Shown one piece after another: positions 1 to 53,417 of a DNA stretch of 53,417 nt; position 1 is the first letter of the stretch, and the number at the start of each line of letters is the position of its first letter. Both the position numbers and the translations under genes were made by a program. Below the pieces are notes generated by a model. It was given only the letters and a program-made list of their open reading frames with translations, was not told the origin of the DNA and searched no databases. Source of the DNA: Sphingobacteriaceae bacterium (GTDB taxonomy: Bacteria; Bacteroidota; Bacteroidia; B-17B0; Aurantibacillaceae); contig CANKBS010000025.1 of the NCBI GenBank assembly GCA_947480015.1, positions 1 to 53,417 of the forward strand. The letters are read 5' to 3'.

Positions 1-84
1 TCAAGTACACCAATAAAAACACAAAAACTATGGAAGAACTATTATACCAAAAAAAGTACATTTGTAAACCAATTACAGGATTAA
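1..84 (+). CDS. Probable IS3-family transposase (OrfB), C-terminal end only
   Basis: The reading frame is open from the first base to a TAA at 82-84 and ends in LWKNYYTKK...VNQLQD. This resembles the C-terminal tail of IS3-family OrfB integrases in Bacteroidota, where a basic W-K-x-Y-Y segment is followed by a short VN-x-x-QD tail. The catalytic domain would lie to the left of the window. The AT-rich sequence after the stop contains two copies of ACTGTAAACTT and could be the right end of the element. The family call rests on a short tail, so it is tentative. Confidence 0.4.
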   Translation, partial: SSTPIKTQKLWKNYYTKKSTFVNQLQD

Positions 85-89
85 CTATA

Positions 90-145
90 AACTGTAAACT
101 TAAGTCAGGATTAATTAAATAAACTGTAAACTTTTTTCAGGACGA
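90..145. repeat. Possible right end of the insertion sequence
   Basis: Two imperfect direct repeats, each of the form ACTGTAAACTT-(4-5 nt)-TCAGGA, lie just after the transposase stop codon. Read on the other strand, the second resembles an IS3-type terminal repeat (TCCTGAAAAAAGTTTACAG). No target-site duplication could be checked because the other end is outside the window. Confidence 0.35.
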
Positions 146-157
146 GTCAAGGTTTTG

Positions 158-372
158 AGCAGGGCAAAAGTTTTGTAAACTTTTGAGCCGGCTGGTGCGT
201 GGCTTTGACCCTTAGGGCAAAGACCCCGCAGCAAAAACCCGCTCCTCTTTATGGCAAGCGGGTATAGCAGGGCAAAAGGCTCGTAGCCTTTTGAGCCAGA
301 TTGTGTGTTAGCAGGGCCCCCTGAAGCGAAAGGCTTTCCAAAAATTACCCAAAGCCTTTCTGCTTCAGGGGG
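158..372. repeat. Cluster of five hairpins, three preceded by AGCAGGG
   Basis: Five inverted repeats follow one another: 165-185, 203-222 (one bulged A), 237-263, 273-293, and a long one at 317-372 (11 bp outer and 9 bp inner stem). The hairpins at 165, 273 and 317 each directly follow AGCAGGG (158, 266 and 310). The first and fourth are 21 nt long and are followed by AGCC; they differ by two compensatory base-pair changes. This looks like a modular intergenic repeat. Its function is not known. The region ends in GGCGCCCAAATAATA, like two other intergenic elements in this window. Confidence 0.7.
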
Positions 373-449
373 AGGCGCCCAAATAATACAGAACCTTTGA
401 AAGAATTCAAAATTCTATAGACTCCCCGAAATTTCAGACTGATCCTAAT

Positions 450-1739
450 TTAGCTTCTACTGAATTTAAATTCGGTGCGGCGGTTAAATTCATGTTCTTT
501 GTCGGAACAGTTGACGCCGTTGCTGCAGCGGTTGCGGATTTCGGTTTCGCCTTTACCCAATGATTTTAATCGGGCCGGATTAATGCCTTTGGACACAAAA
601 TACTGAATCACGGCTGCTGAACGCTTCTCAGACAATAACAGATTAGCCTTATCTTCGCCTTGTGCGTCGGTATGAGAGATCACTTCTAGTTTTACAGTAG
701 CATTTTGTTCCAAAATTTTAACCACTTTATCTAAAATTTCTTTCGACTCGTCATCAATAGTAAACGAGCCTAAACCATATAAAATGTTTTCTGTGACTTT
801 TAAATCAGTTTTTTTGCTGGCCTCAAAACTCTTAAACTTTAAAGTGATGTCGTCATCCTCCTCCATTTCTTTGAGTAGAATCATGTCGGTTTCAATAAGC
901 TTATATTCAAAGCCGTGTTTGGTTTTTTTTAATTCTTTTATTTCTTGTCCGCTCTGTGTAGCCAATATGATATTGGTAACACCCGGTGGTTGCGACTTCA
1001 CCACCACGCTGTATTCGGCCTTATCGTCGGGCGTAGCCAATTCAAAATCGCCGTAATCATCGGTTAGGGTTGAATCGGGTACCTGATTGTTGCTGCTGAA
1101 TAAGGAAACCCGAATATTTGGCAGAGGTACCTTTACGCCTTTTCTATCGGTTAATAATTTTCCTTTTATGCTTCCCTTTTTTTCGCCAAAACGAAACGCT
1201 TTAATGGGAGAAGAGGCTAATAAAACACCATCGGGACTCACCACCGTAACTTTACCCTGAGTTAAAATGCTGTTGGCTTTTAAGCCGGAATCTTTTACGA
1301 AAATAATTTCCCAGGGACGAGAAAAATTAAAACCAACACGATCTGATTTTACAAAACTATCGCCAATCGCTTGATTCCAACCTTTGATGCGGTTTTTCAG
1401 GGCTTTGGCTTCGTCGTTCACTTCTTTCACAAATATGACACAGGTAAGGCGGCTTGGTTTTTTACGTGGGCCAAAATATTTATTTAAACGGTAAACATGA
1501 TTAACTACAGTATACAAACTATCATAGTTGTCTTTTACACCATTTTTATCAGCATAGCGATAAATAAGTGTAAAGGATTTATTAGGCAGTTCGTATTTTT
1601 TAAAACTCACATTGTCTGTGTAATTCGAAATGGTTTCCAGAATCTTATCTCCCGGCTTAAGTGTTGATTGTTTATTGTTTTGCGAAAGTCCGATATGCGC
1701 AGACAAGAGAATAAAAAAAGAAAAGAAATAATGTTTCAT
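450..1739 (-). CDS. OmpA-family outer-membrane protein with carboxypeptidase-like regulatory domain
   Basis: A signal peptide (MKHYFFSFFILLSAHIGLSQ) starts at the ATG at 1739. An in-frame ATG at 1754 is less likely, because a TATATTTG promoter element at 1756-1763 would place the transcript start between the two. A beta-sandwich of the carboxypeptidase regulatory-like type lies at about residues 190-260 (GSIKGKLLTDRKG...LTDDYGDFELATP). The C-terminal 110 residues are an OmpA/MotB peptidoglycan-binding domain with SHTDAQGEDKANLLLSEKRS, followed by NRRTEFKF. It probably links the outer membrane to peptidoglycan. The middle region is not recognised. Confidence 0.85.
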   Translation of the reverse strand: MKHYFFSFFILLSAHIGLSQNNKQSTLKPGDKILETISNYTDNVSFKKYELPNKSFTLIYRYADKNGVKDNYDSLYTVVNHVYRLNKYFGPRKKPSRLTCVIFVKEVNDEAKALKNRIKGWNQAIGDSFVKSDRVGFNFSRPWEIIFVKDSGLKANSILTQGKVTVVSPDGVLLASSPIKAFRFGEKKGSIKGKLLTDRKGVKVPLPNIRVSLFSSNNQVPDSTLTDDYGDFELATPDDKAEYSVVVKSQPPGVTNIILATQSGQEIKELKKTKHGFEYKLIETDMILLKEMEEDDDITLKFKSFEASKKTDLKVTENILYGLGSFTIDDESKEILDKVVKILEQNATVKLEVISHTDAQGEDKANLLLSEKRSAAVIQYFVSKGINPARLKSLGKGETEIRNRCSNGVNCSDKEHEFNRRTEFKFSRS

Positions 1740-1755
1740 TGCAAATATTGTCATT

Positions 1756-1763
1756 CAAATATA
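1756..1763 (-). promoter_or_regulatory. -7 element TATATTTG for the OmpA-family gene
   Basis: The minus strand reads TATATTTG, a perfect match to the Bacteroidota -7 consensus TAnnTTTG, 17-24 bp before the ATG at 1739. No convincing -33 TTG was found upstream. Confidence 0.4.
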
Positions 1764-1857
1764 GTGGATGTTTCGCATAGCTCAGTTTACATTATACTAA
1801 CATACGTTAATAAAACCTTAAGCAATTTGTTAAATTTTGGTTTACCTAGCTTCCAGC

Positions 1858-2445
1858 CTACTCTTTTACAAGTTTGATGTGCTTCATAGTTGAGGCGTAC
1901 TGATACCTTATGACATAATGCCCCGATGCGAAGCCTTTCATGTCAACATAGCCTGAAAACGATGGCTCCTTAAAGGTATAAACCAATTCTCCCAAGGCCG
2001 AATAAATTCCCAACAAGGCAACGCCTGCTTTGGTTTCTACAAAAAACATTCCCGAGTGGGGATTCGGATAAACACGAAGATCCGGATCTGCAGAAACATC
2101 GGCTAAAGCGAGCGGACCTGTTTTTATTATTTTTGCGACCATATTTTTTCTATGTCCTAATTTCATAGAAACAAAATAAATACCTTGATTGGGCCCGGTA
2201 TTTAAAATTAGCGAATCCTGATAATTACCTGCCGGCATCACTGAATTCGTAAATAGGGTAAGGATGGTTTGCCCTAATTCATTCATGACCGAAATTGTAA
2301 CCGTATCGTTATAAGAAAAACTATAGTTTAATTGGGTGCGGTCATAAAAAGGATTTGGGCTGGCGGATAAGGCATCGGTAAAAGGTTGGGATTTAATCGT
2401 GCAAACTAATGTAAAAATCAGAAGTAGTGAATAAATATGTTTCAT
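1858..2445 (-). CDS. Small secreted protein made of two T9SS/FlgD-like domains
   Basis: After a signal peptide (residues 1-19, ending TIKSQ) the mature protein consists only of two Ig-like modules of the T9SS sorting type. The first runs from about residue 28 to 108 (ASPNPF...SVMNELGQTI...NQGIYFVSMKLG). The second, about 120-195, begins VYPNPHSGMFFVET and ends HYVIRYQYASTMKHIKLVKE, the usual form of a type A C-terminal domain. No separate cargo domain is present, which is unusual. It is probably exported by the T9SS, or it is the remnant of a larger protein. The function is unknown. Confidence 0.75.
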   Translation of the reverse strand: MKHIYSLLLIFTLVCTIKSQPFTDALSASPNPFYDRTQLNYSFSYNDTVTISVMNELGQTILTLFTNSVMPAGNYQDSLILNTGPNQGIYFVSMKLGHRKNMVAKIIKTGPLALADVSADPDLRVYPNPHSGMFFVETKAGVALLGIYSALGELVYTFKEPSFSGYVDMKGFASGHYVIRYQYASTMKHIKLVKE

Positions 2446-2534
2446 GAACTTAGTTCTTAGAAGGTTTTTTATTTTTAAAAAATTACATTCATCCGTGTTC
2501 CACTTGTTTTATAGGCATGGGAAGAGTGTCAAAA

Positions 2535-3380
2535 TTAGAAATTTTGTAATCCCCATAAATTAGTACCATGCACCAGAATGGCCGGAAAAATACTTTTTGT
2601 TTTATAGGTCATATATCCCCACATTAAACCAATGGGAATAATTCTTATGGCGCCGAAAATCGTTTCATAAAAATTATGCGATTCGTAATACCATTTTGGG
2701 GTATGCATAAAGGCCCAGATAATGCTGGCTATTAACCAGCCCAGTGCGGCATTATTGAATAGCACAGCTAATCGCGTTTGGGCCAATAGCCGCCAGAATT
2801 CTTCAGCCAATGCAGCGGTGATAATGCCTGTAAAAAGGGTAGCAAGAAGTCCTTCCTGACTAATGGCCTCAGTGAATTTTATATTTAGTGGGGCAATAAA
2901 ATAGGTGGAAAGTCCGATGATAAAAATAACCGGCAAAGCAGGTATTAAAAACGGAAGGCGAAAACCAAGATCTTTTGGTTTATACTTTAACACCAGCATT
3001 ATAACAGCCAAGGCTATAGGAAAAGTACAAAGTAGTAATGGCATGACCATTAATTTCGTGAGTCCGGTAAATTGTTCCCAATGCCCTGAAAATCGTATCA
3101 ATAAAAAAACCGAACCTAAAATTGCGGATAGAATAATGTAAAGGCTTTCACGCTTTGAATTTTTTACTTCAAAGGTTTGTTGGCTTGGTTTCCAAAACAA
3201 GTAAAGATCAATAATAAAAGTGCAAAGCCAAAGTGCAGGAAGATAAACCAGGCTTTGTTTCAGATGTCCGGATTGATATCCAATGTAAACAACCATGAGC
3301 GCCAGAAGCAATAATGCCACGGAAATGGATTTATTATTTTTTACTTGATTGACTTGGCATTTAAAAGCAGTTTTAATCAT
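2535..3380 (-). CDS. CPBP-family intramembrane metalloprotease homologue
   Basis: About eight hydrophobic segments. The last third carries the three motif regions of the CAAX protease and bacteriocin-processing (Abi/CPBP) family: AEEFWRLL near residue 192, WAFMH near 223-227 and VHGTNLWG near 271-278. The spacing is not canonical: two residues rather than three separate EE from R, Trp replaces Phe in FxxxH, and Asn is at +3 rather than +4 from the final His. It is an integral membrane protein. Family members cleave prenylated or peptide substrates in the membrane, but the substrate here is unknown and activity is uncertain. The next gene upstream is a TonB-like protein on the same strand. Confidence 0.75.
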   Translation of the reverse strand: MIKTAFKCQVNQVKNNKSISVALLLLALMVVYIGYQSGHLKQSLVYLPALWLCTFIIDLYLFWKPSQQTFEVKNSKRESLYIILSAILGSVFLLIRFSGHWEQFTGLTKLMVMPLLLCTFPIALAVIMLVLKYKPKDLGFRLPFLIPALPVIFIIGLSTYFIAPLNIKFTEAISQEGLLATLFTGIITAALAEEFWRLLAQTRLAVLFNNAALGWLIASIIWAFMHTPKWYYESHNFYETIFGAIRIIPIGLMWGYMTYKTKSIFPAILVHGTNLWGLQNF

Positions 3381-3449
3381 GGCTCAGTTTTAGATAAATA
3401 ACAGGGAGAAATTTATCGGAATAACATGGTGAGGTTTATACTTACATCC

Positions 3450-3851
3450 TCAGTCAATATGAAACACGATGGGTAAATTAAAATACGAACTCACGTAGTT
3501 GCCATTAGCTTTCGCCGGCTGCCAGTTGGGAAATAATTTAATAACTCTTAGCGCTTCTTCATCACAGGCTTTGCAATTGGGCACACCTTTTAAAATCATC
3601 ACGTCACTTACCGTTCCATCTTCATGGATCACAAATTTGGTAAAACATTTCCCCTGTAGTTTAGCTTCACGTGCCGAATCGGGATAATGAAGGTTGGTGA
3701 TGACAAATTCCGCCATGGCTTTCATGCCGCCCGGAAACTGTGGGATTTCGTCGGTGATGGTGTAGATTTGTGTGCCCGCTTCAGGTTTTTTATCTTGAGC
3801 AGATAAAAAAACAAACAAAGAACATAAGACGGATGTGAGTGCTAATTTCAT
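3450..3851 (-). CDS. Secreted TonB C-terminal domain protein
   Basis: A signal peptide (cleavage after FLSA-Q, about residue 19) is followed directly by one TonB C-terminal domain: FPGG at 39-42, LHYPDSAREAKLQG, then a DGTVSDVMILKG strand and EALRVIKLFPNWQPA...NLPIVF. The N-terminal anchor and proline-rich spacer of true TonB are missing, so it probably does not transmit energy by the usual ExbBD route. In place of the usual Asp-x-Glu-Ala helix start it has NCKACDEEA, with two Cys three residues apart. At 133 residues it is about half the size of TonB. It may be a periplasmic binding module. Confidence 0.75.
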   Translation of the reverse strand: MKLALTSVLCSLFVFLSAQDKKPEAGTQIYTITDEIPQFPGGMKAMAEFVITNLHYPDSAREAKLQGKCFTKFVIHEDGTVSDVMILKGVPNCKACDEEALRVIKLFPNWQPAKANGNYVSSYFNLPIVFHID

Positions 3852-3965
3852 AAGACTTTTTTTTGGTCATTGTTATGTTAGCATTCAAACCTTGAATGCC
3901 ACAACTAAATATACGCAGGTAAAATCAGAAATAAAAATACCATGAAATTAGAGCCGAAATGGTGA

Positions 3966-4718
3966 TTAACAACCATCAATAAAGGGGTAAAATAAAACAA
4001 AACTTTGTTTCACTTTTTCGCCTTTGGTATTTTGTGCCGCTTGCCATTTAGACATATTCTTAAATGCGTCTAATAAAAACTGATCGATCATGGTATCTGA
4101 ACAGGATTTAAATAATTTCAGATCTAACATTACGCCGTTTTCATCAATTATAAAACTAACTGCGGGTTTTGGGTCTTGTATACTTGGCCCTGAGGCTTCT
4201 ATTCTTTTTGTATAATTTTGAAATAAATAGTTGCCGAGTTTACCCATCCCACCCGGAAACTCGGCTTCAACTTCAGGAACAATTTTGAAAACGTAATTTC
4301 TGCTAATCAATTTAAGTTCAACATTAGTTGCGTTAGGGCCTTTACTGGCGCTTACCTGATCTTTTTCATAATAAGTCACCTCTAACAAAACAAATGAACC
4401 CAAATCAGCATCATTCAGACTCGATTTTTGTTCAGGACTCAACACATCGCTGTTACTTTCATGGCTTACATCCGTTCTATCTATAGCCGTTGTTAGTTTT
4501 ACTGTCACCAAGTCAATTACTTTGTTCCATTCTTGTGGAAGGTGATAATTTGAAACCAAGGAAGCCGGATCGATTAATTGACTCATTAAATTAATCGCAT
4601 TGAGCTTTTCCTTTTTTACATTGTTTGAAATACGACCGGTATACGTCTTTATAAAATTTTGAGAAAAGGTAATCCCAAAAACCAGCAATAACAGAAGAGC
4701 GAGCAGACTTTTTTTCAT
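3966..4718 (-). CDS. Secreted protein with a degenerate TonB-like C-terminal domain
   Basis: Signal peptide MKKSLLALLLLLVFGITFSQ. The N-terminal two thirds are not recognised. From about residue 150 the sequence VEAEFPGGMGKLGNYLFQNY followed by a DENGVMLDLKLFKSC strand and a WQAAQNTKGEKVKQSF stretch matches the order of motifs in TonB C-terminal domains, including FPGG. It lies 114 bp upstream of the smaller TonB-like gene on the same strand, so the two may be cotranscribed and related. No membrane anchor other than the signal peptide. Confidence 0.6.
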   Translation of the reverse strand: MKKSLLALLLLLVFGITFSQNFIKTYTGRISNNVKKEKLNAINLMSQLIDPASLVSNYHLPQEWNKVIDLVTVKLTTAIDRTDVSHESNSDVLSPEQKSSLNDADLGSFVLLEVTYYEKDQVSASKGPNATNVELKLISRNYVFKIVPEVEAEFPGGMGKLGNYLFQNYTKRIEASGPSIQDPKPAVSFIIDENGVMLDLKLFKSCSDTMIDQFLLDAFKNMSKWQAAQNTKGEKVKQSFVLFYPFIDGC

Positions 4719-4791
4719 GGCTTAATTTTTAATGAAATTAGGTAATTCGTTTTACAATTCGTTGCGATTTTAATGTTGGCATCTCTTAAAC

Positions 4792-5448
4792 TTAACATCT
4801 GCCATTATTTTTGTTAAACCCTTTTTTAGTTTTTTTTAATCGCATATCGGCATTATACTCTAAAATTGCTTTTGCAATTTCATCTTCATTTAATAAACGA
4901 AAATCGTGCATCACCGAACCACCACAACCACCGCTTAAATAGCGAAAACCAATCAGGGTATCCTTTGCACTTTGCACCATTTGAATGACAACAACAAGAA
5001 GAGGTTTTTTAATGAGTTTGCCGGTGCGGTCGTTCACTTGGTATTCACCATCGTTATTGCCTCCATAAAAATAGGCCAGTTTTGGCAAGGATATTTCAAG
5101 CGCTTTCACTTTAGGTTTATATTTCGTGTTATACATGTGAATGGAAGTTCCATTTAAGGTTTCAATATAAGTAGGGAGGCGACCACTCACGGCTTTTACT
5201 TTATTCCAGTCATTAATGGCGATGGGTGGGAAAAATTGGCTATCGGGACAATCGAACTGAGCTATGACTTCACCATTTTCCCAATAGCCTTCTGTGTTTA
5301 CCGTATGAACGATTCCCGAATCGCTAATTTTATAGGATTCCGAATTGAAGCCTGTAAATTTTTCGGGATCAAGACCTGATGAACTACTACATGCATGCAA
5401 TAAGACAATTAAAAGAGTTACACAGAGAGCCGGATAAATACGTTGCAT
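4792..5448 (-). CDS. Putative lipoprotein of unknown function
   Basis: The start is placed at the ATG at 5448 (MQRIYPALCVTLLIVLLHAC), giving a clean lipoprotein signal with the lipidated Cys after LLHA. A start 14 codons earlier lies upstream of the TATATTTG element at 5467-5474. The mature protein has no recognised domain; it contains a Gly/Cys stretch (RYLSGGCGGSVMHDFRL) and a Lys-rich end. Probably attached to the inner or outer membrane. Confidence 0.6.
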   Translation of the reverse strand: MQRIYPALCVTLLIVLLHACSSSSGLDPEKFTGFNSESYKISDSGIVHTVNTEGYWENGEVIAQFDCPDSQFFPPIAINDWNKVKAVSGRLPTYIETLNGTSIHMYNTKYKPKVKALEISLPKLAYFYGGNNDGEYQVNDRTGKLIKKPLLVVVIQMVQSAKDTLIGFRYLSGGCGGSVMHDFRLLNEDEIAKAILEYNADMRLKKTKKGFNKNNGRC

Positions 5449-5466
5449 ACATTCAATTTTGTTAAA

Positions 5467-5474
5467 CAAATATA
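5467..5474 (-). promoter_or_regulatory. -7 element TATATTTG for the lipoprotein gene at 4792-5448
   Basis: Perfect TAnnTTTG match on the minus strand, 19-26 bp before the chosen ATG. It supports the shorter start. A TTG at 5488-5490 lies only 13 bp further up, closer than the usual -33 element. Confidence 0.4.
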
Positions 5475-5655
5475 GGGTTGATTTCGACAAGGCCTTGTTA
5501 GCAGCTAGTTATTGACTTGTTAACGTTTTGTTAAAGTGCTGCCGTGATTTAGCAAACAAAGGATTAAGGATAAATAAAATACCCATTTAGAAAATAGATT
5601 GGTTGAAGGAAGCGTTTTTAACGTTAAGGAGGCTTACATTATATCACAAAATTAA

Positions 5656-5663
5656 TATATTTG
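5656..5663 (+). promoter_or_regulatory. -7 element TATATTTG for the Omp28-type gene
   Basis: A perfect TAnnTTTG match 27-34 bp before the ATG at 5690. No good -33 TTG is visible about 19 bp upstream. Confidence 0.4.
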
Positions 5664-5689
5664 ACATCTAACCAATTTAAACGCTTCCC

Positions 5690-7663
5690 ATGAAAAAATA
5701 TTTAGTTGTAGGTATGATACTGGCTTTGGGCATAACGCTTTCAGCCCAATCACCACGCGTTTCTTTGTATGAGGAATTTACCGGTGAAACGTGTCCGCCC
5801 TGTGCCGCTACCAATCCGGGTTTAAACACCCTTTTGCTTTCGGCTACCAATGCTACACGTATTGTGGCCATTAAATGGCAGGTGCCCATTCCTTCGGCGC
5901 CAAGTAATACGTGGTCGCTTTACCAAACCAATAAAACAGAAATTGACTGGCGCTGGAAAACGGTTGCCAACGGAGGTTATGGCTATTCGCCGGCAATCAA
6001 TTCAGCACCCTCGAGTAAACTAGATGGTCGTGAAGCCACCGTATTTGGTGCTGCCTCCGGACATCCCGCCAATTTAAACAATACCGTTATTTCAAATGCT
6101 GTGAGCAAAGCTTCTTCATTTAATATTATCATGTCACGATCTGCTATCACCAATATTTCTACATCGGCAGTGGTAAATGTTACTGTTCAGGCAACAAGTC
6201 CTTATACTACAACAAGCAATTTAATTTTTCGCACCGTATTAGTTGAACGTCTCATTCAATTTAGTGTAGCGCCGGGTTCAAATGGTGAAACCAAATTTGA
6301 AGACGTTGCCAGGAAGTCATATCCCACTTTACAAAGCGGAACCGCATTGCCACAAACATGGACACAAGGACAAATCATGACTTTTTCGATGAACTGTGTT
6401 TTTCCAACTTATATTAATTCAAACCTTCAAATTGAGTTTGTAGGGTTTATACAAAACGACGGCACGCAAAAAGTAGAACAGGTTTCACGCACCGGTATGC
6501 CAACGCAAACTTTTGATGCTGTAGCCGCTACGGTAAATCCACCCTTTACCTGTTCGACATCAAATACCTTAGCCCCAACAGTGCCGGTTAAAAACGATGG
6601 GCAATCGAACATTACAGCCGTTACCATTACCCCCTATGTGGATGGTGTGCCTAAAACAACCACCCAATGGACAGGTGTGATTAATCCGGGTTTTAGTGCT
6701 TTTATTCCACTCAACGCCTTTACAATTGGATCGCTCAGTGGTCAACATACTTTCTCGTATACTATTTCAGGACTAAATGGTACAGACAATAATCTAAGCA
6801 ATAATGGAGCCTCCGGAACTTTTTACGGTGTTAGCAATTATCAATCCACTCCTATTGTTGAAGGATTTTCGACAAGTGGTTGGCCTTATACACAGTGGTT
6901 AGTAACGAATGCCAACGCTGCAAACGCCAGCTGGTCATTTGCCAATGGCATTGAAGCCTATGGTTTAGGTGCCGGTAATTGTTTAAAATATGATTTCTAT
7001 AATAATACTGTAGTAAATGATCAGGACGAATTATTATTACCACCCATTGATTTAACAGGCGTTGGTATTCCAATCATGACCTTTGATATTGCATATGAAT
7101 TAAGAACCGCAAACAGTTCAGATAAACTGGAGCTCATGCTTTCGACCAATTGTGGCGCAACCTGGACCAGCATGTGGTCGGCTGCCGGTTCTGCTCTGGC
7201 TGTGAATCAGGTGCCTGATGCAAATGATTATGCGAGTCCACAAGGCAGCGACTGGACGAATATTTCGGTGAGTTTACCGGGCTTTAACCAAGCCAATGTG
7301 CTGGCTAAATTTGTAACAACGAATAAAAACGGTAACAATTTATATTTAGACAATATTAATTTAGCTTCCAGTAGTATTCCAAATGGTTTAAGTAAAAACA
7401 CTTCCTCACAGGTTAAGCTGGCTGTATATCCAAATCCAAGTTCAGGTGTTTCACAACTTAGTATTCACAGTAACAAAAATCAAATGGCAAGCCTTACCAT
7501 TATGAATGCACTAGGACAAGTGGTGATTGAAAAAAACGTGGACTTGAATGCCGGTAACACAAGCAGCAGTATAGATTTGAGCGCTTACGCAAACGGGATT
7601 TATTTAATAAGTCTTGAAGTGGAAAATTTTAAAACCACTAGCCGTGTGTCGCTGAGTCGCTAA
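5690..7663 (+). CDS. Omp28-related T9SS-secreted protein
   Basis: Signal peptide MKKYLVVGMILALGITLSAQ. Residues of about 21-270 match the Omp28-related family: RVSLYEEFTGETCPPCAATN is a thioredoxin-like strand-turn with a CPPC motif, seen in Porphyromonas Omp28 relatives. A CARDB-like adhesion domain follows (about 275-385, VPVKNDGQSNITAVTITPY). A jelly-roll region comes next (about 390-570), then a type A T9SS sorting domain from LAVYPNPSSG to the end. It is probably carried to the cell surface and may be anchored or released there. It has its own promoter element and a strong terminator, so it is a single-gene unit. Confidence 0.85.
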   Translation: MKKYLVVGMILALGITLSAQSPRVSLYEEFTGETCPPCAATNPGLNTLLLSATNATRIVAIKWQVPIPSAPSNTWSLYQTNKTEIDWRWKTVANGGYGYSPAINSAPSSKLDGREATVFGAASGHPANLNNTVISNAVSKASSFNIIMSRSAITNISTSAVVNVTVQATSPYTTTSNLIFRTVLVERLIQFSVAPGSNGETKFEDVARKSYPTLQSGTALPQTWTQGQIMTFSMNCVFPTYINSNLQIEFVGFIQNDGTQKVEQVSRTGMPTQTFDAVAATVNPPFTCSTSNTLAPTVPVKNDGQSNITAVTITPYVDGVPKTTTQWTGVINPGFSAFIPLNAFTIGSLSGQHTFSYTISGLNGTDNNLSNNGASGTFYGVSNYQSTPIVEGFSTSGWPYTQWLVTNANAANASWSFANGIEAYGLGAGNCLKYDFYNNTVVNDQDELLLPPIDLTGVGIPIMTFDIAYELRTANSSDKLELMLSTNCGATWTSMWSAAGSALAVNQVPDANDYASPQGSDWTNISVSLPGFNQANVLAKFVTTNKNGNNLYLDNINLASSSIPNGLSKNTSSQVKLAVYPNPSSGVSQLSIHSNKNQMASLTIMNALGQVVIEKNVDLNAGNTSSSIDLSAYANGIYLISLEVENFKTTSRVSLSR

Positions 7664-7682
7664 ATCATTATCGCAATAAATA

Positions 7683-7716
7683 AAAATGGAGCGTTACTAA
7701 TGTGGCGCTCCATTTT
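7683..7716 (+). terminator. Intrinsic terminator after the Omp28-type gene
   Basis: A perfect 11 bp stem (AAAATGGAGCG at 7683-7693 with CGCTCCATTTT at 7706-7716) and 12 nt loop, followed by AATTTTG. It starts 20 bp after the stop codon. A-rich sequence on the other side may let it work in both directions for the convergent gene ending at 7801. Confidence 0.85.
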
Positions 7717-7800
7717 AATTTTGTATCATAAAAATTAGTTCTGTAATAGTGCAAACCATCGACGGAAGTTAAAATTCTGAAGCCTTCTACTAAGAAATAA

Positions 7801-8433
7801 TTAGTGGGAGCAGCAGAAGCATTCATTGGTTTTGATAGTTAAGCTGTCATTTTTATATACATAACTTAATTTTCCCAGCTCATGGTTTTTATGATTTAGG
7901 CCATGATAATTGCTTGTGACTGATTTATAAAAACTGAAAGTGATTGCGGAGTCACTTTTAACAATAAGCGCATATGGCCCGGCGTCGAGTATTGATTTAT
8001 AGGGGTTTTCATTGAGAACCACATTCATCTGCCCACAATTTATTAAGTTATTATTCGCGAATAAATAAATAGAAATCCCATGCGTCACCTCAGCTCCTGT
8101 TGAACTTAAAATAACTATGCCATCTGAGGCCAAGCTTGATTTGTAAAAATGAGCTTTGATGTAATCCTCCTCTCCCACTCTAATGTCTTCATAAATGATT
8201 TGTTTTAATTTACTGTCGTATAAAATTAAGCCAATGCCCTTTGGGCTAGCCGTTTTGCGTCCGAAATAAATAATTTTACTGTCCGACAACTTAGCCGATT
8301 GGTTAATTACAAAATTATTTAGGTGAGGCGGCGATGTCGTTTTTTTCGGTCTAAATAAAACGTAAGTGTGGTTTAGGTTTATGAATCCAAATACAACTAA
8401 AAGTATTATTGGCAGGAATTTTAGTGTGTTCAT
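7801..8433 (-). CDS. Membrane-anchored or exported protein of unknown function
   Basis: The ATG at 8433 (MNTLKFLPIILLVVFGFINL) begins a hydrophobic signal or anchor segment; a GTG four codons earlier is also possible. The rest (about 190 residues) has no recognised domain. It ends in a short Cys-rich tail ECFCCSH that could bind metal. It is convergent with the Omp28-type gene. Nothing else can be inferred. Confidence 0.55.
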   Translation of the reverse strand: MNTLKFLPIILLVVFGFINLNHTYVLFRPKKTTSPPHLNNFVINQSAKLSDSKIIYFGRKTASPKGIGLILYDSKLKQIIYEDIRVGEEDYIKAHFYKSSLASDGIVILSSTGAEVTHGISIYLFANNNLINCGQMNVVLNENPYKSILDAGPYALIVKSDSAITFSFYKSVTSNYHGLNHKNHELGKLSYVYKNDSLTIKTNECFCCSH

Positions 8434-8514
8434 TTTATCAGTCACAGAGTGACAACGCCTTCATTTATTTACTCATTTATAAACTCCTCAATTTTTTTGT
8501 AATCCCAATGTAAA

Positions 8515-8564
8515 TGCGTTCTCGTTCAGCGCTAAAGGCGCAGGCCTATAACGCAGACATCGTC
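8515..8564. repeat. Downstream copy of a 50 bp direct repeat (end of the phosphatase gene)
   Basis: This 50 bp matches 8598-8647 with a single mismatch (T at 8526, C at 8609). Read on the minus strand it repeats the last ten codons and stop of the SpoIIE-type gene (DDVCVIGLRL-stop) and 17 bp beyond. The two copies are 83 bp apart start to start. Confidence 0.9.
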
Positions 8565-8597
8565 TTATCCCGAAAGTAATCGGGATCGCGATGTCTA
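8565..8597. repeat. Spacer with a small inverted repeat between the duplicated gene ends
   Basis: The spacer holds CCCGA-AAGTAA-TCGGG, a 5 bp inverted repeat at about 8569-8584, followed by GCGATGTCT, which resembles the edge of the repeat. It is similar in style to the GCCCGAT-AGCC-ATCGGGC hairpin at 31522-31539. Confidence 0.5.
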
Positions 8598-8647
8598 TGC
8601 GTTCTCGTCCAGCGCTAAAGGCGCAGGCCTATAACGCAGACATCGTC
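8598..8647. repeat. 50 bp direct repeat covering the 3' end of the phosphatase gene
   Basis: The gene-internal copy of the repeat described at 8515-8564. It covers the last codons, the stop at 8615-8617 and 17 bp beyond. Confidence 0.9.
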
Positions 8648-10762
8648 GACTTGCTCGAGATCGCCTTTCCAGTGATTAAAGGCTTTATTAATTATATCGG
8701 ATTGTTCGTTTATATGCATGGTGTTGTGTTCTAATAAGAGATCGGAGAATTGTTTGTATTTAAACTTTTTACCTTTAGGTCCACCAAACTGATCGGCAAA
8801 ACCATCGGTGAATAAATAAAAGATACTGTCTTTTTTATAAGGTATGTCATGCGTGGTAAAAGGTTGTGGCTGGTCGGTTTTTCCGATGGCTTGTTTATCA
8901 GCTTTTATTTCAACAAATTCGTTCTCTGTCACATACCAAAGCGGATTATTAGCGCCACTCCAGAATATTTTTTTATGTACTGTGTCGATGCATAACAATG
9001 ATATATCCATGCCATCTTTCACATCGGTGCTGCTTTTCTCAAAAGTTTCAACCACCAATTCTCGGGTCTTGTCAAGTATTTTCCCCGTTTCGGTTAATTG
9101 AAATTCTTTGATGCTCCGATTTAAGGCACTGCTGCAAACCAGCGACACCATGGCTCCCGGCACACCATGTCCGGTGCTATCGGCAGCTGCAATAAAAAAC
9201 AAATTATTAACTTTTTCGGCCCAGTAAAAATCACCGGCCACTATGTCTTTAGGTTTATATATTATAAAAGTACCCGGTAAGTGTTTATTAATAAAATCCT
9301 GCGGAGGCAATATGGCTTCCTGCAAACGTTTGGCGTAAGAAATACTCTCTAAAATTTCTTTTTGTTTTTCTTCCACCAGGTGTTTTTGCGCTTCCACTTC
9401 CAATTTTTTTAACTCTGTTATTTCCTTCTGTTCCTTCAGCGCTGCATTGGTTATCTTGCGTAAATAATTACTTCGGATAATAAAAAACACCAAAACAAAA
9501 AAGGCGAGAATGACCATTAAAAAATAAATGATGGTTTGTCGCGAATCGCTTAACTCCGAATCTTTGGCATTTAGTAATAACAGCCCCTTTTCATTTTCCC
9601 CTTTAAGTCTCGATATTTCTTCCTGCTTTTTAATGGTAGCAAATTTTGCATTTAGATTACTGATCTGATTGGCTAGTGCCGTGTTTAAATTTTTATTTTC
9701 CGAATTAATGATATCGGTGAGCACCTGGTATTCAGCATTTTTAATTTCGTATTGCAAATCGGTGAATTTATTAATCACATATAACACCGGCATGTTATAA
9801 AAATGCGTCATTTCCCAAGATATGGGTTCTCCGTTTTCATCGGTGTAACCATCGGTATTGAGGTTTAAACCTTCCTTAATAATAATTCTGTTTTGTTCGA
9901 GTGCCAGATTTAAAAGTGAATCGCTGAAAGTAGTGATGAGAGATTTTAATTTTTGTGCCGAATACTTGCCATTATTCGGTTTAAATTCATTTCCAATAAG
10001 TATCTCTGTGGGCAAATCAACATCCACAGCATTATGAATCTGTATGCATGACAAAGTATCAGACTGTTTAAGCGAAATAGTCTCCGCTTTTGAAATGACA
10101 AAGGACTTTAAACATTGAATGTGTGCGATAGCAGAATCGGTTAATGCCTGTAGTTTTCTGGCCTTTATAAAAAGATCCTGATCTGCTTCACCTTTTACAA
10201 AATTTACACTCCTATATAATTGTTTGTTTCGCGATGTGGCTGCCTTTAGTGCTTCTTCTGTGCTCAGGCCTTGTTGTAAAACCGTATTAATTTTTATGCG
10301 TCCGCTGCTCGAATTCATGAGACTGCCGAGTGAATGACAGAAAAAATACATAACGATTAAAATGGCGTGTGATCGGTCGATTGATGTTTTTTGTGATTTA
10401 TAAAGTTGCACCAAGGCATACGGAATAACCAGCACCAAAAGAATGGTATTGTTGACTACAAAAAAAACAGAAGCACCGGGCCAATGCATGATTTTAAAAA
10501 TAAATCCCAGCGCGAAAAAAAACAAAATACTACTCTGTGCCAGCAGTATTATTTTTTGCCTGTTTGTTTGTTTGGATTTCAAGTTCTCAAGCACATACAA
10601 GGGCATATAAAAGAATCCCAAGAAAAAGGTCCCCAGGGTTAGCAAAAGGGAAGCGCCCGGATAGTGGTATATTTTAAAAAACTCGCCTATTAGAGTTGGA
10701 ACAATTGAAAGCCAGACTAGGCTGCTTAGTATTTTTGATGGCCTGATTTGTTGCGTGGTCAT
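8615..10762 (-). CDS. SpoIIE-type PP2C phosphatase with GldL- and GldM-like N-terminal half
   Basis: Start at the ATG at 10762 (MTTQQIRPSK); a TTG lies two codons earlier. Residues 1-145 are membrane segments that twice contain a GldL-like motif: FFKIYHYPGAS near 30 and FKIMHWPGAS near 90. Residues of about 150-400 resemble the first periplasmic domain of GldM, clearest in WEMTHFYNMPVLYVINKF near 317 and IKNAEYQVL near 340. A transmembrane helix (about 412-430) and a coiled coil with ESISYAKRLQEAILPP follow. The C-terminal domain (about 495-715) is a SpoIIE/PP2C Ser/Thr phosphatase: GDFYW, ADSTGHGVPGAM, DGMDISL, TDGFADQFGG and a terminal DD metal motif. Inference: the periplasmic part senses something and the phosphatase acts on an anti-sigma-antagonist type partner. 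Confidence 0.8.
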   Translation of the reverse strand: MTTQQIRPSKILSSLVWLSIVPTLIGEFFKIYHYPGASLLLTLGTFFLGFFYMPLYVLENLKSKQTNRQKIILLAQSSILFFFALGFIFKIMHWPGASVFFVVNNTILLVLVIPYALVQLYKSQKTSIDRSHAILIVMYFFCHSLGSLMNSSSGRIKINTVLQQGLSTEEALKAATSRNKQLYRSVNFVKGEADQDLFIKARKLQALTDSAIAHIQCLKSFVISKAETISLKQSDTLSCIQIHNAVDVDLPTEILIGNEFKPNNGKYSAQKLKSLITTFSDSLLNLALEQNRIIIKEGLNLNTDGYTDENGEPISWEMTHFYNMPVLYVINKFTDLQYEIKNAEYQVLTDIINSENKNLNTALANQISNLNAKFATIKKQEEISRLKGENEKGLLLLNAKDSELSDSRQTIIYFLMVILAFFVLVFFIIRSNYLRKITNAALKEQKEITELKKLEVEAQKHLVEEKQKEILESISYAKRLQEAILPPQDFINKHLPGTFIIYKPKDIVAGDFYWAEKVNNLFFIAAADSTGHGVPGAMVSLVCSSALNRSIKEFQLTETGKILDKTRELVVETFEKSSTDVKDGMDISLLCIDTVHKKIFWSGANNPLWYVTENEFVEIKADKQAIGKTDQPQPFTTHDIPYKKDSIFYLFTDGFADQFGGPKGKKFKYKQFSDLLLEHNTMHINEQSDIINKAFNHWKGDLEQVDDVCVIGLRL

Positions 10763-11141
10763 GAGCAAAATTTAAAATTAAAGATACATATTCCAATGGA
10801 GTATTGAACTTCTGATGATTTAAGTCATAGTGGCAAATACTTGAGCGTTGTAAACCTTTTTTTATGCTGTAAGTAACAATTATTTAGTCACGTCGCCAAA
10901 AACGTTTACGCCACTATGCAGCGGTATCCATTGCGATTTATTGAGGACCTGATAATATGATTTTTACTCTTCTTATTATTTCGTTTGCTGAATGGTAATA
11001 AGGGAATTGCAGTTTACTTGCGCAGTTGAGTTCAAAAGATGAGTTCAGCTTCCATCGTGTTAAATGCCTTTTATGATTTTAGCTGTATGTTAAATGTCGA
11101 TAGTTTGGTTTTTAATGTGTAACTTTAATAAAAAGAAATCC
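10763..11141. other. Intergenic region between divergent genes, no gene seen
   Basis: About 380 bp between the SpoIIE-type gene and a T9SS cargo gene, so it must hold both promoters. A TAACTTTA at 11120-11127 could be a weak -7 element for the plus-strand gene. No RNA gene, hairpin terminator or open coding relic was recognised. Confidence 0.5.
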
Positions 11142-13427
11142 ATGAGAACCTTATTCCTATTTCTGATTAGTTTTATCCCACTTTTCTGTTTTTCGCAAAT
11201 GGAAAATACACAATGGCGCTTTGGTAGCCAGTGCGGACTCAGTTTTACAACTAATCCGGCTGTGTTGGTGAGTTCAAATATTAGTAACGGCGGAGGAAGT
11301 TGTTCAAGCATTGCCGATGCCGCCGGTAATCTTCTCTTCTACACAGATGGATATGATGTTTGGAATCGTTTCAACTTACAAATGGCCGGAGCGAATATAC
11401 CTCTTATGGGTGCCGGATCCACTCAAGGCGTACTCATTGCTAAACAACCCGGAAATAATCCCTATTATTATATATTTGCTTCAGGCGTTCAGGGCATGCG
11501 CTATTCGATTGTCGACATGAGTTTGGCCGCTGGCATAGGCTCAGTAACCGTTAAAAATGTTACACTTACTACACAAATACAATCCTATAAAATTGCAGGA
11601 ACCAAGCATTGCAACAAATCGGATGTTTGGATCGTTTCTCAAGACCAGGGACAGAATTCGTGGCGGGCTTACCAACTTACAAGTACAGGTATTACAGGAC
11701 CCGTTGTTTCTAATACAGGACATACTCATATTGTTTATGCCGCCATGAAATTTTCGCCCGATGGTTCAAAAATTGCTTCTACCGAATGGGGTGACGGGGT
11801 TTACCTTTATGATTTTAATAAATCGACCGGTGCCGTTTCTGGCATGACCGTTGTTAGCGGTCAGGGCTTTGCAGCATGGGCTGTTGAATTTTCTCCCGAC
11901 AGTAAAAAACTATACGCCACACGAAGTTATGCCACTGTTTTACAGTGGGATTTGGCGGCTGGCAGTGCTGCAGCCATTGCTGCCAGTGTTGACACCATTT
12001 ATGTAACGCCAATGAATTTTAATGGAAATCAGGGAGCACTTCAACTTGCCCCTGACGGAAAAATTTATCAGACTTACGGAAATGCACAGGTGCTTAGTAT
12101 TATACAAAACCCTAACGGATTAGGTGCCGCTTGCAATTATTCATTCGCCGCCATAAACATAAGCCCTAAAATAACCGGTCATGGACTTCCTAATCTGGTT
12201 AAACCCATGCTTCCCCTTCCTTCATTTGCCAACACAATAAGTCAAGCCACTTGCCAAACTTTGCAATTTAGTCCAATCACCACAACCGTGGGTGGTTTAA
12301 GTTCATTACTTCCAACAACAGCCAATTGGATATTTGGAGATCCTGCTTCAGGGCCGTCCAATTATTCTTCGCAACTTAATCCTACGCATGTTTATTCAGG
12401 CTCCGGCGTATATAGCGTTCAAATGATCATCGCAAATCCTTGTGGCGTTCCTGATACTGTTAATCAGGTGGTGAATGTCCCGAATAATGTATCTACACTT
12501 TCATTGGGCGGAAACACCTTAATTTGTATGGGTGCAACCACAACCTTAAATGTTAGCGGCGCCGGCACTTACACTTGGAATTCAAACTTAGGTCAGACTA
12601 CGGGCGCAACTATAATTGTCAATCCAACTGCATCGCTTGTTTTTACTGTAAGTGCTATGAATGGGAATTCCTGCGTCACAAACTCAATCCTAGCGGTTAC
12701 GGTGCTTCCTCCTTCTGTATTTTATGTTTCAGGTCAAACACAACTTTGCCTAGGCGAAAGCGCCACACTTACTGCTAATGGCGTTAGCAATTATACCTGG
12801 ACCACGGCCTCAGGTCCGGTGGGAACCAGCTCCGTAATTACTTTGAACCCTGCACTAGGTGTATATAATTATACACTGTTTGGTTTTAATCCGTCTCTCA
12901 GCTGTATAGGCCAGTTGTTCATAACACTTACGGTTTCACCATACCCAACGCTAAGTATATTAGGTCCTACCATGGTGTGCACAGGCGATGCTGTGAACTT
13001 GTTAGCAACGGGGGCAAGTAACTATACCTGGACTTTCACTGGAGGAACAACAAGCGGACCAAGCATAAGCACCTTATTATCTTCACCTTTAAACTATACA
13101 CTAAGCGCAAGTGATCCCACTGGCAATTGTATAAGCAAAGTGGTATCATCGGTAGCCACCAATGCCTGCCTTGGACTTTCATCCAATGCGATTGATAAAT
13201 TCAAGATCTATCCTAATCCCTTTCAGGATCAATTAGAAATTGACAGTCACATCACATTCAGTTTAAGTATTCATAATTTAAATGGCCAATTCATGTATAG
13301 TACTGAAGGGTGTGTGGGAATAAATGTTATCGATCTTTCAGCATTGCCTGGAGGAGCCTATTCCCTGATGATCCAATCGGAGCAAGGAAATAGTTACCGA
13401 AAATTGGTGAAACTAGTTTCTCCATAA
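11142..13427 (+). CDS. T9SS cargo protein with beta-propeller, PKD and repeated Ig-like domains
   Basis: The ATG at 11142 gives a signal peptide (MRTLFLFLISFIPLFCFSQ); upstream in-frame codons are probably untranslated. Residues of about 20-350 form a beta-propeller-like region (repeated FSPDGSKIAST and FSPDSKKLYATR blades). A PKD domain lies at about 375-460 (WIFGDPASG...HVYSGSGVYSV). Then come three Ig-like repeats with a common pattern: LICMGATTTLNVSGAGTYTW, QLCLGESATLTANGVSNYTW and MVCTGDAVNLLATGASNYTW. It ends in a type A sorting domain from FKIYPNPFQDQLEI. This architecture is typical of large surface or gliding-associated adhesins. The ligand is unknown. Confidence 0.85.
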   Translation: MRTLFLFLISFIPLFCFSQMENTQWRFGSQCGLSFTTNPAVLVSSNISNGGGSCSSIADAAGNLLFYTDGYDVWNRFNLQMAGANIPLMGAGSTQGVLIAKQPGNNPYYYIFASGVQGMRYSIVDMSLAAGIGSVTVKNVTLTTQIQSYKIAGTKHCNKSDVWIVSQDQGQNSWRAYQLTSTGITGPVVSNTGHTHIVYAAMKFSPDGSKIASTEWGDGVYLYDFNKSTGAVSGMTVVSGQGFAAWAVEFSPDSKKLYATRSYATVLQWDLAAGSAAAIAASVDTIYVTPMNFNGNQGALQLAPDGKIYQTYGNAQVLSIIQNPNGLGAACNYSFAAINISPKITGHGLPNLVKPMLPLPSFANTISQATCQTLQFSPITTTVGGLSSLLPTTANWIFGDPASGPSNYSSQLNPTHVYSGSGVYSVQMIIANPCGVPDTVNQVVNVPNNVSTLSLGGNTLICMGATTTLNVSGAGTYTWNSNLGQTTGATIIVNPTASLVFTVSAMNGNSCVTNSILAVTVLPPSVFYVSGQTQLCLGESATLTANGVSNYTWTTASGPVGTSSVITLNPALGVYNYTLFGFNPSLSCIGQLFITLTVSPYPTLSILGPTMVCTGDAVNLLATGASNYTWTFTGGTTSGPSISTLLSSPLNYTLSASDPTGNCISKVVSSVATNACLGLSSNAIDKFKIYPNPFQDQLEIDSHITFSLSIHNLNGQFMYSTEGCVGINVIDLSALPGGAYSLMIQSEQGNSYRKLVKLVSP

Positions 13428-13612
13428 ATAAGACGATTAAAGCAAAGTTGATTGGGAAAATTAGTGGAAGGCTATGATGTTGGGATAATTGTTGGAAAAT
13501 GGTTCGAACTCAAAACCTAACAGATTATTGTTTTATTTTGATAGCATAGAATTAGAAACATAGCAGAGCCTTGCTGATTAAATTCATTTTAAATTTTCAT
13601 TCTTCTCGTTTA

Positions 13613-14047
13613 CTAAGCTTGTTTTGTGTGCGTCTCAAAACCATCGCTTATGGCGGCTTCAAGCACTTTAAGCGCGATGTCTTTTAGTGTTTTGAACTTC
13701 ATGCAATAACCCGTCACGCTGGCTTTGCCTATTTTTTTTCCATAAGTTTTTACCAAATAGTCTTTATCGCTTATCCCCATTATATAAATAGAGATGCCGC
13801 TTGTGTTTGCACTTAAACCTATCTGATAAAACTCCCGACTCGTTCCGTTGGCGTAGTGCATGGTTAGAAGTCCATAACCTATATTTGGATTAGATACAAT
13901 TTTATTTTCATCGTTTTTTCCATCCAAAAACCATAAGCGACATCCCGGCTTTAATTCAGTAATGAGATGGTGCAAGATTTGCATGTCGCTGCGTTTTGCT
14001 TCAGCTTGGCTAGCGATATAGCTTTTGATTTGTGCTTGTATGTTCAT
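13613..14047 (-). CDS. DUF1801-family (YdhG-like) protein
   Basis: Start at the ATG at 14047 (MNIQAQIKSYIASQAEAKRS). The fold pattern IxxYIxSQxxxKRxDMxxLHxLI, then GCRLWFLDGK, GYGLLTMHYANGTSREFYQIGLSA, and a KASVTGYCMKFKTLKDI end matches the DUF1801/YdhG family of small cytoplasmic proteins, some of which are annotated as iron chaperones. About 145 residues, the usual size. No neighbours with a clear link. The biochemical role is not established. Confidence 0.7.
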   Translation of the reverse strand: MNIQAQIKSYIASQAEAKRSDMQILHHLITELKPGCRLWFLDGKNDENKIVSNPNIGYGLLTMHYANGTSREFYQIGLSANTSGISIYIMGISDKDYLVKTYGKKIGKASVTGYCMKFKTLKDIALKVLEAAISDGFETHTKQA

Positions 14048-14171
14048 ATGATGAAACACTATGTTTGTATTAAGAACCTGCAATAGTTGCCGACGTGTAT
14101 TTCAATTAGCTAACTGAATGGCCGATGCTTTATGTTATGAATTCGGGATGAGTCTCCCACAAGGTACTATT

Positions 14172-14822
14172 TTAAAGGCAAAAACTAAGCAAAAGGAAGT
14201 CGCTATCAAAAGTAGGATGTGGCTTGTTTTTTTCATACTCATTTTCCATTATAGTTTCATACAGACTATCGTTTTCCGCTAGATATTTTTGTTCTGAGGA
14301 AACTTTAACTTTGTGTGGTATTAACCCGTTAAAACCATTTGTAAATTTCAGTTGATGGATGCGACATTCTCCTTCCTGTGGTTTTTTACCGCTAATCATA
14401 CCAAAGTTTAATAATTTTGAACTTAAAGACACAACCGTAGAATCAAATCTTTCAACTTTATACTTGCCAATATCTTTTCGTTTGTATTTCCGATTTAATA
14501 GCTCTGCTATTTTATAAAAAAGCTCCTCAAAATAAGAACTTGGTATAGTTGATATTCTGTCTCTTATTGAACTGTGGCGGGTGGACGAATCAGGTTTTAA
14601 GCCTGAAAAGGATTGAAGTTTTTGTGTGCTAAATAACTCCTCCATCACTCTGAGGCTCAAACGTTCACTTTGTAAAATCCCCATGAGTAATAAATTAAAC
14701 ATAAGCTTTCCGCTCAGTTTTTTTATCTGAAAGTCTACATTTGTTTCATCTGCTATTTTATCGAAGAAGTGTTCTGGGATTAATTGCAATAGATCAATTA
14801 CTCCTGTTCTTTTAGCCTTCAT
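14172..14822 (-). pseudogene. Truncated IS4-type transposase (N-terminal half)
   Basis: The 216 codons cover the N-terminal part and first catalytic Asp region (KVERFDSTVVSLSSKLL) of an IS4/IS1634-like DDE transposase, with KFTNGFNGLIPHKV after it. After EYEKN the homologous sequence stops and the frame ends in an unrelated tail (PTFDSDFLLLSFCL). The second Asp and the Glu of the DDE triad are missing, so the protein should be inactive. No matching C-terminal part is seen between 14048 and 14171, which points to a deletion rather than a frameshift. Confidence 0.75.
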
Positions 14823-14919
14823 GAAGGTTAATTTAGATCAAAAGTCTTGTATTAAAGACCCCTGTATTCACTTGTTTTTAACTATTCAAGGTTAAATAAA
14901 CAGGCTTTCGTGCAATCGT

Positions 14920-14933
14920 GATTACAAATCCTG
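14920..14933. repeat. Copy of the GATTACAAATCC repeat
   Basis: GATTACAAATCCTG lies just after the blaR1 stop codon. The same string occurs at 17865-17878, and two related units lie at 17894-17928. Confidence 0.5.
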
Positions 14934-14961
14934 CGAAGTAAGGAGAGTGTGGTGATTCCAA

Positions 14962-17271
14962 TTACTTTTTCTTGCTCAGCGTAAAAATGCCATCCCAGCG
15001 ACGTAATATGCAGCCGGTCACTTCCTTTTTATCAGTTATAATAAATTCAACGCTTCTGTTTGAGCGGTCATTGTAATAAACAATGTTATCCGTGACAAAT
15101 AGTAATTCAACCGTTCTGTTGGACGGTAAGGGGTCTTGTTCGATATAACGATAGAGTTTATTGCTGTTACTGATAATATCCATGGGTCGTAACATGGTAT
15201 CTTGTTTCGCAGGCAAATAGGTTCCGGCGAGGTCTTTTAAATTAGCCGGCACTTGTGTGGCAGATATCACTTTCTTTAAATTGATTTCACCGAACAACAA
15301 TAAACTGATGGCTTTTTTATCTTTGGCATTAAAGATCAAGGAAGCCCCGTCGTCGGGATTAATAAATTTACCATCGCCCATTGCAATTAGGCTATAATGA
15401 TAACCATTGTCGTAACCCGTCAGTACATTCCCTTCTACTTCAAAGCGGATCCAGCGCATGGCGTTAGGTTGATTGGTAGATAAATAATCACCGGCCAATA
15501 GTTCTAAATACTCCTTAGAAACTTTTACGGGTTTTATAAGGTCATCGGGATTTATACCGAGATCTCTTAAATGCTTAATTCCGCTTTTACTACCCGGATT
15601 CAACTGCAGTGATTTTTTATAATTTTCGATGGCGCCCTTTTTATCGCCCAGTGCCAAAAGAGACTCAGCGTAACTGTCGTAAACATTAAATGAATTGGGA
15701 TTTCTCTCCACATTTAATTTAAAAATGCCAGCGGCCTCATTAGCCTGACCGGCATTTAATAATTCATAACCGGCCATGTTCATTTCATTTTCACTGATGA
15801 AATAATTGGTCGAATCCTTTTTAGTCTCATAATAATCAAGCGCTGCGGTAATCCCATCTTTTTCAATCACGTGAACCATACTAAAAGCCATCGATCGTTT
15901 AGTAAAGCCACCTTTTTCGGTTTTTAATTTTATTAAGTTGATGCTTCCTGCCAGCGTAAAGCTGATGGCATTGGGGTCGTTGCTGTTAAACACCAAAGCT
16001 ACACCGTCATCGGGATTAATAAATTTTCCTTCACCCACGGGAATTAAACGGTAAGAATAACCATTATCCGTTCCGAACAAGGTGCCCAGCACTTCAGAAA
16101 TCATAATTCTTCTGTTGCGTTTGGGTTCGTTAGTCGCAATGTATTCTCCTTCCAAGGTTTTTAAATAGACCGCCGAAACACTCACTTTTTTTATGCCACT
16201 ATCTTTTTTCATAAAAGCACTAGTGGTATTTTGTAGGTCATCTTGTTTTACGCTACCAGGCTTAATAGCAAAGGCGCTGAACAGAAAAACAAAAAGAGGC
16301 AGGATAAGGGTTAGTTTTAGCGTGGCTAATTTGGAAGATCTTTTTTTCATCATCATGGTGATACGTTTTTTAATGGCTAAATTATAATTACTGGCAATGT
16401 TAAAATTATTTTCACTAAGTACTTGATTGAGCAAACTGTATTGGTAATCCGGCAGCTCTATCCCCGAATTCAGCGTGCCTAAATCGGCCAAATATTCATG
16501 ATTTATTTTTACGGCACGTTTATAAAACCAAACAATAGGATTAAACCATTGCACAATAAGTAAAAGTTCGAAGAAGATAAGATCGAGACTGTGTTTTTGT
16601 CGGATATGAATGCGTTCGTGGGAAATTATATTGTGGAGTTCGTCGTCGGGATAATTTTTCTGACTGATAAATACATAATTTAAAAAGGAGAAAGGTGAGA
16701 GCTTCCTATGAATGCGAATGATTTTCAAGTCAGACATAGTTTGAACTTTGTGTTTAAGTACAAAGGAAAAGATCCAGATAAAATTAGCCAGAAAACGAAG
16801 CAGAAAGAATAGTACGCCCATAAAATAAATGAGTAAAACGCTGCTCAACCAAGCGGGCAAAGATGCATTGCTTTCGTTTTGAATGGTATTTGATTCGTAA
16901 ATGGTGGCAGGATTCAAAGAGCCGGAATTATCTTGATTCGTGTTTTTATTGTTGTTAAGCTCTGAGCCTGTGGTTTCTGAATCCATGAACTCGTTTTTTG
17001 CAAGACCTGATTTAGAGAACATGGTCCTGCTGATTTTTTGTTCATACTGCTCTATGGGTTGTATAAGGTATTTGCTCAAAGCCGAATCGTCTCCCATACC
17101 GCCAGGCGAATACTTGAGCAAAGGAACTAATAAGGCGAGTAAAACAGTGAATAAAAGGTAAAAACGGTTTAAACCAAAAAAGGTTTCATTTTTTAAAAAG
17201 AGCCAGTAGGCTGTGTAGAAGAGAGAAAGGCAAAGCGCCATCTCTAAAGAGTAAATGATAAAATCTTTCAT
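14962..17271 (-). CDS. blaR1: BlaR1/MecR1-type M56 membrane metallopeptidase with C-terminal sensor-like repeats
   Basis: Residues 1-340 form the M56 antirepressor domain: transmembrane helices near 5-25, 35-53, 140-172 and 318-336, zinc motif HERIH at 218-222 and a downstream NHEYLAD at 257-263. The penicillin-binding domain of classic BlaR1 is missing. Instead there are three beta-rich modules at about 370-450, 588-668 and 677-766; the first two are clear repeats (GEYIATNEPKR and GDYLSTNQPNA starts; both contain GKFINPDDG). TPR helices lie between them at about 495-575. The modules and TPRs resemble the tails (DUF3471-like) that follow serine beta-lactamase-type domains. It lies 28 bp after blaI. 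Inference: it senses a cell-envelope ligand and triggers loss of BlaI repression. Confidence 0.85.
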   Translation of the reverse strand: MKDFIIYSLEMALCLSLFYTAYWLFLKNETFFGLNRFYLLFTVLLALLVPLLKYSPGGMGDDSALSKYLIQPIEQYEQKISRTMFSKSGLAKNEFMDSETTGSELNNNKNTNQDNSGSLNPATIYESNTIQNESNASLPAWLSSVLLIYFMGVLFFLLRFLANFIWIFSFVLKHKVQTMSDLKIIRIHRKLSPFSFLNYVFISQKNYPDDELHNIISHERIHIRQKHSLDLIFFELLLIVQWFNPIVWFYKRAVKINHEYLADLGTLNSGIELPDYQYSLLNQVLSENNFNIASNYNLAIKKRITMMMKKRSSKLATLKLTLILPLFVFLFSAFAIKPGSVKQDDLQNTTSAFMKKDSGIKKVSVSAVYLKTLEGEYIATNEPKRNRRIMISEVLGTLFGTDNGYSYRLIPVGEGKFINPDDGVALVFNSNDPNAISFTLAGSINLIKLKTEKGGFTKRSMAFSMVHVIEKDGITAALDYYETKKDSTNYFISENEMNMAGYELLNAGQANEAAGIFKLNVERNPNSFNVYDSYAESLLALGDKKGAIENYKKSLQLNPGSKSGIKHLRDLGINPDDLIKPVKVSKEYLELLAGDYLSTNQPNAMRWIRFEVEGNVLTGYDNGYHYSLIAMGDGKFINPDDGASLIFNAKDKKAISLLLFGEINLKKVISATQVPANLKDLAGTYLPAKQDTMLRPMDIISNSNKLYRYIEQDPLPSNRTVELLFVTDNIVYYNDRSNRSVEFIITDKKEVTGCILRRWDGIFTLSKKK

Positions 17272-17299
17272 GGTTTGAGGGTTTAGGTTTTTAAATACT

Positions 17300-17671
17300 T
17301 TACTTCATCTGTTTTTTTATTTCTTTCATTAATTTGATGGTTTCTTCTACTTCGTTAATATCCATATCGTTTTCTCGCGAAAAAAAGGAAACCATTTCAT
17401 GCAGCGAATTGTCAAAATAGTTATGAAGAACCCGCTTCATGAACAATTTGGTGTAATCGTTTTTTTCAACAGCCGGATAATACTGATAGGTATTACCATA
17501 ACTTTTGTGGTTCACGAATTTTTTGCGCTCAAGGGTGCGAATGATCGTAGACACCGTGTTATAAGCAGGTTTCGGTTTGGGAATTTCGTCAATGATGTCT
17601 TTCACAAAAGCTTTTTTCTTTTCCCAGAGAATTTGCATGATCTGTTCTTCTGCTTTGGTTAACTCGTTCAT
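17300..17671 (-). CDS. blaI: BlaI/MecI-family repressor
   Basis: A 123-residue winged-helix repressor. It begins with the family hallmark LTKAEEQIMQILWEKK, followed by VKDIIDEI, the recognition helix AYNTVSTIIRTLERKKFVNHK and the wing GNTYQYYPAV. The helical C-terminal part forms the dimer. It is the first gene of the blaI-blaR1 operon. Two dyads of the BlaI operator type lie 50-83 bp upstream, so autoregulation is expected. When the partner peptidase is activated, members of this family are cleaved near the domain boundary. Confidence 0.93.
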   Translation of the reverse strand: MNELTKAEEQIMQILWEKKKAFVKDIIDEIPKPKPAYNTVSTIIRTLERKKFVNHKSYGNTYQYYPAVEKNDYTKLFMKRVLHNYFDNSLHEMVSFFSRENDMDINEVEETIKLMKEIKKQMK

Positions 17672-17720
17672 AAGGGTGATTTGTTTCCATCAAAGGTAAA
17701 CGAATAAATTAGTCGTTACA

Positions 17721-17734
17721 ACTACAAATATAGT
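17721..17734. promoter_or_regulatory. BlaI operator 1 (ACTACAAATATAGT)
   Basis: The 14 bp dyad ACTA-N6-TAGT matches the known mec/bla operator ACTACATATGTAGT at 12 of 14 positions. It overlaps the TATATTTG -7 element on the minus strand (17725-17732), so a bound repressor would block RNA polymerase. Confidence 0.8.
17725..17732 (-). promoter_or_regulatory. -7 promoter element TATATTTG of the blaI-blaR1 operon
   Basis: A perfect TAnnTTTG match on the minus strand, lying inside operator 1 and about 54 bp before the blaI start. A TTTTG lies only 8 bp upstream, so the -33 element is unclear. Confidence 0.5.
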
Positions 17735-17740
17735 TACAAA

Positions 17741-17754
17741 ACTATAAATTTAGT
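17741..17754. promoter_or_regulatory. BlaI operator 2 (ACTATAAATTTAGT)
   Basis: A second ACTA-N6-TAGT dyad, exactly 20 bp from the first centre to centre, or about two helical turns. It would put two repressor dimers on the same face of the DNA. Confidence 0.75.
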
Positions 17755-17854
17755 TAATCATATGATTTTCAGGCTGATTCATTTGGCAGTTAACAAAAAG
17801 TCCGTCTTTTAATTCCGACGCATCGGTATGGTTATAGATTTTTTAATTATTAGT

Positions 17855-17884
17855 ATGCCCCCAAGATTACAAATCCTGGGGCAT
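17855..17884. terminator. Hairpin ATGCCCC...GGGGCAT, possible terminator
   Basis: The inverted repeat ATGCCCCCA/TGGGGCAT with a loop of about 13 nt lies about 50-80 bp beyond the stop of the OmpA-type gene ending at 17936. The tail on the minus strand is AT-rich but has no immediate T run. It may be part of an intergenic repeat rather than a terminator. Confidence 0.4.
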
Positions 17885-17928
17885 TTAGAAAACCTACAAA
17901 TCCAGTGGAATCTACAAATCCAGCGGAG
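17865..17928. repeat. Three related units of an ACAAATCC repeat
   Basis: GATTACAAATCCTGG (17865-17879) is followed by CTACAAATCCAGTGGAA (17894-17910) and CTACAAATCCAGCGGAG (17912-17928). The last two are a near-perfect tandem with an 18 bp period that ends seven bases before the stop codon of the OmpA-type gene. CAAATCCAGCGG-like strings are common intergenic repeats in Bacteroidota. Confidence 0.6.
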
Positions 17929-17935
17929 CAGTAAT

Positions 17936-19498
17936 TTAAGAATTAGAAATGATAGCCTTTTTTAATTGTCTGCGTTTAATTTTGGCCTTATAATACTTAT
18001 GGCGTTTATTGTATTTGGTACGAATGGTACTTAAATCAATTTGTGCATCATAGCCTCTTTTGTTGCTGGCATTGGCATCCTTTTTATATACCGCAACATA
18101 CGTATCGGGCAGTGGTTGTTTGAATGCGTGCTTTTTGAAAATGGATTTTACATCCTGTGTGGGCAAAATGGTATCGGCAGCCGGAATAAATAAACGTACC
18201 TGATAGTTGCGGTATTTCCAAGGCAGTTTTAATTTGAAATTTTTATGCTTCTGAAAGTAAATGATTTTACTGTAAGCATGTATAGGAATTTCAAAACACC
18301 AGCATTGTTTTAAGTTACGGCAATTGGCCGAATCGCATTCGGCTTCATAACGATCGATAATTCCGGAAAACATATAACCGATTTTATTTTTAGCGATGGC
18401 CGAATCGGTAAAAAACAAACTTCCCTTTCCGCGATAACAAAACTGCCACATGTTGTTGTTACCAGTGCCTCGTCCGGCCATTTTATCCGGGGTCATGGCT
18501 TTAACAAAAGTGCCGCGTCGTCCCCTGTTTAGTTCCGGCACTGCAATCAAGCCGGTTGAGTCGATCACCCTTTGCCCGTTAACGATGCAAGGAGCGGGTT
18601 TGTCGCAATTGATGCGGGTGCGGCCCGGACAATAATTCACGCGTAAAATATAGCATTTGTTTTTAGCGTCGTATTCCATTTCCCCATTATAATCGGGAGC
18701 CCAGCGTGAGGCGTTTCCGTTTCGTTCTATGTTAGAAACCCATAATTCCATAGCCGGATCGTATTCGGCAGCAGGAATTCTGATCACCATGTCACGGCAA
18801 GGCCAATCTATTACACCCAATTGTTTGTTTCTTTCGGGACAGCTCAAATCGAGATTCATCATACCGGCGGTTATGAGTTGCTCGCCATCGGTCGTTTGCA
18901 TCGCAATTCCCTGGCGAGCCGCTTCTTCATTGGTAAACACTTCGTTCATACGCGGGTTGCTTTCACATACACCGCAGATTCCGAAATAATCTTTATCCAG
19001 ATCGATGGCTGTACCGCCATTACCGGTTAAGGTAATTTTTCCGGCTTTCACTTTCCAATACACAATTTCAACCCTTCTATTTTTTGCGCGACCTTCTTCT
19101 GTGGCGTTTGACTTAAGTGGTAATGCCTCACCCCTAACCCTTTCCTTAATTTCAAAATGTGCCTTGGTATTCTTTTTCAAGTATGAAATAATACTTTTCG
19201 ATCTTTTGTTCGCGAGTTTGTAGTTGTAGTCAACAGAGGCAATGCTGTCGGTATACGCGTATGTTTCCAACACAAAGGTGTCGGTCTTCTGTGTGAATGC
19301 AGCGGCGAGTTTCTGAAGTTTTTGATTCTCTGAGGACTGAATGTCGTATTTATCCGTTTCAAAATAGATAGCCGTTTTTTTACTGCAGATTTGCGCCAAT
19401 GCATTCGCGGAAATTAATAAGGTAAAAATAGTTGCAAAAAATATTTTTACAGGCGTATTCAGTTTGTTCTGATTAAAATTGGACAACCTTGACTTCAT
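17936..19498 (-). CDS. OmpA-domain protein with the OmpA module at the N-terminus and a Cys-rich body
   Basis: Signal peptide of about 36 residues ending ISANALAQ. An OmpA/MotB-like domain follows at once (about 40-150): IYFETDKYDIQ, YTDSIASVDYNYKLANKRS, then GRAKNRRVEIVYW. In most family members this domain is C-terminal. The remaining 370 residues are not recognised. They contain many Cys residues (GICGVC, NYCPGRTRINCDKPAPC, CDSANCRNLKQCWCFE), probably paired in disulfides, and a very basic C-terminal tail. A periplasmic or outer-membrane position is likely. TACTTTTG at 19507-19514 could be its -7 element. Confidence 0.75.
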   Translation of the reverse strand: MKSRLSNFNQNKLNTPVKIFFATIFTLLISANALAQICSKKTAIYFETDKYDIQSSENQKLQKLAAAFTQKTDTFVLETYAYTDSIASVDYNYKLANKRSKSIISYLKKNTKAHFEIKERVRGEALPLKSNATEEGRAKNRRVEIVYWKVKAGKITLTGNGGTAIDLDKDYFGICGVCESNPRMNEVFTNEEAARQGIAMQTTDGEQLITAGMMNLDLSCPERNKQLGVIDWPCRDMVIRIPAAEYDPAMELWVSNIERNGNASRWAPDYNGEMEYDAKNKCYILRVNYCPGRTRINCDKPAPCIVNGQRVIDSTGLIAVPELNRGRRGTFVKAMTPDKMAGRGTGNNNMWQFCYRGKGSLFFTDSAIAKNKIGYMFSGIIDRYEAECDSANCRNLKQCWCFEIPIHAYSKIIYFQKHKNFKLKLPWKYRNYQVRLFIPAADTILPTQDVKSIFKKHAFKQPLPDTYVAVYKKDANASNKRGYDAQIDLSTIRTKYNKRHKYYKAKIKRRQLKKAIISNS

Positions 19499-19506
19499 AG
19501 TGGGGA

Positions 19507-19514
19507 CAAAAGTA
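19507..19514 (-). promoter_or_regulatory. -7 element TACTTTTG for the OmpA-domain gene
   Basis: A perfect TAnnTTTG match on the minus strand, 9-16 bp before the ATG at 19498, which implies a very short leader. The nearest TTG upstream is only 12 bp away. Confidence 0.35.
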
Positions 19515-19679
19515 AGGATTTTATTACAAGGAGTTGGCCTAAGAATTGGTCAATTTACAATAAAACGTTTTTAAAAATAGCTATCACTTGTGGAATCATT
19601 TGCTATTATAGTCAGTTATGAATCCACCTGCGGGAAAACGGAAGTGCTTCTGAAAAATAAGATAGATTTTTCTGAACGA

Positions 19680-20210
19680 TTACTTCACAACCGGAATCGT
19701 AAAATCAATACGCAGACTATCCGATACCATTTTAGACATGCCTTTTAAGCTACCAACCTTATAATCGCTACGTTTTACATAAAAATTTCCAAAAAAGATA
19801 TTGCCACTATATGAAAAAGGAATGGCCACGTCTTTTTCAATGCCGCGCAATTTAAGTTTTCCATTCACCACATACCCTTTTGCTGTTTTTTGAATTTTAC
19901 TTGAATTGAACGTGATGGTAGGGTAGTTTTTAGCATCGAGCCATTTGGCTTTTTTAGCATGCCAGCTTTTGAGTGAATTACCGGTAGTAAGAGATGACAC
20001 TTCCACCTCTAAATTAAACTGGGAAGCCGAAAGATTATTTTCATCAAAACTAATTTTACCTTTTAATTTGTGAAAAAAGCCATCAATTTTTTTGCCTGAA
20101 ACCCTAATGGAATAGGCATCGGTGAGTTTCAAGTCGATAGGCTTTAAGCTAATAAAACCCGAAAACACAATAAGCAAGGCCAGTGTTAAAGGAAGCAGTG
20201 TTTTTTTCAT
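19680..20210 (-). CDS. YceI-family secreted protein
   Basis: Signal sequence (MKKTLLPLTLALLIVFSGFI) followed by a YceI lipocalin-like barrel: SIRVSGKKIDGFFHKLKGKI, a LEVEVSSLTTGNSLKSWHAKKAKWLDAKNYPTITF block and a KLKLRGIEKDVAIPFSY block. At 176 residues it has the usual length. YceI proteins bind isoprenoid-type lipids in the periplasm. The ligand here is unknown. It is a single gene on the minus strand. Confidence 0.9.
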   Translation of the reverse strand: MKKTLLPLTLALLIVFSGFISLKPIDLKLTDAYSIRVSGKKIDGFFHKLKGKISFDENNLSASQFNLEVEVSSLTTGNSLKSWHAKKAKWLDAKNYPTITFNSSKIQKTAKGYVVNGKLKLRGIEKDVAIPFSYSGNIFFGNFYVKRSDYKVGSLKGMSKMVSDSLRIDFTIPVVK

Positions 20211-20301
20211 GTGATTTGTTTTAGACTAAATACGTTATGAAGATGAATAGTAGTTTATACTAAAGCTAGTGCTTTTGTTGAATAAAAACAACTAGTCGAA
20301 A

Positions 20302-21249
20302 TTATTCGAGTTGTGTAATTTTAATAGTATACCGGTAGCTTTTAGTTTTCTTGTCGACCATGACATTATAAATCTGCACCCTAATTTCACTTCCTATAAA
20401 TCCTTTTTCAACTAATTTATTTTGTCTCTGCTCTTCTTCTTCCTTTGTGAATAAAGAAGTCATTTTCCAAGAGATGGTTTTGTCAGGGTAGCCATCTTTA
20501 CTTGGGTATAATTCAAAGGGCAAAGGTTTTCCGGACTTATCACTGATCACTATTTTCATTTGACTAAAATCAACTGCATGTGATTCAGGAATTGTAAAGG
20601 ACCATTTGCTGTAAATTAAATTGTAAGGCACATAACCATTCCAGGGATAAGCCATAAATTCGTTGTTTATACTATCTGTGCGGAACTCGCTACAATACAG
20701 GGCTTCGCTGGAATTTGTGGCTCCGTAACTAAATGCTTTGGCATTTGAATATAAGATCCACCTTCTATGTCCGACAAAAAAATTCCCATCGCCACTATCC
20801 TCCACAAAGCCGGTTAAAAAAGCGGTCGATCCAAAATAGTTGTAATCGGTAATGGCCAAACAAGAATGAGCCGCCCCGTCGGCCGCTGCTTTTGAATAAC
20901 ACTTAGCCGTTTTAGCAGGATGATGTGTCAAATAATTATTCTTCATCATCAAAAAAGCAGCGGCTTGTGCTTCTTTTTGTTTATCGGCATTTATTTTTAT
21001 TGTGGGGACTCGATTCACCAATCTGAAAAAATTAATGCGTTTTTCGGCTTTTAAATAAATGTCCTCGGGTATGACTCCGGGATCACAATTCCCTTTGCTG
21101 GTCCACAGTATGCTGTCGACAGCAGATGCCAGATAGTAATCGTGATAAAGTACTTTTAATTCACTCAGACTAATTTCATTAGTTTGAGCGCCTAAAAATG
21201 CTATTTCCAAAGAAAAGAAAAAAAGCAGCAGGTAAAATTTTGTTTTCAT
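20302..21249 (-). CDS. Secreted CAP-domain (SCP/PR-1-like) protein
   Basis: Signal peptide of about 21 residues ending AFLGAQ. A CAP superfamily domain is indicated by KAEKRINFFRLVNRVPTI at the start, AAAFLMMKNNYLTHHPAKTAKC in the middle and VGHRRWILYSNAKAFSYGAT in the second half, the order seen in bacterial CAP proteins. The C-terminal 90 residues form an extra beta region of unknown type. Function of bacterial CAP proteins is varied and not inferable here. Confidence 0.8.
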   Translation of the reverse strand: MKTKFYLLLFFFSLEIAFLGAQTNEISLSELKVLYHDYYLASAVDSILWTSKGNCDPGVIPEDIYLKAEKRINFFRLVNRVPTIKINADKQKEAQAAAFLMMKNNYLTHHPAKTAKCYSKAAADGAAHSCLAITDYNYFGSTAFLTGFVEDSGDGNFFVGHRRWILYSNAKAFSYGATNSSEALYCSEFRTDSINNEFMAYPWNGYVPYNLIYSKWSFTIPESHAVDFSQMKIVISDKSGKPLPFELYPSKDGYPDKTISWKMTSLFTKEEEEQRQNKLVEKGFIGSEIRVQIYNVMVDKKTKSYRYTIKITQLE

Positions 21250-21294
21250 GATGAAAATTTTGTTTGGTTCTATGGTGTAAATTGATCGCTGCTC

Positions 21295-21995
21295 TTATTT
21301 TATTTTAGTAAAAACATTTTTACAAAAGTATTTGGTGTTATGAACGTCGTCGTCATCTTTACATTCAATAGTAAAGGATTCTCTGCTGGCTGCTAAAGTG
21401 CCGCTGGCAGAAGTGAGTCCGTTTCTGTAAAAAGAAACCTGGATTTGGTTGTGTTTTAAAGAAGTGATCGGAATTACAAATTCAGAACCAATATTCAGAT
21501 TCACCAGTTCAAAATGATCAAGAACGGGATAACCGCTAACTGCAGCTGTATAAGTTAGCGAGCTATAGTCAGGTTTTTAGTATTAACTGAAATGGCCGTA
21601 CAAGTGCAGGCAACATCGTAAGAGCCTATTAAAAAGTCTGTGCTGTTGGCTTGCACGTGCACGGTGCGTGTTACGGTGGCCGATTGATTGCCGGCTTCAT
21701 CACTAAAGTCGTAATCCAGATAATAGTCACCGGGTACCGACGAATTCACTTTGCCCTTGCCTAAAAGATCGCTGTTTAATTTTTCTCCTATGACATAAGC
21801 TCCAGGATCTTTATAATAAAGATTCAGAAAACAGGTATCATGCAAATTACCCATAATTTTAATTTCGGCGGCGATGGTATCTTGGTCACTTTCATTGGCT
21901 GTCTTGTAACTGCCATGTTCTTCGCATGAAATCAGTATCAGAAGAACTGCAGAAAAAATTAAGATGAGGCTTTTCAAAAGACTAGTTTTAGACAC
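21295..21995 (-). pseudogene. Ig-like-domain lipoprotein split by one frameshift
   Basis: Frame one (21555-21995, GTG start) encodes a lipoprotein signal with the Cys after LLILIS and a DUF5011-like Ig module (VPGDYYLDYDFSDEAGNQSAT). It stops after VNTKNLTIAR. The next frame continues without a gap as KPDYSSLTYTAAVSGYPVLD...and ends FCKNVFTKIK at 21295. One extra A in the A5 run (21574-21578 on the plus strand) restores a single frame, as would a -1 slip at T-AAA-AAC. It is therefore one gene with either a sequencing error, a true mutation or a programmed shift. The whole protein would have about 230 residues and sit in the cell envelope. Confidence 0.75.
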
Positions 21996-22097
21996 CTATC
22001 TAAATTAATCTTCTGACTCGTAGAATAAAAATTTATTTATGCGCTTAACGATTTTTGGGAAAGGAATCCATTTATTGATTCATCCCTCTTTGGCTTA

Positions 22098-24380
22098 TTA
22101 TTTTTTAGGTTTTGCCCCCATCAAGAAGGTTAAATTAGCGCCACCACTTATATCCGAATGTTCAATGAACAAGCCTTCTAAGGGATTACCATTAAAGAGT
22201 ACTTTTTGAATGTAGCAATTTTTATCGGATTGATTTTTGACTTCAATGTTAAAGGTTTTTCCGTTTTCTAAATGTATGGTGGCACTTGTAATAATAGGTG
22301 AACCCAAGGCGTATTGTCCGGAGCCCGGAGCCACCGGATAAAAACCCAAAGCCGAAAAAATGTACCAGGCACTCATTTGTCCGCAATCGTCATTACCACC
22401 CAAGCCATCAGGCGTAGGTTTATATTGTAATTTTAAAATGTTTCTGATCTGTGCCTGAGTTTTATAGGCCTGATTGGTGTAATTATAAAAATAGGCCACA
22501 TGATGTGCGGGTTCATTTCCGTGCACATAACCGCCAATAATCCCTTCACGCGTGATGTCTTCTGTTTCCGCAAAAAAAGAATCCGATAAACGCATGCTAA
22601 ATAAACTATCCAAGCGCGCCACAAATTTTGCTTCCCCACCCATTTTTTGCATTAAGGCTTTTGGATCCTGAGGCACAAAAAAACTGTAGTTCCAACTGTT
22701 GCCTTCAATAAAGCCTTGTCCGTTTGTACTCAAAGGATCAAACTCTTTTTTAAAAGAACCATTGATCAATTTGGCTTGCATAAATCCATTAGCGGGATTA
22801 AAATTGTTTTGCCAGTTGGTTGAACGTTTTATAAAACGATCGTAAATATCCATTCTGTTTAATTTTTTGGCTAATTGAGCAATGCACCAATCGTCATAAG
22901 CGTATTCTAAAGTATTCGAAACCGAAATACCTGAACTTTCGGCGGGAATAAAACCGCCATCCATGTACGTCCCAATGCCCTCGTATGAGCGGTGATCGGC
23001 AGTTTCAATGCAGGCATTCAATGCTTCGTTGGCATTGCCTTTGTAAACATCTTTAATTATAGCATCTGCAATAACCGACACCGCATGATAACCACTCATG
23101 CACCAATTATCATTGGCATAATGCGACCAAATGGGTAACATGTGTAAAGCACTTTGTTTGTAATGCATCATCATCGATTGAACCATGTCATTATTTCTTG
23201 CTGGCTGAATAAGATTAAAAAATGGATGCAAAGCTCTGTAAGTATCCCACAAAGAAAAGGTGCTGTAATTCGTAAAGCCATCGGCCTTGTGTACATCCTG
23301 ATCTAAGCCTTTGTATTCGCCGTTCACATCCATATACACCGTTGGATTTATGAAGGTATGATACATGGCCGTGTAAAAATTTACTTTGGTGTCTTCAGGC
23401 GCTTCAATCACTAGTTTATTTAATTCCTTATTCCATAATGTCTGGGCTTGTGTTTTTACTTTTTCAAAATCCCAATCCGGTATTTCGCTCTGCATGTTCT
23501 CTAACGCATTATGCTGACTCACCGGCGAGAGAGCCACTTTTATTTTGATCTTTTCGTTTTCCTTGGTTTTAAAATCAACATGCAGGCGTATTTTTTTACC
23601 CGCTATTTCCGGGAAATTGTTTTTTTGATCAAACTTCCCCCAAAAACCGCGGTACATTTGTTTGCCATCGTAATTGGCCTGACCATATTGAAAACAGGCT
23701 TTTGAAAAAGCAATGGCAAAATAAACAGTTCGCGTTCTTCCCCAGCCGCTGCTTTGTCTATAACCAGTAAGTAAAGAATCGTTAATCACTCTTACATAGG
23801 CATAAACCGTTTTGCCTTCGTAGTTATAAATCCCTGAAATTAGATCTAAAATAATATGACTTTGTTCTGATGCAGGAAAGGTATACTGGTGCATGCCCAC
23901 CCGTGTGCTTGTTGTAAGTTCAGCAAGAATGTTATCATCATCGAGTTTTACTTTATAATATCCAGCCTGAGCAATTTCGTTGCTGTGCGAAAAGGCCGAA
24001 CGGTAGCCGCTTTTGGTATTGTCGGCAGTTCCGGGATTTAGTTGCAAAGTACCAATCGTTGGCATAATTAAAATGTCGCCTAGATCCGAATGTCCGGTTC
24101 CACTAAAATGTGTGTGCGAAAAACCAACAATGGATTTGTCTTCATAACGATAACCTGCACAGTATTTGTATACATCGGGATTGTACTTGCCGTTTTTCTC
24201 GTAAGGAATGGTATCTGTTTCCGGACTCAACTGCAGGGCTCCAAAAGGCACAGTAGCACCGGGATAGGTATGCCCCATTTTTTCAGTACCTATTAAAGGC
24301 CTCACGTATTTTATCAGATCAGGCTGAGCATGTGAAATAGTTGAAAGAAGGACTATGCTTAAAAATAAAAGGCGTTTCAT
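22098..24380 (-). CDS. GH92 family alpha-mannosidase
   Basis: Signal peptide (MKRLLFLSIVLLSTISHA) and then the full 740-residue GH92 fold. The start VRPLIGTEKMGHTYPGATVP, GFSHTHFSGTG, SLWDTYRALHPFF, the GNSWNYSFFVPQD stretch and GGNDDCGQMSAWYIFSALG, which carries catalytic and calcium-site residues, are all present. GH92 enzymes are exo-acting, calcium-dependent alpha-mannosidases that trim mannan or N-glycans. No SusC/SusD pair or other glycoside hydrolase is near, so this is not a typical polysaccharide locus. Its start lies 6 bp after the methyltransferase stop, so the two are probably cotranscribed. Confidence 0.95.
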   Translation of the reverse strand: MKRLLFLSIVLLSTISHAQPDLIKYVRPLIGTEKMGHTYPGATVPFGALQLSPETDTIPYEKNGKYNPDVYKYCAGYRYEDKSIVGFSHTHFSGTGHSDLGDILIMPTIGTLQLNPGTADNTKSGYRSAFSHSNEIAQAGYYKVKLDDDNILAELTTSTRVGMHQYTFPASEQSHIILDLISGIYNYEGKTVYAYVRVINDSLLTGYRQSSGWGRTRTVYFAIAFSKACFQYGQANYDGKQMYRGFWGKFDQKNNFPEIAGKKIRLHVDFKTKENEKIKIKVALSPVSQHNALENMQSEIPDWDFEKVKTQAQTLWNKELNKLVIEAPEDTKVNFYTAMYHTFINPTVYMDVNGEYKGLDQDVHKADGFTNYSTFSLWDTYRALHPFFNLIQPARNNDMVQSMMMHYKQSALHMLPIWSHYANDNWCMSGYHAVSVIADAIIKDVYKGNANEALNACIETADHRSYEGIGTYMDGGFIPAESSGISVSNTLEYAYDDWCIAQLAKKLNRMDIYDRFIKRSTNWQNNFNPANGFMQAKLINGSFKKEFDPLSTNGQGFIEGNSWNYSFFVPQDPKALMQKMGGEAKFVARLDSLFSMRLSDSFFAETEDITREGIIGGYVHGNEPAHHVAYFYNYTNQAYKTQAQIRNILKLQYKPTPDGLGGNDDCGQMSAWYIFSALGFYPVAPGSGQYALGSPIITSATIHLENGKTFNIEVKNQSDKNCYIQKVLFNGNPLEGLFIEHSDISGGANLTFLMGAKPKK

Positions 24381-24386
24381 ATTAGT

Positions 24387-25061
24387 TTAAAAACTTTGGA
24401 AGGTGGATACTTTGTAAAGGGGCGTTTTATAAGTTAGGAGCCAATAGTAAGTAAGATTAATTAAATTGAATTCGCTGCCATAATCGGCAAAAGTTGATTG
24501 CAGAAAATCCTGAGAAGGGAAATTTTTCAGTACCTGATGTTTTGAACCATCACTCAACTCTCTGCTTTGATACGTGTTGCCGCGGTCATCTGTTTCTGTG
24601 ATGGGGAGATTACTTCCTTTCACAAAATTATTATCCACTAAAACAATGGTACTTCCCGGTAAAACGGAGGTATTCAGAACAGCAATGAATTCAGGCAGAT
24701 CTTCAAGCTTAATATGACTCCAGATAAAACCGGCAAAAAGGGCTTCGTATGTATATTCAGTATTTGGCTTGTAAAGATCTTCGCATTCAAAACTCACATT
24801 GTTTTTAGCATACAGTTTCTGTTCTGCGATTTCAAGCACTTCGGTATTTATGTCTTTAGCCACTATTGAATCAGCCGTGTGAGCAATCTGCTCTGTCCAG
24901 AAGCCTGTCCCGCAAGCGATCTCAAGTACTTTTTTACCAGCAAACATTTTTTGTAGAATTTGGCCCAGACTTTTTAAATCGTCCTGGCGCTCTGGTTTTG
25001 AATAGATTTTTTCATATTCTAAGGCTCGTAGTTTGTAATATGAAATAAGATCCTTATTCAT
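24387..25061 (-). CDS. Class I SAM-dependent methyltransferase
   Basis: The first motif VLEIACGTGFWTEQIAH binds S-adenosylmethionine; the acidic ends of strands two (VAKDINTEVLEIAEQKL) and three (FECEDLY) follow. A FAGFIWSHI and a VLVDNNFVKGSN segment complete the Rossmann-like fold. The N-terminus (ISYYKLRALEYEKIYSKPER) is typical of small-molecule methyltransferases in this group. No signal peptide, so cytoplasmic. It is probably the first gene of a pair with the GH92 mannosidase. The substrate is unknown. Confidence 0.85.
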   Translation of the reverse strand: MNKDLISYYKLRALEYEKIYSKPERQDDLKSLGQILQKMFAGKKVLEIACGTGFWTEQIAHTADSIVAKDINTEVLEIAEQKLYAKNNVSFECEDLYKPNTEYTYEALFAGFIWSHIKLEDLPEFIAVLNTSVLPGSTIVLVDNNFVKGSNLPITETDDRGNTYQSRELSDGSKHQVLKNFPSQDFLQSTFADYGSEFNLINLTYYWLLTYKTPLYKVSTFQSF

Positions 25062-25166
25062 GTTTTAGTTTAGCGGGAAGCGTTTTGATGCAGAGCGATT
25101 GGATTAAAGATAAGCATTACATTTAAGCAGAATAGCTTTGTTCGATAAAGTTTTTTGTAAATGGCT

Positions 25167-25808
25167 TTATGAGCCAATCTTAATTTTTTGGCCAAGGAAC
25201 TTGGGTTGTTGGTCAATCATAAAATCAACAAAAACTTTAAAGCGGGCAAATTTTTCTCTGAAATTAGTTTTAAAACCCATGTAAGCATTCACATCTTTGG
25301 CGTTATAACCAAATGCAATAATACCATAGTGTCGGGCAATAAAAACGGTTCTTTCGTTATGAAAGGCTTGGGAAACTGAAATGATAGTGTCTTGTCCAAA
25401 TATTTTATTTGCCCTAATAACGGAGTCGAAGGTTCTGAAGCCGGCATAATCGAGGTAAATAACGCTGTCTGGAATGCCCAAAAGGATTAATTCATTTTTC
25501 ATATCCAGTGGTTCGTTATAATTGTCTTTGCTATTATCGCCACTTATAATGATGTGTTTTATTTTTCCGGCTTTGTATAATTCATCCGTGGCAATAATTC
25601 GATTTTTAAAATAATAGTTGATGATCCCACTCTTTAAGTATTTGCTGGTGCCCAACAATAGAGCTGTTCGACACGTTGGAACCTGCTTGACATCATTAAA
25701 AATAAATTCTTTTGACGAACTTCTAATTCGGTAATTAGCCAAAATAACAAGTATAGAAATTAGTAGTACTAAAACAAGGACGATTTTAAAAATGGATTTC
25801 CGTTTCAT
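25167..25808 (-). CDS. SanA/YdcF-family membrane protein (DUF218)
   Basis: One N-terminal transmembrane helix (about residues 8-26) is followed by the DUF218 domain: TALLLGTSKYL, ATDELYKAGKIKHIIISGDN, EPLDMKNELILLGIP, DYAGFRTFDSVIRANKIFG and SQAFHNERTVFIARHYG. This is the SanA-like branch, which in enterobacteria affects envelope permeability to vancomycin at high temperature. It is anchored in the inner membrane with the domain outside. The reaction is unknown. Confidence 0.85.
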   Translation of the reverse strand: MKRKSIFKIVLVLVLLISILVILANYRIRSSSKEFIFNDVKQVPTCRTALLLGTSKYLKSGIINYYFKNRIIATDELYKAGKIKHIIISGDNSKDNYNEPLDMKNELILLGIPDSVIYLDYAGFRTFDSVIRANKIFGQDTIISVSQAFHNERTVFIARHYGIIAFGYNAKDVNAYMGFKTNFREKFARFKVFVDFMIDQQPKFLGQKIKIGS

Positions 25809-25990
25809 ACCCTTAAGTGAAAGATTTTGGCAGCAGACTTTTATAAGCCTTAATGTCTTGTTTTCATTAATTAAATAAAGCCACCCTTAAAAACTAAAAC
25901 TAAGCTTTTGAAAATCAGAAAACAAATACCTTTTAAACAGAATTCTGAACTTTAAAACAAAACATTTATCTTGGTAAAGTAATTAGCATT

Positions 25991-27538
25991 ATGAAAGCAT
26001 TAAACACACCATTCACAACATGTTTCCTTGGCATTTTTATTCTCTTTTTGTATTCCTGTTCCGAAGCCCCTGATTTGATTCCGGCGCAGAGTAAAGATTT
26101 TTGTGCCACTATTCATCGCAACGATTCTTTAAGTTTAAGCAAAGAGTTAGCTCCACTTGAAAAACAAATGTCGGATAAAACCGGCGTGTATGTGCTGGAA
26201 GATGGTGGTAATGCCATTTTAGCCAGGGCTTGGCTGAGTGAGTATGCGGAAAAAAGTATCGACATTCAGTATTTTATTTTCTCAACCGATAATGTGGGTT
26301 TAATAGCCTGCGATTACTTGCTGCGGGCAGCCGACAGAGGTGTGAAGGTAAGGATCCTCATTGATGATATTATGGTAGAAGCCGGTCCGCATGATATTCT
26401 TACGCTTGATTCACATCCAAACATCGACATCAAAATTTATAATCCCGGAGTTAATCTGGGTAAAAATATTGCGCAGAAAATTAAAAAACTCGGCACCGAT
26501 TTCAGAAGAGCCAATCAGCGCATGCATAATAAAACTTTTACGGTGGATGGTAAATTGGTTATAACCGGTGGCAGAAACATTGCCGATGAGTATTTTGATT
26601 ACGATCACGAGTATAATTTCAGAGACCGCGACGTGCTATTTTTAGGAAAAGAAGTGACCGTGGTACAACAGAGTTTTGAAAGCTTTTGGAACAGTTCTTT
26701 AGCGGTGCCGGTGACAGACTTGGTAGAAGAAGAAGGCATTCCTAAAAGTGCAGCTACAGGTTTTGGACGTTTGCATCAGTATGCCTGCGATCCTGCTAAT
26801 TACTGGCCTCAGGTGCGTGAACATTTTAAAAGAATGCCGGTACTTTTTAAAAACATACAGGAGAGCGGCGATTTGGTTTGGTTGGATAGTATTCGTTTTG
26901 TTTCGGATGCACCGGGGAAGAATGAAGACAGAGCCGATCACTTAGGAGGTAACACTACCGATGCTTTGATTCAATTGGTGAATGCAGCAAAAACAAGCAT
27001 TGATATTCAATCGCCTTATTTAGTGACCACCGATTTAGGAAAAAAATTATTTGCTCAGGCAGTAAAACGCGGAGTTAACGTGCGAATCTTAACCAACAGT
27101 CTTGCCTCAACCGATAACCTCGATGCTTTTAGCGGTTACCAGCGCGATCGGGATGAATTGTTGGAGACAGGCATTCGTATTTTTGAATTCAGACCCGATG
27201 CCAAAGAGCGGTACAAAATTATGACCGGTGCATTACAAGAAAAATTAAATTATCAGCCGGTATTTGGTCTGCATGCTAAAAGCATGGTCATCGATGGAAA
27301 GACAACAGTAATAGGCACTTTTAATTTAGATCCCCGCAGTGCCAATTTAAACAGCGAATGTGTCACCATCATTCAATCAGAAAAAATTGCTCAAGGTGTT
27401 TTAAAAGGCATGAACGAAGAGTTTAAACCTGAGAATTCCTGGGAAACAACAAAGAATTTTAATCCCGATAAAGAAGCCGGAAAACTAAAACGCCTGAATA
27501 CTCTGAGTCGTTTGGTGGTGCCGAAGAAAATTCTGTAA
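25991..27538 (+). CDS. Phospholipase D-family lipoprotein, cardiolipin synthase C-like
   Basis: A lipoprotein signal with lipobox FLYSC leads into two PLD halves. HKD motif 1 is HNKTFTVDGKLVITGGRN and motif 2 is HAKSMVIDGKTTVIGTFNLD, both with intact H-x-K-x4-D. The domain start SIDIQYFIFSTDNVGLIACD and spacing match the YmdC/ClsC branch of cardiolipin synthases, which transfer a phosphatidyl group between phospholipids. The lipid anchor suggests it works at a membrane surface. About 515 residues, a normal length. Convergent with the YiaA-like gene. Confidence 0.88.
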   Translation: MKALNTPFTTCFLGIFILFLYSCSEAPDLIPAQSKDFCATIHRNDSLSLSKELAPLEKQMSDKTGVYVLEDGGNAILARAWLSEYAEKSIDIQYFIFSTDNVGLIACDYLLRAADRGVKVRILIDDIMVEAGPHDILTLDSHPNIDIKIYNPGVNLGKNIAQKIKKLGTDFRRANQRMHNKTFTVDGKLVITGGRNIADEYFDYDHEYNFRDRDVLFLGKEVTVVQQSFESFWNSSLAVPVTDLVEEEGIPKSAATGFGRLHQYACDPANYWPQVREHFKRMPVLFKNIQESGDLVWLDSIRFVSDAPGKNEDRADHLGGNTTDALIQLVNAAKTSIDIQSPYLVTTDLGKKLFAQAVKRGVNVRILTNSLASTDNLDAFSGYQRDRDELLETGIRIFEFRPDAKERYKIMTGALQEKLNYQPVFGLHAKSMVIDGKTTVIGTFNLDPRSANLNSECVTIIQSEKIAQGVLKGMNEEFKPENSWETTKNFNPDKEAGKLKRLNTLSRLVVPKKIL

Positions 27539-27640
27539 ATGCCTGAGTTTAAAAAATGTTTTTTGTTTTATTCTCCTTAAATTTCCCCTAATTAGGCAAT
27601 GATAGAGTTAAGCGTTAGGCTATATTATTCAAATTAAAGC

Positions 27641-27733
27641 GAGCGCCAAGGATTGAGCGATTTGTTTGAGCTCCTTTTTGCTATCCATTGATCACAGGCA
27701 AAAAGAGCGTTCGCGAAAGCCTGCCCGGGCGCC
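27641..27733. repeat. Intergenic hairpin element, GCGCCAAGG...CCCGGGCGCC
   Basis: A stem of GCTC(C)TTTTTGC (27670-27681) with GCAAAAAGAGC (27698-27708) lies between GAGCGCCAAGGATTGAGCGA and GCCTGCCCGGGCGCC. The last part resembles the ends of two other intergenic elements in the window (near 378 and 31608). The form suggests a repetitive extragenic element. No coding capacity is evident. Confidence 0.55.
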
Positions 27734-27765
27734 AAAAAAAGGTCCGGTAACTAGTTCACCGGACC
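27734..27765 (-). terminator. Intrinsic terminator of the YiaA-like gene
   Basis: GGTCCGGT (27741-27748) pairs with ACCGGACC (27758-27765). On the minus strand the stem is followed by seven T residues (A7 at 27734-27740). It lies 10 bp after the stop codon at 27775. Confidence 0.9.
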
Positions 27766-27774
27766 GCTTAATTA

Positions 27775-28191
27775 TTATTCTTCGATTTCTTTCTGATCCG
27801 TTTGCTTGCGGGTTTGACTATCGCGGATGTTTTTTTGAACAGCCACAGCAGCGAATAAAGCCAGAGAAAAAGACATGCCATAAAAACCTTTTTCACTTCT
27901 TAATAAAGTGGCATTCCACAAACCAACCACCAGTAACAAAATACTGAGCAGGGTTGAGAACCAGGAAATGCCATAGTAGATGCCGGTTACAGGAATTCCT
28001 TCCAGCTGGTCGCGCACTGCTTTTTGCAAGGATACTGCTGAGAAGAGTCCATACATGAGTACGGTAAAGTAGTAACCTTTTTCGTTGAGGAACATATCGG
28101 CGTTCCACAAACCTACACAATAAGAAATACTACCGGCCAATAAAGCTACCCAGGCGGCAGCTATAAAGGCATTTGAGGGTTTTTGATTCAT
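27775..28191 (-). CDS. yiaA: YiaA/YiaB-type four-helix membrane protein
   Basis: Start at the ATG at 28191 ([20 protein letters not shown]). Two copies of a two-helix module follow: [27 protein letters not shown] and [26 protein letters not shown], each ending in GLWNA-x(4-6)-EKG, the mark of the YiaAB family. It is a small inner-membrane protein. The function of the family is unknown. A strong terminator follows. Confidence 0.8.
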
Positions 28192-28331
28192 TGTTTGTTT
28201 TTTAAATTTATAGATCAAAGGTAAATGACCTTCAGAAGAAGCCATTTGATATAAATCAAAAACGTAGTTGCCTTAATATGAATTAAGAAATTTTAGCAAA
28301 TGGATTATTACAAGATTAATAGTGAGAAGAA

Positions 28332-28832
28332 TTACCAGCCTCTGGCTTTGCGGCGTTTCAGCTCTTCGCGGGCGGCACTTACAAAATCGGGATCGTGATC
28401 CCCGCTTTTTTTATCAATGATGAGTTCCAGTTCTTCACTGGTTGTTTCGGAGGCCGTAGTGGCCCATTTTTTAGTTTCAGCTTCGTTTTTTAAAGTTTCG
28501 TTTCTTGCTTCCATTCTTTTGTGAATGTCGGCCAGATTTTTTAAACGCTCCTCTTCACTGATTCGTTTTTCAAGACAAGCGGTATTCACTTCGGCAATGG
28601 CTTTGTAATTTTCAAAATCTTCGCCTTCCAAACTGTAACCCTGGTTGCAAACCGGACAATGGTAAAAGTTTTCGCTGTCGTGCGGAAAAACAGGAATAAA
28701 AAATAAGGTAAAATACTGCGAGATTTTTTTTAATTGCCATACATCTTTATTGCGGCAATTAGGGCATTTTTCTTGTTGTACCGGTCCGTACTCGGTAACT
28801 TTTGTGTGATTCCAACCGAAGATAAAAAGCAT
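28332..28832 (-). CDS. Zinc-ribbon domain protein
   Basis: The first 75 residues hold a split zinc ribbon: CPNC at about 23-26 and CPVC at about 59-62, with the hydrophobic QYFTLFFIPVFPHDSENFYH between them. This is the pattern of zinc-ribbon family 15 proteins. The remainder is a charged helical region (SEEERLKNLADIHKRMEA) ending in PDFVSAAREELKRRKARGW. It may be soluble or membrane-associated. No specific role can be assigned. Confidence 0.75.
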   Translation of the reverse strand: MLFIFGWNHTKVTEYGPVQQEKCPNCRNKDVWQLKKISQYFTLFFIPVFPHDSENFYHCPVCNQGYSLEGEDFENYKAIAEVNTACLEKRISEEERLKNLADIHKRMEARNETLKNEAETKKWATTASETTSEELELIIDKKSGDHDPDFVSAAREELKRRKARGW

Positions 28833-28925
28833 GGGGAGGTTTTTAAATGTGGAACTAAGATAAGAAAATGTTTGAGATTATTCAGGCCAAAATACGTATC
28901 GAAGGAATCACTTCTAGAAGTCTAA

Positions 28926-29234
28926 TTAAGCGTCAAAACTTAATTTTAAATGTCCACCAAGGCCTTCGCGAATAATTCGAATAAGCGTCGAAAGTTTAAT
29001 GTCACTGGCATCATTTTCAATTCTTGAAATGTAATTTTTTGTAGTTCCAACTTTTAATGCAAGCTCCTCTTGAGTTAAATGCTGATTTTTTCGAGCCTCT
29101 TGAATGATAACGCCAATTTTAAAAGCCTCAAAACCTTCTTCATATTTATTACGACTTGCCGTACCCTTCTTCCCATACTTTTTATCGAGATGACTATCCC
29201 AGGATACTAATTTGTTATTTTTCTTGGTCTTCAT
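28926..29234 (-). CDS. HigA-type antitoxin (Xre-family regulator)
   Basis: An Xre helix-turn-helix fills residues of about 38-95: IGVIIQEARKNQHLTQEELA, then TTKNYISRIENDASDIKLST. It overlaps the end of the upstream toxin gene by 20 bp, so the two are translated together. In this type of pair the toxin gene comes first. It should neutralise the toxin and repress its own promoter, probably through the palindrome at 29571-29588. Confidence 0.88.
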   Translation of the reverse strand: MKTKKNNKLVSWDSHLDKKYGKKGTASRNKYEEGFEAFKIGVIIQEARKNQHLTQEELALKVGTTKNYISRIENDASDIKLSTLIRIIREGLGGHLKLSFDA

Positions 29235-29562
29235 AATATTGTTTTTTTAATCGTTCTGCTCTTTCTATTTCTTGCCTTGGCGTTTTGTCGGATTTTTTCT
29301 GAAAGCCATTTAAAAGAATTATTAATTGGCCTTTATCAAAAAAGCAAAAGATGCGATAAATGTCGCTGCCTACTTTTACTCGAATTTCATAGATGCCATC
29401 TGTGCCTTCAAGGTGTTTGAAAAACTTTTCAGGAACCATTCGAACCGTTCGAATAAGCCCAATAATCCAGTCAATTTTGTCCTGAACAGGTTTTGTTTGC
29501 GCATTATAAAAGTCCCAAAATGCGTCGCCATAAACATATGTTGTTCGAATAAAACTATCCAC
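29215..29562 (-). CDS. RelE/HigB-type toxin
   Basis: About 115 residues of the phage-derived Gp49/HigB branch of RelE-like toxins: KIDWIIGLIRTVRMVPEKFF, LEGTDGIYEIRVKVGSDIYR, IFCFFDKGQLIILLNGFQKK and QEIERAERLKKQYYED. Conserved basic and aromatic residues (EIRVK, YRIFCFF, FQKKSDKTP) are intact. Family members cut mRNA on the ribosome. Translation seems to begin at GTG (29560-29562). The antitoxin gene follows with a 20 bp overlap. Confidence 0.88.
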   Translation of the reverse strand: MDSFIRTTYVYGDAFWDFYNAQTKPVQDKIDWIIGLIRTVRMVPEKFFKHLEGTDGIYEIRVKVGSDIYRIFCFFDKGQLIILLNGFQKKSDKTPRQEIERAERLKKQYYEDQEK

Positions 29563-29570
29563 AGGGCGAA

Positions 29571-29588
29571 GTTACCTGTTCGGGTAAC
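29571..29588. promoter_or_regulatory. Probable HigA operator GTTACC-N6-GGTAAC
   Basis: A perfect 6 bp inverted repeat with a 6 bp spacer (TGTTCG) lies 9-26 bp before the toxin start codon. Its position and size fit an autoregulatory site bound by a dimeric Xre-type antitoxin. No other match was seen nearby. Confidence 0.55.
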
Positions 29589-29673
29589 AAAAACCAAGAG
29601 ATTTAACAAAAAATATTTTGAAAAATTCCGAACAAAAGACAAATGATACTTAGCAACACATCAGTCTCAGGAT

Positions 29674-30252
29674 TTACTTATCAAAATTTAAATTACTTGG
29701 CTCTTCTAAGGTTTTATCCTTTTTTTCCATGTCGGTACATGGAACCGATAGCTCTACGATTTCAAATGTAATTTGTGTGAACCAGATTTGCCCTGTACCT
29801 CTTAACAAGGCACCATAAGCTAATTGGGATGAAGATACCGGGACATCGAGAACAATCTCGTACTTGGTCCAGTTGCTTGTGCCTTTAATTGGTCGGTTTT
29901 GCATGTTGTCGAATGCGAGGGGTTCTTTTGATTTGAATTGGTCAACCCGAAACCAGATGCCAGCCCAATCATCAACATTATTAGATTTTACCAAGGCACT
30001 CATACGGACACGTTTACCGGCGTATTTTTTTGCAGAACAGGTTTGCATGAGGGTACCAAAACCATTTATTTTTTTGTCTATTGATTTTATGGTTGCCGCA
30101 TTTTTTCCATCCGGACCCGAAGCTTTTTCGTGACCCATCTCATAACTTTTGGGATGACTCCCGGCCTTAAACCAATCAACCGGTAAATCAAAGGAAAAAA
30201 GTGGGAGGCTAGTAATGGAAAGAATAATAAAACGAAAGGTAAATTTTTTCAT
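29674..30252 (-). CDS. Secreted protein with a carbohydrate-binding-like beta-sandwich
   Basis: Signal peptide of about 22 residues. The mature protein reads like a galactose-binding or CBM type beta-sandwich: AATIKSIDKKINGFGTLMQT, KYAGKRVRMSALVKSNNVDD, WAGIWFRVDQF, WTKYEIVLDVP and AYGALLRGTGQIWFTQITFE. This arrangement occurs in Bacteroidota proteins often attached to regulators or enzymes, but here it stands alone. No catalytic residues are evident. The perfect palindrome AACAAAA-G-TTTTGTT (30253-30267) lies right before its start. Confidence 0.65.
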   Translation of the reverse strand: MKKFTFRFIILSITSLPLFSFDLPVDWFKAGSHPKSYEMGHEKASGPDGKNAATIKSIDKKINGFGTLMQTCSAKKYAGKRVRMSALVKSNNVDDWAGIWFRVDQFKSKEPLAFDNMQNRPIKGTSNWTKYEIVLDVPVSSSQLAYGALLRGTGQIWFTQITFEIVELSVPCTDMEKKDKTLEEPSNLNFDK

Positions 30253-30267
30253 AACAAAAGTTTTGTT
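30253..30267. promoter_or_regulatory. Palindrome AACAAAAGTTTTGTT before the secreted protein gene
   Basis: A 7 bp perfect inverted repeat around one central base, directly upstream of the ATG at 30252. AT-rich palindromes can occur by chance, so regulation is only a possibility. Confidence 0.25.
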
Positions 30268-30490
30268 GAATTAGCATTATAACGCACACTGTGAAAAAAG
30301 TGACAGTGAGGAATTAAATTTTAGAAAAGGGTGAATATGCTCATGCTAGCACCCCCAAATTGGACTACTCAAAAGTGGATTTTTTGTTTAAAAGTTCATT
30401 ATTATTTTATGAAATGCAAGTCTGGCTCTAAAAGAGAAAGTCCTCCTCTTTAAAACAATATTCCGTAACTTTATAAGAATAAAAAGCACC

Positions 30491-31405
30491 ATGAGCCAAC
30501 ACGAGCACGAGCATCATCACCATTATCCGCTTGTTATGAGTAATGTCAACACGGCATTTATGGTTGGCATTGCGCTTAATTTTTTGTTTGTGATCATACA
30601 GGTTGTGGTTGGTTTAAGTGTGCATTCACTTTCATTACTTTCTGATGCGGGACATAATTTTGCCGATGTTGGCGCATTGGCTATTTCACTTTTGGCTTTT
30701 CGTTTATTAAAAGTAAAAGCCAATCAACAATACACCTATGGTTACCGCAAGGCATCGGTGCTCACGGCTTTTTTTAACGCCATGGTTTTATTAGTTTCTA
30801 TTGGTGCCATTCTTTATGAAGCTACCCATCGTTTTTTTAATCCGGAGCCTATGCCGGGATTAACCATTGCTTTAGTGGCCGGTGTTGGCATTATTATAAA
30901 CACAGTAACGGCCCTGATGTTTTTTCGCGATAAGGATAAGGACATGAATATTAAAAGTGCCTATCTGCATTTAATGAGTGATGCCCTTGTTTCACTGGGA
31001 TTGGTTATTGGCGGGGTAGTTATTTATTATACCCACTGGTATTGGATAGACAGTGTGTTAAGTGTTATTGTGGCCCTAGTTATTTTTATGAGCACCTATC
31101 AGCTGTTGAAAGACAGTTTGCGTTTGTCATTAGACGGGGTGCCGCATGCTATTGATCTGGAAGCTATAAAAACGCTGGCTTTAAAACAAAAAGGGGTGAT
31201 TGGATTTCATCACATTCACATCTGGGCCATCAGCACCAACGAAAATGCTCTTACCGCGCATGTGGTATTGGCTCAAGATAGCAGTGTGGAGCAGGAACAG
31301 GAAATCAAACAAGCATTACGCCATCTGTTACAGCATCAAAATATCCAACACATTACACTCGAGACTGAATTAGAAAACCAAGCCTGTAGAACAGTGGTTT
31401 GCTGA
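30491..31405 (+). CDS. Cation diffusion facilitator (Zn2+ efflux) transporter
   Basis: A His-rich N-terminus (HEHEHHHHY) precedes six transmembrane helices. Helix 2 has LLSDAGHNFADVGALAISLL and helix 5 has HLMSDALVSLG: these His/Asp pairs form the zinc-binding transport site of the CDF family (CzcD/ZitB branch). The cytoplasmic C-terminal domain has the ferredoxin-like pattern GFHHIHIWAISTNENALTAH. At 304 residues it has the usual length. It exchanges Zn2+ or a similar cation for protons at the inner membrane. Confidence 0.93.
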   Translation: MSQHEHEHHHHYPLVMSNVNTAFMVGIALNFLFVIIQVVVGLSVHSLSLLSDAGHNFADVGALAISLLAFRLLKVKANQQYTYGYRKASVLTAFFNAMVLLVSIGAILYEATHRFFNPEPMPGLTIALVAGVGIIINTVTALMFFRDKDKDMNIKSAYLHLMSDALVSLGLVIGGVVIYYTHWYWIDSVLSVIVALVIFMSTYQLLKDSLRLSLDGVPHAIDLEAIKTLALKQKGVIGFHHIHIWAISTNENALTAHVVLAQDSSVEQEQEIKQALRHLLQHQNIQHITLETELENQACRTVVC

Positions 31406-31498
31406 TTTTAGGTATTGAATGGCTTTGTATTAGTGGGTGGTAGTTTAATTTGGATTAAAAGTTAAAATAGGCGAAAATAACTGCTATTAAAATTATGG

Positions 31499-31618
31499 GT
31501 TATTGCGCCAGGGACATTCAGGCCCGATAGCCATCGGGCTTGGTTCTCCGCCTTTTCGGCGGAAACCGAGGCGATAGCCGAGCCCGCAATGGCCCGCCAG
31601 GGCGCCCAAAATAATAAG
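31499..31618. repeat. Intergenic element with several hairpins
   Basis: The element runs from TTATTGCGCCAGGG to CGCCAGGGCGCCCAAAATAA, so GCCAGGG is repeated at its two ends and the outer sequences are partly inverted. Inside are GCCCGAT-AGCC-ATCGGGC (31522-31539) and TCCGCC-TTTTC-GGCGGA (31547-31563). It is GC-rich compared with its surroundings. It lies between the cation transporter and the UbiE-like gene. Confidence 0.65.
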
Positions 31619-31642
31619 CTGTATTTGAATTTGATCGACTAT

Positions 31643-32362
31643 TTATTTTAAAGGTTTTTGTCCGTTAAAACCGGTTGCACAACCGAAGAAAAAAGAATGG
31701 TAATTCACATCCAGACCCGCCTCTCTAAAAATAGCGGCAGCTTCCTGAGCATTTAAAAACCGATTGGTGTATTGCCACAACATGCGGTATTCAGCCGGGT
31801 TACCAAGTAAAAGCCTTCCTAATAATGGAACTACTTTCCCGATATATAAAGCATACATAAAATGCGGAAATTTATTTTCGGGTTTGGATACTTCAATAAA
31901 AGCGCATTGTCCGCCCGGCTTTAATAAACGATGTGTTTGAAAGGCCATTTGTTTTAATTGCTCGGCATTAAAGGTTTTTAAACCAAAAGCGCAGGTCACA
32001 TAATCGTATGAATTATCGGCTAACTGACAATTTAATACATCTTCCTGCAGAATGCGGATCTCTGAATTAAATTTCTTTTTGTTTTTGGTGTTCGCATAGT
32101 TAAGCATGCCTTCCGAAAAATCGAGGGCCGTAATGTTGGCATTCGGAAATTTTTGTTTGCTTGTCCGCCAGGTTTCGCCCATGCCTGTGAGCAGATCGAT
32201 CAGTTCTACTTTTTGCTCACTGCCCTTAAAAGCCGCTATATACTGTTTGCGCCAACGCAATGAAAATCCGAAAGAGGTGATGTAATTCATGCGTTCGTAG
32301 GATGTACTCATGCGGTTAAATAATCCTTTTACATAATCGGGATTGTAAATAGTGTTTTCCAT
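31643..32362 (-). CDS. UbiE-like class I methyltransferase
   Basis: The layout is that of UbiE/MenG quinone methyltransferases: VKGLFNRMSTSYERMNYITS, SFGFSLRWRKQY, a SAM motif LIDLLTGMGETW, VTCAFGLKTF and RLLKPGGQCAFIEVSKPE. Several hallmark residues differ: LLTGMGET instead of the usual VATGTGD, and KTF instead of RNF/RNV. It could be a paralogue with another substrate. True UbiE adds a methyl group to demethylmenaquinone. No menaquinone genes are nearby. About 239 residues, no signal peptide. Confidence 0.75.
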   Translation of the reverse strand: MENTIYNPDYVKGLFNRMSTSYERMNYITSFGFSLRWRKQYIAAFKGSEQKVELIDLLTGMGETWRTSKQKFPNANITALDFSEGMLNYANTKNKKKFNSEIRILQEDVLNCQLADNSYDYVTCAFGLKTFNAEQLKQMAFQTHRLLKPGGQCAFIEVSKPENKFPHFMYALYIGKVVPLLGRLLLGNPAEYRMLWQYTNRFLNAQEAAAIFREAGLDVNYHSFFFGCATGFNGQKPLK

Positions 32363-32456
32363 ATCAGAGCTGGTAAAAATTTTAGCTTTTTAATTCGGCC
32401 CGCAAGATAAGGATATTTGTTAGGGGAAATTGCATTTAAAAAATCGGAATCTCACG

Positions 32457-33182
32457 CTACTGTTGAGGAATAAATAAGCGAAGGTCTCGGGCTGAAAAAT
32501 TCAAGGAATCTAGGTGTCCCATTTTTGTTTTATCCTCCGTTATCAAGTGCATATGCACCAATGAACCGTGATGAGTAAAAACACCCTTGTGTTGGGTTGA
32601 GAAAAAACCAATGATTTCTGACTGTTCGTTTTTTACAGGATAGTTAACCTGACCTTTATGTGCTTGCTCGGGTGAGCTTACCGGGGAACCAAGCGGTAAA
32701 TTAACAACATGAATGGAGGCAGAAGCCACCTTGCCCTTCAGTTTAAATGCAAAGGGACTTTGTTTGTCGGGACAAATAGCAAATAAAAATGATTCTAATT
32801 GTTTTGCATTGGTTAGCGAATCGGCCAATGGTATTTCTTTCCAAGCATCTACATGTGCGTAAACAAAAAAGGGAGCCTTAGCCTGCGTGATGACTTTAAC
32901 CAGCATCTTGCTATCCAAAACGACTGTTGCTTTATAAATGAGGCCTTCCTTAAGTAGTAGTTCGCCGGTTAAATAATCAACAGGACCGAGGCCATATAAA
33001 TTCGTTTTTGGTTTTAAGGTGTCTATTCTGATCGTACCAGACAGCTCGCCTTTCCACATTACATTTTTCATGGCACCACTATGCATTACAGTGGATTTAC
33101 TTTTTTGTTGCGCGAAAAGAGAAAATTGCGCAAACAAAAATCCGCAGAGAAAGGGATAAGCCAAAAAACAGTTTGTTTTCAT
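32457..33182 (-). CDS. Exported alpha-acetolactate decarboxylase-like protein
   Basis: Signal peptide of about 25 residues ending FSLFAQ. The rest follows the acetolactate decarboxylase fold: YGLGPVDYLTGELLLKEG contains the zinc-ligand Glu position (GEL); FAFKLKGKVASASIHVVNLP is the next strand pair; IGFFSTQHKGVFTHHGSLVH starts the HxH region. HMH is followed 11 residues later by MGH, the same spacing as the three zinc His of known enzymes. The catalytic Arg expected in the VKxR strand appears replaced by His (ASIHVV). Decarboxylation of acetolactate is therefore doubtful. TAGCTTTG at 33193-33200 may be its -7 element. Confidence 0.65.
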   Translation of the reverse strand: MKTNCFLAYPFLCGFLFAQFSLFAQQKSKSTVMHSGAMKNVMWKGELSGTIRIDTLKPKTNLYGLGPVDYLTGELLLKEGLIYKATVVLDSKMLVKVITQAKAPFFVYAHVDAWKEIPLADSLTNAKQLESFLFAICPDKQSPFAFKLKGKVASASIHVVNLPLGSPVSSPEQAHKGQVNYPVKNEQSEIIGFFSTQHKGVFTHHGSLVHMHLITEDKTKMGHLDSLNFSARDLRLFIPQQ

Positions 33183-33192
33183 AATATATCCG

Positions 33193-33200
33193 CAAAGCTA
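33193..33200 (-). promoter_or_regulatory. -7 element TAGCTTTG for the acetolactate decarboxylase-like gene
   Basis: A perfect TAnnTTTG match on the minus strand, 11-18 bp before the start codon. No TTG at the expected -33 distance. Confidence 0.3.
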
Positions 33201-33323
33201 TGAATAAGCTTTAAAAAAATTGACTCATGGTAATAGTCGCGTAATTTGAATTATTGTGCCAAATTAAAAGGATTGACTTTCTGATTTAGGATTCTTAAAT
33301 TTACATGACAAAAACAATTAAAA

Positions 33324-33746
33324 ATGACACGAGCGAATAATCTATACCCAGCTTTACTCTGTTCTTTATTATTTTTCACGGCCTGTTCGGGGCCCGATTG
33401 CCGTAATATCAACCCGGTGTTTAATCGTTATTCACCCGACAGTAAAGTATATCAAGATGAACTTCTAAAACAAATGCGGTCGGTACATTCAAAACCTTTA
33501 AGTTATTGGTTTAAGCGGTATCAAAAAAGTGGGGAGGGTGAATGTATTTTTATAACGGTGAAAGGTGATTCGGTTTGTGCTGAATGTATGGTATTAGTGC
33601 GGGAATGGACACGCTTGAATGGCATTCGTAAAACGGAAGGCATGAGTTATGCCGGTGCTGAATTAAAAGATTTGGTCTTATTAAGTTATCAAGATTCATT
33701 AAAAACAGAGTTTATCTTTAGTTCGGTGGGGGCCATAGTGGATTGA
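33324..33746 (+). CDS. Small lipoprotein of unknown function
   Basis: A lipoprotein signal (MTRANNLYPALLCSLLFFTAC) with the Cys after FTA. The mature 120 residues contain three further Cys (CRNIN, GECIF, CAECM) and no recognised domain. A TTG at about 33273 and a TAAATTTA near 33296 could form its promoter. It is followed 98 bp later by the beta-barrel protein gene on the same strand. Confidence 0.6.
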   Translation: MTRANNLYPALLCSLLFFTACSGPDCRNINPVFNRYSPDSKVYQDELLKQMRSVHSKPLSYWFKRYQKSGEGECIFITVKGDSVCAECMVLVREWTRLNGIRKTEGMSYAGAELKDLVLLSYQDSLKTEFIFSSVGAIVD

Positions 33747-33844
33747 TTACTTGCAGCATGCTTGGTTTTTATACTGGTATGCGGCAAAGGTGACTAAGCT
33801 TCCAAAACCACTTTTTATTTGCTGTTTTTATAAAAACCCAAGCC

Positions 33845-34525
33845 GTGAAAAAACTATGTTCTACCCTATTACTTTTAAGTTTCTTCTGCCATTTATATCC
33901 AATGGTGGCGCAACAAAATAAATTCGAAATGGGTATAATAGGCGGACCCAATGCAGTGAAATTGGTTGGCAATAAGTTGATTGAAACTTATTACAAGAGA
34001 CTCTTTCTTTATTCAGCAGGAATTTCCATTCAATATAATTTCCCTAAACGAATTTCTTTTCAGAGCGGTTTGTTATATGAAAGAAAGGGTTGCGGAGATA
34101 AAAACATTAGTGTGACAGACGAAATGGGCAGAAAAATTGGCACAGCTAAATTGAGTTTGAACTTCGACTATCTGGTTTTGCCACTAATTGCCAAAGCCTC
34201 TTTTGGGAAAAAAACCAAGTTCTTTTTTTCTTGGGGTACTTTTCTGGCCTATTGTTTAACGAGTGAACTGAATTATAGTTCAACTTTAGTAATTGGCTAC
34301 AGCAGGAATCTTGGATCGCAATATAAAAAACAAGATGCCGGTATTATGATTGGCGGCGGCTTGGACTTTCCGATTTATTCAAAACTTTCTTTTTCTGCCG
34401 AATATCGATACTGCAAAGGACTTCACGACATTGCCACCGATGAGATCTGGGCAAACGAAAAAGTGCTTACAATTTCAAACAATTTATTACTTGGAATTCA
34501 GTATAAATTTGGATTAAGAAAATAA
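33845..34525 (+). CDS. Outer-membrane beta-barrel protein (PorT-like family)
   Basis: A GTG start (GTGAAAAAACTATG) gives a signal peptide ending PMVAQ. The remainder is an eight- to ten-strand barrel with alternating hydrophobic and polar residues: FEMGIIGGPNAVKL, YSAGISIQYNFP, ISFQSGLLYERKG, FDYLVLPLIAKASFG, IMIGGGLDFPI and SFSAEYRYCKGLHDI, ending in an aromatic C-terminus (LGIQYKFGLRK). This is the usual form of the Bacteroidota porin_13-type barrel. The role is unknown. Confidence 0.75.
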   Translation: MKKLCSTLLLLSFFCHLYPMVAQQNKFEMGIIGGPNAVKLVGNKLIETYYKRLFLYSAGISIQYNFPKRISFQSGLLYERKGCGDKNISVTDEMGRKIGTAKLSLNFDYLVLPLIAKASFGKKTKFFFSWGTFLAYCLTSELNYSSTLVIGYSRNLGSQYKKQDAGIMIGGGLDFPIYSKLSFSAEYRYCKGLHDIATDEIWANEKVLTISNNLLLGIQYKFGLRK

Positions 34526-34783
34526 TAAGAAAGGCAACAAATAAAGATCAAGTAAATGGAGACACCACTCATAAAGCAGGTTTGGTCGAAAACGTTAATT
34601 CCAGTCCAATTGAAAATGAAAACGATGAAATGTTATTTTGTACCATCAGGTACGAGTTTTATAAATAAAAACGCTTGCTTTTAGGCAAATGAGATCAAAG
34701 GATACACGCATTAAATTCTTCACCTTAATTTATTTACACTTAGCTTTATTCACTCTTTACAAAAATTAACGTAATCACTGGTC
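34526..34783. other. Intergenic region with a possible coding relic
   Basis: No confident gene. One frame (to a stop near 34671) reads NSSPIENENDEMLFCTIRYE, which has a protein-like composition but no clear start or known relative. It could be a gene remnant. Confidence 0.3.
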
Positions 34784-35623
34784 ATGCAAATTCTAAAAAA
34801 CATCGTCATTCCCGGCTCAAAAGAAAAGCCAATTGTACTGGATGTGTTTTATAAACAAAGTCAGAAACCTAAACCGCTCGTGCTGTTTGTACATGGCTTT
34901 AAAGGTTTTAAAGATTGGGGGCATTTTAATGCCTTAGCAGAACATGCGGCGGAAGAAGGATTTGTGTTTTTAAAATTTAATTTTTCGCATAATGGCACAA
35001 CGGTTCAAGACCCTGAGAACTTTGGCGATTTGGAAGCCTTCGGTAATAATAATTATGTTATCGAATTGGATGACTTAAAATTGGTTATGGACTGGGCCCT
35101 CAGCGTAGAAGAACTTCAATCGGAAATAGACAAAGAAAAACTTTACATTTTAGGTCACAGTCGCGGTGGTGGCATTGCGGTGTTAAAAGCCGGTGAAGAT
35201 ACGCGGGTAAAAAAATTAGTGACCTGGGCTGCTGTGAGTGATTTTATTAACCGCAATAAATTGCGAACCATACAAACCTGGCAAAAAGACGGCGTGGTTT
35301 ACACTGTAAATAGTCGCACCAAACAACAAATGCCTTTGTATGTTCAGTTTTACGAAAACATCCTAGCCAACCGCGATCGTTTTCACATTACACGCGCTGC
35401 AAAAAATTTACAGATTCCTTTTTTGATTGTTCATGGAACAACCGATGAAGCGGTAAAACTGAGCGATGCCGAGGATTTACACAAGGCTTGTAAACAATCT
35501 GAACTTTTTATGGTAGAAGGCGCCGGACATACATTTGAAGTAAGACATCCGTTTTCAGGAAAACAATTTCCAAAAAATGCAGACTTGGTCATTAACAAAA
35601 CTTTGGCTTTTTTCAAGGGTTAA
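34784..35623 (+). CDS. Alpha/beta hydrolase
   Basis: Nucleophile elbow GHSRGG (about residues 124-129), catalytic Asp in VHGTTDEAV and catalytic His in VEGAGHTFE. The oxyanion region is LFVHGFKGFKDWGHF, followed by FVFLKFNFSHNGTT. It belongs to the dienelactone-hydrolase/prolyl-oligopeptidase-like branch. No signal peptide, so cytoplasmic. 279 residues. The substrate cannot be inferred. Confidence 0.9.
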   Translation: MQILKNIVIPGSKEKPIVLDVFYKQSQKPKPLVLFVHGFKGFKDWGHFNALAEHAAEEGFVFLKFNFSHNGTTVQDPENFGDLEAFGNNNYVIELDDLKLVMDWALSVEELQSEIDKEKLYILGHSRGGGIAVLKAGEDTRVKKLVTWAAVSDFINRNKLRTIQTWQKDGVVYTVNSRTKQQMPLYVQFYENILANRDRFHITRAAKNLQIPFLIVHGTTDEAVKLSDAEDLHKACKQSELFMVEGAGHTFEVRHPFSGKQFPKNADLVINKTLAFFKG

Positions 35624-35736
35624 TCGGGCGATACATGCTATCCCTATTGGATTTCAGAGAAGCGCGATAATTTTCCCCTAATCTTTTAATTGGACTTGTA
35701 TTTTTATTACTTTTAGTAAAATTGTTTTGATTAGGC

Positions 35737-37161
35737 ATGAGGAAGTATATTCTGACACTTATTTTATTGGCCCCATTTTTTGTAGCGCTTTCACAAACCT
35801 GGAAACTTGAATTGAGTAGCACAGTTGAGCTGCGTAAGGTAAAACTCACTAATAGCATATTGAAGGATGATCGTAGTCTCGCTGGCGCGATCATAGTTTT
35901 AATGCAGGGTTCAACAGTGATTTCTCAAACACGAAGCACGCCCGATGGTGATTTTACTGTTGAGATTCCGGCCAATGGTCAGTTTGAATTAATCGTGTCA
36001 TACGAAGGCTGTAATCCAAAAAAATTCTCCATTTCAACCACCGATGTTCCTCCTGAAATAGGTACCGGAAAGTTTAAACCTTCTTTTAATATTGGCGGGG
36101 TTATTATGGCCAAAGCCTTATTTAGCATCGATTATAGCGTCTTAAAACAACCTATGGTAAAAATTAAATGGTTACCTGATAAAAAACGATTTGATCATGA
36201 TGAAAAATATACCGACCAAGTTTTAGATGCCTTAGGGCGTTTACGAAAATCTGAAGATGAGTTATTGGAAAAATTTATAACGGATGTGAAGGCCGCTGAT
36301 GTGGCTTTAAAAAAGAACGATTGTCCACTTGCTAAAACCTTGTACGAGCGTTCACTCAAAACTATTCCCGATGAAATTTATCCTAAAGAACAATTAATAA
36401 AAGTTGGCGCCTGCTTGAAAGAAAAAGATGCGGAAGCTAAAAAAACGGCAGATGATATTGCTACAAGGTCGGCCGCTGAAAAAGCGGTGATTGACAAAGC
36501 CAGGGCTGATAAGGCAATAGCCGACAAATTATTAACCGATAAAGCTACCAAGGAAAAAGAAGCGCAGGTGGTCAAAGAAAAAGCGGCTGCTGGTAAAGCC
36601 GATGCTGATAAGGCAGCAGCCGATAAAGCAGCTTCCGACAAAGCACTAGCTGACGTAGCATCCAAGGAGAAAGCCGATAAAGAAAAATCGGAAACCGATA
36701 AAAACCTAAGTGCCAAAGCTTCCAAGGAAAAGGCTGAAGCAGAACGCTTAGCACAAGAAAAAGATGAGAAAGAAGCTGCCGACGCCAAAGTAATCACCGA
36801 TAAAAAAGAAGCCGAATTAGCTGCCCGAATTAAAGCAGCCAACGACAAAACAACAAAGGAAGAAGCAGATAAATTGGTCAAAGAAAAAGCCGAACAACAA
36901 AAATCGGAAAAAGACAAAAAAGACTCAGAACGTTTAGTCAAAGAAAAAGCAGCGGCCGATAAATCCGCTAAGGACGTAACAAGCCGACTCGCTAAAGAAA
37001 AAGCAGCTAAAGAAAATTTAGAAAAACAAAACACAAAAGAGCCTGTGGTCGTAAAAGAACAGGGTTCGAAAATAATTCGCAAAGAAAGCGACGAACCCTC
37101 CAAAACAAAAGGAAAAAAATCAAAGGGCGATTCTAAATTCAGCATTCGGCAGAAGTTGTAG
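35737..37161 (+). CDS. Exported protein with a regulatory-like domain and a very long charged Ala/Lys helix
   Basis: Signal peptide MRKYILTLILLAPFFVALSQ. Residues of about 25-105 form a carboxypeptidase-like regulatory domain (LAGAIIVLMQGSTVI, TPDGDFTVEIPANGQFELIV). Residues of about 160-225 contain a TPR-like pair. From about 230 to 450 the sequence is almost only A, K, D, E and S in short repeats such as ADKAAADKAASDKA and VKEKAEAD, which should form one long helix or coiled coil, like TolA domain II. It ends in a basic tail. A rod spanning the periplasm is plausible. The opposite strand is open for 314 codons only because of this composition. Confidence 0.7.
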   Translation: MRKYILTLILLAPFFVALSQTWKLELSSTVELRKVKLTNSILKDDRSLAGAIIVLMQGSTVISQTRSTPDGDFTVEIPANGQFELIVSYEGCNPKKFSISTTDVPPEIGTGKFKPSFNIGGVIMAKALFSIDYSVLKQPMVKIKWLPDKKRFDHDEKYTDQVLDALGRLRKSEDELLEKFITDVKAADVALKKNDCPLAKTLYERSLKTIPDEIYPKEQLIKVGACLKEKDAEAKKTADDIATRSAAEKAVIDKARADKAIADKLLTDKATKEKEAQVVKEKAAAGKADADKAAADKAASDKALADVASKEKADKEKSETDKNLSAKASKEKAEAERLAQEKDEKEAADAKVITDKKEAELAARIKAANDKTTKEEADKLVKEKAEQQKSEKDKKDSERLVKEKAAADKSAKDVTSRLAKEKAAKENLEKQNTKEPVVVKEQGSKIIRKESDEPSKTKGKKSKGDSKFSIRQKL

Positions 37162-37265
37162 AACCAAATTCCATCGTCAGACCAGAGCATGTTAGAAGCG
37201 AAGGGAAGCGTTCCGCAGTTAATATAAGGCAGCATTATTGGAAAACATAGCTCAGGCAAACAAGA

Positions 37266-37363
37266 GCATAAAAAACCAAGTAACGGCTTTTTGTCGCGGC
37301 GGTCATTGCTCCAATAAACCATATGGCGATGGTTCGCTTACCAAAGTGGGATTTAAAGAGTAA
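37266..37363 (+). pseudogene. Decayed CDGSH iron-sulfur domain fragment
   Basis: The frame ending at TAA 37361-37363 reads NQVTAFCRGGHCSNKPYGDGSLTKVGFKE in segments: CRGGHCSNKPYGDG and SLTKVGFKE. This is a CDGSH-type end (C-x-C-x2-S-x3-P-x-C-D-G-x-H) in which only the first Cys remains. The second Cys and the Cys of CDG are Gly, and the ligand His is Leu; each fits a single base change. No intact start lies upstream, where stops occur in all frames. It is a relic that can no longer bind a 2Fe-2S cluster. It lies 9 bp before the yceH start. Confidence 0.55.
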
Positions 37364-37372
37364 CTTTACATT

Positions 37373-38014
37373 ATGAACCCGACACTCGACTTACCCCTAT
37401 TAAATCCTGTTGAACTCAGGGTTTTGGGCGCTCTCATCGAAAAGAGCAAAACCACCCCGGATTATTATCCCATGACCTTAAATTCTATAACAGCTGCTTG
37501 TAATCAAAAAACGTCCCGGCATCCGGTTACTAATTTTGAGGAGGAAGAGGTGATGCAGGCCATTACTAGTTTAAAGGCTCAGAGTTTGTTTGCCACAGCG
37601 GTTGGCGGAGGAAGCCGGGTATTAAAATACAAACATAATTTTACGACTGTTTTTGCGATCGAACCCGAAGAGCTAACGGTTTTGTGTTTGTTGCTTTTAC
37701 GTGGCCCACAAACACCCGGCGAAATTAATACCAATTCGGGACGATTATTCGAATTTCGTTCGCTTGAGCAGGTTTTACACGTGATTGATAAAATGATGGT
37801 CGTGGGCTATGTGAAGGATTTAGGAAAACGTACCGGTCAAAAAGAAACCCGCTATGTACATTTATTAGGCGAACAAGTAAACTGGGAGGAAGAACCAAGT
37901 CTCGAAAAAGCTACAAAACATAACACAGAGCTGGAAGTGCGGGTTTTAACTTTAGAAAAAGAACTCGCTGAAATAAAAGAAAATCTCACAAGGATCATGA
38001 AGGAATTATTCTAA
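37373..38014 (+). CDS. yceH: YceH-family (DUF480) protein
   Basis: Two winged-helix repeats typical of the YceH family: LLNPVELRVLGALIEKSKTT, DYYPMTLNSITAACNQKTSR and then LTVLCLLLLRGPQTPGEINT, followed by FRSLEQVLHVIDKM and RYVHLLGE. The C-terminal coiled coil (LEVRVLTLEKELAEIKENL) is also standard. 213 residues, normal length. Cytoplasmic. The function of the family is not established; it may bind DNA. It is followed 57 bp later by ytxJ, which has its own promoter. Confidence 0.9.
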   Translation: MNPTLDLPLLNPVELRVLGALIEKSKTTPDYYPMTLNSITAACNQKTSRHPVTNFEEEEVMQAITSLKAQSLFATAVGGGSRVLKYKHNFTTVFAIEPEELTVLCLLLLRGPQTPGEINTNSGRLFEFRSLEQVLHVIDKMMVVGYVKDLGKRTGQKETRYVHLLGEQVNWEEEPSLEKATKHNTELEVRVLTLEKELAEIKENLTRIMKELF

Positions 38015-38030
38015 TTAACTATTCTTAAAC

Positions 38031-38059
38031 TTTGTTTTAAAAAATTTCATGTAATTTTG
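38031..38059 (+). promoter_or_regulatory. Promoter of ytxJ (TTTG - 17 bp - TAATTTTG)
   Basis: TTTG at 38031-38034 and TAATTTTG at 38052-38059 match the Bacteroidota -33 and -7 consensus with a 17 bp spacer. The transcript would start only a few bases before the ATG at 38072. Confidence 0.65.
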
Positions 38060-38071
38060 TCGCAATAACCT

Positions 38072-38398
38072 ATGAATTGGAATCCCTTAACGCAAGTCAG
38101 CCAAATAACAAACATCGATTCTGAGTCAGAAAATGAAACAGTGGTCATTTTTAAACACAGCACGCGTTGTAGCATCAGTACAACTGCTTTAGCGCGAATT
38201 GAGAGAAAATGGGAGGCAACGCAGCCTGTGAAATGGTATTACCTCGACCTGCTTCAACACCGCGATATTTCTAATACCTTGGCCACACATTACCACATCG
38301 AACATCAATCGCCACAAGTGTTGTTGATTAAGCACGGAACATGTGTTTACACAGCCAGCCACCTCGACATTGATCTCGATCACATTTTAAAGGAGTAA
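38072..38398 (+). CDS. ytxJ: Monothiol bacilliredoxin YtxJ (BrxC family)
   Basis: A thioredoxin fold of 108 residues: VVIFKHSTRCSISTTALARI holds the single active-site Cys in the family motif TRCSIS, followed by WYYLDLLQHRDISN and the cis-Pro strand HIEHQSPQVLLI. YtxJ proteins remove bacillithiol from mixed disulfides, so the organism probably makes bacillithiol, as many Bacteroidota do. Cytoplasmic. It ends 12 bp before the convergent gene. Confidence 0.9.
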   Translation: MNWNPLTQVSQITNIDSESENETVVIFKHSTRCSISTTALARIERKWEATQPVKWYYLDLLQHRDISNTLATHYHIEHQSPQVLLIKHGTCVYTASHLDIDLDHILKE

Positions 38399-38410
38399 AA
38401 CTACCGGCAA

Positions 38411-38845
38411 TTACACGCAGGCAACACGCATGGTGGGGCGTTCTCGGCTCTTTTGATAGACTTCAATTTGGTATGTGGTAACATCGTCTTTTATTTCTTC
38501 TAACATTTTGGTTTGATCATAATAATCAGGAAATGACCATTCTTTGCCTCGGCGACCTAAGCCTGAATTCGTCCAAGTCCAAACAATGACAATACGATCT
38601 TGCACGGTGGTGAGAGAAAAGACAGGGGCATTAGCTGACTTTGAGGTACGAATACTGAGTGAATTAACCCTTAAACCGTCAATACGGGCTGTTTTGTATT
38701 GTTGCAAAAATCCATCAATTAATAGTGAATAATTAGCATAAACACCCGAATCGCTTGGTTTTACCTTTTGTTTATACCTGCGTTGTCGCATCATAAGGTA
38801 AACAAGACCAGCAATAACGAAGGCTGGAAGTATAAGTAGAATCAT
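38411..38845 (-). CDS. Membrane-anchored protein of unknown function
   Basis: The ATG at 38845 starts a transmembrane anchor (MILLILPAFVIAGLVYLMMR) directly followed by a basic stop-transfer sequence (RQRRYKQK). A TTG seven codons earlier is possible. The 120-residue soluble part is probably cytoplasmic, with a beta-rich look (SLTTVQDRIVIVWTWTNSGL). No recognised domain. Confidence 0.6.
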   Translation of the reverse strand: MILLILPAFVIAGLVYLMMRQRRYKQKVKPSDSGVYANYSLLIDGFLQQYKTARIDGLRVNSLSIRTSKSANAPVFSLTTVQDRIVIVWTWTNSGLGRRGKEWSFPDYYDQTKMLEEIKDDVTTYQIEVYQKSRERPTMRVACV

Positions 38846-38977
38846 AGCAAATGAATTAAATAACAAATCGAAATAAATTTAATCATAGAATGCTATTCCG
38901 CTTCAGGAATTCGACAAAAGCTGAAATATATTAGATTAGGGAAAGGTTAAGGGCAACAAGTTTTATTTTGCCACACG

Positions 38978-39433
38978 TTACCGTACATCCAGTAATTCAA
39001 TATCGAAGATCAATACCGAATTTGCGGGAATACTGCTTTGTGCGCTAGCCCCATATCCAAGGGCTGAAGGGATAAGTAAAATGCCCTTTCCGCCTTTTTT
39101 AAATTGGGGAATGCCTTCTTGCCAGCCTTGTATAACGTTAGACAGCCCAAAACTTACACCACTGCTATTACTTTGGTCAAACACCGTACCGTTACTCAAA
39201 TAACCTTTGTAATTAACGGTAACATTAGTACTGGCAACCGGTCGGGACCCTGTACCGGGATTTATTATCACATAATATAAGCCAGTGCCGGTAGCTTTGG
39301 CGTTTAGTTTATGATCGGAAATATATTGCGTGATAATTTGTTCGTCAACCGCAAGCTGATCAACCGTTTTTTTAGGTTTGCAACTTGTCACGCTCCATAC
39401 AATCAAAAACAAAAAACACAATCGAGTAGTCAT
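38978..39433 (-). CDS. FKBP-type peptidyl-prolyl isomerase lipoprotein
   Basis: A lipoprotein signal with the Cys after SVTS is followed by a short helical linker and an FKBP domain of about 90 residues: VTVNYKGYLSNGTVFDQS, VIQGWQEGIPQFKKGGKGIL, LIPSALGYGA and IPANSVLIFDIELLDV. Ligand-pocket residues (Y, F-D, V-I, W, Y) are all kept, so it should be an active prolyl isomerase. It should help folding of exported proteins at the membrane surface. Confidence 0.92.
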   Translation of the reverse strand: MTTRLCFLFLIVWSVTSCKPKKTVDQLAVDEQIITQYISDHKLNAKATGTGLYYVIINPGTGSRPVASTNVTVNYKGYLSNGTVFDQSNSSGVSFGLSNVIQGWQEGIPQFKKGGKGILLIPSALGYGASAQSSIPANSVLIFDIELLDVR

Positions 39434-39605
39434 GGCTAAAAAATTAATGCTTAAAGATACACTTCGGTAATAATCTAGCCTATTTTAATTTGTGCGTTTT
39501 TTGAATGCGTTTGTTCTGCTAAAACCCATTTGTTATTGCAAGATCAAAACCTTAGTTTTAACTCTCCATTCTATGTTCTTCCGTAATTTTAATATTCGAA
39601 ATAAA

Positions 39606-40589
39606 ATGCTAAACCGAATTCTTCTATTCACCACTACACTCCTACTTCTAGCCTGTCATTCCTCCGATTTTGAGAATTCACAAAAACGCAACGAAAACTG
39701 GTGTTGGTTTGTGGACGCTAAAAGCGGCGAAGAAAAATGGATTGCAGTTGTTTATTTCGCCAATTTGCCGGATGGTGATTACTCACTTTTTTTCAGCAAC
39801 GGAAAACTTCGCCAAAACGGCAAACGCAAAAACAAAAGAGAAGTGGATACCAGTTATTATTACGACATCAGTGGAAAAGTGATTAGCAAATTGGTGATGA
39901 TGCCCGACTCCAGTGTAAAAGAACTGATGCCCGATGGTAAATACAAATCGTATTTTCCTACCTGCGAACTTTCCGGCGAAGGTGAAATACAAAATAACCG
40001 GGCAACCGGACAAAGAATTGAATATTATAAAAACGGAAAAATTAAAGCCAGGGCAATTATAAAAGGCGATACCGTGCTTTCACTTAACTATTACGAATCG
40101 GGTTCAGCGGCCGACAGTGCTTTGCATGTGAGGCAGGTGCCCGAGGGACTCGTAAAGATCTGGTATCCCAATGGTACACTAAAAAGTTCGGTGCGTTTTG
40201 TAAACGGTTTAAAACAAGGCCCCGGCAATGCCTACTACGAAACCGGTAAACAGGCTCTGGAATGTTATTATTTAGATGGAAGAGAAGAAGGAAAATATAC
40301 CGAGTGGTATGAAAACGCTCAGATGAAAACCCAGTGTAATTTTGAACAAGGAAAAAAGAAAGGCAAGTATTTATCCTGGTACAGCAATGGTAAATTGGAA
40401 ATGGACCTCAACATGAAAGAAGGCGAAAAAGACGGCAAACAAATTTATTATTATGATAGCGGAAAACTTCGCGCCCATAGGGAATACAAGGAGGGCGCAA
40501 AAGTGGGACAGTGGAAGGAATACGATGAAAGTGGAAAATGTACCATTCAAAGATTTGCGAATGGGGAATTGGTGCAGGGTAAAAAGTGA
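39606..40589 (+). CDS. Lipoprotein with MORN-like (YwqK-type) repeats
   Basis: The ATG at 39606 gives a lipoprotein signal (MLNRILLFTTTLLLLAC); in-frame codons before it are probably not translated. From about residue 100 there are about eight repeats of 22-24 residues of the form NG-x-L-x(5)-Y-x-G-x(3)-G-x(2)-x-x-Y-Y-x-(N/S)G, such as YYKNGKIKARAIIKGD and WYSNGKLEMDLNMKEG. These are MORN-variant beta-hairpins, often annotated as YwqK-family antitoxins without good evidence. A toxin partner is not seen. Probably a surface lipoprotein. It ends 20 bp before a bidirectional terminator. Confidence 0.85.
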   Translation: MLNRILLFTTTLLLLACHSSDFENSQKRNENWCWFVDAKSGEEKWIAVVYFANLPDGDYSLFFSNGKLRQNGKRKNKREVDTSYYYDISGKVISKLVMMPDSSVKELMPDGKYKSYFPTCELSGEGEIQNNRATGQRIEYYKNGKIKARAIIKGDTVLSLNYYESGSAADSALHVRQVPEGLVKIWYPNGTLKSSVRFVNGLKQGPGNAYYETGKQALECYYLDGREEGKYTEWYENAQMKTQCNFEQGKKKGKYLSWYSNGKLEMDLNMKEGEKDGKQIYYYDSGKLRAHREYKEGAKVGQWKEYDESGKCTIQRFANGELVQGKK

Positions 40590-40601
40590 TGCATTGTTTT
40601 T

Positions 40602-40644
40602 TTAAAAAAAATCCCGCAGAATAAATTTATCTGCGGGATTTTAT
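40602..40644. terminator. Bidirectional terminator between convergent genes
   Basis: AATCCCGCAGA (40610-40620) pairs perfectly with TCTGCGGGATT (40630-40640) around a 9 nt loop. A run of A on the left and TTTT on the right give T tails in both directions, for the MORN-like gene and the phoH-type gene. Confidence 0.92.
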
Positions 40645-40668
40645 ATGAATAAGAATATCTAGATTAAA

Positions 40669-42015
40669 CTACAACAGATCATTAGCCAAATTAGCTAACT
40701 CCGAGCGTTCACCTTTTTCTAAAGTAATGTGAGCGTATAAAGGCTGACCTTTTACCTTGTCTATCAAATAACTTAAACCATTACTTTGTGAATCGAGGTA
40801 AGGTGTGTCAATTTGATTGATGTCACCGGTAAAAACAATTTTGGTATTCTCACCGGCGCGGGTAATAATGGTCTTAACTTCATGGGGCGTTAAGTTCTGC
40901 GCTTCATCCACTATAAAAAACACATTGCTCAAACTTCTGCCGCGTATATAAGCCAAAGGGCAAACCACTAATTTCTGGGCTTCTACCATTTCGTTCAGTT
41001 GTTTGTGTTCTTTATCTTTTTCGCTGAACTGGCTGCGGATGTATTTTAAATTATCCCAAAGCGGTTCCATGTAGGGATTTAATTTGCTATTCACATCACC
41101 CGGCAAATAACCAATGTCCTTATTACTTAAAGGTACAATGGGACGAGCCAGATAAATCTGATGATAATTTCTTCTCAGTTCTAAAGCACCTGCCAGTGAA
41201 AGCAAAGTTTTTCCGGTACCCGCCACACCTTGTATGGTCACCAATTTAATATCGGGATTCATAATGGCGTCCAATGCAAAAGCCTGTTCGGCATTTTTAG
41301 GAATCACTCCAAAAGCCGCGGTTTTAATAACCCGCACCATGGTATCATCTTCCTGATTGTAGCGGGCCAACACACTTTGCGAACCATTTTTTAAAACATA
41401 ATAATGATTAGGCACACCGCCGCGTTTCAAAATAGTTTTGGCCGGTGTATTGCCTTTATTATAGATGGCCGAAATTTGTTCGTTAGTAGCTTTAATACCT
41501 TCGGTATTGCCGGTATATAACTCTTCCACCGATTTTATTTTTCCGGTTTCGTAATCTTCAGCCAATAAATTTAAACTCTTTGCTTTGATGCGAAGGTTCA
41601 CGTCTTTGGTCACTAAAATTACTTTTCGTCCCGGATGTGTTTCCGATACATATAAAGCCGTGTTTAAGATCCGGTGATCGGCTTTACGATCGTCGAATAT
41701 TTTTTCAGCATTAATCTTTGAAGAGGAGTTCAATTCAATTTTAAACTTACCGCGGGTTGGGCCGTTTATGGAGGTCCAGTTTTGTAAACTCTCTTGACTG
41801 TGTTTATCGATGTAGCGGGTAAATTCGCGGGCCGAAAAATTCTTCGTATCGTTGCCCTTCTTAAAGTTATCCAATTCTTCTAAAACCGTTATTGGAATTA
41901 CCACATCATGTTCTGCAAAATTTCTCATTGCAGTGTGGTCGTAGATGATAACAGAGGTATCCAGTACAAAAATCTTTCTTTCGCCGATACTTGCTTTGCT
42001 TGCTTTTTTAGCCAT
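40669..42015 (-). CDS. PIN domain-PhoH family ATPase
   Basis: N-terminal PIN nuclease domain (about 10-150): KIFVLDTSVIIYDHTAMRNF, TVLEELDNFKKG and a later KADHRILNTALYVSETHP, supplying the acidic residues. C-terminal PhoH P-loop domain (about 240-448): Walker A GVAGTGKT, YLARPIVP, GYLPGD, Walker B FFIVDEAQN and TGDINQID. This is the PhoH2/YlaK type, thought to be an RNA helicase-nuclease. About 448 residues, normal length. Cytoplasmic, a single gene with a terminator after it. Confidence 0.93.
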   Translation of the reverse strand: MAKKASKASIGERKIFVLDTSVIIYDHTAMRNFAEHDVVIPITVLEELDNFKKGNDTKNFSAREFTRYIDKHSQESLQNWTSINGPTRGKFKIELNSSSKINAEKIFDDRKADHRILNTALYVSETHPGRKVILVTKDVNLRIKAKSLNLLAEDYETGKIKSVEELYTGNTEGIKATNEQISAIYNKGNTPAKTILKRGGVPNHYYVLKNGSQSVLARYNQEDDTMVRVIKTAAFGVIPKNAEQAFALDAIMNPDIKLVTIQGVAGTGKTLLSLAGALELRRNYHQIYLARPIVPLSNKDIGYLPGDVNSKLNPYMEPLWDNLKYIRSQFSEKDKEHKQLNEMVEAQKLVVCPLAYIRGRSLSNVFFIVDEAQNLTPHEVKTIITRAGENTKIVFTGDINQIDTPYLDSQSNGLSYLIDKVKGQPLYAHITLEKGERSELANLANDLL

Positions 42016-42364
42016 ACGAAGTAAATTAAATAACTTAAAGTAAATCTATTAATAGGTGATTGGATTTTTTGTTAAGCCCAAAATTGATTTGAACAAGTCT
42101 GTGTTTATTCTATCAAAATGATTGTTAGCGGTTTAGCTTTTTTGATGAATGGAGGGAAGAATGAATAACACATAGGCAGGGCTTGATTTTTTATGAATGT
42201 AGTTTATTGTAAAATTACTTTCACAAATTATTGCTAACACATTATTAAGAATTTAAACAAACCGATTGCTTAACGATTAATTAATTTAAACTTATACGCT
42301 ATTAAAATAAAAAACCCCGATCAAATGATCAGGGTTTTAAAATTAATTTATGAAATGCAATTAA
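42016..42364. other. Intergenic region upstream of the PIN-PhoH gene and after typA
   Basis: About 350 bp. It holds the typA terminator at 42309-42338 and must hold the promoter of the PIN-PhoH gene, for which no good TAnnTTTG was found. No RNA gene or coding relic was recognised. Confidence 0.5.
42302..42338 (-). terminator. Intrinsic terminator of typA
   Basis: AAAACCCCGATC pairs with GATCAGGGTTTT (42311-42337) with one mismatch around an AAAT loop. On the minus strand a T-rich tail follows. It lies 27 bp after the typA stop codon. Confidence 0.85.
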
Positions 42365-44179
42365 TTATTGCGCTTCCAATTGTTTACCTAAACGTTTACG
42401 GGTATTTTCATCTAAATGAATTTTACGTAAACGAATAAAGCTTGGAGTGATCTCAACGTACTCATCACGTTGAATGTATTCCATAGCTTCTTCTAAACTG
42501 AATTTTATTTTTGGTACAATACGCATTTTCTCATCAGTACCTGATGCACGCATGTTGGTTAATTGTTTTTCTGTACAAACATTTACTACTAAATCATCGG
42601 GACGAATATGTTCGCCAATGATCATACCCGGATAAATTTCTTCACCGGCTTCGATAAAGAATTTACCACGATCTTGTAATTTATCAATCGAATAAGCTAC
42701 AGCACTTCCTTTGTCTTTAGAGATTAGTACACCTGCAATACGGCTAGGGATATGACCTTTCCAAGGTTCGTAAGCTTTAAAACGATGCGCCATAATAGCT
42801 TCACCGGCAGTTGCAGTTAATACGTTATTACGTAAACCAATAATACCACGGGCAGGAATTTCAAATTCCATGTGAATTAAATCGCCTTTTGGTTGCATGA
42901 TTAACATGTCACCTTTACGTTGGCTTACTAAGTCAATTACTTTAGAAGAAGATTCCTCAGGAACGTCAACCGTTAGAACTTCCATAGGCTCACACTTCAC
43001 ACCATCAATTTCTTTAATGATAACCTGTGGCTGACCTAATTGTAATTCATAACCTTCGCGACGCATGGTTTCAATTAAAACCGATAAGTGAAGAATACCG
43101 CGACCAAAAACCAAATAAGAATCGGGTGAAGGTGTTTCTTCAATACGCATGGCTAAGTTTTTTTCTAACTCTTTGTATAAACGATCGCGTAAGTGACGAG
43201 AAGTAACGTATTTACCATCTTTACCAAAAAACGGTGAGTTGTTAATGGTAAACAACATGCTCATGGTAGGCTCATCAATGTGCATCAATGGCATGCCTTC
43301 GGGTGATTCAAAATCAGAAATGGTATCACCAATTTCAAAACCTTCAATACCTGTAAAAGCACAAATATCACCGGTTTCAACTTCGGTTACTTTAACTTTA
43401 CCTAAGCCGTCAAAAATGAAAAGATCTTTGATACGTGATTTTTGAATACGACCATCGCGTTTTACAACACTCACCGGCATGTTTTCTTTAATGATCCCTC
43501 GGAACACACGTCCTACAGCAATACGACCAATAAATGAAGAGTAATCTAAAGAGGTAATTTGTATTTGTAAAGTTCCTTCGCGTTTTGGAGCGGTAGGTAT
43601 TTTTTCTAAAATAGTATCTAATAAATAGGTAATGTCGGTAGTTGGCGTTTTCCAATCTGCACCCATCCAGCCTTGTTTACTTGAACCGTAAACGGTTGGG
43701 AAATCTAATTGATCTTCGTTAGCACCTAAGTTAAAGAATAGGTCAAATACACTATCGTGTACTTCATCAGGACGACAATTTGGTTTATCTACCTTATTAA
43801 TTACCAATAAAGCTTTTTTACCGGCTTCGATGGCTTTTTGCAACACAAAACGGGTTTGTGGCATCGGCCCTTCAAAAGCATCTACCAATAAAATAACCCC
43901 ATCGGCCATGTTCATCACACGTTCCACTTCACCGCCAAAATCGGCGTGACCCGGAGTATCAATGATATTGATCTTGGTTCCTTTATATTGTACCGACACA
44001 TTCTTGGCTAAAATGGTGATTCCACGCTCGCGTTCAAGGTCGTTGTTATCTAAAATAAGTTCTCCGGTTTTTTGATTGTCGCGGAATAAATTACAGGTAT
44101 GTAAAATCTTATCAACCAGAGTCGTTTTACCGTGGTCAACGTGGGCAATAATAGCAATGTTTCTAATAATGGTTGGCAT
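42365..44179 (-). CDS. typA: Translational GTPase TypA/BipA
   Basis: 604 residues with all G motifs: AHVDHGKT (G1), GITILAKNV (G2), DTPGHADFG (G3), NKVDKPNC (G4) and YGSSKQGW (G5). The EF-Tu domain II, EF-G-like domains III and V, and the unique C-terminal domain follow ([52 protein letters not shown]). TypA binds 70S ribosomes and helps ribosome assembly and growth under stress. A good promoter element precedes it and a strong terminator follows, so it is a single-gene unit. Confidence 0.98.
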
Positions 44180-44198
44180 GTATCAATTTTTAAGGGGG

Positions 44199-44231
44199 CA
44201 AAGATAGGTATTTTTTACCAATAAGCCGCAA
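44199..44231 (-). promoter_or_regulatory. Promoter of typA
   Basis: The minus strand has TTG at 44229-44231 and TATCTTTG at 44199-44206, a 22 bp spacer. TATCTTTG is a perfect TAnnTTTG match. The ATG is 20 bp beyond it, giving a short leader. Confidence 0.5.
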
Positions 44232-44429
44232 CGCTTTAAAAATGAGCCTAAAAGAAATGGCTTGAAAGCCAAAATACTTGTTAAAACTGTGTAAAAAGGA
44301 GCAAAATCTTATTAAAAGAACTTATGCCGCCATAATTTGCAGGTGAAGAGAAATTAAGACGACTTTTAAAAAACGCTTAAAACCGTTTCTTTTGAACTAA
44401 AATGATTTATTTTTTTGGTTGACGACATT

Positions 44430-45605
44430 TTAGTTTACATCAAGATAATCGGTCACGGCAATAATTTCTTTTAAGGCCACAAATAATTTATCGAGATCTC
44501 CTTGCCTGTTAAAAGCATTGATGGAATAACGGAGGTAAACATCTTTACCATGGCGCATGATGGGTATTTCAATATTATAGGTTTGAAATAAATAACGTTG
44601 CAAACGTTCCGGACTCAAGGGTTTAATAGGAATGCTGAACATCTGGCCCAGAAACTCATCACTGATTGGACATAATGGTTTGGTGCCAAGCAGATCACAA
44701 AAACGTTGGGCATTTTGTTGTACCAACTTTCTGCAGCCGGCCGCTACTTCTTCCCACTTGTTTTCTTTTAAAAAGTCAATCACTTTGGGTACCGTTAAAA
44801 AAGCTGAGAAATCGCGGGTTCCCTGCATTTGGTGATAATCTAAAAATAAACTGGCCGAAGGAAATTCACTTTTATATCCCCAACTCACAATGAGTGGATC
44901 GAACTGATGTTGCAGTTCTTTTTTTACATACAAAAATGAACAGCCTTTTGGAGCCATCATCCATTTGTGACAAGCGCCGGTATAAACATCGGCTTTTAGT
45001 TCCGCTAAATTTACCGGAATCTGTCCCGGTCCGTGAGCGCCATCCACAATGGTAAGCAAACCTTTTTCTTTAGCTATCTCACAAATTTCTTTTACCGGTA
45101 AAATTAAGGCGGTGCTGCTGGTGATTTGTGAAATAAAAATGGCTTTGGTTTTGGTGTTGAGTCCCTTAAAAAAATCTTCAATAAATTGTTGTTTCGTAGT
45201 AAGCGGTAACGTAATGTGTTGGCGCACATAAGTCGCACCGGCTTTTGAACAATAATAATCCCAGGTTTTATCACTAGCGCCGTATTCAAGATCGGTGCTC
45301 AAAATTTCATCGCCGGGTTTCAGGTCGAGACTTTTTACAACAATGTTGAGCGCATAAGAAGGATTGGTAACAAACACCAAATCATCTTCATGGCAAACCA
45401 AATACTTTGCTAAACGTTGACGTGATTCTTTTAAATACTGTATTCCACGTACGGTGATAAACTGCACGGGATCATGTTCCAGCGCCCTTTGCCAGTTTTG
45501 ATAATCGTCGAAAATTGCTTTAGGTGTAGCACCAAAAGATCCAAAATTTAAAAAGATAATCTCAGGATTTAATAAAAACTGAGATTTCAGCTCCGTACTT
45601 TCCAT
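44430..45605 (-). CDS. Class V aminotransferase-fold PLP enzyme (isopenicillin-N epimerase-like)
   Basis: The fold markers are NFGSFGATPKAIFDDYQ at the start, FVTNPSYALNIVVKSL, DGAHGPGQIPVNL with the Asp that binds the pyridine nitrogen, and GACHKWMMAPKGCSF with the PLP Lys. It ends in VYLRYSINAFNRQGDLDKL, which carries the carboxylate-binding Arg. This layout fits the isopenicillin-N-epimerase/cysteine-desulfurase-like group. No signal peptide, so cytoplasmic. The substrate cannot be told. Confidence 0.88.
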   Translation of the reverse strand: MESTELKSQFLLNPEIIFLNFGSFGATPKAIFDDYQNWQRALEHDPVQFITVRGIQYLKESRQRLAKYLVCHEDDLVFVTNPSYALNIVVKSLDLKPGDEILSTDLEYGASDKTWDYYCSKAGATYVRQHITLPLTTKQQFIEDFFKGLNTKTKAIFISQITSSTALILPVKEICEIAKEKGLLTIVDGAHGPGQIPVNLAELKADVYTGACHKWMMAPKGCSFLYVKKELQHQFDPLIVSWGYKSEFPSASLFLDYHQMQGTRDFSAFLTVPKVIDFLKENKWEEVAAGCRKLVQQNAQRFCDLLGTKPLCPISDEFLGQMFSIPIKPLSPERLQRYLFQTYNIEIPIMRHGKDVYLRYSINAFNRQGDLDKLFVALKEIIAVTDYLDVN

Positions 45606-45695
45606 AATTTAATGGGTTAATAATCCACTAAGATTAAAAAATTAAATGAAAGCAGGAAAAAAGACTAAAAAGTCTTGATTTTGGACAATGGCAGG

Positions 45696-46358
45696 CTATT
45701 CCGCTTTAACTATTTTTTTTCGCTTTTTGCCAATAGTCACAAAATAAATGCCTGCAGGTAAATGCTCAGTTTGTAAAAAAGTATTTTCTTCTTCCAGGAT
45801 TCCTTCTGACACTCTTATTCCAAAAGCATCGTAAATACTATAAGCGCTTGGCTTTTGTCCGCCTGAGCAAGTGATTTTAAAAGCAGTTGAAAATGGATTA
45901 GGTGATACTTCAAAATCACTCACTTTGTCGTTTACGTATAGGCCCGGGCACTCATCTGCCTTCAATACATACTTAACAAAGGTGGTGCAGTTGGTAATGG
46001 TGTTTGTTCCGAGTACATTAAACGTGTTAGTTTGACCAGCTATAATTCCCATCGCATTATTTGGACTCTAATCACCGGTCCAGTTATAATAATGTGCGCC
46101 TAAAGCAAAAAGAGTAACAGGTTCACCTATACAAACCAAAGTTTTGCTGGCAGTGATATTTAATACCAGGGCGGTATAATTCAGTACTATAGCATTGGTG
46201 TTATTTGTACTATTATTATCGGCATGAGCATGAATGTATGGATTGGGTTTCATGATTAACGTATTCACGCCTGTTTTATTGCAATGCAAATACAGAACCT
46301 AGGAATGCACCGAAATTATACTCTCACTAATGCCGGCCATATTTTCTGAAAGAACCCA
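45696..46358 (-). pseudogene. Degenerate T9SS-secreted protein with in-frame stop codons
   Basis: A single frame on the minus strand reads WVLSENMAGISESIISVHS, then a TAG, then ...KTLVCIGEPVTLFALGAHYY with NWTGD, a TAG at 46068-46070, then SPNNAMGIIAGQTNTFNVLG and a type A sorting domain (FEVSPNPFSTAF to the end). The pieces join as an Ig-like module (CIGEPVTLFALG...YYNWTG...NTFNVLGTN) and sorting domain. The Ig-like pattern matches the repeats of the cargo protein at 11142-13427. A short 118-residue product could in theory be made from 46052, but it has no signal peptide. Confidence 0.7.
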
Positions 46359-46643
46359 TTAAGCGAATATATGTTTCAGAAGGTGCAGTTGTAAAACTAA
46401 GTGCCAAATGACAAAACGAATTGTATAGGCGATTTTAAAAAAATCAACCCGATGTAATAACCTTTAATTTAGGGTAAAATTAATTACTTGTTAATCCGTT
46501 GCGCCTTGGAATAAATCACAATTTTATGAAAGCCATCTACGCTGCGAGAGCGATTCTGTTGGTCTTTCTAAAGGAATTGCTCATACCATTTATTTGAAAG
46601 GGCTTGCGTGCCATTTTCACGCTAAGAGGTAAATGTGACCTTT
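46359..46643. other. Intergenic region with a possible coding relic
   Basis: No confident gene. In one plus-strand frame about 45 codons near 46505-46632 (SQFYESHLRCESDSVGLSKG, then IAHTIYLKGLACHFHAKR and a stop) have a protein-like composition but no proper start. This may be the end of a lost gene. Confidence 0.3.
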
Positions 46644-46674
46644 TTTGATTATGTTCAATAAAGTCCTACTTTTG
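46644..46674 (+). promoter_or_regulatory. Promoter TTTG - 19 bp - TACTTTTG
   Basis: TTTG at 46644-46647 and TACTTTTG at 46667-46674 match the Bacteroidota consensus exactly, with the best spacer (19 bp). The transcript would begin near 46681, so the ATG at 46698 is used and not the upstream GTG at 46677. Confidence 0.75.
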
Positions 46675-46697
46675 ATGTGAAATTTAAGAACAAGACC

Positions 46698-47192
46698 ATG
46701 CAAAAGAATAAAATCTTACTACTTCTAACACTGTTTGTAATGGTGTTTATTTTTACTGAATGTAAAAAAGCTAACCCATCAAATTCTTCAAACTCCAGCA
46801 CCTCTAATAATTCAAGTTCAACCAATACCTCCGGAACAACCGGAACAACGGGCACAACCGCAAGTGATTGTTCAACCTGTAAAGGAACAGGAAAAATTAC
46901 TTGTGTAACGTGTGGTGGAGTCGGAAAAACAAATTGCACCATTTGTAATGGAACCAGTAAAAAAACCTGCAGTAATTGTAGTGGTGCAGGACAAACTTAC
47001 AGATATGATTACGGTTGGGATTTCTCTAAAAGCAAATATGGTTATTTCTGGGGTTATTTCCCTTGCAACACCTGTAATCAAACGGGAAAAGTAACGTGTA
47101 CCTATTGCTCTAGCGGCAAGGTTGATTGCACAAGTTGTAGTCATACCGGAAAACAAACCTGCCCTACGTGCAACGGCACCGGAAAAAAATAA
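46698..47192 (+). CDS. Putative lipoprotein with eight CxxC motifs (DnaJ zinc-finger-like)
   Basis: The ATG at 46698 gives a lipoprotein signal (MQKNKILLLLTLFVMVFIF, Cys after TE). A Ser/Asn/Thr/Gly linker of about 35 residues follows. The rest holds eight CxxC motifs in two groups of four: CSTCKGTG, CVTCGGVG, CTIC, CSNCSGAG, then an aromatic insert (YDYGWDFSKSKYGYFWGYF), then CNTC, CTYC, CTSC and CPTCNGTG. The CxxCxGxG type is that of the DnaJ zinc-finger, which has only four. A metal-binding domain on the cell surface or in the periplasm is likely. The function is unknown. Confidence 0.8.
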   Translation: MQKNKILLLLTLFVMVFIFTECKKANPSNSSNSSTSNNSSSTNTSGTTGTTGTTASDCSTCKGTGKITCVTCGGVGKTNCTICNGTSKKTCSNCSGAGQTYRYDYGWDFSKSKYGYFWGYFPCNTCNQTGKVTCTYCSSGKVDCTSCSHTGKQTCPTCNGTGKK

Positions 47193-47208
47193 TCTTTCCG
47201 GATTTTTA
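47179..47208 (+). terminator. Terminator overlapping the end of the CxxC lipoprotein gene
   Basis: CCGGAAA (47179-47185) pairs with TTTCCGG (47195-47201), followed by ATTTTTA. The first arm encodes the last codons of the gene, and the stop codon is in the loop. Confidence 0.7.
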
Positions 47209-47401
47209 TCTTAGTGTCTTAAATTCTAGGTGTAACCCGACTCGTCTTAACGCGTATTCGGAATAAAATGATATCATGACTCGTTGAAAACGTAAAACGA
47301 GGCACTCCCTTTGTTGTAGTGCATAAATAGGCTGCGGAAAATTAATTGACTTGTATGTTTTCGTTGAGTTGTCATCCTTTTAAACGCCCTTGATTTTACG
47401 C

Positions 47402-48100
47402 TTAGCAAATCATCAACAAACGACTTTCGCCTGGTTTTTCATTTGGTGCCCGGTGAATACAAGGAAGCACCTCACTTTCAGGATGATCAATCGCAAGGCG
47501 CCATAGGTGACCCAGACCCAAGTTGATGGGATTTGCATTAGGTTTCGCACGATAATGAAGATCAAAAAAATGCTCACTTAAAAATAATTCAAACTGTTCA
47601 TCGGCTCCATCATATAGTTTTTTGAGTTCAGCACGTATTTCAGGAACCAGTACTTTTTGCTCAGCTTGTGCATTTGGCACTATATCGCTCGATGCCCCAT
47701 AGTAAGTACATAAAAAGGTATCGCTTGGTATGGGAGAGCGATCCACATGAAAAGAATACACATCCGTTGGAAAAAACGGGTAGCTTTCATCCCTCGCATA
47801 ACGCTTTATCAAATTGAGGACCGGAGCTGCACCATGCGTTTTCAAAAGCATGAGGTCATTTAAAAGAATGTCACGCGCTTGCTGTCCCGCTTCACTCAAC
47901 TGCAGTGCCTGTAAATCTTCTGGAGTTACCAGCACTAAATTTTCAGCTTGTTCTAACTTGTTGACAATCTCAGAAAAATCACCACTTAGTTTGCGTTCCC
48001 AACACAGCGCGTTTATTTCACCATTAAACGGAGTGGAAACAAGTTCTTGAAAACTTGTAAGCCTTTGGATTTGATGCTTAGCATAAACTAAATCGTTCAT
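47402..48100 (-). CDS. DUF1826-family protein
   Basis: Start at the ATG at 48100 (MNDLVYAKHQIQRLTSFQEL); a start five codons earlier is possible, but a TATATTTG element at 48113-48120 would begin the transcript close to 48106. The family signature FHVDRSPIPSDTFLCTYYGA is present, with YDGADEQFELFLSEHFFDLH and the end HRAPNEKPGESRLLMIC. DUF1826 genes often accompany metal (zinc) homeostasis GTPases, but none is near. Its role is not known. Cytoplasmic. Confidence 0.8.
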   Translation of the reverse strand: MNDLVYAKHQIQRLTSFQELVSTPFNGEINALCWERKLSGDFSEIVNKLEQAENLVLVTPEDLQALQLSEAGQQARDILLNDLMLLKTHGAAPVLNLIKRYARDESYPFFPTDVYSFHVDRSPIPSDTFLCTYYGASSDIVPNAQAEQKVLVPEIRAELKKLYDGADEQFELFLSEHFFDLHYRAKPNANPINLGLGHLWRLAIDHPESEVLPCIHRAPNEKPGESRLLMIC

Positions 48101-48112
48101 AATAATGACCGG

Positions 48113-48120
48113 CAAATATA
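48113..48120 (-). promoter_or_regulatory. -7 element TATATTTG for the DUF1826 gene
   Basis: A perfect TAnnTTTG match on the minus strand, 13-20 bp before the ATG at 48100. It supports that start. Confidence 0.4.
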
Positions 48121-48185
48121 AGGATTTTCATACTGCGGAAGTAAGTCGTGGGTGCGGCTGATGTTATAAAGGCGCTTAGGTAGCG

Positions 48186-48377
48186 ATGCCTTTTTTATAT
48201 CAGTCCACTGTGTCACCAGAGCTTAGCGAAGAGCACTTGTATGTAGAGGAAAAATACTGCCATGATAAACACCTCAAACTATTTCAAGGTGGATACACTG
48301 AGATTTCTTTTTTATTACCCACCTGGCTATTTCAAAATAATGAGGCTGTAGGTCTCAGTTGCGATAAACTAACTTGA
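48186..48377 (+). CDS. Small protein-like reading frame, uncertain
   Basis: A 63-codon frame with a protein-like sequence (PELSEEHLYVEEKYCHDKHL, LFQGGYTEISFLLPTW). No relative is recognised and there is no clear promoter. Its stop codon is adjacent to that of the convergent lipoprotein gene. It could be a small gene or a remnant. Confidence 0.3.
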   Translation: MPFLYQSTVSPELSEEHLYVEEKYCHDKHLKLFQGGYTEISFLLPTWLFQNNEAVGLSCDKLT

Positions 48378-48806
48378 TTAATCTTTGTCCATGATGTCTA
48401 AATCGATACTATTCACACTGTTTTTAATGAAATACACCTTTTTAATACATCGATTCATTTTAACCGAAAAATACATGCTTGGAATTTGCAGTCCCTGAAT
48501 AGGTCCGGAAAAGTGATTTGTGGTACAATCGCTATTGAACCTAACATCAATGCCATCTGTATTAAAAGTTGTTGTCTTGCCCGGCATGACTGCTAAATAG
48601 TATTGAACGCCTGTGCCGTTCTCACCTTTATTGAAATAAATGGTATCAGTTGTTTTGTTCCCTACTACTAATTTCGCACTGTCGCATAATTGATCAGGAA
48701 TTTCGCAAATTTTTGGCTCTGTGTTTAGTGGCTTTAGTTTGTTGCAGGCCTCATCTAATAAAAAAGTGCCCAGCAGTAGTGCGAATATTAGCTTTTTTGG
48801 GATCAT
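48378..48806 (-). CDS. Exported protein of unknown function
   Basis: A hydrophobic signal (IPKKLIFALLLGTFLLDEAC) resembles a lipoprotein signal, though the residues before the Cys (LDEA) are not a good lipobox. The mature part of about 120 residues looks beta-rich and contains three Cys (CEIPDQLC, CTTNHF). No domain recognised. Confidence 0.55.
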   Translation of the reverse strand: MIPKKLIFALLLGTFLLDEACNKLKPLNTEPKICEIPDQLCDSAKLVVGNKTTDTIYFNKGENGTGVQYYLAVMPGKTTTFNTDGIDVRFNSDCTTNHFSGPIQGLQIPSMYFSVKMNRCIKKVYFIKNSVNSIDLDIMDKD

Positions 48807-48981
48807 AACCTGAGGCTTAAGTTTGGTTCAATTAAAGGTATAGAAAATAAATTCACGAATAAACTTTAGTGTTTGCTTAATTATCTGCGACCGAATTCCG
48901 AATAAAACAGAAATTTCAAATCGTTGCGTTGTTGTAATTAAATGACTAAGTATGTTATTATTTTTTCTTTTTTAATACTTG

Positions 48982-49428
48982 TCAAAAAGGTCGTTTAACA
49001 TATTTATAAAGACCTACTAACACGATGCAACAAACTGCAATCATTGCCAGCGAAAGTGAGATTAGTAAAAATGAAATTAATCCCTCAATAAGCGATACTC
49101 CTTCTTTTCCTCCGGCAATGGGCATCATTTTGCCAGCCCCTGTTATTGCCGCAACCGACACGGCAACAAAATTTGCAAATGAGCCATAGATTGTCAACCA
49201 AAACAATGCTTTTAACCAATTGTCTTTTAATAGCAGCTTATTCCATAGAAGTCCAAGTATTACTAAAAAAATTCCATTCAATGTTCCTTCAAGATGTGCA
49301 GAAAGCCCCATTCTCGGATTTGTCATAAGCGGAATAAATAATGCAATTACTAGTCCGAATAAAAATAAAAGTATTCCTAGAAATAAAAGCAAGTCAGCGT
49401 GTTTTTTTGTTGTAACCAAGTTTTCCAT
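48982..49428 (-). CDS. Hydroxylaminobenzene mutase-like membrane protein
   Basis: Four transmembrane helices in 148 residues. The signature NPRMGLSAHLEGTLNGIFLV, followed by LGLLWNKLLL, is that of the HabA/HabB hydroxylaminobenzene mutase family, which rearranges hydroxylaminobenzene to 2-aminophenol. Many relatives have unproven activity and no nitroarene genes are near. It is likely an inner-membrane protein. A single gene with about 320 bp of empty sequence upstream. Confidence 0.7.
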   Translation of the reverse strand: MENLVTTKKHADLLLFLGILLFLFGLVIALFIPLMTNPRMGLSAHLEGTLNGIFLVILGLLWNKLLLKDNWLKALFWLTIYGSFANFVAVSVAAITGAGKMMPIAGGKEGVSLIEGLISFLLISLSLAMIAVCCIVLVGLYKYVKRPF

Positions 49429-49751
49429 ATCGCATTTAGTTTTCAGTTAGTAAATCTTGTCGGTGTAGTTTTCTCAAGTTTGCAGCTAAGGGTTTGCGGA
49501 CTTGCGTTCGTTTTTTGCTAAGTGTAAGTTATGCATTTGAGCCTTAACCCACAAAATAAAACGAATATACTGTTAGCATTTGTTATAGACCTACCATTGC
49601 ATCTCATTTATAGGTGCAGAAAAATTTGTTCAGGTTTAAGAAGGGATAAGCCTAAAAAAATAAGAAGGCGTATAAAACTGCCTTGCCAGATGAAATAGTC
49701 TGTTGGGTATTTTTATTACTTTTATATACCAATCAATTTCTCTTAAACAGA
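49429..49751. other. Intergenic region, no gene recognised
   Basis: About 320 bp between divergent genes. It contains a pair of similar strings (GTTATGCATTTG at about 49528 and GTTAGCATTTG at about 49573). No RNA gene, terminator or coding relic was recognised. It must contain the promoters of the two flanking genes. Confidence 0.4.
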
Positions 49752-52532
49752 ATGAACGTATTTTATGCCATTTTATTCTTTGGTGCAGCCAGTATCGTCA
49801 CCAATGCACAAGACACCAGCTTTCATTATAATGGCAAGCCTAAAGAAATAGGCAGGCGAAACGAAGAAGGTCAGGAAATAGGGAAATGGGAATTCTTTTT
49901 CGAGGACGGTAGTATATCGAGCATTCAAAATTATGTAGATGGACAAGCTACCGGGGAATGGAAAATTTATCACCCAAACGGAAAATTAGAAAGTCGCAAA
50001 AATTATAAGAATGGAATGCCAATAGGTCTATCAGAGGAGTATTGCGACAATGGGCAGTTATCATTCAGTTGTACGTATGATGAAACAGGGGAAATAGACG
50101 GAGAAGCCAAAGGTTATTATTGTAGTGGAAAACTTAGAATTATACAACTCTACGGACACGGAAAGATCATAGGAGAAAGCGTTGATTATTACGAAAACGG
50201 ACAATTAAAATCCTTGAGAACCTATCAAAATGGCCTATTAAACGACTACAAAGATTATTTCGAAAATGGGCAATTGATTGTTAGCGGAAGTTATGCAAAC
50301 GATAAGATGGCAGGCGAATGGCGCAATTATCTTTCAAACGGGCAGTTGACCAGCGTTGGAAACTATAAAGATGGCAAGCTCATTGGTGAGTGGCGCTATT
50401 ACCGCGAAAACGGCCAATTAAACTGCGTTGGAAATTATGAGAATGATTTACCGGTTGGTGAGTGGAAATTTTATAAATCGACTGGGCAAGCTAACGTGAG
50501 TATCATTTACAAACATGATTCGCTGACCCGTGAATGTGGAAATTACATGATGAGTGGCGACGCCTATGGTTATGGCTTATGCTTTGCAAAAACACAGAAA
50601 CCGACAGGCCTTTGGGTATATACGGTAGATGGCTCGCGCGGCGAAGATTTTCAAAGGAAAGGATTTATGAAAGATGGCGAACGCACGGGTGAATGGAAAA
50701 ATTATTCTGAATACAATAGTATAAGTGGAATTGAGAACTATGAGAACGGACAGCCTATAGGTGAATGGAAACAATACTTCAGGAATGGGCAATTAATGAC
50801 TATCGGAACTTATAAAAACAATTTGGCAAGCGGCGAATGGAAACGCTATTTCGAAAACGGACAATTAGCTTCGATTGGAAACTATAAGAATGGTAAGCTG
50901 GCAGGCGAACAAAAATACTATTACGAAAGTGGTGAACTTAGTGGACTGAACGACTACCCAACTGGTGAAGGAAAAACATATTTTAAAAATGGGAAGTTAA
51001 GTGGCATTGGAAAATTTGAAAATAGTTTGCAAACAGGCGAATGGAAAAGTTATGACGAAAATGAAAAATTGAAGAGCATTGAAAATTACACGAATGGGCA
51101 GAAGACGGGTATAGGGAAAGAATTTCATGAAAATGGTCGATTAAGCAAACAAGGCATGTATGATAACTACAATAAAATAGGTGAATGGAAAACTTATGAT
51201 GAAAACGGAAACGTGATAAGTAGTGAAACTTACGAGAACAGCAGGCTAAACGGCCCGCAGAAATATTACTACAACAATGGGCAATTAAAGGAAATTGGGA
51301 CTTATGATGGTTATCATAAAACAGGAGAGTGGCTGTATTATCGGAAGGATGGGAATATAGACAGTACCATAAGTTATGGACAAGACCCCAACAACTATTA
51401 CATTAAATTGCAAGATGTAAAGTCATATTATACAAAGGGCCAATTAAAAAAATCAGGGGTTTATAGAAATGAACAAAAAAATGGCGAATGGAACTACTAT
51501 GACTCCATTGGACAAATGCTTTCCTTCGAAAGATATGAACTAGGTCAGCTAGTAGAAATTGGGCAGTATAAAGACAATAAAAAAAATGGTGCATGGAAAA
51601 GTTTTTACCTAAGCGGAAAAATACAAAGAATTGATTTTTATGATCAGGGTGAGCGCGTTGGTGAGTGGATAGATTTCTATGAGAACGGACAATTAAGAGG
51701 CGGTGGTAAGTACGAGCATGACAAACAAATAGGTGTATGGAAAATATACCATGAAAATGGGCAACTGCATATAATAAGTCAGTATAAAAACGGAAAGGAG
51801 ATTGGCGTATCCAAATACTATTATGCAAACGGACAAGTAATGACTGTCATGAAATTTCAAAATGGCAATGCTACAGGCCTATTTAAAAGATATTATGAAA
51901 ACGGGCAACTGAGCGACATTGGCAACTATATGGATGGCCAAGAAATAGGTGAATGGAAAATGTATGACGAACGCGGCCAATTAATTCGACTTAGACATTA
52001 TGAATACAACAGCCCGATTAGCTACTGGAAATTTTATGAAGTTGGGAAATTAGTCAGAGAAGGTGATCTTAGATACGGTCGCCCGTCCGGACTATGGAAG
52101 TATTATTATCCAAACGGGCAATTAGAGTCAACAGGAGCGTATGAAAACCATCAAAAACCAACAGATTCTCAGTTTCATGACGATTACATACTTGTAGGTG
52201 AATGGAAATGGTATTACGAAAATGGACGGTTGAAAAGAATCGCTACAATGGCAAAAGATCAAACGATGGGCGAGTCTAAATCCTACTATGAAAACGGACA
52301 GTTAGAAAGTTCTGCGCTTTTTGAGAAAGACAAACTAACACTAGAAAGGAAAGCATACTATAAGAATGGTAACTTATACAGTCTTGAAAAATATGAAAAC
52401 GGTCAACTGACAGGAGACGCTCACTACTATCACGAAAACGGGCAATTAAAAGAAACCGGGTTCTGTAAAGACGGACAGCGATCGGGGGCGTGGAAAAACT
52501 ATGACGAAAACGGGAAGCTAATTACCAACTAG
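49752..52532 (+). CDS. Giant secreted MORN-like repeat protein (about 38 repeats)
   Basis: The ATG at 49752 gives a signal peptide (MNVFYAILFFGAASIVTNAQ); an upstream in-frame TTG is less likely. Nearly all of the 926 residues consist of about 38 repeats of 22-24 residues of the form YYENGQL-x(4)-Y-x-(N/D)G-x(3)-GEWK. Examples are YFENGQLASIGNYKNGKLAG and YYYPNGQLESTGAYENHQKP. These are the MORN-variant repeats of YwqK type, giving a long beta-solenoid or ladder. No catalytic domain, T9SS signal or anchor is seen at either end. It may be exported to the periplasm or surface. A shorter lipid-anchored relative lies at 39606-40589. Confidence 0.85.
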   Translation: MNVFYAILFFGAASIVTNAQDTSFHYNGKPKEIGRRNEEGQEIGKWEFFFEDGSISSIQNYVDGQATGEWKIYHPNGKLESRKNYKNGMPIGLSEEYCDNGQLSFSCTYDETGEIDGEAKGYYCSGKLRIIQLYGHGKIIGESVDYYENGQLKSLRTYQNGLLNDYKDYFENGQLIVSGSYANDKMAGEWRNYLSNGQLTSVGNYKDGKLIGEWRYYRENGQLNCVGNYENDLPVGEWKFYKSTGQANVSIIYKHDSLTRECGNYMMSGDAYGYGLCFAKTQKPTGLWVYTVDGSRGEDFQRKGFMKDGERTGEWKNYSEYNSISGIENYENGQPIGEWKQYFRNGQLMTIGTYKNNLASGEWKRYFENGQLASIGNYKNGKLAGEQKYYYESGELSGLNDYPTGEGKTYFKNGKLSGIGKFENSLQTGEWKSYDENEKLKSIENYTNGQKTGIGKEFHENGRLSKQGMYDNYNKIGEWKTYDENGNVISSETYENSRLNGPQKYYYNNGQLKEIGTYDGYHKTGEWLYYRKDGNIDSTISYGQDPNNYYIKLQDVKSYYTKGQLKKSGVYRNEQKNGEWNYYDSIGQMLSFERYELGQLVEIGQYKDNKKNGAWKSFYLSGKIQRIDFYDQGERVGEWIDFYENGQLRGGGKYEHDKQIGVWKIYHENGQLHIISQYKNGKEIGVSKYYYANGQVMTVMKFQNGNATGLFKRYYENGQLSDIGNYMDGQEIGEWKMYDERGQLIRLRHYEYNSPISYWKFYEVGKLVREGDLRYGRPSGLWKYYYPNGQLESTGAYENHQKPTDSQFHDDYILVGEWKWYYENGRLKRIATMAKDQTMGESKSYYENGQLESSALFEKDKLTLERKAYYKNGNLYSLEKYENGQLTGDAHYYHENGQLKETGFCKDGQRSGAWKNYDENGKLITN

Positions 52533-52737
52533 TGTGTGGTTGGTTAAACGAATCCGTTCTTAATCAGAGGCCTGCGATATGGTGAAGTCTAAAATAATTT
52601 TCTGCTGAATTTTTTTCATCCGCCTTGTATGCATTTTGTTTTCTGCAGCTCATTTAAAGATATATACTTTTTGATCCTAGTGTTAGGTTGAGGTGGTGGT
52701 TACTAGTTCCAATAAGGTTGGCCAGGTGGCGTTCGTG
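52533..52737. other. Intergenic region, no gene recognised
   Basis: About 200 bp between convergent genes. No clear terminator hairpin or RNA gene was found. Confidence 0.4.
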
Positions 52738-53253
52738 CTACTGTTCATTCGTATTTTGCTTATTAATTACAGGAACAATAAACCGTCCTGTTATATAACC
52801 AAGTAATGGACCTCCAACAACAGGATAAATAATCATCAGTATGAAGAAAACTATTTTTGGAAGTTTTAATGCCACTGGCATACTTAAAAAAGACAGTGTA
52901 CTCATAGCGAGCAGATGAGCAAGAAGCCAAGCAATTGTGCTATAAACTATCCACTTGTAAGCTTTAGGAGTTAGGTGTCGTAGAATGAATTTATATTGAA
53001 ACCAACTGCTGATTAAAGCTCCCATAGATGTGGCAAATGGTAAAACAACTTCAGGTTTTAAATTAAAATTTACATGAGATGCTATTATATCAAGTGACTC
53101 ATACGAAACCGTAAAACCGAGAATTGAAAACCATAACCATTTTTGAATGGAAGACAAATAATCGCGAAGAACGACCCATTGCATTAAACCCACACCAATT
53201 CCCATGGCTATTCCAATACTTGCCTGACCTCCCGACTCTTCCTTTCCATGCAA
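52738..53253 (-). CDS. Multi-pass membrane protein of unknown function, start uncertain
   Basis: At least four transmembrane segments (GIAMGIGVGLMQWVVL, WLWFSILGFTVSYE, WIVYSTIAWLLAHLLAM and IVFFILMIIYPVVGGPLLGY). The G-I-x-x-G-x-M-Q-W-x-V-L-R motif occurs in several small uncharacterised membrane proteins. The frame stays open upstream (WFETLHIAEIILHGKEE) to a TAA near 53301, but no ATG is present: only TTG (53251-53253) could be used. The 5' end may be truncated next to the insertion sequence. Confidence 0.5.
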   Translation of the reverse strand: MHGKEESGGQASIGIAMGIGVGLMQWVVLRDYLSSIQKWLWFSILGFTVSYESLDIIASHVNFNLKPEVVLPFATSMGALISSWFQYKFILRHLTPKAYKWIVYSTIAWLLAHLLAMSTLSFLSMPVALKLPKIVFFILMIIYPVVGGPLLGYITGRFIVPVINKQNTNEQ

Positions 53254-53356
53254 AATAATTTCTGCAATGTGTAGCGTTTCAAACCAAAGTGTACTGATTT
53301 AATATAAAAACAAAGAGACATTTTCTTAAGTTTAACCAATGTAAAACAATAAGAAA

Positions 53357-53417
53357 ATGGAAACGAATCCAAACAAGAAAACAGCTCAGAGTTTAATCAA
53401 GGATATTAAACGTAAGA
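53357..53417 (+). CDS. Start of a probable IS3-family transposase (OrfA), cut by the window edge
   Basis: ATG at 53357 opens METNPNKKTAQSLIKDIKRK, then the window ends. This resembles the N-terminus of the OrfA helix-turn-helix protein of an IS3 group common in Bacteroidota, which continues with a TRRKFSxEEKIRIVLE-like region. An AAGTTTA-containing sequence just before it could be the left end of the element. The call rests on 20 residues. Confidence 0.45.
   Translation, partial: METNPNKKTAQSLIKDIKRK

Follow-up and report, generated by a model that had tools for sequence, protein, structure and literature searches.

In SpoIIE/RsbU-type enzymes, the signal is thought to pass via a linker to the dimer of PP2C domains. 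SiaA of P. aeruginosa is the PP2C phosphatase of the SiaABCD system; SiaA-PP2C is a dimer, SiaB and SiaA balance the phosphorylation of SiaC at T68, and the phosphorylated residue lies in the peptide LLYLNTSSIK (PMC7647112). The second system of interest is the 5:2 motor of GldL and GldM (PorL and PorM), which drives type 9 secretion and gliding and which a 2022 review treats as a motor and as exclusive to Bacteroidetes (PMC9389320). Glutamate E49 in TMH2 of F. johnsoniae GldL is essential for this motor and is reported to be strictly conserved (PMC8986121). In the open-access literature, we found nothing linking GldM with SpoIIE or PP2C, no relevant link between GldL and PadR, nothing on GldL-, GldM-, GldLM-, PorL- or PorM-like proteins, and nothing on a GldL paralogue as a sensor in Bacteroidota; papers that mention the family accessions deal, to judge by their titles, with other subjects.

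The window analysed here is the whole stretch of 53,417 nucleotides from a Sphingobacteriaceae bacterium (GenBank assembly GCA_947480015.1, contig CANKBS010000025.1), one entire contig of a 3.77-Mb genome. It encodes a protein in which a SpoIIE-type phosphatase is joined to genuine GldL- and GldM-related sequence, an assignment fully supported by profiles and predicted fold. This protein resembles SiaA in the sequence and fold of its PP2C domain with the N-terminal helix, and the same genome encodes SiaC and SiaB, whereas its sensor half is unrelated to the SiaA model. With the GldL/GldM motor it shares the GldL-type hairpins, the position of the GldM transmembrane helix and the D1 fold; it differs in being a single chain that has neither the TMH2 glutamate, nor D2–D4, nor the cytoplasmic tail of GldL, and that ends in a phosphatase. 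A single-chain membrane part joined to a phosphatase and devoid of the key proton residue suggests that motor parts have been reused as a sensor. We put at roughly two in three the probability that the protein is a sensor phosphatase of the SiaA kind which takes its input from a single-chain, proton-dead module derived from GldLM and dephosphorylates SiaC.

Domain organization of the fusion protein

The features of the locus are collected in Table 1. Three Pfam families were recognized in the protein: GldL_N (28.2 bits over the full chain, to which two stretches contribute; cut-off 24), GldM_1st (56.2 bits, E 5.9e-15, residues 169-353; cut-off 25) and SpoIIE (61.6 bits, residues 523-714; cut-off 25). 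Hydropathy indicated membrane helices near residues 11-29, 37-57, 71-89, 99-117 and 411-429, to which the AlphaFold2 model adds 132-152. With this layout, the FKxxHxPGA loops and D1 would lie outside and the phosphatase inside, and the order GldL-GldL-GldM of the motor would be repeated. The motifs from which the initial annotation had proposed the fusion were all found in the translated protein, namely two copies of FKI-x-H-x-PGAS, starting at residues 29 and 89, and the GldM-like stretches HFYNMPVLYVINKF and IKNAEYQVL.

Table 1. Features of the locus, in window coordinates.
Feature	Position	Strand	Remarks
Phosphatase fusion gene (P0001)	8615..10762	(-)	ATG at 10762, stop codon 8615-8617, 715 aa
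GldL-type hairpin 1	10580..10735	(-)	residues 10-61; FKIYHYPGAS loop
GldL-type hairpin 2	10397..10564	(-)	residues 67-122; FKIMHWPGAS loop
GldM-type transmembrane helix	10307..10369	(-)	residues 132-152; inside 7sau_B-aligned range; low confidence, pLDDT about 45-55
GldM first periplasmic domain D1	9692..10294	(-)	residues 157-357; Pfam, PDB profile, fold
Helical linker, last transmembrane helix (411-429) and cytoplasmic signalling helix	9311..9691	(-)	residues 358-484
SpoIIE/PP2C phosphatase domain, SiaA-like	8618..9310	(-)	residues 485-715
Downstream small protein, 214 aa	7801..8445	(-)	same strand as fusion, possibly co-transcribed; no Pfam match
Divergent neighbour with T9SS type A sorting domain (cargo)	11094..13427	(+)	TIGR04183; context only
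Second flanking T9SS cargo gene	5690..7663	(+)	TIGR04183; context only

Relationship to GldL and GldM

The true gldL-gldM pair of the genome sits on another contig. In pairwise BLASTP comparisons, in which the E-values refer to a database of two sequences, the fusion protein was 37% identical over 46 residues and 65% over 17 residues to its own GldL and 23% identical over 185 residues to its own GldM. Profile-profile comparison matched D1 to true GldM with a probability of 99.9% (E 1e-34) and repeats 1 and 2 to true GldL with 96.9% and 97.2%, while PP2C controls stayed below 2%. Because the true-GldL set had been chosen using a profile of the fusion proteins, independent support for the GldL relationship comes from the Pfam match and the blind searches of the PDB and the genome. 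For these blind searches the profile was built from an alignment of the phosphatase N-termini only. Against the PDB, places 1-8 were all taken by GldM/PorM (best E 3.6e-14), and the ninth by the GldL chain 7sau_C with an E-value of 0.012, which is not significant alone. Against genomes, the profile retrieved true GldM and GldL proteins, among them the GldM (4.6e-10) and the GldL (1.3e-5) of the window's own genome. The support for GldL in the blind searches was thus weaker than that for GldM.

The AlphaFold2 model of the fusion protein had a mean pLDDT of 76.9 and a pTM of 0.40; D1 and PP2C were predicted well, whereas residues from about 121 to 160 were predicted poorly (pLDDT 45-55). The modelled D1 overlays PorM 7cmg with a Z-score of 22.1 over 183 residues (2.0 Å), and model residues 130-355 overlay the GldM chain 7sau_B with a Z-score of 22.0 over 207 residues (3.3 Å). 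No solved GldL chain occurred among the fold matches listed for the model. A profile comparison with GldL and GldM and a fold comparison with GldM D1 had been set beforehand as checks on the proposed relationship, and both came out in its favour, in agreement with Pfam and the blind PDB ranking. The protein is related to, and not a member of, the motor families themselves: it scored below the cut-offs of the GldL equivalog TIGR03513 (9.2 bits, cut-off 68.3, E 1) and of the GldM/PorM equivalog TIGR03517 (42 bits, cut-off 180, E 5e-11), the latter being aligned only from position 44 to position 265 of its 524 model positions.

Loss of the proton glutamate

We compared the residue at the position of the essential TMH2 glutamate, which lies 19 residues past the F of FKxxHxP; strict motifs were counted and degenerate repeats were left out. 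Glutamate was present in 20/20 strict motifs of true GldL (four of the 24 true GldL proteins have no strict motif), whereas it was found in 0/30 repeats of 18 fusion proteins, in 0/145 repeats of PadR-linked proteins, described below, and in 0/57 repeats of unfused or second-gene relatives. In the window protein this position is occupied by Leu48 in hairpin 1 and by Leu108 in hairpin 2. A proline at +25, six residues past the glutamate position, is family-specific (Pro54 and Pro114 in the window protein): it was present in 30/30 repeats of the fusions, 139/145 of the PadR-linked and 52/57 of the unfused or second-gene proteins, and in 0/20 of true GldL. As the essential glutamate is absent from all 30 repeats, the fusion module is unlikely to work as a motor in the known way, and the earlier idea that the motor-derived parts act as a sensor gains support from the same count.

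An active motor was ruled out by the missing glutamate as the main explanation. A variant of it, in which a proton-driven motor or channel regulates the phosphatase by rotation, would need another proton path. Such a path may exist, and both the FKxxHxPGA motif beside the proton site of GldL and the three-helix GldL-GldL-GldM arrangement are kept. Yet only one of the 30 fusion repeats has any acidic residue in the helix stretch concerned, and two hairpins per chain give no 5:2 stoichiometry in a simple dimer, so that we regard this variant as highly improbable. The retention of the hairpin motif nevertheless means that the hairpins still have a role; Lys30 (K30) is invariant in 12/12 sequences, and the FKxxHxPGA motif is likewise kept in the PadR-linked proteins.

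The phosphatase half and its putative partner

The best NCBIfam match of the phosphatase half was SiaA (NF038263; residues 455-715, E 6e-50, model positions 396-657), with a score of 170.5 bits that lies below the equivalog cut-off of 700. SiaA was also the best fold match, the PP2C part of the model overlaying 6k4e with a Z-score of 30.3 over 242 residues (2.6 Å). Residues D511, D528, D583, D586, D653, D706 and D707, which we take to be metal ligands, are identical in 18/18 fusion proteins. Because these catalytic residues are intact throughout, the PP2C half looks active from its sequence.

The window's genome encodes one SiaC (PF09345, 145 bits; cut-off 24.5), whose gene is located directly behind a SiaB-family kinase gene and close to a SpoIIE gene. 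The kinase exceeds the threshold of the SiaB family NF038262 (169.4 bits, cut-off 85); the narrower equivalog cut-offs were not reached by either protein (SiaB 93.5 against 225, SiaC 92.6 against 150). In a count over 15 carrier and 14 control genomes, SiaC was present in 15/15 genomes carrying the fusion, in 1 to 11 copies, and in 0/14 control genomes. The best SiaC of each carrier bears an FNTSS motif that matches the T68 peptide of P. aeruginosa SiaC. Among the 17 distinct carrier loci viewed, three have a SiaC gene at the upstream end of a run of genes sharing one strand, in which a lipoprotein-like gene and an ABC transporter gene lie between SiaC and the fusion; the three carriers are closely related and therefore count as about one lineage. 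In the remaining 14 of the 17 loci there was no SiaC nearby and no conserved neighbour.

The initial annotation had suggested that the protein could report to an anti-sigma-antagonist-type switch and had proposed a search for STAS-domain genes. The SiaC/SiaB pair is a likelier switch partner than a classical STAS pair, given that SiaA is closest by sequence and fold, that SiaC adjoins a SiaB-family gene and that SiaC is linked to the fusion in three closely related carriers. SiaC is probably the substrate of the fusion phosphatase. The STAS search gave two matches in the genome, a stand-alone protein of 116 aa and a domain within a 740-aa frame. By eye, the 740-aa frame resembles a transporter of the SulP type, so that a STAS protein was set aside as the obvious partner and the stand-alone protein was kept as a rival candidate. 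With such a partner, the fusion would be an ordinary RsbU/SpoIIE-type phosphatase acting on a STAS anti-anti-sigma factor, and its N-terminus a mere membrane anchor. The SpoIIE family and RsbU-type structures do match the PP2C half as well (3ke6, Z 22.2), and a stand-alone STAS protein is encoded. However, SiaA ranks clearly above RsbU by fold and is the best NCBIfam match, and the N-terminus, unlike a plain anchor, is conserved at 54-63% between close carriers and was retained when the catalytic half changed. We therefore consider an ordinary STAS-directed phosphatase quite improbable and retain the SiaA-like sensor phosphatase.

The genome contains ten SpoIIE genes, nine besides the fusion. 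The other phosphatases share the linker, the last transmembrane helix and the PP2C domain with it, one paralogue being 67% identical over residues 387-715. Their input domains, labelled by eye, are presumably TPR repeats, beta-propeller/7TM-like domains, PAS and HAMP.

Occurrence and modularity of the fusion

The full N-terminus was found in 16/87 genomes of the window's taxonomic family, and a search at the level of the order gave the identical 87 genomes. Fourteen of the 16 have intact frames of 704-808 aa; one (G012) is split over contig ends, and one (G490), counted on its N-terminus, is interrupted by a stop. Left out of the 16 was a genome (G024, L183) in which a PP2C ORF comes immediately after a sensor ORF. 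Fusions were also detected outside the taxonomic family (G080, L059, L063 and L074). In a sample of 395 genomes of the phylum, the window's own protein was the only full-length fusion among the matches listed. A 740-aa frame with a weak match (9.4e-4) was noticed in another genome of this sample (G332). In an alignment of 19 proteins, comprising 18 fusions and the unfused sensor L067, GldM_1st was recognized in 19/19, SpoIIE in 18/19 and GldL_N in 15/19 (E up to 0.001). The GldL-GldM-PP2C fusion is a conserved family, with two hairpins per chain and an extra degenerate pair in three members (L024, L025 and L045).

Three fusions (L021, L059 and L063) are 54-55% identical to the window protein in the sensor and 67-70% in the linker, and only 40% identical in PP2C; since sensor and linker similarity exceeds that of PP2C, the catalytic half was evidently exchanged behind a kept sensor. 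A single origin of the PP2C half of the fusions was rejected (p-AU 5e-6) in a tree computed without row L183, in which well-supported branches force at least seven changes. In the D1 tree, 17 of the 18 fusion D1 domains fall into one clade (99/97), together with four PadR-linked proteins, a fragment and two unfused rows, one of which is the L067 sensor; the remaining fusion D1 (L074) was placed elsewhere, on the longest branch, and the deep order and root of the tree are unsure.

At the L067 locus, a gene for a protein with three GldL repeats and D1 (GldM_1st 1e-27, GldL_N 2.4e-17) is adjacent to one for another membrane protein, and this in turn to one for a SiaA-like phosphatase (1.7e-55), an unfused version of the fusion parts in an apparent operon. 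A further locus (L181) shows the same gene arrangement and probably belongs to the same organism, so that the two represent one lineage. A search with PADLOC for phage defence gave no match for the window protein or for L053, the one PadR-linked protein of the same genome. In a search of plasmids, 25 records matched, none of which covers 80% of the query; the best 5 of the 25 match the phosphatase half only.

Gene neighbourhood and proposed mechanism

It had been pointed out earlier that T9SS cargo genes flank the fusion gene on both sides, and each immediate neighbour was indeed found to have a T9SS sorting domain. These flanking genes, the truly GldLM-derived nature of the module and the presence of gldL-gldM in the genome would be compatible with a direct monitor of the T9SS/gliding motor, in which the GldL- and GldM-like parts bind to native GldL, GldM or the GldKN ring, or compete for them, and in which the phosphatase reports the motor state or cargo load. 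Carriers with a visible true GldM include G010, G037, G003, G052, G046, G021, G038 and G042. Against this, D1 turns back into the membrane, and the protein lacks the D2-D4 shaft by which GldM reaches the outer ring, an absence that disfavours simple motor monitoring; the hairpin sequence has diverged, as seen from the proline at +25; and a single chain can supply the bundle in cis, with no need for partners. Neighbours of the fusion gene vary from carrier to carrier, and neither cargo nor motor genes are conserved beside its relatives. A crude end-pattern detected a cargo-type end in the loci of 3/15 relatives (L047, L050 and L215), a pattern that misses some, as two more (L063 and L217) look alike by eye. 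On balance, a direct monitor of motor state or cargo load seems unlikely to us.

For the SiaA-like sensor phosphatase that we prefer, the following mechanism can be proposed. The protein would be a six-helix inner-membrane protein with a self-contained bundle of motor origin, made up of the two hairpins of GldL type and the single helix of GldM type. This bundle would carry GldM D1 in the periplasm, from where the chain would cross the membrane again in its last helix and continue through the helical linker into the cytoplasmic PP2C domain. As the glutamate that serves the proton gradient is lost, the bundle most likely does not rotate and would instead shift its conformation upon an envelope signal; candidates for the latter are the binding of a ligand or partner to D1, the energy state or tension of the membrane, the proton gradient and the native motor. 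Dimer contacts of D1 and PP2C, together with the linker helices, may then switch the phosphatase on or off. The phosphatase would remove the phosphate from SiaC, and the SiaB-type kinase would add it. About ten SpoIIE phosphatases of the genome may converge on the single SiaC.

PadR-linked relatives

The sensor module also occurs in proteins of about 380-500 aa (e.g. L053 and L186) in which an N-terminal helical domain, marked by the motif LLDHICC..E, is combined with two or three repeats of GldL type and a part resembling D1. They share the GldL repeats, the GldM D1 fold and the loss of the glutamate with the fusions; in place of a phosphatase they have the helical domain of about 80 residues. 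In an alignment of 34 rows reduced to 30 (L122, L087, L093 and L108 were left out), GldL_N was recognized in 30/30 proteins and GldM_1st in 18/30. The model of L186 (pLDDT 85.6) overlays PorM 7cmg with a Z-score of 19.2 over 168 residues (2.0 Å), the next unrelated structure having a Z-score of 9.0. Among the matches listed from a sample of contigs searched with one peptide pattern (80 rows), the gene lay directly behind padR in 50/55 cases; of the five exceptions, two begin less than 100 bases from a sequence end. Second-gene relatives were found directly behind the PadR-linked gene in 24/28 of the matches listed.

Since the module is found both with a SiaA-type phosphatase and with the PadR-linked helical domain, it appears to have at least two outputs. 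We tentatively suggest, at somewhat less than even odds, that the membrane unit of the T9SS/gliding motor has been reused in Bacteroidota as a widespread proton-dead, single-chain signalling module of GldL hairpins, GldM helix and D1. Its outputs, at least two in number, would be a C-terminal SiaA-type phosphatase and a PadR-coupled N-terminal helical domain, and the state of the envelope or membrane would be passed on as the GldM-type helices change their conformation or twist. If this is true, the GldLM scaffold has been separated naturally from its motor function, and a ready single-chain construct becomes available with which to study how conformational change is transmitted by GldM helices. 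It would also add a new class of input to SiaA-type phosphatases and provide a functional hypothesis for the large PadR-linked family, whose sole Pfam matches are GldL_N and GldM_1st. In one genome (G052, locus L218), the PadR-linked gene shares its strand with padR, SiaB-like and SiaC genes.

Gene neighbourhoods of the fusion and its relatives

An unfused version of the sensor phosphatase was found at loci L067 and L181, probably from one organism, where its parts are encoded by neighbouring genes. Among the fusions themselves, those of L024, L025 and L045 (about 770-790 aa) have an additional hairpin-like helix pair at the N-terminus, so the number of GldL-like hairpins per chain differs. 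The ABC transporter ahead of the fusion gene at L048, L059 and L063 is a 1018-aa ABC_tran + ABC2_membrane protein. The whole window genome (G000) encodes ten SpoIIE phosphatases vs a single SiaC, a possible many-to-one signalling hub.

The PadR-linked family combines GldL repeats and a GldM D1 fold with an N-terminal LLDHICC helical domain. Besides the member in the window genome, it comprises at least 68 proteins across L053-L218, and padR directly adjoins the family gene in 50 of 55 cases in the sampled loci. The grouping of genes at L218 suggests that the SiaBC switch is a meeting point for this second family too. The SiaB-type ORF there (374 aa) contains two SiaB stretches, and two PP2C genes adjoin the group.

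The IS4-family match in the window is probably a remnant.

Coordinates of the features discussed
Location	Strand	Feature
L067:2547-5766; likewise L181		Adjacent genes: GldL x3-D1 protein, further membrane protein, SiaA-like phosphatase
L048:3194-9899; also L059, L063		SiaC, lipoprotein-like protein, ABC transporter, directly followed by fusion gene
L218:3546-8087 (G052:C62)	one strand	padR, PadR-family GldL/GldM-like gene, SiaB-type ORF, SiaC
L053:1219-2406 (G000:C17)		PadR-linked family member of window genome
Window 14172-14822	(-)	IS4-family transposase, partial match (51.4 bits vs 115)
Window 1858-2445	(-)	195-aa protein, two T9SS type A sorting-domain stretches, little besides
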